Source: an uncultured Collinsella sp.
GTDB taxonomy: Bacteria > Actinomycetota > Coriobacteriia > Coriobacteriales > Coriobacteriaceae
Direction: 5' to 3'
Length of the DNA: 31,662 bases
Assembly (NCBI GenBank): GCA_905207425.1
Contig: CAJLLB010000006.1
Span: 1 to 31,662, forward strand
Every line of letters starts with the position of its first letter. The stretch's first letter is position 1. Shown here piece after piece: positions 1 through 31,662 of the stretch. A model generated the notes under the pieces. That model made no database searches and was not told the DNA's origin. It was given only the letters and a program-made list of their open reading frames with translations. The position numbers and the translations under genes are program-made.

Positions 1-1
1 T

Positions 2-973
2 ACGTTATTTTTCTTTGATTTTGTGTCTGGTTGCCCAGTCTTTCTTGTTGTACTGCCGGGCGCGGGCGATGCCGAGCGCCTGCGCTCTCGCACGCTGGGC
101 CTCATGCTGGAGGATACGGCGCTCGAGCTGGGTGCGATGGCGCTGAGTCCGCTGTCCAAAACTGAGTACGCGCTGGCGGCGCCCGCGCTTTGCGGCGGCT
201 ACCAGGGCGATTATGCGCCCTTTGGTGACGTATACCTGTCGACGCTCGAGTTTGTGGCGCGTGTGCGCAACCGTACGTCTGCCGTGGTGCCGCAGGAGCT
301 CGTGACGCTCAACGCGGTGGAGGATTGCATGGAGCGCGTGCTGGCACAAGCGCTCTCGACGCTTGACGGTCCGGTCGACATGCTCGACCGCGCGGCGCAG
401 CTGCTCGGCGGGCTTGAGCCAGGCGAGGTCGATGGCACGCTCGAGTCGCACGTCGACCGCAGCCGTCCCTTCGACGACATTCCGATGGCTGCCGGCAAGC
501 CCGAGGCCTGCTCACTGCTGCTGATGCTCGTGCGTCAGGGCGAGGCGGCTCGCCGCATGCTGCCGACGGCGCCGATCGTCTCGGCCCGTTCGTTTGTCGA
601 GCGCGCCTGGCCGTACATGCTCGCGTGGTCCGACCTGGGGCTGAGCGGCAAGGAACGCATGACGGTCGATGCGCTGGCGCGCGCCGAGGTGAACCGCTTT
701 GCTGACGAAGATACAAGCGAACGCATGCGTGGCGAGATGATGGGCTTACTGGGTGACCTGTTGGGTATTTCGCCCGAGCAGATGGAGCAGCTGCGCTCCG
801 AGGACGGCCAGCGCCGCCTGCACGAGGGCATGAAAAAGTTTGAGGGCGAGGTCCAGGACGCCATCGATAAGATGATGGGCGGCCAGGGTGGTCCGCAGGG
901 TGGGCCCCAGGGCACGCCGATGCCGCAACCGCCGATGGATCCCCGACAGTTCCCATTCTTTAGCCAAAACTAA
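2..973 (+). CDS. Hypothetical protein, probably cut at its 5' end by the window edge
   Basis: The product is not recognised. The reading frame is open to the window edge with no stop, so the gene probably starts outside. GTG at 23 and ATG at 104 are possible internal starts, but neither has a convincing Shine-Dalgarno sequence. The visible 316-324 residues are mostly helical and rich in Leu, Ala and Glu, with no membrane segment. The last 30 residues are a low-complexity Gly/Gln/Pro tail (GGQGGPQGGPQG, then proline-rich) ending in FPFFSQN, which looks like a disordered C-terminus. Third-position GC is high, as in the neighbouring genes, which supports this frame over the antisense ones. ruvC follows about 140 bases downstream on the same strand after a weak hairpin. 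No function is assigned. Confidence 0.75.
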   Translation, partial: TLFFFDFVSGCPVFLVVLPGAGDAERLRSRTLGLMLEDTALELGAMALSPLSKTEYALAAPALCGGYQGDYAPFGDVYLSTLEFVARVRNRTSAVVPQELVTLNAVEDCMERVLAQALSTLDGPVDMLDRAAQLLGGLEPGEVDGTLESHVDRSRPFDDIPMAAGKPEACSLLLMLVRQGEAARRMLPTAPIVSARSFVERAWPYMLAWSDLGLSGKERMTVDALARAEVNRFADEDTSERMRGEMMGLLGDLLGISPEQMEQLRSEDGQRRLHEGMKKFEGEVQDAIDKMMGGQGGPQGGPQGTPMPQPPMDPRQFPFFSQN

Positions 974-977
974 CTAT

Positions 978-1000
978 GGGATGGGATTCGCTCCCAACCC
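978..1000 (+). terminator. Weak hairpin after the first gene
   Basis: GGG-a-TGGGA, loop TTCGC, TCCCA-a-CCC forms an 8-bp stem with one A/A mismatch, starting five bases after the stop codon. Only a poor pyrimidine run (ATTCTTC) follows, so termination is uncertain. Confidence 0.3.
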
Positions 1001-1110
1001 CGATTCTTCAACTAAGCACCTTGGCCCTGTTGTGTTATTCTAGAACAGACGTTCGTGAATAGTGCGCGGGGCCTTGTCTCGTGCCGTGCTTGTGACGAGG
1101 GGAGGTTGGC

Positions 1111-1632
1111 TTGGTTATCTTGGGTATCGACCCTGGTTTGGCCCATACGGGGTGGGGGATTATCGAGGAGCGGCGCGGCGAGGTTCGCTGCCGCGCCTAC
1201 GGTTGTATCGAGACCGGCGCGGGCAGTCCGCTCGCGGTGCGCCTGTCGCATATCGCTCGCGACCTCAAGGGTGTCGTGGAGCGTTATCGACCCGATACCG
1301 CTGCTATCGAGAGCATTTACTTTGGCGCCAACGTTCGCTCGGCCATCCCTACGGCGCATGCCCGTGGTGCTGCACTCGTGGCGCTTTCGGAATGCGCGCT
1401 CGAGATTGGCGAGTATACGCCTATGCAGATCAAGCAGGCTGTTGTGGGCACCGGCGCCGCGGACAAACGGCAGGTCGCGTATATGGTTCGTACGCTCACG
1501 CAGCTCGATCACGACCCGCATCCCGACCATGCCGCCGATGCCCTGGCCTGCGCCATCTGCCACGTTAACCTTAGCCGCACCCGGGCGCTTACCGGTGGCG
1601 AGTTCTATCAACAGAGAGGAACCGGATACTGA
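1111..1632 (+). CDS. ruvC: Crossover junction endodeoxyribonuclease RuvC
   Basis: RuvC resolves Holliday junctions in homologous recombination by cutting two strands symmetrically, working with the RuvAB branch-migration motor. The 173 residues match the family length. The N-terminal ILGIDPG places the first acidic residue at D7. AAIESIYF carries E67, and DHAADALA near the end (D139, H140, D143) completes the RNase H-like metal site. The start is TTG at 1111, preceded by GAGGGGAGG at good spacing; there is no ATG at the conserved N-terminus. Its TGA overlaps the ruvA ATG by one base, so the two are translationally coupled. It is the first gene of ruvC-ruvA-ruvB. Confidence 0.96.
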   Translation: MVILGIDPGLAHTGWGIIEERRGEVRCRAYGCIETGAGSPLAVRLSHIARDLKGVVERYRPDTAAIESIYFGANVRSAIPTAHARGAALVALSECALEIGEYTPMQIKQAVVGTGAADKRQVAYMVRTLTQLDHDPHPDHAADALACAICHVNLSRTRALTGGEFYQQRGTGY

Positions 1633-2252
1633 TGATCTCCCAGCTCCATGGAACGCTTGTCGAGGCCACGATGAGCTCGGCCGTCGTCGATGTGTCGGGC
1701 GTGGGCTTTGAGCTCGGTATTTCGGGCTGCACTGCGGCCACGTTGCCGACGCCCGGCGGCGAGGTGCGCCTCTATACCCGTATGCAGGTGCGCGAGGACG
1801 CCATGACGCTCTTTGGCTTTGCCTCCAAGGACGAGCGCACGATGTTCGATCGGCTCGTGTCCGTGTCGGGTGTCGGTCCGCGCCTGGCGCTCGCCGTGCT
1901 CTCCACCTATACCGTGGGTCAGCTGTATTCCCTGGTGATGGCCGAGGATGACAAGGGCATGGCCAAGGTTCCCGGTGTGGGCAAAAAGACCGCGCAGCGT
2001 CTAATCCTGGAGCTCAAGAGCACCTTTGCCAAGGACAAGGGCTTTGTGCCGGTCGACGTGATTCCCGGCCAGGTTGCGATGCCGGTCCCCGCCGCCGCTC
2101 CTTCGGCGATCGATGACGCCCGTGCGGCGCTCCTTTCCATGGGCTTTAGCCCGCAGGAGACCGATGTTGCCCTGAGCGGGTATGATGGGCAGAATATGCG
2201 TGTCGAGGATCTGCTCGGCGCGGCGCTTAAGCGACTTGGAATGGATGCGTGA
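1632..2252 (+). CDS. ruvA: Holliday junction branch migration protein RuvA
   Basis: RuvA binds four-way junctions as a tetramer and loads the RuvB hexamers. The 206 residues have the normal order: an N-terminal OB fold (about 1-65), two helix-hairpin-helix motifs ([14 protein letters not shown] at 77-90 and [17 protein letters not shown] at 112-128), a linker rich in Pro, Val and Ala, and a C-terminal RuvB-binding domain (about 158-206). ATG at 1632 overlaps the ruvC stop by one base (TGATG). The stop at 2250-2252 overlaps the ruvB start in the same way, so the operon is fully coupled. Confidence 0.96.
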
Positions 2253-3319
2253 TGTGGGAAGCCGATGACTCTCAGGACCTGTGGGCGACGCCCGGCAACT
2301 CGCCGGCGGCATCCATGGCGCATGGCGAGCGTATGGTGGGTTCGGAGCTGACGCCCGAGGACCTCGATGTCGACCGTACCCTGCGCCCCCAGCGCCTGGA
2401 TGACTACTGCGGCCAGGAGCATATCAAGCAGAGCCTGCGCGTGCTGATCGAGGCCGCGCAGAGCCGCGGCGAGACGCTCGACCACGTGATCTTCTCGGGC
2501 CCTCCGGGTCTGGGCAAGACCACGCTGGCTACGGTTATCGCCAACGAGCTGGGCGCTCAGATCAAGACGACGAGCGGTCCGGCCATCGCGCGCACCGGCG
2601 ACCTGGCGGCCATCCTGACTAACCTGCAGCCGGGTGATGTGCTGTTTATCGACGAGATCCACCGCCTCAACCGCTCGGTCGAGGAGGTCCTGTATCCTGC
2701 GATGGAGGACTTTGCCCTCGATATTGTGATCGGCAAGGGTCCGGCTGCACGCTCGATTCGCCTGGATATCCCCAAGTTCACGCTGGTGGCGGCAACGACT
2801 CGCTCGGGCATGTTGACCGGCCCGCTACGCGACCGTTTTGGCATTTCGTATCGTCTGGATTACTACACCGTCGAGGAACTCGCCCAGATTGTGACACGCT
2901 CGGCGACCATCCTGGGCGTGACGATTGACCATCCCAGCGCGCTCGAGATCGGCTCGCGTTCGCGCGGCACGCCGCGTCTTGCCAACCGTCTGCTCAAGCG
3001 CGTGCGCGACTATGCGCAGGTGCGCGGCAACGGTCCCATCGAGCTCGATATCTGCCGTCAGGCACTCGAGTTCTTTGAGATCGATGAGCTCGGCTTGGAC
3101 TGGATGGATATTCGCATTTTGGAGACGCTTGCCAAGACGTTCTCCGGACGTGCCGTCGGCCTGACGACGCTTGCCAGTGCGGTGGGCGAGGACCCGGGTA
3201 CGCTCGAGGATGTCTACGAGCCCTATCTGCTGCAGTGTGGGTTGATGATTCGCACGCCGCAGGGTCGCCAGGCAACCCTGCGCACATTCGAGCATTTGGG
3301 TATCGAGCCGACCCTGTAG
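2252..3319 (+). CDS. ruvB: Holliday junction DNA helicase RuvB
   Basis: RuvB is the AAA+ ATPase motor that drives branch migration. The 355 residues include a Walker A motif (GPPGLGKTT, 83-91), a Walker B motif ([10 protein letters not shown], 131-140), a sensor strand (VAATTRSG), the arginine-containing GPLRDRFG and a C-terminal winged helix. I chose ATG at 2252 because it repeats the TGATG overlap seen at ruvC/ruvA; GTG at 2249 would add one residue. The N-terminus has about 40 residues before the conserved [11 protein letters not shown], somewhat longer than in E. coli, and may be flexible. No clear terminator follows. Confidence 0.96.
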
Positions 3320-3397
3320 GAATGGGCTTGTTTTAGCGCATCTGTAGGCTATCGCTGGGCATCGGGTAAACATATCGCCGTTCGTCGGTTACGGGCG

Positions 3398-3425
3398 TTT
3401 TACTATTGCGCGCGCGTGCTATGCT
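3398..3425 (+). promoter_or_regulatory. Possible fhs promoter
   Basis: TGCTATGCT at 3417-3425 looks like an extended -10 element (TG-n-TATGCT). TTTTAC at 3398-3403, 16 bases upstream, is only a poor -35 match. It lies about 40 bases before the fhs start codon, in a non-coding gap after ruvB. Confidence 0.25.
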
Positions 3426-3465
3426 GGATTGGTCTTTTTCTCATCCGGTAACGAAAGGACCGCCC

Positions 3466-5133
3466 ATGCCTACTGACATCGAAATCGCACGTTCTGTTAC
3501 GCCGCTGCCTATTACCGAGGTGGCCAAGAACGCCGGCGTCGACGTTAAGCATCTGATTCCGTACGGCTTTGACAAGGCAAAGGTCGACTATTCCCTGCTC
3601 AACGAGCCAACTGATCACCAGGCCAAGCTTGTCCTCGTGACCGCTATCAATCCCACGCCCGCAGGCGAGGGTAAGACCACTACGACCATCGGCCTGGCCG
3701 ACGGCCTGCGCCGTCGCGGCGTCAAGAGCGCCGTGGCCCTGCGCGAGCCTTCGCTCGGTCCCGTGTTTGGCGTGAAGGGCGGTGCCGCCGGTGGCGGTTG
3801 GGCTCAGGTCATCCCCATGGAGGACATCAACCTGCACTTTACCGGCGACTTCCATGCCATCGGTGCCGCCAACAATCTGCTGGCAGCCATGCTCGACAAC
3901 CATATTCAGCAGGGCAACCAGCTTGGCATCGACGTTAAGCGCATCACCTGGAAGCGCGTTGTCGACATGAACGACCGTCAGCTGCGCCATGTTATCGACG
4001 GCATTGGCGGCAAGGCCCAGGGAGTACCGCGCGAGGATGGCTTCGACATCACCGTTGCCTCCGAGGTCATGGCAATCCTGTGCCTGTCCACGAGCATCAA
4101 TGACCTCAAGGAGCGCCTGGGCGAGATCGTCGTCGGCTACAGCTATGCCGGCGAGCCCGTCCGCGCCCGTGACCTTAAGGCTCAGGGTGCCATGGCGGCC
4201 CTGCTCAAGGACGCGCTCAAGCCCAATCTGGTGCAGACGCTCGAGGGTACGCCTGCGTTTGTCCACGGCGGTCCCTTCGCCAATATTGCCCACGGCTGCA
4301 ACTCCATCATGGCCACCCGCATGGCCATGCGCTTTGGCGACGTCGCGATTACCGAGGCTGGTTTCGGTGCCGACCTGGGTGCCGAGAAGTTCCTCGACAT
4401 CAAGTGCCGCATGACTGGCATTCGTCCCAGCGCCGTCGTGGTCGTCGCAACCGCCCGCGCGCTCAAGTACAACGGCGGTGTTGCCAAGGCCGACCTCAAC
4501 GAGGAGAACCTCGAGGCCCTCAAGGTCGGCATGCCCAACCTGCTGCGCCACGTCGACAACATTCAGAATGTCTACGGTCTGCCCTGCGTGGTCGCCATTA
4601 ACCGCTTCCCGACGGACACCGAGGCCGAACTCGAGCTCATCGAGTCCGAGTGCCAGAAGCTCGGTGTCAACGTTAAGCTGTCCGAGGTCTGGGCCAAGGG
4701 AGGCGAGGGCGCGCTCGACCTGGCCGATGAGGTCATGCGCTTGATTGAGCAGCCGAGTGAGCTCCAGTTTGCCTACGAGGACGGTGCCGATGTTGCCGAT
4801 GCCCTTGAGGCCGTTGCCACTAAGGTTTACCGCGCCGACGGCGTCGACTTTACGCCGGCTGCCAAGCGTCAGCTCGCCGAGCTGCGCGAGAACGGCTTTG
4901 GCAACCTGCCGGTGTGTGTCGCCAAGACGCAGTACAGCTTTAGCGACAACGCCAAGGCGCTGGGCGCTCCCGAGGGCTTCCGCATCACCGTGCGCGAGCT
5001 CAAGGTTTCCGCCGGTGCTCACTTTGTGGTTGCGTTGACCGGCAGCGTTCTGACCATGCCTGGCCTGCCCAAGGTTCCCGCGGCCGAGAACATCGACGTC
5101 GACAACGACGGCAACATCACCGGCCTGTTCTAA
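3466..5133 (+). CDS. fhs: Formate-tetrahydrofolate ligase
   Basis: The enzyme joins formate to tetrahydrofolate with ATP to give 10-formyl-THF, an entry point of one-carbon metabolism in anaerobes. The 555 residues match the family's usual length. The P-loop TPAGEGKTT is at 64-72, followed by the family-typical [18 protein letters not shown] and the [10 protein letters not shown] segment. ATG at 3466 is preceded by AAAGGA at correct spacing. A longer reading from GTG at 3406 would add 20 residues without a Shine-Dalgarno and would include the likely promoter. The gene stands alone with its own terminator. The folD/cyclohydrolase pair that takes the product further is about 8 kb away at 13.4-14.9 kb. 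Confidence 0.97.
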
Positions 5134-5158
5134 GCCTGCTGCTTATAGCCGCTTGCCC

Positions 5159-5193
5159 GCCCCGTCGTGCCCCAAGGCCCGGCGGGGCTTTTT
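5159..5193 (+). terminator. Rho-independent terminator of fhs
   Basis: GCCCCGTC at 5159-5166 pairs with GGCGGGGC at 5181-5188 (one G-U pair), followed at once by TTTTT. It lies 25 bases after the fhs stop. Confidence 0.85.
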
Positions 5194-5311
5194 GATCCTT
5201 AGGCACGCGCATGTCTTGTAGATACCGACGGCCTTTGCCCATCATAGGCTTTTGCGCGGGTAGAATGCATGGATAACTTGATGCTTACAGGCGACGGAAA
5301 GGAAACGTTGC

Positions 5312-6301
5312 ATGGACCAGGACAAGACGACTGTGATGGGCGGATATGGCTCCGCACAGGCTGGCGGCAGCGCCGATGCGACCCGCGTTGTGTCGAACCC
5401 CGGCAATGCTGCCCCCGATGCGACGCAGGCGTCCGCCGAACCCACACGAGTTATGGGCTATAGCGATACACCGCGGGATCCGTTTGATTATGCACCGCAG
5501 GACCCGTATGGCAATGCAACGCCGGACCCGTATGGCAATGCGGCGGCAGGCGCTTATAATAACCTGCCGCAAAATCCCATTCCGCAGCCTCAGCAGACGA
5601 CGTATATGCCGCGCACGGCACAGTCCCAGCCTCGTTATGAGTCGCGCGATCCGTATGCGCGCCAGCCTTATCGTGAGTACCCCAAGTCGATTCCGCAGTA
5701 TGGTGAGGACGAGGAAGAGGCGCCGTCGCGTTCGTCGAGTGTGATCAAGAAGATCCTCATTGTGCTGGCGATCTTCTTTGCCCTCTCGATTGTGTTTGCC
5801 ATCGTGTCGGGCATGCTCAACAAGCGGGGGAGCTCAACGGCCGATACCACTGCCGAGCAAACCGAGTCCGCCTCGTCTAGCACCGTCGATCTGAGCGATA
5901 TCCCGGGGCAGTACTGGTCCAACGCCAAGAAGCTCCTCAAGTCGCGCGGCGCCGATCTTTCGAATGCTGTGATTCTGACTGACGACGGCTCGACGCCTGT
6001 TGTCGATGCCAACTGGGTCGTCACATCTGCCTACTACAACGCTGACGGCAACCTGGAGGTCCAGCTTACGCGCAAGGACGGCTCGTCGGGCAATGCGTCC
6101 GGCGATCAAGGTACCACGGACAGCTCGAGCTCCAACACGCTGGAGGACCTGAGCAATAAGGCGCAGGAATTGGGAGACAAGGCGCAAGAGCTGGGCGATA
6201 CGGCACAAAACCTGGGCGATACCGCGCAGAACTTGGGAGACATGGCGACGGATGCCTGGAACGCCCTACAAAACGGCATTTCGGGCGCACAGGGAAACTA
6301 G
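5312..6301 (+). CDS. Single-pass membrane protein with TxV motifs and a PASTA-like outer domain
   Basis: No exact family is recognised. The 329 residues divide into four parts. Residues 1-143 are a disordered N-terminal region with acidic-x-Thr-x-Val motifs (DKTTVM 4-9, DATRVV 22-27, EPTRVM 43-48) and DPYGNA repeats. A transmembrane helix spans about 148-169 (ILIVLAIFFALSIVFAIVSG). A small outer domain at about 190-260 (IPGQYWSNAKKLLKSRGADL) resembles a PASTA fold. The C-terminal tail has a seven-residue repeat. Positive residues before the helix suggest the N-terminus is cytoplasmic. The TxV motifs look like the phosphothreonine sites of FHA-regulated proteins such as GarA/OdhI (ETTSV), so phosphorylation by a Ser/Thr kinase is a reasonable inference. 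ATG at 5312 follows GGAAAGGAAAC. The gene converges on the CDF exporter across a shared terminator. Confidence 0.8.
   Translation: MDQDKTTVMGGYGSAQAGGSADATRVVSNPGNAAPDATQASAEPTRVMGYSDTPRDPFDYAPQDPYGNATPDPYGNAAAGAYNNLPQNPIPQPQQTTYMPRTAQSQPRYESRDPYARQPYREYPKSIPQYGEDEEEAPSRSSSVIKKILIVLAIFFALSIVFAIVSGMLNKRGSSTADTTAEQTESASSSTVDLSDIPGQYWSNAKKLLKSRGADLSNAVILTDDGSTPVVDANWVVTSAYYNADGNLEVQLTRKDGSSGNASGDQGTTDSSSSNTLEDLSNKAQELGDKAQELGDTAQNLGDTAQNLGDMATDAWNALQNGISGAQGN
6158..6241 (+). repeat. Four tandem 21-bp coding repeats
   Basis: Four in-frame copies at 6158, 6179, 6200 and 6221 encode KAQELGD, KAQELGD, TAQNLGD and TAQNLGD (residues 283-310), a heptad pattern that could form an amphipathic or coiled-coil helix outside the membrane. 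The copies differ at silent and some coding positions, so this is a diverged tandem duplication. Confidence 0.85.
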
Positions 6302-6335
6302 CGGCCGAGCGGCTAGAGCCTTAGCGGTGCAAACA

Positions 6336-6403
6336 AAAACGGGACGCAGGATCGCGTGACCGGGCGCATAGGCGCGCTGGTCGGCGGTCCTGCGTCCCGT
6401 TTT
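6336..6403. terminator. Bidirectional terminator between convergent genes
   Basis: AAAACGGGACGCAGGA (6336-6351) is an exact inverted repeat of TCCTGCGTCCCGTTTT (6388-6403), a 16-bp stem with a 36-base loop. It ends in T runs on both strands, directly between the 3' ends of the membrane protein gene and the CDF exporter gene. Confidence 0.85.
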
Positions 6404-6411
6404 GCTGTCGA

Positions 6412-7593
6412 TTACAGCTGCTCTGCCGGACGCTCGGGCGAGCTAAAGCCGGAGTCAAACGTGACGACGCATGATGCATCGGGCCTGCGCTCGTGCACGA
6501 TGCGCGTGACGAGCTCCAGCAGCTCCTCGTCGGATATGTCAAAGCCGTCGGGACGCACCAGGTCAAACGAAACAAAGCCGTCGTGCTCGTGCAAGTCGTG
6601 GATGGAAAGCGCGGGGTCGATCTGCGCTACGCCGCGCTTGACCCAGCCGCGCAAGTCATCGCCGGTTGTTGCAATGGGGTCGCAGTGCAACGTGATGGCG
6701 ATGCCCATCTGGCGTTTGATATCGTGTTCGATGGTGTCCAGAATCTCGTGGTGCTCAAAGGCATCGCCCTCGCCGGGCATTTCCACGTGTGCACTGGCAA
6801 ACTGGCGGCCGGGGCCGTAGTCGTGCACCATGAGGTCATGAGTGCCCAGGACCTGGGGGTACGACATGATCCTGTCGCGGATTTCCTGGACGAGTTTGGG
6901 GTCGGGCGCTTGTCCCAGCAGCGGGCTGATGGCGTCGCGCACCAGGCCCATGCCGCTGATGCAAATGAAGATGCCCACGCCCAGGCCCGCCCAGCCATCG
7001 AGGTCAAAGCCGGTCGTTTGCGAAATGAGCGCCGCCGCCAAGACCGAGCCCGAGGCGATGACATCGTTTTTGGAATCCTGCGCCGTGGCGATGAGCGTCT
7101 CCGAGTCGATGCGATTGCCCAGCGTGCGGTTGAACGCCGCCATCCAGAACTTGACGAGCATGGATGTAGCCAGTGCCGCAAGGGAAACGAGTGTGTAAGC
7201 GGTGGGGGAGGGCTTGATGATCTTGGTAACGGACTCGAGCACCAGGTTGATGCCGACGGCACAAACGAGGACGGCGACAACCAGACCGGCGAGGTATTCG
7301 TAGCGGCCGTGGCCATAGGGGTGGTCTTCGTCTGCCGGGCGGCTGGCAAGTCGGAATCCGAGCAGGCTCACGATGTTGCTCGACGCATCGGAGAGATTGT
7401 TGAAGGCGTCGGCGATGAGCGAGACGGAGCCGGCGAGTAGGCCCGCGATGCCCTTGGCCAGACAGAGGGTAATGTTGAGGCCAATGCAAATGAGGCTTGC
7501 GGCAAAGCCCGCGTTGGTACGGCGAGTCGTATCGACCGGCTCGCCCTCGCTGCCGGGAACAAGCGTATGTACCAGCCGATTTACAAATAGCAT
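6412..7593 (-). CDS. Cation diffusion facilitator metal exporter, probably manganese type
   Basis: CDF proteins export divalent metals in exchange for protons. The 393 residues contain six predicted membrane helices and then a cytoplasmic domain of about 100 residues. Aligning HPYGHGRYEYLA with the FieF GHGKAESLA segment places the transport-site residues at N65 and D69 (NNLSD, helix 2) and D173 and D177 (DSKND, helix 5). This N-D-D-D set is the one described for manganese exporters such as pneumococcal MntE, whereas zinc/iron members carry His in helix 5. I chose ATG at 7593, which follows GTGAGGA at good spacing; the frame runs up to 7752, but upstream starts lack Shine-Dalgarno sequences. 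The gene is divergent from the zinc-ribbon gene. Confidence 0.9.
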   Translation of the reverse strand: MLFVNRLVHTLVPGSEGEPVDTTRRTNAGFAASLICIGLNITLCLAKGIAGLLAGSVSLIADAFNNLSDASSNIVSLLGFRLASRPADEDHPYGHGRYEYLAGLVVAVLVCAVGINLVLESVTKIIKPSPTAYTLVSLAALATSMLVKFWMAAFNRTLGNRIDSETLIATAQDSKNDVIASGSVLAAALISQTTGFDLDGWAGLGVGIFICISGMGLVRDAISPLLGQAPDPKLVQEIRDRIMSYPQVLGTHDLMVHDYGPGRQFASAHVEMPGEGDAFEHHEILDTIEHDIKRQMGIAITLHCDPIATTGDDLRGWVKRGVAQIDPALSIHDLHEHDGFVSFDLVRPDGFDISDEELLELVTRIVHERRPDASCVVTFDSGFSSPERPAEQL

Positions 7594-7811
7594 GGCGATC
7601 GTCCTCACAATCATGGTTAAGGGGATAGTGTAGCTCGCATGGGCGCACCGTGCGCCGGTGCTCAGAAAATGCAGTAATGGTCTGCTGGAGCTAACGAGCG
7701 GCCCTTCTTGTCCGACCGGGTGCTCCATTTTGGGCCACATGGGTATGGGCATGTGCCTGCCTGCCCGACATACTTAATGTCGACAGCCCCTGCGCAAAGG
7801 AGGACGTATTC

Positions 7812-9149
7812 ATGGACGAGATGTTTGCCATTAAATGCCAAAACTGCGGCGGCCCTATGTACTCACACCAGGCTAAACGCAGCTTTGAGTGCGCCTATTG
7901 CGGCACGGTCGTTCCGTGGCAGGCCGATGCGGGGGAGCCCAAGAGCGCCCTGGGCATTCGCCATACGCCACTGACGGTTGTCGATGGACTGCTTAAGCTC
8001 ACCCACGTGTCGCAGCTCGAGCGCCCGGAGGACCCGGACTGGTATTTCTTTAATTCACACTGGCGCAATCAGTCGGTTCTGGAGCATCTGCTGTGGGAGG
8101 ACCGCGGCACGGCGCAGGAGTTCCAAGAAGCCACGCACGTGAGCATTCCCTGCCCCTTCTGTGGAGCGTCCTTTGAAGGCGAGTCCACTCAGCGCGTGCT
8201 TGAGTGCCCGTCCTGCGGAAATAAGATCGGCGTTGCCGACCTACTCAAGCCCGGTACCTTTAGCAAGCGTCTGACCATGGGCGTTGGTGCCGAGTACGTG
8301 CCTGAGCAGGGTATTCCTTGCGAGATAACGCCGCAGCAGGCACGTGCCAACGCGCTGCAGCTGGTGCGCCAGTATCCCGATGCCTTTGCCGGGCACGACG
8401 TGGAAGACGCGATTCAAAATGACATGTCGCTCTTCTACTTCCCCATGGCGCTCGCGGATTTGCGCATGATGGCGTCCTTCCCGGGCAAGGGGCTGAGCAA
8501 GGAGACCCTGGTGTACTACGAGGTGCTCGACTGGGCGTATCCGCGGGCAAACTACCTGGACGTTCGCCTTATGGGCATTTTGGAGCCTTGGGACTTTGCC
8601 AAGGTTGGGCCGTTCGATCCCGCTATGCAGGAAGGCGACTTCCGCGTTGTCTCCGTCGATGCGTCTACCAAGGACCAGGTGGTCATTGATAAGCTGGCGC
8701 TCGACATTGCCGGCAACGATGCCGAGGCGGTGCTGGGGCTCAATAAAAAGAGCATCCGCACCTGGGCGCGCAAGGCTCGCAAGCATAAGGACGGCCTGGT
8801 GATGGTGCCGGTCTACTTTGTCGATCGCCCGGCGACGGACAGCCGCGATGGCGAGCAGGTGCGCATTGCCGTAAACGGCCAGACGGGCCGCGCGGCCGCG
8901 GCGGTGTTTAGCGACAAGCGTGAGACGCATGTGGTGGCGCCGCTCAACCCGAGTCTGCATCTGTCCAGAGAAAGCACCGTGCACGCCACGCCCATCGAGG
9001 TCAAATACGTTAAATCGCCCTTCCTATACCAGATCGTGCGCCGTGGAGACGGCGAACAGCCGCGTCAGGTGGCAGCGGTTGCCGAGGGTTCCTACCGAGA
9101 AGAAAAGCCCAAACGTCGCGGCCTGCTGGGTGCGCTATTTGGTAAGTAG
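7812..9149 (+). CDS. Double zinc-ribbon protein of unknown function
   Basis: The 445 residues contain two four-cysteine zinc ribbons: C9/C12 with C27/C30, and C114/C117 with C132/C135. A large domain follows with no membrane segment or recognisable catalytic motif. A segment near 325-365 (LVMVPVYFVDRP followed by a V-NGQTGRA strand pair) resembles the VPVYF/YIPYW-type beta region of zinc-ribbon proteins annotated only as TFIIB-type or uncharacterised. The C-terminus is basic (KPKRRGLLGALFGK). ATG at 7812 follows a full AAAGGAGG. Zinc ribbons of this type usually bind nucleic acid or support protein assembly; the true role is not known. The divergent neighbour is a metal exporter, but no functional link can be shown. 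Confidence 0.8.
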   Translation: MDEMFAIKCQNCGGPMYSHQAKRSFECAYCGTVVPWQADAGEPKSALGIRHTPLTVVDGLLKLTHVSQLERPEDPDWYFFNSHWRNQSVLEHLLWEDRGTAQEFQEATHVSIPCPFCGASFEGESTQRVLECPSCGNKIGVADLLKPGTFSKRLTMGVGAEYVPEQGIPCEITPQQARANALQLVRQYPDAFAGHDVEDAIQNDMSLFYFPMALADLRMMASFPGKGLSKETLVYYEVLDWAYPRANYLDVRLMGILEPWDFAKVGPFDPAMQEGDFRVVSVDASTKDQVVIDKLALDIAGNDAEAVLGLNKKSIRTWARKARKHKDGLVMVPVYFVDRPATDSRDGEQVRIAVNGQTGRAAAAVFSDKRETHVVAPLNPSLHLSRESTVHATPIEVKYVKSPFLYQIVRRGDGEQPRQVAAVAEGSYREEKPKRRGLLGALFGK

Positions 9150-9417
9150 GGGAGTGGTGTCAGTTGGCGCTGCGATCCGATAGCTAGAGGAACGGGGCAG
9201 CTCGCAGGAGTGCGGACTGTCGTCTGATTGTTTGAGGGTGCCAGATGTAAATAATCGGTGGAGCGGCTGCAAAAGAGCCGTCTCGCTGGGTAAAATCAGG
9301 ATGTGCCGCGGAACCCGCTCCTCAGCTAGTCACACTTCGGAAGCGCGGGCAACGCAGGTATTATCGTCTAAAGGGCCGGCTGCAACCGGCCCTTTTTATG
9401 ACTCCCTTCGCTATCCG
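9150..9417. other. Gene-free stretch with possible RNA structure
   Basis: No convincing gene lies between the zinc-ribbon stop and the 30-residue ORF. Several inverted repeats occur: GGAGCGG (9260-9266) with CCGCTCC (9315-9321), with a nested CGGCT/AGCCG hairpin, then the strong terminator at 9371-9397. A short structured transcript running into that terminator is possible but unproven. Confidence 0.4.
9371..9397 (+). terminator. Strong rho-independent terminator
   Basis: AAGGGCCGG, loop CTGCAA, CCGGCCCTT followed by TTT. It lies more than 200 bases after the zinc-ribbon gene, so it may end that transcript or a separate small RNA. On the minus strand it follows the 30-residue ORF, with a shorter T run. 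Confidence 0.8.
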
Positions 9418-9510
9418 TTACTGCTTATATTCCCGCCAGATCGAGTAGAGGTTCCGGGCAATGCCGGTCACATACATCGAGAGGCGCAGGATTTCAAGAA
9501 ACAAGTTCAT
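9418..9510 (-). CDS. Possible 30-residue peptide
   Basis: An ATG at 9510 preceded by GGGGTGAAG opens a 30-codon frame ending in TAA. The peptide begins MNLFLEILRLSMYVTG and ends IWREYKQ. It is hydrophobic and aromatic in the middle with a charged C-terminus, and could form one amphipathic helix. It lies on the same strand as, and 144 bases downstream of, the small protein of the YhcG cassette, and is followed by the hairpin at 9371-9397. The ORF is short enough to arise by chance, so the evidence is the start signal, composition and position only. It is not a known family to me. Confidence 0.35.
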   Translation of the reverse strand: MNLFLEILRLSMYVTGIARNLYSIWREYKQ

Positions 9511-9653
9511 AGGCTTCACCCCAATCGGAGATCGGAGCGTTGCCCGCAGGCGGATTCCGCGGCAGTCAAGATTTTACCTCACAGGCCGCGGTGGGAGACA
9601 TCCTGCCCATTCCATGGTTTGGAACAGTGTCGATCTAACGGGCAATCAAACCC

Positions 9654-9875
9654 CTAGCACTCTTTGAATTGAGCAAGCATCTGCCCGAAGAAGCTGAGCC
9701 CGGATGGCTCATAAATGAGTGAGCCGCCATCTTCGGTTCGGTAGACCCCGCAGGGGAGGTAACGCCCGTCGGGGAGAACATAGAGGTTGGCTTCTTCCTT
9801 CAGTCCTGCTGGAAATAGCGGAATCCCGTTTTCGTCCACTTGGAACTCGTCTATATTTGCGATCTTTCTTTCCGT
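9654..9875 (-). CDS. Small protein with apparent ACG start codon
   Basis: The frame reads smoothly as a small soluble protein from a codon at 9875-9873 to the stop: (start)ERKIANIDEFQVDENGIP through an Asp/Gly-rich middle (LPDGRYLPCGVY) to FGQMLAQFKEC, about 74 residues. That first codon is ACG, yet a perfect AGGAGG lies four bases before it and no ATG, GTG or TTG is near. The next usable start, GTG at 9839, is 13 codons in and has no Shine-Dalgarno. Either the gene uses ACG weakly, or an ATG has mutated and expression is reduced. The family is not recognised. It begins 35 bases after the ADP-ribosylglycohydrolase stop, so it is probably in that operon. Confidence 0.6.
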   Translation of the reverse strand, partial: TERKIANIDEFQVDENGIPLFPAGLKEEANLYVLPDGRYLPCGVYRTEDGGSLIYEPSGLSFFGQMLAQFKEC

Positions 9876-9879
9876 GGTG

Positions 9880-9885
9880 CCTCCT
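9880..9885 (-). promoter_or_regulatory. Ribosome binding site before the ACG codon
   Basis: AGGAGG on the minus strand, four bases before ACG at 9875. It is the only strong Shine-Dalgarno in the 35-base gap after the upstream stop and is the main reason for placing the start there. Confidence 0.65.
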
Positions 9886-9910
9886 GGTCAGTTTCTATCG
9901 TAAGTGCGCC

Positions 9911-10699
9911 CTAAAACAAACACTGCTCTATCAGCTCTTTACCGCGCAAGGCGTCGGTCCACTCCTGCGGAATTGCGTCGATGCCGTATACCGTGCCGGC
10001 GAGGGCGCCGGCAACGGCTGCGGTGGTATCGGTGTCGTCGCCTAGGTTGACGGCGGCAAGCACGCAATCTTCGTAGCTGTTAGTGTTGACGAAGCACCAG
10101 GTGGCTGCCTTAAGCGTGTCGCGCACGAAGCCACCTGACTTGATCTCCTGCTCAGGCATGCCTTTCAGATGGAGTGCCCACGAGGGGAGCGCGTCGTTCA
10201 TCACATTCCTCATCAGCTCAACAAATATGATGCATGCATCGGTTGATGTTCTGTGGGCGTGCGTGATTGCCGAGACCTCGCGGATCTCGTTGTCCGTCGC
10301 ATCGGTGAACGCTAGGGGAGCGATGCGCATGAGCGATCCGTTGCCGTTGTCGCGCTCGCCGGAGCCTCCTTTGCCGGTGTGCAAAGCGCGGGCGGTCGTG
10401 CCGCCGTAATCGAAAACGCCGTCGATCGTATACTCGCCACGGGCAATCCAACTTACGAACTTGTCGCGCATGTCCGCGGTGTCGATGTGCCCAAGCTCCC
10501 TAATCGAGTCGCAGGTAGCAAGCGTCATGGACGTGTCATCGCTCCAGGTGCCGGCGGGCTGCCCATGCGTGCCGTAGCCGATCATGTCGGTGCATTCGAA
10601 CGTGCCGCGGGGCCTGAACTCGTAGGGAACGCCCAGTGCGTCGCCGACGGCGAGCCCATAGATGCAGTCGCGCAGTGTTGTTTTCGGTCTGTCTGTCAT
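9911..10699 (-). CDS. ADP-ribosylglycohydrolase family protein
   Basis: This family (DraG/ARH type) removes ADP-ribose from proteins or nucleic acids using two magnesium ions. The 262 residues show the family pattern: GLAVGDALGVPYEF (15-28), the metal-binding WSDDTSM (52-58; D54, D55), the GGTTARAL loop, the NGNGSLMRIAPLA core strand (118-130) and the second metal motif LGDDTDTTAA (219-228; D221, D222, D224). All metal ligands appear intact, so it should be active. ATG at 10699 follows GAGGAG. It lies 63 bases after a YhcG-type nuclease on the same strand and 35 bases before a small protein, suggesting one operon. The substrate is unknown; an ADP-ribosylation conflict or regulatory role is inference. 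Confidence 0.92.
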   Translation of the reverse strand: MTDRPKTTLRDCIYGLAVGDALGVPYEFRPRGTFECTDMIGYGTHGQPAGTWSDDTSMTLATCDSIRELGHIDTADMRDKFVSWIARGEYTIDGVFDYGGTTARALHTGKGGSGERDNGNGSLMRIAPLAFTDATDNEIREVSAITHAHRTSTDACIIFVELMRNVMNDALPSWALHLKGMPEQEIKSGGFVRDTLKAATWCFVNTNSYEDCVLAAVNLGDDTDTTAAVAGALAGTVYGIDAIPQEWTDALRGKELIEQCLF

Positions 10700-10762
10700 G
10701 GAAAGCTCCTCTTATCCCAGGTGATGTGGAGCGCCATCGGTGGTGTCGGTCGCAACGTATTG

Positions 10763-11812
10763 CTATCCTTGTGCTTCGCCATTAGTCGCTTCGTTGATGG
10801 CGCGGTACTCGGCACTCAGCTCGCGCGCCAGCTCTTCCTTACTTGGAAGATACGGCAGGTATTTGGCGGCAAACACTTGGTCGTTGTCTTCGGGCAGCGT
10901 GTACTCGACAATCGAATCGCTTTTGTCCGCGCAGAGCACGATGCCTATGGGCGGATTGTCGCCTTCGTTCATGAGCTCGCGCGTGTAGTAGTTCACATAC
11001 ATTTGCATCTGGCCCAAGTCCTGGTGCGTAAGATCGTCCGTCTTAAGGTCGATAAGCACGAAGCAGCGCATCAGATAGTTGTAAAACACAAGGTCAATAT
11101 AGAAATGGCGCCCATCAAAGGTGATGCGCTTTTGGCGCGCCTCGAAAGCGAAGCCACGGCCAAGCTCCAGTAGGAACTTCTGAAGATGTGTGATGAGCGC
11201 CTGCTCTAGATCGCTCTCGCGAAACGCAGTATCGTCCGAGAAACCTAAAAACTCCAGTACATATGGGTCGCGGATGATATCCTCGGGGCGACGAGCCGGG
11301 GCGCTCTTCTGGATTTCTTGGGCGGCGGCCTCCTTGTCCTTGCTGGCAAGCAGGCGCTCGCGGAACATGGTGTTGATCTGGCGCTCGAGCTGACGCGTGC
11401 TCCAGCGAGAGTCAGCGCATTCGTTCATGTACCAGGCGCGAGCTTCGGGGTCGGGAATGCGCATCAGCCTGCGGTAATGAGTCCAGCTCAATTCGCTACG
11501 CAGTGCGTCGCGAATTGGAAACGCAAGAAAGAACTGACGCATATTGCGAAGGTTTGCGATGCCAAAGCCTCTTCCGAAATCCGCTGTAAGCCTTCTGGAG
11601 AGGCCCGCAATCAATGCCTCTCCATATGCTGCGCGCTCCTCTCCACCCTGTTCATCAACAATACTCTTGCCGATTTCCCAATATGCCTCAACCATCGCAA
11701 AGTTAACGGCGGTATAGGCCTTGTCGCGAGCGGCGTTGAGAATCGAGGAAACCTGCTTGTAAAAACCTTCGGGCACGATTGCCGATTCTCCACGGTTTAC
11801 CAGTTCGCCCAT
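10763..11812 (-). CDS. YhcG/DUF1016 family PD-(D/E)XK nuclease
   Basis: The 349 residues match the YhcG family: an N-terminal DUF1016 region (about 15-165, with YWEIGKSIV and the FGRGFGIANLRNMRQF segment) and a C-terminal PD-(D/E)XK nuclease fold (about 175-335). Likely catalytic residues are E204, D240 (YIDLVFYN) and the D255-L-K257 of FVLIDLKT. Homologues are found near restriction-modification and other defence genes and are presumed DNA-binding nucleases. I chose ATG at 11812; GTG at 11815 is equally possible. It heads a same-strand cluster with the ADP-ribosylglycohydrolase and small protein. No methyltransferase or specificity gene is present. Confidence 0.92.
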   Translation of the reverse strand: MGELVNRGESAIVPEGFYKQVSSILNAARDKAYTAVNFAMVEAYWEIGKSIVDEQGGEERAAYGEALIAGLSRRLTADFGRGFGIANLRNMRQFFLAFPIRDALRSELSWTHYRRLMRIPDPEARAWYMNECADSRWSTRQLERQINTMFRERLLASKDKEAAAQEIQKSAPARRPEDIIRDPYVLEFLGFSDDTAFRESDLEQALITHLQKFLLELGRGFAFEARQKRITFDGRHFYIDLVFYNYLMRCFVLIDLKTDDLTHQDLGQMQMYVNYYTRELMNEGDNPPIGIVLCADKSDSIVEYTLPEDNDQVFAAKYLPYLPSKEELARELSAEYRAINEATNGEAQG

Positions 11813-11934
11813 CACTGTCGCCCCACTTTCCTCTTGTGGAATGCATCTTTATCGCATTTAGTTTAAAGCCTCGCGCGGACACGAATTGCTGTGCTGTCTG
11901 ACATCTTCGCATGGGGCCTTGAGGTGGTTAAAAT

Positions 11935-12249
11935 GTGGCCATAGAGACAGTTTTAATGAACCCCATGGGGGTGACGCGCATGGACAACAACACCTTGCTG
12001 TTCCAGGACAAAGGTTCGGGCGGGTTTAAAGACGTCAGGATCTACCCCAACCGCATCGAGGTGTTCAAGAAGGGCACTTTCGGCGGCAAGCATATCGAGA
12101 TTGTCTACCTTAAGGACATCACGGGCGTTAACAGGATCAAGGGCCGCAATGTTTTTCTGCGCAACAGGTTGTTGACTGCCTGTGTCTTTTGCCTGAGCAG
12201 CCGCTCCCGGGCTCAGGAATTCGTCAACGTGCTCAATATGGTGATGTGA
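11935..12249 (+). CDS. Small protein with PH-like beta fold
   Basis: The 104 residues alternate short strands typical of a bacterial PH-like domain: LLFQDKGSGGFKDVRIYPNR, IEVFKKGTFGGKHIEIVYLKDITGVNR (split across strands), NVFLRN, and a final helix SRAQEFVNVLNMV. This is a fold guess from pattern only. GTG at 11935 has GAGGTGG seven bases upstream; ATG at 11956 or 11980 would give shorter proteins that still keep the domain, with the conserved-looking part starting at MDNNTLLF. It is single-copy here, divergent from the nuclease gene, and convergent with the lipoprotein gene. Function unknown. Confidence 0.7.
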   Translation: MAIETVLMNPMGVTRMDNNTLLFQDKGSGGFKDVRIYPNRIEVFKKGTFGGKHIEIVYLKDITGVNRIKGRNVFLRNRLLTACVFCLSSRSRAQEFVNVLNMVM

Positions 12250-12267
12250 CCGGGCGCTTCCGAACAC

Positions 12268-12307
12268 AAAAAGCCGGGATGCAAGGAGTCACACCTTGCA
12301 TCCCGGC
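12268..12307 (-). terminator. Terminator of the lipoprotein gene
   Basis: GCCGGGATGCAAGG (12273-12286) pairs perfectly with CCTTGCATCCCGGC (12294-12307). On the minus strand the stem is followed by TTTTTG, so it serves the lipoprotein gene. The plus strand has no T run, though the hairpin may also slow the small PH-like gene's transcript. Confidence 0.85.
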
Positions 12308-12343
12308 TGAGCTAAAACGGCGCTGCTGCATGCCGTTGGAGCT

Positions 12344-12937
12344 TTAGCGCTTGATCTCGATATCGTCGAGCTTAACGTCCATGGCCTCGGTTTTTGCCTC
12401 GGCGATGTCATCGGCAAATTCCAGAGACTTCATCATGGTTTCGACGGCATCCTTGTGCTCCTCGACATTGTCGATGCGCACGTAGACGCTGCCGCCGCCT
12501 GCTTCGGTGAAGTACTCAGTCGTCACGCCGCCCGAGTGTGTATAGGAAGCGTTGCGCCAAGTCTTGCCGTTGTACTTGACGGGGTCATTCTCGGTCCACT
12601 CAAAGCTGGCATTCCACTTTGCCTCGTAGTCGAACAGCTCGTCGGCGTTCTTGTCAGGATCGAAGACGGGGATGAAGCGGTCGCTGGCGTGCTCGCTCTC
12701 GGTGAACTTAAACTGGGCCCTGTCGGCCGTGTCGCCGGCAACATCGGTGATCTCAACGCCCTCGGGGACCTCGACCTTAAACCAAATGAAGTCGGTCCTC
12801 ATATCCACGGCTGGCTTTTCTGCTCCGCCGCCACCGCCACTGCCGGTAGCGCCGCCGCTTCCGCCACAGCCCACCAGGGCAACCGCGGCAAAGAGACTGA
12901 TGCAGAGGGTGAGAATCGCAAAGGCCTTCTTTTTCAT
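12344..12937 (-). CDS. Lipoprotein of unknown function
   Basis: The 197-residue precursor has a type II signal peptide: MKKKAFAIL, a hydrophobic core and a lipobox ending LVGC with the lipidated cysteine at C24. A Gly/Ser-rich linker of about 15 residues follows. The mature domain is acidic with alternating strands and resembles the small extracytoplasmic lipoproteins common in Coriobacteriia (a DUF4367/PsbP-like fold is possible but not shown). ATG at 12937 follows CGAGGAGGACACGACC. A copy of the 19-bp palindromic repeat lies 73-91 bases before the start and could control it. Confidence 0.85.
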   Translation of the reverse strand: MKKKAFAILTLCISLFAAVALVGCGGSGGATGSGGGGGAEKPAVDMRTDFIWFKVEVPEGVEITDVAGDTADRAQFKFTESEHASDRFIPVFDPDKNADELFDYEAKWNASFEWTENDPVKYNGKTWRNASYTHSGGVTTEYFTEAGGGSVYVRIDNVEEHKDAVETMMKSLEFADDIAEAKTEAMDVKLDDIEIKR

Positions 12938-13009
12938 GGTCGTGTCCTCCTCGATCTGTAACCGCCCATGGATTACCTGCTTTTACTGTACGCGTTGACG
13001 GCTCGCTAG

Positions 13010-13028
13010 GGTGGGCCATGTGTCCCAT
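13010..13028. repeat. 19-bp palindromic repeat, copy 1
   Basis: GGTGGGCCATGTGTCCCAT, identical to the copy at 13218-13236. It contains the symmetric core GGGnCAnnTGnCCC, as expected of a dimeric regulator's operator. It lies 73-91 bases upstream of the lipoprotein start. Confidence 0.75.
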
Positions 13029-13080
13029 TCTGAGGGCCGGATTTGCGCCGTTAAGTGGCAATATGTTCGGGCGCAAAAGA

Positions 13081-13109
13081 GGGGAGGGCCGATGTTGTCG
13101 GCCCTCCCC
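13081..13109 (-). terminator. Hairpin with minus-strand T run
   Basis: GGGGAGGGCCGA, loop TGTTG, TCGGCCCTCCCC is a 12-bp perfect stem. On the minus strand it is followed by TCTTTTG, which would suit a terminator, but no gene upstream on that strand uses it. It may end a short antisense or small RNA transcript from the intergenic region. Confidence 0.45.
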
Positions 13110-13217
13110 GGGGTTGGGTGCCCGTTGTTTTAATGGGGCGCGCGTACGTGGGCGTTGCCCCAACAGATTCCTTGTTTATAGATATGCCCCAGTTTGTGAC
13201 GTCCGGAAGTCCCGAAA

Positions 13218-13236
13218 GGTGGGCCATGTGTCCCAT
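13218..13236. repeat. 19-bp palindromic repeat, copy 2
   Basis: Exact second copy of GGTGGGCCATGTGTCCCAT in the same orientation, 208 bases from copy 1 and about 160 bases before the cyclodeaminase start. Confidence 0.75.
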
Positions 13237-13397
13237 GTTTGCGTTGGCATGGCCTATCGTGTGCCATAGAAATCCGCGATGGCCAGGTGTACTGACGCTA
13301 ATGTGCTTATGGGCTAGACTTAGCATCATTACGTGTTTGATGCGGTTGGCCGGCGGTTGCCGCCCGACCGATCTATATGACTTGAAGGTGCATGCGT

Positions 13398-14030
13398 ATG
13401 AGCCAAGAGATGATGGACAAGACCTGTCGCGGGTTTGCCGAGGCGCTGGCCGCGCGCGAGCCGGTTCCTGGCGGTGGCAGCGCGAGCGCCTTTGTGGGCG
13501 CGCTGGGCGCCTCGCTGTGTGGAATGGTTGCCCGCTACGGTGCGACCAATCCCGCGCTTGCTGATCGTGCGGATGACCTGACGCGCGCGTTTGCCCAGGC
13601 TGATGAGCTGGCGCAGGAACTAGTGGGTCTGGTTGCCGAGGATGTGCGCGCGTACGGCCAGGTGTCTGCGGCATACGGTATTCCTTGTGATGACCCGGCT
13701 CGACCCGTGGCGATTCAGGACGCGTTGCGCGTGGCGGCCATGCCACCGTATCGGATCATGGATGCCTGCGCCCGCGCGCTGGCGCTGCTCGAGGACATGG
13801 CCGACAAGGGTTCGCGCCAGTTGCTGTCCGACGTGGCATGCGGCGCCGTGTTCTGCCGCGCCGCCATGCAAGGCGCGAGCCTGACGCTCTTTGCCAACAC
13901 CACATCTATGAAAGACCGGGCGCGCGCCGAGGAACTCGAGGCGGCGTGCGATGAACTACTAGATACGTGGCTGCCGCGCGCCGATGCACTGGCGCGCCGT
14001 GCTGCTGACGCCGCAAGGAAGAGGGGATAG
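13398..14030 (+). CDS. Cyclodeaminase/cyclohydrolase family protein (methenyl-THF cyclohydrolase, FchA-like)
   Basis: The family includes the formiminotetrahydrofolate cyclodeaminase domain and the stand-alone methenyl-THF cyclohydrolase FchA of anaerobes. The 210 residues are nearly all helical and begin with the family signature PVPGGGSASA (22-31), followed by ALGASLCGMVARY. I chose ATG at 13398, which has GAAGGTG about nine bases upstream; ATG at 13392 is too close to it. folD starts two bases after the stop, so they are co-transcribed and probably coupled. Because that FolD lacks the usual cyclohydrolase lysine, this protein is the likely source of the methenyl-to-10-formyl-THF step. A histidine-degradation role is less likely, since no hut genes are near. 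Confidence 0.9.
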   Translation: MSQEMMDKTCRGFAEALAAREPVPGGGSASAFVGALGASLCGMVARYGATNPALADRADDLTRAFAQADELAQELVGLVAEDVRAYGQVSAAYGIPCDDPARPVAIQDALRVAAMPPYRIMDACARALALLEDMADKGSRQLLSDVACGAVFCRAAMQGASLTLFANTTSMKDRARAEELEAACDELLDTWLPRADALARRAADAARKRG

Positions 14031-14032
14031 CC

Positions 14033-14887
14033 ATGGCCGAACTGCTCAAGGGTGCTCCCGTTGCCCGCGCTTTGACCGAGGAACTTGCCGCTCGTTGCGC
14101 CGCCCTGCGCGAACAGGGCATCGTGCCGACACTGGCCATCGTTCGTGTGGGCGAGCGCGAGGACGACCTGTCCTACGAGCGCGGCGCCCTCAAGCGCTGC
14201 GAGAAGATTGGCATTGAGGCTCGCCGCGTTTTGCTTCCCGCCGATGTTTCACAGGACGAGCTGTTGGCGGCTATTAAGGACATCGATGCCGACCCCGCTG
14301 TTCACGGCTGCCTGATGTTTCGTCCGTTGCCCGCTGGGCTTGACGAGGATGCAGTTGCCGCGGCACTCGAGCCCGCCAAGGATGTTGACTCCATGACGCC
14401 GGCCTCGCTGCTCACCACGCTTTCGGGGCGAGGCGAGGGCTTTGCTCCTTGCACGGCAGAAGCCGTGTTGGCGCTGCTGGACCATTACAGCGTTGAGCTG
14501 GATGGGGCCAAGGTCGCGGTCGTCGGTCGGTCGCTCGTGATTGGCCGTCCCGTTGCCGCCATGCTTACGGCTCGCAATGCCACGGTGACGATGTGCCATA
14601 CGCATACGCGCGACTTGGCTGCCGAGTGCCGTGCGGCTGATATTGTGGTTGCGGCCGTTGGACGCGCACGCACGATTGGCGCGGATGCGGTTCGCGAGGG
14701 CCAGACGATCATCGATGTGGGCATTAACTGGGACGAGGCCGCTGGCAAGCTGGTCGGTGATGTCGATTTTGATGCTGCGCAACCGATCGTTGGCGCAATT
14801 ACTCCGGTGCCGGGCGGCGTGGGGGCTGTGACCACCGCGATTCTCGCCAAGCACGTGATCGAGGCGGCGGAGCGCGCATCGAAATAG
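14033..14887 (+). CDS. folD: Methylene-THF dehydrogenase, FolD family, missing the cyclohydrolase lysine
   Basis: FolD normally oxidises 5,10-methylene-THF with NAD(P) and then hydrolyses methenyl-THF. The 284 residues show the fold and cofactor motifs: KDVDS (116-120), PCTAEAV, VVGRSLVIGRPVA (Rossmann loop), VGINW, GDVDF and TPVPGGVGAVTT. The catalytic segment is unusual. The family's Y-x-x-x-K reads Y48-E-R-G-A52 here, with K54 matching the second, non-catalytic lysine. In E. coli and human enzymes that lysine (K54/K56) is essential for cyclohydrolase but not for dehydrogenase activity. I infer a dehydrogenase-only enzyme working with the gene just upstream. ATG at 14033 follows GAGGGG. Confidence 0.93.
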   Translation: MAELLKGAPVARALTEELAARCAALREQGIVPTLAIVRVGEREDDLSYERGALKRCEKIGIEARRVLLPADVSQDELLAAIKDIDADPAVHGCLMFRPLPAGLDEDAVAAALEPAKDVDSMTPASLLTTLSGRGEGFAPCTAEAVLALLDHYSVELDGAKVAVVGRSLVIGRPVAAMLTARNATVTMCHTHTRDLAAECRAADIVVAAVGRARTIGADAVREGQTIIDVGINWDEAAGKLVGDVDFDAAQPIVGAITPVPGGVGAVTTAILAKHVIEAAERASK

Positions 14888-14911
14888 TCGTTTTTGACCA
14901 CAGGGGTTGCC

Positions 14912-14934
14912 GGGGCGGCTGTTTCGCCCTTTTT
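14912..14934 (+). terminator. Terminator of the cyclohydrolase-folD operon
   Basis: GGGCG (14913-14917), loop GCTGTTT with one base, CGCCC (14925-14929), then TTTTT. The stem is short but GC-only and well placed 25 bases after the folD stop. Confidence 0.65.
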
Positions 14935-14988
14935 GCGCCGAAGCGATACACTGTTGCCGTTTGATTTCTTCGCTCAAGGAGGATGCGC

Positions 14989-16512
14989 ATGCCGTGCACA
15001 ACGATTTTGGTTGGTAAGAACGCGAGCTACGACGGGTCGACGCTTGTCGCCCGCAACGAGGACTCGTCCAACGGGGTGTTTGAGCCCAAGCGCATGCGCG
15101 TGGTGCACCCCGACGAGCAGCCGCGTGTCTACACGAGCGTTCTGAGCCACCTGACCGTTGAGCTGCCCGATAATCCCATGCGCTACACAAGCGTCCCTGA
15201 CGTTGTCCCAGGCCATGGCATTTGGGCCGAGGCCGGCTTCAACGAGCTCAATGTTGGCATGTCCGCAACCGAGACGCTCACCACCAACGAGCGCGTCCGC
15301 GGCGCCGATCCGCTCGTGGACTACGTGCCCGCCAAGGGCAACGAGGGCGAGGACGGCTATGTTCCGGCGCAGCCCGGTGGTTTGGGCGAGGAGGATATGG
15401 TGACCCTGGTGCTGCCGTACGCCAAGTCCGCCCGCGACGGTGTGCGCATCCTGGGCGACCTGCTCGAGCGCTACGGCACCTACGAGAACAACGGCATCGC
15501 CTTTAGTGATGTTGACGAGATCTGGTGGCTCGAGACCATCGGCGGCCACCACTGGATCGCCAAGCGCGTGCCCGATGATGCCTACGTGACCATGCCCAAC
15601 CAGCTGGGTATCGATAGCTTTGACCTGGACGACGCCGAGGGCGCCCAGGTCGACCACATGTGCTCCGCCGACCTGCGCTCCTGGATGGCCGAGTGGCATC
15701 TGGATCTGACGCTGGGCGTTAAGGGCGATGGTCCCGCTGCGGTCTTTAACCCGCGCGAGGCCTTTGGCTCGCACAGCGACAGCGACCACGTCTACAACAC
15801 GCCGCGCGCCTGGTACATGCAGCGCTGCCTCAACCCCAGCGATGTGTGGGACGGTCCCGACGCCGACTACACGCCCGAGAGCGACGACATCCCCTGGAGC
15901 CGCGTGCCCGAGCGCAAGGTGACCATCGAGGACATCAAGTACGTGCTTTCGAGCCACTACCAGGGCACAGAGTACGACTGCTACGGCAGCAAGGGCACGC
16001 CCGCCACGCGCGGCGCCTATCGTCCCATCGGCATCAACCGCAACAGCCAGCTTGCCGTGCTGCAGCTGCGCCCCTATGCGCAGCCGGCGTATCGCGCCGT
16101 GCAGTGGATGGCGTTTGGCTCCAACTCGTTTAACGCGCTCGTGCCGCTGTACGCCAATGTCGAGACCATGCCCGAGTACTATGCCGACACGCAGGCTCGC
16201 GTGACGTCCGAGAATTTCTATTGGGCAAATCGCCTGATCGGTGCCTTGGCCGATGTTCGCTTCCATGAGTGCGGTCGCGCGGTCGAGGATTATCAGGAGA
16301 AAGTTGGCGGCATGGGCCACAAGCAGATCCACGACGTCGATGCCGCCGTGGCCGCGCTGCCCGAGGCCGAGGCGCCCGCCGAGCTCGCCCGCGCCAACGA
16401 GGCCTTTGCCGAGCTCGTGCGCGTGGAGACCGATGCCCTGTTGGGCAAGGTGCTCTACACCACGAGCTGTGCCATGAAGAACTCCTTCGCGATGAATGAC
16501 AACGTAAGGTAA
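14989..16512 (+). CDS. C69 family dipeptidase
   Basis: These are N-terminal-nucleophile cysteine dipeptidases of the PepDA type, which hydrolyse a broad range of dipeptides in the cytoplasm. The 507 residues begin MPCTTILVGK. C3 is the expected nucleophile, exposed by removal of the first two residues, and VARNEDSS (about 21-28) supplies the conserved Asn/Asp. WWLETIGGHHWIAKRVPDD and the C-terminal TSCAMKNSFAMNDN fit the family. AAGGAGG ends at 14982, so ATG at 14989 (six bases on) is the start rather than ATG at 14983, which would touch it. No export signal is seen. Monocistronic in appearance. Confidence 0.94.
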   Translation: MPCTTILVGKNASYDGSTLVARNEDSSNGVFEPKRMRVVHPDEQPRVYTSVLSHLTVELPDNPMRYTSVPDVVPGHGIWAEAGFNELNVGMSATETLTTNERVRGADPLVDYVPAKGNEGEDGYVPAQPGGLGEEDMVTLVLPYAKSARDGVRILGDLLERYGTYENNGIAFSDVDEIWWLETIGGHHWIAKRVPDDAYVTMPNQLGIDSFDLDDAEGAQVDHMCSADLRSWMAEWHLDLTLGVKGDGPAAVFNPREAFGSHSDSDHVYNTPRAWYMQRCLNPSDVWDGPDADYTPESDDIPWSRVPERKVTIEDIKYVLSSHYQGTEYDCYGSKGTPATRGAYRPIGINRNSQLAVLQLRPYAQPAYRAVQWMAFGSNSFNALVPLYANVETMPEYYADTQARVTSENFYWANRLIGALADVRFHECGRAVEDYQEKVGGMGHKQIHDVDAAVAALPEAEAPAELARANEAFAELVRVETDALLGKVLYTTSCAMKNSFAMNDNVR

Positions 16513-16530
16513 AGACGGCCTTGCGGCGAA

Positions 16531-16573
16531 CGAGCGGGACAAACGCCGTCAAAGGCTTCGCCCCGCTCGATTT
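16531..16573 (+). terminator. Possible weak terminator after the dipeptidase
   Basis: CGAGCGGG (16531-16538) pairs with CCCGCTCG (16562-16569), followed by ATTTCTAT. The loop is 23 bases and the T run interrupted, so this is tentative. Confidence 0.3.
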
Positions 16574-16606
16574 CTATCTTGGCGATAAAACGATTTTGTG
16601 TCGTTC

Positions 16607-16620
16607 ACCCAATCTTGGGT
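16607..16620 (+). promoter_or_regulatory. Small inverted repeat before the phasin-like gene
   Basis: ACCCAA-TC-TTGGGT lies about 40 bases upstream of the start codon, in an AT-richer stretch. It could be an operator overlapping the promoter; no regulator is suggested by the neighbours. Confidence 0.25.
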
Positions 16621-16660
16621 ACAAGAACGCCAATGCAGTTGTTCATGATTGGAGCCAACC

Positions 16661-17077
16661 ATGGTTATGAAATTCGATCAGCTTGTTAACGGTGCCATCA
16701 ACGTGGGCTTCGGCGCCGCTGCCGTTGCCGTTGAGGGCGGCAAGAAGGTCCTTGACGACCTCAATACTAAGGGCGAGCAGGTCCGCAAGGACGCCGGCAC
16801 CCCCGATATCGCCCGCAGCGTGTCCGATATGTTCGAGCAGGCCGGCGGCACCATTTCCGACCTGACCGAGCGCCTGGGCATGCAGGGCGAGACTGCGGCG
16901 CAGCGCGTGCTCGACGAGCTCATCCTGGCTCGCGTCCGGGTTATGACCGCCCCCGAGCGCACGGCCTTCCTGGCCCATGTGCGCGACATCGTCGACTCGG
17001 TCGAGGACAACGTGACTTCGGTGCCCGTCGAGTCCGTTGAGCCCGACGATGCAGAGGACACCGAAGAGGCCGAGTAG
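16661..17077 (+). CDS. Phasin-like small protein preceding the UbiB kinase
   Basis: The 138 residues open with an amphipathic and mildly hydrophobic stretch (FDQLVNGAINVGFGAAAVAV). A charged helical region with KKVLDDLNTKGEQVRKD and a leucine-rich C-terminal helix pair follow, and the tail is strongly acidic (DDAEDTEEAE). This resembles the phasin-like proteins often encoded beside ABC1/UbiB kinases in anaerobes, but the similarity is by pattern only. ATG at 16661 has GGAG six bases upstream. The UbiB gene begins eight bases after the stop, so the two are an operon and probably act together at the membrane. There is no sign here of polyhydroxyalkanoate genes. Confidence 0.72.
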   Translation: MVMKFDQLVNGAINVGFGAAAVAVEGGKKVLDDLNTKGEQVRKDAGTPDIARSVSDMFEQAGGTISDLTERLGMQGETAAQRVLDELILARVRVMTAPERTAFLAHVRDIVDSVEDNVTSVPVESVEPDDAEDTEEAE

Positions 17078-17085
17078 CAGCGCAG

Positions 17086-18849
17086 ATGGCAGATTCCACC
17101 ACCGATTACAACAATCTAGATCCCTTGGGTGACGAGACGGCGGTTGTCGATGAGGTTGAGGCCGCCGTCTCGGGTGCTCGTAAGAAGCCACGCGCTGTCG
17201 ATATGGTCCCCGAGGAGCCCGACGCGATGGCGCCGGACGAGGAGTATCAGCTCACACCGGCAGGTCGTCGTGAGCGCATTGGGCAGATCGTTCGCCTGAT
17301 CAAAAAAGACCGCGTATGGGATAACCTCACGCCGGTGCGTCTGCGTCGTCTGCTCGAAGAGCTCGGTCCCATGTTCGTCAAGATGGGGCAGATTCTGGCT
17401 AACCGCTCCGAGATTTTGCCGCAGCGGTTTTGCGACGAGCTCCGTCGCCTGCGCTCCGACGTAGAGCCGGTGCCATATGAGGTAGTGCTCCGCTGTCTGG
17501 AAGAGGAATACGGCCAGCGCCTGGGGCAGATGTTCGACGCGATCGACCCCAACCCGCTCGGAAGCGCGTCGCTCGCGCAGGTGCACCGCGCCCGTCTGGT
17601 GACCGGCGAGGACGTAGCCGTTAAGGTGCAGCGCCCCGGCGCGCAACAGGTCATGGCGCAGGACATCGACATCATCCGTTCGGTGGTGCGCATCGTTTCC
17701 AAGTTCGTCAACACCGATCAGTTTGTTGACCTGCACGGTGTGGTCGAAGAGCTGTGGACCTCATTTCGCGAGGAGACCAACTTTTTGGCCGAGGCCAAAA
17801 ACCTCAACGATTTCTATGACTTCCACAAAAGCGTGCACGGCGTTTCGTGTCCCAAATCCTACCTGGACCTTTGCACCGAACACGTCGTGGTCATGGACTA
17901 CATCGACGGCATCTCCATTGCCGATCCCGAGCGCCTGGTGGCCGAGGGCTATGACCTGGAAAAGATCGGCTCGGCGATCGTCGAGGACTATTCGACGCAG
18001 GTGCTCGACGACGGCTTTTTCCATGCCGACCCGCATGCGGGAAACATCATCCTCAAAGACGGCATTGTCTACTTTATTGACCTGGGCATGGTCGGGCGCA
18101 TGTCGAGCCACGACCGCGGTATCGTCAAGGATATGATTTTCGCCGTGGCCGAGGGCGATGTGCCCAAGCTCAAGGATTCGCTCATGCGTTTTGCCGTGAC
18201 GCGCGGTGATTCGGCCGAGCTCGATCATTCGGCCTTTTTGTCCGATTTGGACTTTATCGTAGCCGACTTTGCAGGACTCGATCTTAAGGACCTGGATATC
18301 GGCGAGTTTTTGACCTCGTTGCTAAACCTGGCGCGCAAAAACGACGTTGAGCTGCCGAGCGTGGTGACGATGTTCGCCCGCGGCATGGTGACGCTCGAGG
18401 GTCTGCTGACCGAGTACATGCCCAACGTCAACATGATCCAGATCATCCAAGCGCACATCAAAAACGAGAAGAGCGCCTATGCGCGCGTCCGCGAAATGGG
18501 GCGCGATCTTGCCGCGAGCAGCTATCGCGCGGCAAAAGGCTCGCTCGAGGCGGCCGAGTATCTGGGCTTGGCGTCGCGTATGCTCACGCGCGGTCAACTT
18601 AAGGTAAACACGCAGATCATGAGCAGCGATAAGGCGCTGCGACAGCTGGGTGGAATTATCGACCGCATGTCGATGGCAATTGTGATTGCCGGCCTGTTTA
18701 TCGGTTCGTCGGTGGTGTACTACGCGCGCATCGAGCCGGTTGTGTTTGGTATCCCGGTGATTGGCTTTATGGGCTACGTGAGCGCGCTGGTGCTGGCGCT
18801 GATGCTGGGCCGCGAGATCTGGCGCAACAGCCACGGCGGCAAGCGGTAA
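17086..18849 (+). CDS. ABC1/UbiB family atypical kinase with two C-terminal membrane helices
   Basis: UbiB-family proteins are atypical kinases/ATPases linked to quinone or other isoprenoid lipid handling at the membrane. The 587 residues contain the diagnostic KxGQ motif (K99-MGQ102), the Ala-rich loop GSASLAQVHRA with the lysine strand VAVKVQRPG, the catalytic FFHADPHAGNI, and the metal-binding YFIDLGMVG. The C-terminus has two hydrophobic helices (MAIVIAGLFIGSSVVYYA and VIGFMGYVSALVLALML). About 60 acidic N-terminal residues precede the conserved region. The host is probably an anaerobe without ubiquinone, so the substrate is not ubiquinone by default. It is co-transcribed with the phasin-like gene. 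Confidence 0.93.
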   Translation: MADSTTDYNNLDPLGDETAVVDEVEAAVSGARKKPRAVDMVPEEPDAMAPDEEYQLTPAGRRERIGQIVRLIKKDRVWDNLTPVRLRRLLEELGPMFVKMGQILANRSEILPQRFCDELRRLRSDVEPVPYEVVLRCLEEEYGQRLGQMFDAIDPNPLGSASLAQVHRARLVTGEDVAVKVQRPGAQQVMAQDIDIIRSVVRIVSKFVNTDQFVDLHGVVEELWTSFREETNFLAEAKNLNDFYDFHKSVHGVSCPKSYLDLCTEHVVVMDYIDGISIADPERLVAEGYDLEKIGSAIVEDYSTQVLDDGFFHADPHAGNIILKDGIVYFIDLGMVGRMSSHDRGIVKDMIFAVAEGDVPKLKDSLMRFAVTRGDSAELDHSAFLSDLDFIVADFAGLDLKDLDIGEFLTSLLNLARKNDVELPSVVTMFARGMVTLEGLLTEYMPNVNMIQIIQAHIKNEKSAYARVREMGRDLAASSYRAAKGSLEAAEYLGLASRMLTRGQLKVNTQIMSSDKALRQLGGIIDRMSMAIVIAGLFIGSSVVYYARIEPVVFGIPVIGFMGYVSALVLALMLGREIWRNSHGGKR

Positions 18850-18936
18850 TGACCCCTGGGGGACGGAGTAAAACGGATCATTTTGCTCAGCGATCCATCC
18901 ATGCCCTAGTCTATCGCAAACCATAGCTTTTACCTT

Positions 18937-18964
18937 GGGCTTCGCCTGCGTGCGGGACCCTTTT
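18937..18964 (+). terminator. Possible terminator after the UbiB gene
   Basis: GGG-ctt-CGC, loop, GCG-gga-CCC followed by TTTT. The stem has one mismatch and two G-T pairs, so it is a modest candidate. Confidence 0.35.
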
Positions 18965-18989
18965 GCGTGATACCATAATGACAGTAATA

Positions 18990-19170
18990 ATCGATGGCCT
19001 AGATGGTGGTGCGGAGACGCACGAATGCGCGGTTTTCCTGCGCGTTTGGGAGAATCGGGGTGCAAGTCCCCGGCTGTACCAGTAACCGTAATTCCTCTTG
19101 GCCCGGGATGGTCGCGTTGCAGATCGGACGGCGCGCCCGGGTCGGTAAGGTTAAGTCGGATCGCCTCCCA
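18990..19170 (+). ncRNA. Cobalamin riboswitch
   Basis: Several conserved parts of the B12 aptamer are visible in order. A GTGCG-GAGA-CGCAC hairpin (19009-19022) is followed by TTGGGAGAATC, then CGGGG-TGCAAGT-CCCCG (19056-19072), GGCTGTACCAGTAACCGTAA (19071-19090), a long variable arm, and a closing AAGTCGGATCGCC (19152-19164) that matches the B12-box end. The TGCAAGTCCCCGGCTG core and the CAGTAACCGTAA segment are the strongest evidence. No T-rich terminator follows; instead a GCGGC/GCCGC hairpin and the Shine-Dalgarno lie downstream, suggesting control of translation, with B12 binding turning the genes off. The DUF4430 products downstream agree with this. Confidence 0.85.
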
Positions 19171-19235
19171 TCTTGCATGCGGCTGCGGCGTATGCCGCCG
19201 GTGTGCATAGGGCTCTGGAGGGAAGGGGGACCCCG

Positions 19236-22200
19236 ATGGGGGAACTCGAGCGTAACATGCGCGATGACGTGGGGCAGCCGCTGGGCAATGCTCCAAGTAC
19301 AGACAATGGGGGACAAATGGATATGTTTGAGGACGAGCGCGAGCGCGCCTCGCTGCATCGCCGTGGCGCAATTGCGCGCGGCGTAGCCAAGCGCGGCCTG
19401 GTGGCATTCCTGGCCTTCGCGATGGCCCTTGGCACCACACCGGCTCAGCTGTGGGCCGAGGGCGCCGAGGGCATTGCCGAGGCTGTGGCTCAGGCTGCGA
19501 CGCCGGGCGAGGACGCAGCGCTTGCGGGCGGTGCCGCTGAGCAGAGCGGCGCCGAGTTTTCGGATTCTGGGAGCGCGTCTACAACTAGTGCCGCCACAAC
19601 TGAGGCGGCAACTGGCGACGAAGGCTCGGCGACAGGGGAGAGCCCTGCCACGAGCGAGCAGTCTTCGACGGCATCCGCTGGCCAAGCAGGATCTGCCGCC
19701 GCGGCTGCCGTCCAGACAGAGAACCCGACAGAAACCGGCGATGTCGCCAAGAAGCAAGTCGAGGTCTCGTTCTCGATTATCGGCACCGATGCCGACGGCA
19801 AGGCTCAGACCTGGGTGGCACCTACGCAACTCAAGCTCGACGAGGGCGCGACGGCTGCGGATGCCTTCGTTAAGCTGCAGCAGAAGACGGGCTTCAAGGC
19901 GGATTACGATCCGAACACGGCATACGGTTTCTACCTCAAAAGCATCACATCCCCGAGCGATGGCCGTACGCTTGCCTTCGATCCGGCGACTTATGCCTAC
20001 TGGCAGCTGTTCGTCGACGGCGCGTCTTCCTCGGTTGGCGCGAGCAGCGTCAAGCTCACCCAAGGGCAGAAGATTGAGTTTGCCTATACGGCTGGTAGCG
20101 CGTCCCCTGTCGTTAAGGACCAGGTTGCCGCAAATGTGACCGTCATTGGTCGCGATGCCCAGGGCAAGACTCAGACTTGGGTCGATAACGCGCAGTATGT
20201 GGTGACGTCCGGTTCGAGCGCGCTTGACCTTACGAAGGCCGCGCTCGAGGCGAATGATATTGACGCCGTTGCTGCGGGCTCCTTCATTCTGAGCCTTAAG
20301 TACAACGGTGTTGAGCTGGGTACGCCCCAAGATTATTCGACCTATTGGCAACTGTTCATCAACGGCAAGTCGAGTGACTATACGGCGGACAATGTCACCA
20401 TCCATGCCGGCGATACCGTTACGTGGTTCTACGGTGGCTGGGGCGACCAGCTGCCCTCCGATTCTGTCCATGCTTCTGTTCAGGTTCTCGGTAAGGACAA
20501 GGACGGCAAGCAGCAGGTTTGGGCTTCGACGGGCCAGACGAGTCTCAAGGCAGGCTCCACTGCTAAGGATCTCCTTGAGCAGACCGGCCTTAAGCTCGAT
20601 GCTAGCGAATCGTCTTGGGGCTGGTTCCTCAACGGCATTTATTCGCCGTTCGATGGTAAGTCCTATGGCTGGGATGCTGCGACCAGTAGCTATTGGCGCT
20701 TCTACGTAAATGGCAAGTTCGCCGACGTTGGCGCCGGTGCCTACGAGCTCCATGAGGGCGATGCCATCACCTTTATGTATGGTGCTGACGCCGATGCCCT
20801 TCCTGGCCAGGTGCTTGGGTCTGTCGATGTTATCGGTCCCGATGTCAACGGCAACAATACTCGCTGGGGCTCGGCAAGCAGTGTTTCTTTGCCTGAAGGC
20901 TCTACTGCCCAGAACCTTATTGAGACGGTCCTGAAGGCCAAGGGCGTTACGTACAACGGCTCCCAGAGTGGTGAGTACTGGTTCCTGAATTCCATTACTT
21001 CGCCGTTTGATCACAAGTCGTATGGTTGGGATGCTGCGACCAATAAATATTGGCATCTGTATATCAACGGAGAGTCCTCCTTACTCTGCGCCAATCAGAT
21101 TACGCTCAAGAGCGGCGATAAGGTTACGCTTGCCTATACCACCGACGATTCGGCCATGCCCGATCCCGACAAGATTGTCGTGGACCCGGGTGCGACGACT
21201 CCTGATTGGGATGCCGAGTGGGCCGGCTACGGCAACAGTGGCAACGGTTCGACCGTAACGGATGCCAAGACGCCTGCGCAGGCCGCCGGTCTTAAGTGGG
21301 CCTTCGATTGGAAGGCCGAGTCTGGTCAGCAGTATGCCAACTGCAGCGAGCCCGTTATCGCTAACGGCTTTGTGTACATCGCGACCGAGAACGAGCTCAT
21401 TAAGATCGATTCGTCCACGGGCAAAAAGGTTGCCTCTGCGCCGCTTGCCTCCAAGGTGAGCTATACCTCTCGTCCGATCTATACCAATGGCCTTATCATC
21501 GTTCCGCTCAACGGCGGTGCGGTCCAGGCGATTACTGCAGACAAGCTGATCTGCAAGTGGCTGACGCCTGGTTTGACGGACTTGACGCAGAGCTCCTGCA
21601 CCGTCGTTTCGGACGGCGAGTACGTCTATGTAGGCACGGTCGATATTTCGTATGACGAGAATTACAACGCGACCTACGGCAACGGCTCCCTTTCGCGCAT
21701 TAAGATTGCCACGGGCGAAGTTTCTTGGCAGAACATCGATCCTGCTGAGGGCTATTACTGGACTGGTGCTGCGCTGACGGATAAGTACACCATTGTTCCT
21801 ACGAGCGCGGGTACGCTTAAGTGCATTGATAAGACGACGGGCGATGTCGTTTCGACCATGAAGCTCGGCGCTGTTGCAAATGCCGATTGCATTGCCGATC
21901 CGTCCAATGGTTCGACCTTCTATCAGATGACGCACGACGGAAAGCTCCATGTGATTTCGCTCTCGGCGAAGGGCGTACTGAGCGAGCAGAAGACGGTTGA
22001 TCTGGGGCTTACGAATAATCTGAGCGCCCCTGCGGTGTCTGGTGACAATCTGATTGTCGGCGGACAGACGGCTACGGGCTCTGCTCTGGTTCTCTATAAC
22101 CTGAAGACGGGTAAGATCACGATGGTCGCTGCTGCCGACGGCAAGGCGCTGCCGGCTGGCCTCAACGGTATTGCTGCTACTCCGCTGGTGAGTGTTCAGG

Positions 22201-23102
22201 GCGGCAAGACCTATGTGTACTTCACCGTTAACAGCGCGGATAGCAAGGATTACGTCAACTACTCTGCTGGTGGTGGCGTGTATCGCTATACGCTCGGCGA
22301 TGCAGAGGCGACGCAGATTTATGATGCGGCTGGCCATTACCAGTACTGTGACTCTCCGGTCATTGCCGATGCATCTGGCAACCTGTACTACATCAATGAC
22401 TCGGGCACGCTGTTCAAGCTTGGGGCCGTTGAGTCTTGGACGGTTGCCTTTAATTCCAACGGCGGGTCTGCTTGCGATACTAAGTTTGTTGCTACGGCCG
22501 ATGGCAAGCTGGTTAAGCCGGCCGATCCGACGCGCGATGGCTACACTTTCGGCGGTTGGTTCACCGATGAGGCTTGCGTGCAGGCGTATGACTTTAGCAC
22601 GTCGGTGACGGCCGATCTGACGCTGTATGCCAAGTGGACCAAGAATGCCGTTAACCCTGGCGGTAATGGCGGCGCTGGTTCGAATGGCGGCGGCGGTTCT
22701 GGTACCGGTACTGGATCCGGCACTGGCGCTGGCACTGGCACGGGTTCCGGCTCCGGCTCGAAGGGCGGCGCTGTCGCCCCGGGTCATAAGCCGACGACCA
22801 AGACGACGGTGTCGACCAAGACCGAGACCAAGGACAACAAGTCCGACAAGAAGGACTCCGATAAGTCCGATAAGAAGGACGAGAAGAAGTCTGACAAGAA
22901 GGACAGCAAGTCCGACAAGAAGTCCGACAAGAAGTCCGATTCCAAGTCCGATACGGGTGCTGCTTCTACGACCACTGCTAAGAAGTCCTCTAGTGCTTCC
23001 GAGCAGGAGACTAGCACCAATCCGCTCGCCATTGTTGGCGTTGCCGCCGGCGTCATCGGACTCGCCATCGTCGGCATGTTCGTGTTCACCAAACGTCGGT
23101 AG
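19236..23102 (+). CDS. Large B12-regulated surface protein: four DUF4430 repeats, beta-propeller, InlB repeat, membrane anchor
   Basis: The 1288 residues run in order as follows. An extended signal peptide has its hydrophobic core at about 54-66 and probable cleavage after QLWA (74). A Ser/Thr/Ala-rich linker follows. Four DUF4430 repeats sit at roughly 172-288, 295-407, 409-522 and 526-645, each with YWxLYINGK-like and GDxVTxxY strands. A PQQ-type beta-propeller (about 680-1068) has VYIATENELIKID and VYVGTVD blades. One InlB/Listeria-Bacteroides B repeat (about 1069-1133) has DGYTFGGWFTDE and LYAKW. A Gly/Thr linker, a Lys/Ser/Asp stalk (about 1200-1243) and a C-terminal helix with KRR complete it. 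There is no LPxTG motif, so a membrane anchor is likely. DUF4430 is the transcobalamin/intrinsic-factor C-terminal fold, hence a corrinoid-binding role is inferred. ATG at 19236 follows GGAGGGAAGGGGG; ATG at 19317 is an alternative. Confidence 0.88.
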   Translation: MGELERNMRDDVGQPLGNAPSTDNGGQMDMFEDERERASLHRRGAIARGVAKRGLVAFLAFAMALGTTPAQLWAEGAEGIAEAVAQAATPGEDAALAGGAAEQSGAEFSDSGSASTTSAATTEAATGDEGSATGESPATSEQSSTASAGQAGSAAAAAVQTENPTETGDVAKKQVEVSFSIIGTDADGKAQTWVAPTQLKLDEGATAADAFVKLQQKTGFKADYDPNTAYGFYLKSITSPSDGRTLAFDPATYAYWQLFVDGASSSVGASSVKLTQGQKIEFAYTAGSASPVVKDQVAANVTVIGRDAQGKTQTWVDNAQYVVTSGSSALDLTKAALEANDIDAVAAGSFILSLKYNGVELGTPQDYSTYWQLFINGKSSDYTADNVTIHAGDTVTWFYGGWGDQLPSDSVHASVQVLGKDKDGKQQVWASTGQTSLKAGSTAKDLLEQTGLKLDASESSWGWFLNGIYSPFDGKSYGWDAATSSYWRFYVNGKFADVGAGAYELHEGDAITFMYGADADALPGQVLGSVDVIGPDVNGNNTRWGSASSVSLPEGSTAQNLIETVLKAKGVTYNGSQSGEYWFLNSITSPFDHKSYGWDAATNKYWHLYINGESSLLCANQITLKSGDKVTLAYTTDDSAMPDPDKIVVDPGATTPDWDAEWAGYGNSGNGSTVTDAKTPAQAAGLKWAFDWKAESGQQYANCSEPVIANGFVYIATENELIKIDSSTGKKVASAPLASKVSYTSRPIYTNGLIIVPLNGGAVQAITADKLICKWLTPGLTDLTQSSCTVVSDGEYVYVGTVDISYDENYNATYGNGSLSRIKIATGEVSWQNIDPAEGYYWTGAALTDKYTIVPTSAGTLKCIDKTTGDVVSTMKLGAVANADCIADPSNGSTFYQMTHDGKLHVISLSAKGVLSEQKTVDLGLTNNLSAPAVSGDNLIVGGQTATGSALVLYNLKTGKITMVAAADGKALPAGLNGIAATPLVSVQGGKTYVYFTVNSADSKDYVNYSAGGGVYRYTLGDAEATQIYDAAGHYQYCDSPVIADASGNLYYINDSGTLFKLGAVESWTVAFNSNGGSACDTKFVATADGKLVKPADPTRDGYTFGGWFTDEACVQAYDFSTSVTADLTLYAKWTKNAVNPGGNGGAGSNGGGGSGTGTGSGTGAGTGTGSGSGSKGGAVAPGHKPTTKTTVSTKTETKDNKSDKKDSDKSDKKDEKKSDKKDSKSDKKSDKKSDSKSDTGAASTTTAKKSSSASEQETSTNPLAIVGVAAGVIGLAIVGMFVFTKRR
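22838..22960 (+). repeat. Lys/Ser/Asp coding repeats (stalk)
   Basis: Irregular repeats of AAGTCCGACAAGAAG and close variants encode a KSDKKD-type chain near the C-terminus of the large surface protein. This highly charged, unfolded segment probably spans the cell wall. Near-identical codons suggest recent slippage or recombination. Confidence 0.8.
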
Positions 23103-23111
23103 GTGAGGGCT

Positions 23112-24002
23112 GTGTCCAATAAGTCCAAGGACGCTGACCCCAAGCAACCAGATTCCTCGTTCATTCAGTTCGACGATGCAAAGCAACAGGGCGCCGTTTC
23201 GGCGGCGTCCGCCCCTCGACGGAAGGCGCTCCTTGGCGTTCTGACTGCCGCGTGCACCATTCTGATCGTCGTCTCGCTGGGCTTTGTCCATCCCTCCGAG
23301 AGTGGCGCCTGGTCCATTGACTGGATCATTCAGACCGTGACGGGGGAGAGCGTCGTCACCAAGGACACCAAGGCGTCTGGCTCGTCTGCCGCTTCGGGCG
23401 AGGCCAGTTCCAAGGATTCCAAGTCATCGAATGACGCAAAAGATGAGTCCAAGTCCAAGGACGATTCCGAGTCTTCGCACAAGGAATCGGATAAAAGCTC
23501 GGATAGCAAGAAGTCTGAGGACCAGGACGGCAAGAAGTCTGGCGATAAATCTGCTGCCCAAAATACGGGAGCCGGTGATACTTCCAATGTGTCTGGCGGT
23601 GCTTCTTCGGGCGGTGGCCAGTCGTCTAATGGAGCCTCATCCTCTAATGGTGGAAACGCCTCCTCGGGCGGCCAGAGCGGCTCACAGGAGTCCAACTACG
23701 TTACGGTGACGGTTTCGGTCACATCGAGCGCTGTGGGCAATCCTGTGTCCTCTGGTGGCACCTTTACCTTTAACGAAGGTGCTACCGTCTACGATGCCCT
23801 GTGCGCGCTGGGCCTTTCTGTCAACGCACACGGCTCATCGTACGGCACGTATGTTTCTGCGATTGGTGGTTTGGCCGAGAAACAGTACGGCGGCACGAGC
23901 GGCTGGATGTATTCCGTCAACGGCAGAACGCCCATGACGGCCTGCAGTAACTACGTTCTCTCCAATGGCGACAACGTGGTCTGGTATTACGTTACAGGCT
24001 AG
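23112..24002 (+). CDS. Membrane-anchored single DUF4430 protein
   Basis: The 296 residues comprise a cytoplasmic N-terminus of about 40 residues, one hydrophobic helix (LLGVLTAACTILIVVSLGFV, about 40-60) that acts as a signal anchor, a long Ser/Lys/Asp/Gly-rich stalk (about 85-195), and a C-terminal DUF4430 domain (about 198-296) with GATVYDALCALGL, SGWMYSVNGR and LSNGDNVVWYYV. It starts directly after the large surface protein: the upstream TAG ends at 23102 and AGGTGAGG overlaps it. I prefer GTG at 23112 (MSNKSKDADPK) to GTG at 23103 because of this spacing. It shares the B12 riboswitch transcript, so it may receive the ligand from the larger protein and pass it to an uptake transporter. 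It lacks any enzyme motif. Confidence 0.85.
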   Translation: MSNKSKDADPKQPDSSFIQFDDAKQQGAVSAASAPRRKALLGVLTAACTILIVVSLGFVHPSESGAWSIDWIIQTVTGESVVTKDTKASGSSAASGEASSKDSKSSNDAKDESKSKDDSESSHKESDKSSDSKKSEDQDGKKSGDKSAAQNTGAGDTSNVSGGASSGGGQSSNGASSSNGGNASSGGQSGSQESNYVTVTVSVTSSAVGNPVSSGGTFTFNEGATVYDALCALGLSVNAHGSSYGTYVSAIGGLAEKQYGGTSGWMYSVNGRTPMTACSNYVLSNGDNVVWYYVTG

Positions 24003-24022
24003 GGACCTCGGCATATCGTACC

Positions 24023-24063
24023 AAACGGGCGGTTCGGACAAACATCCGGGCCGCCCGTTTTCG
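24023..24063 (+). terminator. Terminator of the DUF4430 operon
   Basis: AAACGGGCGG (24023-24032) pairs with CCGCCCGTTT (24051-24060), with further weak pairing inside, and TTTTC ends the stem. It is 20 bases after the stop. Confidence 0.85.
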
Positions 24064-24098
24064 TGCGAATGGGACTGGGTCGCCGGGTCTCTCGACAA

Positions 24099-24134
24099 AT
24101 AAAAAACCGGTTGGAACGAGAATTCCAACCGGTT
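24099..24134 (-). terminator. Terminator of the first GtrA gene
   Basis: AACCGGTTGGAA (24105-24116) pairs perfectly with TTCCAACCGGTT (24123-24134). On the minus strand it is followed by TTTTATTT. Confidence 0.85.
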
Positions 24135-24160
24135 ATACCTTCAAGCAAATGTCGAACAAA

Positions 24161-24568
24161 CTACGACTGCGCGCCCTCGAGGAAAAAGCGGCGGCTGAAG
24201 TAGTTGTACCAGGTGACGAGGAACGTGGCGATGGCCTTCATGGCCTGGTAACCGATGCTCAAAAACGTGACGCCCACAAACATGTACAGGTCGTTGAGGC
24301 CCAGGCCGATCACCGACAGGATGGTGAAGATCGTGAACTCGCGCTTGCGGCTCATGCCCTCGCGGTGGTCGAACACGTACTTCATGCTGAGCCAGTAGTT
24401 GACCACGACGGACGTGATAAACGAAACCGTGGTGCTCATCAAAAAGTCGAGGTGGAACAGCTCGACGAGCGCAATGAGCATGCCCCAGTCGATGCCAAAG
24501 GAGATAAGACCCACGACGGCAAACTTGAGGAACTGCTTGGTATGAGGTTGTGCCAGCGCCTTGCGCAC
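24161..24568 (-). CDS. GtrA family membrane protein (1)
   Basis: GtrA-like proteins are small four-helix membrane proteins that often help flip lipid-linked sugars for cell-surface glycan synthesis. The 135 residues begin VRKALAQPHTKQFLKFAVVG and contain four hydrophobic helices, the family N-x-x-LSMKYVF segment and a YNYFSRRFF motif near the C-terminus. GTG at 24568 is the only normal start after an in-frame TAA; its Shine-Dalgarno is weak. The neighbouring gene at 24787 is a paralogue with the same MKYVF-x-x-x-EGMSR-x-REF segment. No glycosyltransferase lies nearby, so the lipid substrate is unknown. Confidence 0.88.
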   Translation of the reverse strand: MRKALAQPHTKQFLKFAVVGLISFGIDWGMLIALVELFHLDFLMSTTVSFITSVVVNYWLSMKYVFDHREGMSRKREFTIFTILSVIGLGLNDLYMFVGVTFLSIGYQAMKAIATFLVTWYNYFSRRFFLEGAQS

Positions 24569-24716
24569 GTAATCACATCCAATGCGTTGATGAATCGAGC
24601 AGGGGATACTTTAGATCTTTTGCAAAGGAAACGTAAGGTCTTTGCCAAGAACTATACGAACTCGTCAAATTTTCAAGAGTCAATCCGCAAACGTTGAGAA
24701 TTTGCCCGTAAACGAA

Positions 24717-24766
24717 CGATGCCCACGGGCGATACTGCGCTGAGCACGCATTGTCCGTGGGCATCG
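24717..24766 (-). terminator. Probable terminator of the second GtrA gene
   Basis: CGATGCCCACGG (24717-24728) pairs with CCGTGGGCATCG (24755-24766), followed on the minus strand by TTCGTTT. The T run is interrupted and the loop is 26 bases. Confidence 0.55.
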
Positions 24767-24786
24767 TAAGGCTGTAAGGTTGCGAG

Positions 24787-25182
24787 TTACTTGGTCTCGT
24801 CGCCCTCCAGAAAGATCTTTCGGGTCACAAAGTTGTAGACCATGACAAGTGCGGTGGCACAAATCTTGGCGATATTGGCCTCGAGTCCCAGGCCGGCGTT
24901 GAGTGTCAGCACAATACCGTCGTTGAGCACCAAACCGATCACGGACAGCACGACAAAGATGATGAACTCGCGGCGGCGGCTCATGCCTTCCTTGTGCGCA
25001 AACACGTATTTCATGCTTGCGAGGTAGTTAAAGATGAGTGAGATGATAAAGCCGCTGGTGTTGGCGATTAGGATGTTGAGGCCCAGACCGTAGTGGAGCA
25101 GATTCATAATGCCAAAGTCGATAACCGTGGCAATGACACCGACGACGCCAAATTTCATAATCTGCGCAAGGAGCTTTTGCAT
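24787..25182 (-). CDS. GtrA family membrane protein (2)
   Basis: The 131 residues begin MQKLLAQIMKFGVVGV and have four hydrophobic helices, the SMKYVFAHKEGMSRRREF loop and a VYNFVTRKIFLEG C-terminus, all as in the neighbouring GtrA paralogue. I chose ATG at 25182, which has AGGT at good spacing. The frame is open to a TTG at 25245 that would add 21 residues including a basic amphipathic stretch; its upstream GGGGAT is too close. It lies just downstream of the broken fbp gene on the same strand. Confidence 0.85.
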   Translation of the reverse strand: MQKLLAQIMKFGVVGVIATVIDFGIMNLLHYGLGLNILIANTSGFIISLIFNYLASMKYVFAHKEGMSRRREFIIFVVLSVIGLVLNDGIVLTLNAGLGLEANIAKICATALVMVYNFVTRKIFLEGDETK

Positions 25183-25260
25183 AGTACCTGCCTTAAGCTG
25201 GCGCCGAAGCGCCGCGGGGATGACAAACTTAGCAAGTTTAGCCAATCCCCGCGGGTGGTG

Positions 25261-27172
25261 CTAGGCGCGCTCCTCGATAGCACCGTTTCTATATGCATCG
25301 AGCAGCTGGCGCAGGTCTTGGATCTGGCTGCGAATCTTGGCGCCAGTATCGGTGTCGCTCACCATGCGGCGACGGTCTGCTTGGTCAAAACGGTTGGTCT
25401 CGCTCTCGATGTCCACGTTGCGCGTGAGTGCCTCGGCAACCGTCGTAAAGGCCCGGTGCGACTTGAGGCGGCAGCCGCGCGAGCTCGAGATGAGCGTATA
25501 GCCGGCGATGCCCGTCTTGGGATGGTAAGCGCGGCAGAAGCCGCCATCGATGACCAGTAGCTTGCCCTCGGCGCGGATGGGCTGCTCACCCTTGGTGGTT
25601 TTAACGGGCGTGTGGCCGTTGATGATGTGGCCGGTCGGCGAACATGCCATGGGCGCGACGCCAAACTCGCGCATGATGTCGTCGCAGACCGAGGGCGACT
25701 TGGTAAGCGTAAAGTATGGGTCCATCGGCTCGACCCAGGTGCTCTTATCGGCGATATAGGCGCGCTCAAAGGTACGCACCAGGCGTCCGCTGGCGGGCGA
25801 GTTAAAGCCAATCCACAGGTACCACATCCAGTCGAGAGCGTCGCGGTCGCCCACGCGCCAGGCGCGGCGGGCGATGTGGTCGCAAAAATCGAGATAATCG
25901 CGGCCAGCGTGCCAGGTGCCCAGACAGTTCATGCTGCTAAAGGTGCCGTCTTCGTTGAGCGGAACGCAGCCGTGGAAGAGCAGGTTGCCGTTGGCGACCT
26001 TGTACATCGAGCCGTGGGAATAGAGGAAATCGATATGGCGATGCAGGTGATCGGCGGTGACAAACTCGGACACGAGCTTGTCGATGATGTGCTGCTCCTG
26101 GGGCGTGAGCGTATAGGGGTCCGCCGGGTCGACGGTGGGGAAGTCGTTGGTCGTGAGCGGCCACACGCTGCCGTCGGCGAGCGTGACCGTGCCGTTGTCG
26201 TGGTCGATCTTGTCGAGCAGCAGGCGGTCGGTCATGTCGAACTCGGGGTGGAGCTGGATAATCTGGCCCTCGAGCTTAAAGAGCAGCACGTTGATGGCCT
26301 TGATCAGCGGGGTGATGGACTCACCGGCGGTATAGGTGGCATCGGCAAAGGCGACAAGCTCACGCAGCGAGATGCCGTAGTCGTTCTCCAAGATCTCGTA
26401 GTTGTCGTAGCGTAGGTTGTTGCGCAATACCGTGGCGATGCAGGCGGGCTCACCGGCCGCCCATCCACAGCACGTCGTGGTTGCCCCACTGGATGTCGAG
26501 CGAATGGTAGGTGAGCAGGCGGTCCATAATCTTGGCTGCGCCGCCGCCGCGGTCGAAGATATCGCCCACCAGGTGCAGGTGGTCGACGGCCAGGCGCTTG
26601 ATGAGCGAAGCGAGCGACTCGATAAAGTCGTCGGCGCTGGCGGTCTCCAGGATGGACTCCACGATGCGCTCGTGATAGCGCACGCGATAGTTGTTCTCGT
26701 CCGGGTGCGTGTGCAACAACTCGTCGATGATATAGGCGTAGTCGCGCGGGATGGCCTTACGCACCTTGGAGCGCGTGTAGCGGCTTGAAAGCGAGCGAGC
26801 GACCATGATGAGCTGGTCAAGCATCGTCTTGTACCAGGTGGGCGAGTCCTCGCGCTGGCTGCGGACCAGCTCAATCTTCTCGCGCGGGTAGTAAATGAGC
26901 GTGCACAGCTCGCCCTTTTCGTCAAAGGAGAGCGTGTCGCCAAAAATCTCGTCGACATGCTCGCGTACGACGCCCGAGCAGTTGTTGAGGATGTGCATAA
27001 AGGCTTCGTACTCGCCGTGCACGTCGCTCATAAAATGCTCGGTGCCCTTGGGTAGGTTGAGGATGGCCGAGAGGTTGATAATCTCGGTAAATGCGGATTG
27101 TTCGGTGGGGAACTGTCTCGACAGCAGGCGCAGATACTTGAAGTCTTGCGGGTTGCGATCGAATGCGACCAT
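25261..27172 (-). pseudogene. fbp: Class III fructose-1,6-bisphosphatase, frameshifted
   Basis: This Firmicutes-type enzyme dephosphorylates fructose-1,6-bisphosphate in gluconeogenesis. The N-terminal part (ATG 27172, with GGAAGGTG before it) has the metallophosphatase motifs SDVHGEYEAF, VGDIFDRGGG and WGNHDVLWMG, then stops at TGA 26450-26452 after 240 residues. The remainder continues in another frame from about 26457 (GEPACIATVLRNNLRYDN) to 25261 for about 400 residues, including NGHTPVKTTKGEQP. The two parts together make the usual length of about 640. The break lies in WMG-GR against the expected WMG-A-x-A-GEP, as if five bases were lost in a GC-rich spot. Both halves look otherwise intact, so a recent mutation or a sequencing/assembly error is equally possible. 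Confidence 0.9.
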
Positions 27173-27191
27173 GAAACACCTTCCGATGGGG

Positions 27192-27228
27192 CTGGTAAAA
27201 CTGATAAACAGCGTCAAACGTTTACCAG
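27192..27228 (-). promoter_or_regulatory. Possible operator upstream of fbp
   Basis: CTGGTAAA (27192-27199) and TTTACCAG (27221-27228) are exact inverted halves 29 bases centre to centre. The right half lies in TGGTAAACGTTTGACG on the minus strand, whose AAACGTTT centre is typical of LacI/CcpA-family operators. It is 20-56 bases upstream of the fbp start. Confidence 0.35.
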
Positions 27229-27458
27229 TATGCGCCGCTTTTGTTTCGATTTTGCGCCAGCGGCTGAATTGTTGACTGAACGGTTTGGTAAATCGATTTA
27301 GTGAAGGTAGATGTGTCGGTTGGGTGGAGACGACAGAGAGTGTTTTCTCAGATATTTATGCGTGGGGTCGGTGGAGACGATGGTGGTAAAGATGTTCACT
27401 ATTTTTGGTTCGATTTGGTAAATAGTGGACATATGTACCGCATATAGGCTCACTGTGC

Positions 27459-27464
27459 GATAAT
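27459..27464 (+). promoter_or_regulatory. Possible -10 element of degV
   Basis: TGCGATAAT at 27456-27464 looks like an extended -10 element about 30 bases before the degV start. No recognisable -35 is present at the normal distance. Confidence 0.35.
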
Positions 27465-27492
27465 TTGCGCAGCAATGAGTAAGGAGCCTCAT

Positions 27493-28383
27493 ATGAGTGA
27501 TTTTGTCCTGACCTGTGAATCCGCCGCCGACCGAACCCGTGAGTTCTTTGCGTCGCGCAATATTCCTGTCGTGTGTTTTCATTACGAGATCGACGATGTT
27601 GTCTATACGGACAATCTGTATCAGTCGATTACGCCGGACAAGTTTTTTGCCCAGATTGCCGCGGGCGCCATGCCCAAGACGTCTCAGGTGAGCGTGGGTG
27701 AGTACGAGGAGTTTTGGGAGCCGTTTGTTGCCGAGGGTAAAGACGTGCTGCACCTGACGTTGTCGTCGGGTATTTCGGGCACGTATGGATCGGCTTGCGT
27801 TGCGGCGCAGATGCTCGCGGATCGCTATCCCCAGGGCGGCAAAGTGCGCATCATCGATTCGCTGGCGGCGTCTTCGGGCTTTGGTCTGTTGCTGGAATAT
27901 GCCGCCGACGTGCGCGATAGCGGGGCTTCACTCGACGAGACGGCTGCCTGGATCGAGGAGCACAAACTCAACCTGCACCACTGGTTCTTCTCGACCGATC
28001 TGTCGAGCTACCTACGAGGCGGTCGCATTTCGGCTGCGAGCGCGATCATCGGCACGGCGCTTAAGATTTGCCCGCTTATGACGGTCGATTGCGAAGGTAA
28101 GCTGTCGCCACGTGAGAAGATTCGCACTAAGAAGCGCGCGATTTCCGAGATGGCTAAGACCATGATGGCACACGTACAGGACGGTGCGGATTATTCGGGT
28201 AAGTGCATCATGTCGCAGTCGGCGTGCCGCGAGGATGCCGAGGCGGTCGCGGCGCTGATTGAGGAACAGGTTCCGCAGCTTAAAGGCAAGATTGAGATCA
28301 ATGACATCGGTACTCTGATTGGCTCGCATACCGGACCTGGTACGGTGGCGCTCTTCTTTATGGGCGACAAGCGTGTGGATTAA
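27493..28383 (+). CDS. DegV family fatty-acid binding protein
   Basis: DegV proteins bind a long-chain fatty acid and, in some Gram-positives, feed it to a fatty-acid kinase for phospholipid synthesis. The 296 residues show the family pattern: MSDFVLTCESAADRT at the N-terminus, the TSQVSVGEYEEF segment, LTLSSGISGTYGSA, VRIIDSLAASSGFG, SYLRGGRISAAS and a final HTGPGTVALFFMG. ATG at 27493 follows AAGGAG at seven bases; an in-frame ATG at 27475 comes before that Shine-Dalgarno and is rejected. No fak gene is in the window, and DegV paralogues are numerous in this group, so the exact partner is unknown. Confidence 0.94.
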   Translation: MSDFVLTCESAADRTREFFASRNIPVVCFHYEIDDVVYTDNLYQSITPDKFFAQIAAGAMPKTSQVSVGEYEEFWEPFVAEGKDVLHLTLSSGISGTYGSACVAAQMLADRYPQGGKVRIIDSLAASSGFGLLLEYAADVRDSGASLDETAAWIEEHKLNLHHWFFSTDLSSYLRGGRISAASAIIGTALKICPLMTVDCEGKLSPREKIRTKKRAISEMAKTMMAHVQDGADYSGKCIMSQSACREDAEAVAALIEEQVPQLKGKIEINDIGTLIGSHTGPGTVALFFMGDKRVD

Positions 28384-28424
28384 TTTGCCCCATCACATCG
28401 CTGCATGATTGTTCAAACGAAAAC

Positions 28425-28452
28425 GGCCCGCCTCACGTTTGTGGGGCGGGCC
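28425..28452. terminator. Terminator between convergent degV and TIM-barrel genes
   Basis: GGCCCGCCTCAC, loop GTTT, GTGGGGCGGGCC forms a 12-bp stem with one G-T pair. On the minus strand GTTTTCGTTT follows, so it ends the TIM-barrel gene. The plus side has only TTGCTGTT and may also serve degV. Confidence 0.75.
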
Positions 28453-28464
28453 TTGCTGTTGCGG

Positions 28465-29556
28465 CTAGCGTTTCTTTCCGCGGAAGAAGAAGCCGTGCAG
28501 TGACGGCTTGAGGCCGCGATTGGCGCGATGCTCCTCGACGCGCTCGTGGATCGAAGCGACGCGCTCGATGACTTCGTCGGGAATCGGCACGTCGGGATTC
28601 ATGTTCTCGACTTGGCTGACCTCGGCGGCGGCGACCTGGTCGATAATGGGCACGTCGTCGCGCGAGATGACAGGTGTGGCGTCTTCCTTCATCTTGCGAT
28701 AACGCTGCATCATGTCGGTCTGTAGCTGCTGGGCCGAAGGCGGCGTCCAGATGATGGCGTTGGCGCCGGCGGCGACGGTTTCACGGATGCTCTCTGGCGT
28801 CTTGCCGCCCGGCGCGATGAGCGGCAGGTTGGGATAGTGCTCGCGCAGCTCGCGTAGGACCTGAGGCGTGTTCTTGCCGGCGGCGATGTTGAGAATCTTG
28901 GCGCCGGCGCGCACCTTGGCGTGGGCATCGTCGTCGCAGCGAACGACCGTGGCGATGACGGGGATGTCGGCGATGTTGGTGATGTGCTCTACCATCTCGG
29001 CAGTAGCGGGGGAGTTGACCACGCAGCCCGCCGCGCCCTGCATCTCGGAGACGGCTGCCATCTGCACGGAGCGCTTACCGGTCGTAGTTCCGCCGCCCAC
29101 GCCTACAAAGACCGGGCACTCGGCGACGGTCAACAGTGCTTGCGTAATGGCGGGCTGCGGCGTGAAAGGGTAAACGGCAAAGACGGCATCGGCGTTGGAG
29201 TTGCGGATAACCGCGACGTCGGTGGTGTAGATGAGCGACTTGATGCGTCGGCCGAAGAGCGTAAAGCCGCTGGCCTCCTCGATCTCGTCGGGCATGCGAA
29301 GGGCCGCCTTGCGCAGGCGCCCGTCGATGGGCAGGGGCTCCATAGGGAGTAGGCCGTTGGGCGTGACGGCTACTTGGGGCTCGGTGAACTCGTCTGCGAG
29401 CTCGACCTCGGAGAAATCGACCGAGGCGACGATGTCCTCGTGAACCTCGGCGGGCACATCGATGGGAGCTTGGTCGTTTGCCGCGGCAGGCGTGTCGAAG
29501 GAGCTGGTGCCGACGAAGGCGTCGACGCGCTCATTTAGATCGTTGAGGGTATCCAT
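28465..29556 (-). CDS. TIM-barrel protein with acidic N-terminal extension
   Basis: Residues 100-275 have the alternating strand-helix pattern of a phosphate-binding TIM barrel: VFVGVGGGTTTGKRSV, GCVVNSPAT, IPVIATVVRCDDDAHAKV, AKILNIAAGKN, LPLIAPGGKTPESI and AIIWTPPSAQQL. It resembles proteins annotated loosely as hydrolases or KDPG-aldolase-like in related anaerobes; the reaction is unknown. About 95 residues precede the barrel and are acidic and low-complexity (PAEVHEDIVASVDFSEVELADEF). The C-terminus ends in a basic GFFFRGKKR. ATG at 29556 has no clear Shine-Dalgarno, so a shorter start (for example the Met at residue 72) is possible. Convergent with degV. Confidence 0.8.
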   Translation of the reverse strand: MDTLNDLNERVDAFVGTSSFDTPAAANDQAPIDVPAEVHEDIVASVDFSEVELADEFTEPQVAVTPNGLLPMEPLPIDGRLRKAALRMPDEIEEASGFTLFGRRIKSLIYTTDVAVIRNSNADAVFAVYPFTPQPAITQALLTVAECPVFVGVGGGTTTGKRSVQMAAVSEMQGAAGCVVNSPATAEMVEHITNIADIPVIATVVRCDDDAHAKVRAGAKILNIAAGKNTPQVLRELREHYPNLPLIAPGGKTPESIRETVAAGANAIIWTPPSAQQLQTDMMQRYRKMKEDATPVISRDDVPIIDQVAAAEVSQVENMNPDVPIPDEVIERVASIHERVEEHRANRGLKPSLHGFFFRGKKR

Positions 29557-29747
29557 GGAGGCTCGATTCTATGTGATAACGGCCGGCGCTATGCAGCCGG
29601 AATTGTGAATGCTAAATCGTTTGACGAGTTGATTTTTCCCCGCCGCGCCATCCGTTAGACCGAAGGGCCGGCGAACGTGAAGGAGCTGTGGTGGCGGGTA
29701 TCGAGGTGCTATCTTGAAAGTCCCGTTTAAAAGAGAGGTGACGCGGT

Positions 29748-29918
29748 ATGGAATTGACAGCAATGTTTGGCTCGATTGGCCTGTGTGTGGCCGCAATCGT
29801 TGCCGCCGCGGTCATCTACTTTGTGGTCACGGCCATTAAGGGCAAAAGGGCCGAACGCAAAGAGCGCGCGATGCTTAAACAACATCGCGACCAGCAGGGC
29901 AAACGCGCACAGAGATAG
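29748..29918 (+). CDS. 56-residue single-pass membrane peptide
   Basis: The frame ATG 29748 to TAG 29918 encodes one hydrophobic helix (SIGLCVAAIVAAAVIYFVVTAI, split near residues 9-30) followed by a strongly basic tail (KGKRAERKERA, then KQHRDQQGKRAQR). GAGAGGTGA lies eight bases before the ATG. The positive-inside pattern predicts an outside N-terminus and cytoplasmic tail. Codon use is like the neighbours. It stands alone between two minus-strand genes and ends 25 bases before the RNA methyltransferase stop. Function unknown. Confidence 0.75.
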   Translation: MELTAMFGSIGLCVAAIVAAAVIYFVVTAIKGKRAERKERAMLKQHRDQQGKRAQR

Positions 29919-29942
29919 CTTGTTGAGTTTTGGATCCGTGCG

Positions 29943-31046
29943 CTAGCTGCGTTTTCGAATCAGGGCAATGTAGAAGCCCTCAAAGTCGCGGCTAGGCGGA
30001 ATGGTCAGCGTGCCGGGCAGGCCGTTGGCGATGGCCGATACCTGACCCGCGGCAATGGCCTCGGTCAGGGCGTTGGACTCGATGCGCGGCTCCTCACCAG
30101 CTTCCTGGGCGCGGCGTGCTTCACTTTCGCTTGGCGTGCCGTCGAGGGGGATGAGCTCGCAGTCCATATGCTTGTCGAGGGCCTCTTGCAGGGCGTCCTC
30201 GTTTTCCTGCGGCAAGATCGAACAAGTCGAATAGACGAGCGTGCCGCCCGGTTTGAGGGCCCCCATGGCGCGGTCCAGAAGTGCTCGCTGCGAGCGGGCG
30301 CACTTGCTCAGCAACTGCTCGGTGAGGCCGCGCAGGCTTTTCTCGTTGCCACTGATGACGGTGCCCGTGCCGGTGCAGGGAGCGTCGAGCAGGATGCGGT
30401 CAAAGCGGAAGAACTCGTCGAGCTCGCGTGCGTCGATGCGCATGACGGGCACGTTTTTGGCACCCTGGCGATGGAGGTTCGACTCGAGCTTTTCGGCGCG
30501 GGGAATGCTCATCTCACAGGCGGTGAGGTGCGCCTGTCCCTGGGTGAGGGCGGCGATCTGCGTCGTCTTGCCGCCGGGGGCTGCGCACATGTCCAGGATG
30601 TCCTCGCCTGCCTGGGCGCCCAGGACCAACGGCGGCATCATGGATGACAGGCTCTGCAGGTAGATCTTGCCGTCGCGGTAGATGTCGAGATCCCACAGAT
30701 CGGAAACCTGGGCCTCGGGCAGGATAAAGGCGTCCGGGTACCAGGCGACGGGGTTGTGGGCGATGCCAGCGGCATCGAGCGCCGCAGCGATGTCCTCGGC
30801 GGTTGCCTTGAGCGTGTTGGCGCGCAGCGTGACCGGGCGTGTGACCGCGGCGCCGAAGCCCTCGATCATGAGCTCGGCATCGGCGGACGCATAGGCGCCG
30901 GCGACTGTGTCGACCATAAAGCGCGGCAGGTCGGCGGCGGAGTGTTGGGCGGCAAGCTGGTCGGAAAGCTCGGTGGAGGCAAACTGCCTAAGCTTGAGCT
31001 CGGGCTTAACCTGCTTTTTCTGCTTACGACGACGCGGCTTGGACAT
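29943..31046 (-). CDS. RsmB/RsmF-type rRNA or tRNA cytosine-5 methyltransferase
   Basis: These enzymes methylate cytosine C5 in rRNA (or tRNA) using S-adenosylmethionine. The 367 residues contain LRANTLK (74-80), the AdoMet motif DMCAAPGGKTTQ (152-163), the release cysteine in DAPCTGTGT (C224) and the catalytic cysteine in YSTCSILPQENE (C275). There is no NusB-like N-terminal domain as in RsmB, and no separate C-terminal PUA-type domain of E. coli RsmF size is evident, so the exact target is open. The N-terminus is very basic (MSKPRRRKQKKQVK), suited to RNA binding. It is on the same strand as metG, 60 bases downstream. Confidence 0.9.
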   Translation of the reverse strand: MSKPRRRKQKKQVKPELKLRQFASTELSDQLAAQHSAADLPRFMVDTVAGAYASADAELMIEGFGAAVTRPVTLRANTLKATAEDIAAALDAAGIAHNPVAWYPDAFILPEAQVSDLWDLDIYRDGKIYLQSLSSMMPPLVLGAQAGEDILDMCAAPGGKTTQIAALTQGQAHLTACEMSIPRAEKLESNLHRQGAKNVPVMRIDARELDEFFRFDRILLDAPCTGTGTVISGNEKSLRGLTEQLLSKCARSQRALLDRAMGALKPGGTLVYSTCSILPQENEDALQEALDKHMDCELIPLDGTPSESEARRAQEAGEEPRIESNALTEAIAAGQVSAIANGLPGTLTIPPSRDFEGFYIALIRKRS

Positions 31047-31084
31047 CCGTCTTTCCTTCCCGTTCCAAATTGACTACTTTCCGG

Positions 31085-31104
31085 GCACGCCGCTGCTGGC
31101 GTGC
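31085..31104 (-). other. Hairpin between metG and the methyltransferase gene
   Basis: GCACGCC, loop of six bases, GGCGTGC lies just after the metG stop. On the minus strand it is followed by CCGGAAAG rather than a T run, so it is more likely an RNA-stabilising hairpin or attenuation element than a terminator. Confidence 0.4.
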
Positions 31105-31105
31105 T

Positions 31106-31662
31106 TTAGTACTGGCTCTCGTGCTTGCTAAAGAAGTCGAAGCGCGGGGGCAGCGGCTTCACGCGGTGCTCGCCGGGCTTCTCGCCCAGGCTCTCCACAA
31201 ACTCATCCGTGGAGGCAAAGATGTTATCCCAGCTAAAGAAGGCGACCGGGTCAACGTCGAAGTACTCGCAGATGAGCTCGCAGCCGGCCGGCACGATGCC
31301 GTGCATGAGCACGGTCGCTACGCGCAGCTCGGTAAAGGCGTCGACGAGGGCCTGCGTCATGGCGGCGTTGGCCGGCTCGACCTCGAGCTTGTTGGCGGTC
31401 TTGGAGGCATCGCTCCAGCGCTTGTTGGCGGCGCGCAGGTAGTCGTCGCACACAGCGAGCGCTCGGTGCGTCTCGAACTTGTACATGGCCTGCTCAAAGG
31501 CGAGGGCTGCCTGCTGGGCGGCTTCGACCACGGTGTCAGAAGCGGCACCGGCGGGGATGCAACCGTTGCGATAGGGACTCTCGTCGCCCTCCTTGACGGC
31601 GACGCCGTAGAAGCAGCTGCGGGCCAGGCGGTTGAACACGTTCGTGAGCAGCGCGCCTTCCT
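31106..31662 (-). CDS. metG: Methionyl-tRNA synthetase, C-terminal part
   Basis: The gene is cut by the window edge; the frame is open through 31660 (LLTNVFNRLARSCFY). The visible 185 residues are the helical anticodon-binding domain of MetRS: NVFNRLARSCFYGVAV, FETHRALAVCDDYLRAANKRW (split over two helices) and LVDAFTELRVATVLMHGIVPAGCELI. The end segment VKPLPPRFDFF with the basic tail is typical of shorter MetRS forms without the C-terminal OB dimerisation domain. The first two thirds, including HIGH and KMSKS, lie outside the window, so activity cannot be judged. Confidence 0.88.
   Translation of the reverse strand, partial: EGALLTNVFNRLARSCFYGVAVKEGDESPYRNGCIPAGAASDTVVEAAQQAALAFEQAMYKFETHRALAVCDDYLRAANKRWSDASKTANKLEVEPANAAMTQALVDAFTELRVATVLMHGIVPAGCELICEYFDVDPVAFFSWDNIFASTDEFVESLGEKPGEHRVKPLPPRFDFFSKHESQY

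Follow-up and report, generated by a model that had tools for sequence, protein, structure and literature searches.

A cobalamin-type riboswitch ahead of a two-protein DUF4430 locus in Collinsella: a candidate corrinoid capture system

Within the 31,662-nucleotide stretch of Collinsella DNA analyzed here (the window), a cobalamin-type leader RNA precedes two abutting genes for surface proteins, P1 and P2, and we consider it probable that the locus serves to capture corrinoids and is repressed by B12. The regulatory RNA, the fold of the proteins, the makeup of the operon, and the kinship of the transporter all point to a single candidate system, present in Coriobacteriia and in some Clostridia. 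The results below establish that the leader RNA exists and is conserved, to which domain families the proteins belong, the folds of the P2 domain and of a propeller in P1, the hydrophobic anchors, and the operon link to a transporter in relatives; from them we infer the ligand, its capture, the direction of hand-off, and the OFF polarity of the switch.

At high intracellular cobalamin, the leader RNA would bind cobalamin and block translation of P1 and P2, with a conserved CCAG loop predicted to dock on CUGG beside the Shine-Dalgarno sequence and the start codon held in a hairpin; at low cobalamin, both proteins would be produced. P1, anchored C-terminally, would extend four transcobalamin-like beta-grasp domains and its propeller into or beyond the wall and bind corrinoids. 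P2, whose single domain is held at the face of the membrane by a low-complexity tether, would receive the corrinoid and present it to a CbrT-like ECF transporter. In most of the Collinsella genomes examined this transporter is encoded elsewhere, but many other Coriobacteriia and some Clostridia have it within the operon itself. We offer only tentatively the further idea of a Gram-positive, outside-to-inside corrinoid relay made solely of transcobalamin-type beta domains and a propeller, in which one corrinoid would be clamped by two beta domains (both of P1, or one each of P1 and P2) instead of by an alpha and a beta domain, and would be unloaded once P2 had docked onto the CbrT-like S-component. 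The candidate domains are about 100 residues each.

Leader RNA and candidate expression platform

The ATG at 19236 is the more likely start of P1, chosen by its position after a Shine-Dalgarno-like sequence; from there P1 would comprise 1288 amino acids (19236 to 23102, forward strand), within a reading frame open from a TTG at 19173. In the list of open reading frames, P1 ends at 23102 and P2 (299 amino acids) occupies 23103 to 24002 on the same strand. The sequence ACGGGCGG...CCGCCCGTTTT at 24025 to 24061 (forward strand), noted by eye, may terminate the two-gene operon; a hairpin scan with a loop limit of 8 does not list it.

Two samples were used for comparison: 18 same-genus genomes, in most of which 60 first-look candidates were scored, and 80 loci kept from 170 confirmed relatives, all retrieved via one propeller motif. 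Another homologue search, which scored 7990 candidates and listed at least 120 among 1304 matches, yielded no diversity because the listed matches were all 97-100% identical. Leader alignment A3 holds 29 of the 31 collected leaders (L190 and L197 were omitted for length), alignment A4 holds 66 of 69 segments plus the window, and A5 holds 59 of 67.

A covariance model, R1, built from 29 orthologous leaders with the window itself in the training set, places the aptamer, with its 3' box aaGUCGGAucGCC, at 18994 to 19177 on the forward strand with a score of 175.6 bits. No cobalamin family of Rfam (clan CL00101) passes its gathering threshold within the window. Under an E-value threshold, AdoCbl-II (RF01689) matches the forward strand at 19036 to 19146 over all 81 model positions, with an E-value of 3.9e-5 and 30.5 bits against a cut-off of 36.5; as a caveat on such matches, a threshold of E≤0.1 also fires in 8 of 14 control genomes, above cut-off in 1. 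The RF01689 gathering threshold is passed in 2 of the 18 same-genus genomes, and Rfam gathering is passed by the orthologous operon leaders in 12 of 16 scanned loci. In the leader alignment, 94.4% of cells are paired and both sides have changed in 17 of 25 pairs; not one of 500 shuffles equalled the alignment in any of the five measures used, and slid controls were far lower. With up to 3 mismatches allowed, the window contains a single copy of the 20-base core motif (expected 0.00).

The full-length sub-threshold match, the covariation, and the orthologues above gathering lead us to read the leader as a cobalamin riboswitch, and to reject the argument that it is not one since it falls below gathering. 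The preliminary description, which placed such a riboswitch directly before two abutting surface-protein genes, thus agrees with the reading frames, the Pfam matches, and the leader model, and the element itself is predicted to be of B12 type from R1, AdoCbl-II, and covariation. The hit expected from an Rfam cobalamin scan was obtained at the E-value level for AdoCbl-II and was not obtained at gathering for any family in the window. The leader resembles RF00174 and RF01689 in its core, its leader position, and its orthologous leaders that pass gathering, but it lies under their gathering scores and adds a conserved CUGG by the Shine-Dalgarno sequence and a start-codon hairpin.

A riboswitch precedes the DUF4430 locus in all 18 same-genus genomes (in G007 across a contig break) and was counted, using R1 and Rfam, at 64 of the 80 related loci. 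The 16 loci without a counted riboswitch include four that are cut off upstream (L165, L189, L205, and L215), one with a match on the opposite strand (L232), and nine with an Olsenella-type leader (L176, L177, L181, L192, L196, L202, L204, L207, and L211), four of which gave no match when scanned with Rfam; L210 had no Rfam gathering match, and L220 lay outside the Rfam scan.

A candidate expression platform at 19213 to 19247 (forward strand) consists of CUCUGG beside the Shine-Dalgarno-like GGAGGGAAGG, followed by a CCCC-gAUG-GGGG hairpin at the start codon. CUGG is present in 31 of 31 leaders, as is the CCAG of the aptamer loop, and because their pairing is invariant it supplies no covariation evidence. 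A start-codon stem of at least 4 pairs can be formed in 26 of 31 leaders, against a mean of 8.1 and a maximum of 15 in 300 single-base shuffles. A kissing interaction between a UGCAAG loop and CUUGCA (19172 to 19177) is possible in the window and, by eye, absent from other leaders (for example, L173 and L194), and it was dropped in favor of CCAG-CUGG.

Architecture, anchoring, and fold of P1 and P2

Pfam finds four DUF4430 domains (PF14478) in P1 (E = 9.1e-47, 157.8 bits against a cut-off of 23.8) and one in P2 (E = 1.3e-18, 67.6 bits against the same cut-off), and together with the local DUF4430 HMM this upholds the earlier count of five. All features described here lie on the forward strand. 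P1 has a hydrophobic stretch that is probably a signal peptide (19395 to 19451; mean hydropathy 1.51 over 19 residues), and with the local HMM its DUF4430 domains lie at 19845 to 20090 (40.0 bits), 20211 to 20432 (31.6 bits), 20553 to 20780 (78.8 bits; the best Pfam stretch), and 20898 to 21140 (40.5 bits; part of the propeller AF2 model). A PQQ/BamB-type beta-propeller, probably of eight blades, follows at 21204 to 22433 (PQQ_2, 61.2 bits against a cut-off of 27.6); it had been missed when the DUF4430 domains were described as the sole ligand-binding candidates, a statement that no longer stands. The AF2 model covering the propeller has a mean pLDDT of 94.3, and its closest folds among the 50 matches listed are YxaL, BamB, and eight-bladed designs. 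BtuG is not among these 50, a listing that cannot exclude BtuG and gives a BtuG-like reading no support. The propeller has 16 invariant columns in 67 sequences, with the caveat that the 80 loci were themselves retrieved by a propeller search. A Listeria-Bacteroides (Flg_new) repeat at 22440 to 22634 (PF09479, E = 1e-20) and a C-terminal membrane anchor at 23031 to 23087 (mean hydropathy 2.61) complete P1.

P2 has its membrane anchor near the N terminus (23232 to 23288; mean hydropathy 2.47) and its DUF4430 domain at 23778 to 23993. The strongest hydrophobic stretch is thus C-terminal in P1 and N-terminal in P2, as the preliminary description had it, and a scan for LPxT[GAN] found no LPXTG-type sortase motif in either protein. 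By eye, the P2 orthologues of three Clostridia loci (L228, L236, and L239) have lipoprotein-like N termini, which a scripted lipobox pattern did not flag.

The proposed kinship of DUF4430 with the C-terminal domain of transcobalamin is supported at the level of the model for the P2 domain, which is predicted to have the transcobalamin beta-domain fold: a beta-grasp with a hairpin insert after the helix was found. In alignment A1, the segment after the helix is longer in the P1 domains than in P2. A profile made from P2 domains alone had a single match, 3u7z (E = 0.0013; labelled putative metal binding), and no match to transcobalamin. In the animal carriers, an alpha/alpha toroid and a beta domain sandwich B12 between them. 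No toroid family is among the Pfam matches of P1, P2, and four longer relatives, and once the domains, linkers, and anchor assigned in P1 are accounted for, no toroid-sized stretch is left. The system differs from transcobalamin, haptocorrin, and intrinsic factor in that no toroid was found, in its serial beta domains, and in its membrane anchoring.

The uptake partner

No BtuF or BtuCD is among the Pfam matches of 20 window proteins, in line with what had been noted before, and this pair was set aside as the partner because the relatives link ECF genes instead. The operon continues into ECF transporter genes in 31 of the 80 loci (tblastn, E≤1e-5, same strand, one match retained per ECF part per locus). 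For three S-components, two linked and one unlinked, the best match among solved structures is the B12 transporter ECF-CbrT (PDB 6FNP), with an E-value of 1.3e-5 for G001. EcfS and EcfT matches are present in all 18 same-genus genomes, and in 15 of them the transporter is encoded elsewhere. A CbrT-like ECF transporter is therefore the likely uptake partner, its copy in the window's own genome being predicted from the 18 same-genus genomes; the earlier surmise that the partner lies outside the window is supported, with this transporter as the candidate.

EcfT was assigned by homology and position, the L050 and L140 copies having no Pfam match and the L051 homologue a below-cut-off CbiQ match (22.6 of 25 bits). 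In G009, G016, and G017, one DUF4430 protein and the ECF genes come after the riboswitch, and a tblastn search for the P1 segment finds nothing at E≤1e-5 in the neighborhoods L039, L047, and L048. No riboswitch of the window type was found in six same-genus ECF regions (G001, G002, G006, G008, G014, and G015; Rfam was run on three), a result that lends co-regulation no support there. A riboswitch before unlinked ECF genes was likewise discarded: there was no Rfam cobalamin family at E≤0.5 in L140, L142, L144, and L145 and no R1 match at E≤1 in L140-L146. CbiD is present in 8 of the 18 same-genus genomes, and the other 10, with no CbiD match, retain the locus; G006 and G015 have the locus and no B12-binding-domain match. 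We count against the capture reading the sub-gathering score of the window RNA, the lone 3u7z match of the P2 profile, the lack of a toroid family among the Pfam matches, the way in which EcfT was assigned, the six ECF regions with no riboswitch match, the CbiD of 8 genomes, and the cases of G006 and G015.

Alternative readings and known systems

A reading that we regard as possible, though well behind cobalamin capture, is that the system captures corrinoids other than complete cobalamin (cobinamide, further cobamides, or precursors); the finished cofactor would then be what the riboswitch senses, and the P1 variants would give haptocorrin-like breadth. The isolated transcobalamin beta domain also binds cobinamide (PMC5599065), the P1 domains have the longer post-helix segment, and the 8 genomes with CbiD might finish precursors; against this, the locus is kept in the 10 genomes with no CbiD match, and ECF-CbrT of Lactobacillus delbrueckii transports cobalamin (PMC5997447). 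Because cobinamide, too, is a substrate of both families of B12 importers (PMC6593275), the CbrT link cannot separate cobalamin from cobinamide. It is far less likely, and the least probable of the readings considered, that DUF4430 binds an unrelated ligand or bare metal, the fold reflecting ancestry and riboswitch control being incidental. The label of 3u7z, the nearest solved bacterial relative, would suit such a ligand, and in PMC1796856 the authors, like one of the referees, left room for other ligands; however, loci from two phyla have a cobalamin riboswitch ahead of the operon, and the S-component resembles a B12 S-component in three lineages.

It might instead be the propeller that chiefly binds the corrinoid, as it does in BtuG of Bacteroides, with the DUF4430 domains merely tethering or passing on the ligand. 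We judge this unlikely. BtuG2, a propeller surface lipoprotein, binds B12 with femtomolar affinity, and the invariant columns of the P1 propeller, with the retrieval caveat given above, would fit a receptor; but BtuG2 is described as seven-bladed and from Bacteroidetes only in the available text (PMC6143338), the P1 model is nearest other propellers among the matches listed, and the arrangement in G009, G016, and G017 and the neighborhoods L039, L047, and L048, with no P1 match, also speak against it. More doubtful still is the idea that P1 is mainly an adhesin or a receptor for a host factor, such as mucin or a B12 carrier of the host, and that B12 scarcity merely turns on its expression. The long, tethered, repeat-rich build of P1, with Ig-like parts, Flg_new, and, in relatives, aBig_2, resembles that of an adhesin; the ECF importer in the same operon at 31 of 80 loci and the specific transcobalamin-type fold predicted for the P2 domain argue against this idea.

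The general idea of B12 scavenging by such proteins is already published: Burroughs et al. (2007; PMC1796856) predicted it for transcobalamin-like SLBB proteins of Gram-positive bacteria. In their clade, too, the SLBB proteins are secreted or anchored, the operon often encodes a second paralogue, one protein is a propeller fusion, and there are CbiO/CbiQ-type genes. The main text of that paper contains no occurrence of the word riboswitch, its available text does not name a CbrT-type S-component, and it notes the usual absence of B12 synthesis genes, in contrast to the CbiD of 8 same-genus genomes here. A literature search found neither the riboswitch link nor the CbrT link for such proteins. 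New at the present locus are the riboswitch, the series of four domains within a single protein, and, in Collinsella, a transporter split from the operon. The 2007 proposal that a surface domain of bacteria is the ancestor of the B12-binding domain in the human carriers (PMC1796856) also gains evidence from regulation.

BtuG of gut Bacteroides is similar in being a propeller surface protein encoded with B12 uptake genes and in capturing its ligand outside the transporter (PMC6143338), but the P1 propeller is closest to PQQ/BamB/YxaL among the matches listed, it is joined to DUF4430 domains, and the importer is of ECF type rather than the TonB-dependent BtuB. BtuH of gut Bacteroidetes is likewise an accessory B12-binding protein, set apart by its description as a novel class (PMC8941943). 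The available account of ECF-CbrT describes no extracellular binding protein (PMC5997447), whereas here there are one or two DUF4430 proteins and dedicated T and A parts. If the beta-domain relay is real, it would allow Collinsella to compete in the gut against host carriers as well as BtuG-bearing Bacteroides, and the animal carriers and the Collinsella system would be two descendants of one bacterial B12-gripping domain.

Elsewhere in the window, a PF07282 match in the reading frame at 7812 to 9149 was considered as a TnpB-like protein beside Collinsella-1 RNA and rejected, as its NCBIfam and PDB matches were weak and mostly of zinc-ribbon type. As for viral copies, one locus was found in viral_contigs.

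A cobalamin-type riboswitch upstream of P1

The preliminary description placed a cobalamin riboswitch directly before P1 (19236..23102, + strand), which encodes a long surface protein with four DUF4430 domains, and P2 (23103..24002, + strand), which encodes a short membrane-anchored DUF4430 protein. An Rfam scan of the window at curated thresholds found no cobalamin riboswitch. When 601 bases were searched with an E-value threshold, a full-length match to AdoCbl-II (RF01689) was found at 19036-19146 (30.5 bits, E 3.9e-5), 6 bits below the cut-off. When 29 leaders of orthologous genes were aligned, the consensus fold had 25 pairs; for 17 of these, at least one sequence has both bases changed with the pairing intact. 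In this alignment 94.4% of cells were paired, compared with 81.6% in shuffles and 36-49% with slid partners, and none of 500 shuffles equalled the observed value on any of five covariation measures.

R1, a covariance model built from leaders of orthologous genes (the window itself is a member), places the window leader at 18994-19177 with 175.6 bits. Among 80 loci (the best 80 of 170 confirmed relatives, found through one propeller motif of P1), R1 matches upstream of the gene in 52, of which 24 are outside the model. The Rfam Cobalamin model (RF00174) scored over its gathering threshold in 12 of 16 further loci, no more than about 600 bases ahead of that gene, and so orthologous positions bear riboswitches that Rfam accepts. 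The sub-threshold AdoCbl-II match, the covariation and the orthologous leaders over gathering together confirm the observation of a riboswitch before the DUF4430 genes.

At E <= 0.1, every one of 18 same-genus genomes had exactly one RF01689 match, and two of these matches (in G014 and G015) exceeded the cut-off. This loose search also matched 8 of 14 control genomes (one over the cut-off), and it is therefore the position of the matches that carries the argument. When coordinates were compared by hand, the match lay directly upstream of P1 in 14 of the 18 genomes; in G009, G016, and G017 it preceded a single DUF4430 gene followed by ECF transporter genes, and in G007 it was on a separate contig, where the downstream sequence resembles the start of P1.

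The leaders contain a candidate expression platform. All 31 leaders analyzed have CCAG in the aptamer loop and, past the 3' box but ahead of the start, CUGG; the set includes close relatives and does not amount to 31 independent cases. The pairing of these motifs, which may correspond to the loop-loop contact known from cobalamin riboswitches, lacks covariation support because it is invariant. A Shine-Dalgarno-like sequence follows CUGG in 29 of the 31, and in 26 the start codon lies within a short hairpin of at least 4 pairs, compared with a mean of 8.1 leaders and at most 15 of the 31 across 300 single-base shuffles. The hairpin arms vary by species: CCCC/GGGG in the window, and UCCG/CGGA, AUCUG/CAGAU, and GACCC/GGGUC. 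These features suggest that the leader acts by translational control.

Olsenella-type leaders upstream of P1 (L176, L177, L181, L192, L196, L202, L204, L207, and L211) carry, in order, GAGGGCA, AAAAGGAUUCCGG, CUCCGGA, AACUGUG, and UGCCCUC, and look like a diverged cobalamin riboswitch. Three of them (L202, L192, and L176) had no Rfam match even at E<=1, and an automatic fold of seven was unconvincing, with an unfavourable covariation term.

P1 and P2 as predicted capture proteins

The preliminary description proposed capture of corrinoids by P1 and their hand-off to P2. Its outline holds as a predicted function, in both binding and hand-off; it missed the PQQ/BamB-type propeller of P1 and left the partner unnamed. 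The idea in its general form is an earlier one: Burroughs et al. (2007; PMC1796856) named the fold, proposed B12 scavenging, and noted signal peptides, anchors, propeller fusions, paired paralogues, and CbiO/CbiQ neighbours. The word riboswitch is absent from the main text of that paper, and among the papers listed from a mostly open-access literature, no title or abstract opening gives an account of the operon. Because a lone transcobalamin beta domain binds cobalamin in crystals (PMC5599065), a beta-only capture protein would, by analogy, be reasonable.

A DUF4430 match was found in 26 of 29 relatives. Among the matches listed, one database protein matches the P1 propeller without a difference across 407 residues, and proteins named Collinsella sp. 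share 97-98% identity with it; together with the Collinsella-1 RNA described below, this marks the window as Collinsella DNA. The nearest genome, G001, has 43% of sampled 31-mers in common with the window. P1 orthologues of 2452 aa (L044:6223-13581, - strand; aBig_2 and three DUF4430 domains) and 2208 aa (L035:4591-11217, + strand) indicate that within a single genus P1 can differ greatly in length and in its number of repeats. One relative of a P1 segment (28% identity) is on a viral-collection contig, L241 (IMGVR_UViG_2799112468_000001).

An ECF transporter as the probable uptake partner

In the related genome G019, a riboswitch that RF01689 scores above its cut-off (42.3 bits) is followed by P1, P2, an EcfT-like gene, a fused EcfAA, and EcfS. 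The EcfT assignment is a prediction from homology and gene position: Pfam matched neither the G019 nor the G001 copy, and in locus L051 the homologue scored below the cut-off for CbiQ. All three ECF parts lie downstream on the same strand in 31 of the 80 loci, which comprise none of the 33 titled Collinsella or Enorma versus 31 of the other 47. The arrangement also occurs in Clostridia: in Cuneatibacter caecimuris (Bacillota), an RF00174 match is accompanied by a P1 that has PQQ_2 and DUF4430 domains, by a P2 resembling a lipoprotein, and by EcfT-, EcfAA-, and EcfS-like parts. The first match of the S-components was PDB 6FNP (E 1.3e-5 for G001, 3.4e-9 for G019, and 6.2e-6 for Cuneatibacter), a structure of ECF-CbrT, which transports vitamin B12 in L. 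delbrueckii (PMC5997447).

EcfS and EcfT matches were found in all 18 same-genus genomes, away from the DUF4430 locus in 15. In G001 a single contig has them at 1.79 Mb and P1/P2 at 0.96 Mb, and neither Rfam nor R1 detected a riboswitch at these unlinked ECF genes. As the ECF genes are present but elsewhere in 15 of 18 genomes, the window operon has probably lost the link rather than the partner, a reading that we infer in the case of the window's own genome. The uptake partner had been described as elsewhere or unknown; the probable partner is indeed off-locus in those 15 genomes, and a CbrT-like ECF transporter can be named as the candidate.

In G016, an EcfT-like part, two ATPase domains, and a CbrT-like S-component form one 1046-aa chain (L047:8406-11546, + strand), preceded by a riboswitch match and by a DUF4430 gene whose product starts like a lipoprotein. 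G009 appears to carry a similar fusion, but its contig breaks off.

Cobalamin synthesis genes and other RNAs

A 2019 survey (PMC6593275) counts Collinsella aerofaciens as one of the strains that require B12 and have a complete B12 synthesis gene set, and regards B12 transport in gut genomes as an open problem. The synthesis gene CbiD is present in 8 of the 18 same-genus genomes and a B12-binding-domain protein in 16. In five of the eight (G001, G003, G004, G011, and G012), a weak RF00174 match (16 bits) lies about 1 kb from CbiD. R1 also matched it in the two regions examined (16.2 and 16.0 bits, E ~0.03), as a second, weak cobalamin-like RNA at the cbi locus (G001, L159:8527-8678; G012, L160:8610-8761; both - strand). 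The gene after it in G001 is CbiK-like (NCBIfam E 4.8e-67, under its cut-off), with a lipoprotein-like start.

Elsewhere in the window, a Collinsella-1 RNA (RF01700, 215 bits) lies at 9196-9392 (+ strand), about 47 bases behind an ORF (7812-9149) with weak matches only, for the most part of zinc-ribbon type. A gene of the YhcG/DUF1016 PDDEXK nuclease family is at 10763-11815 (- strand).
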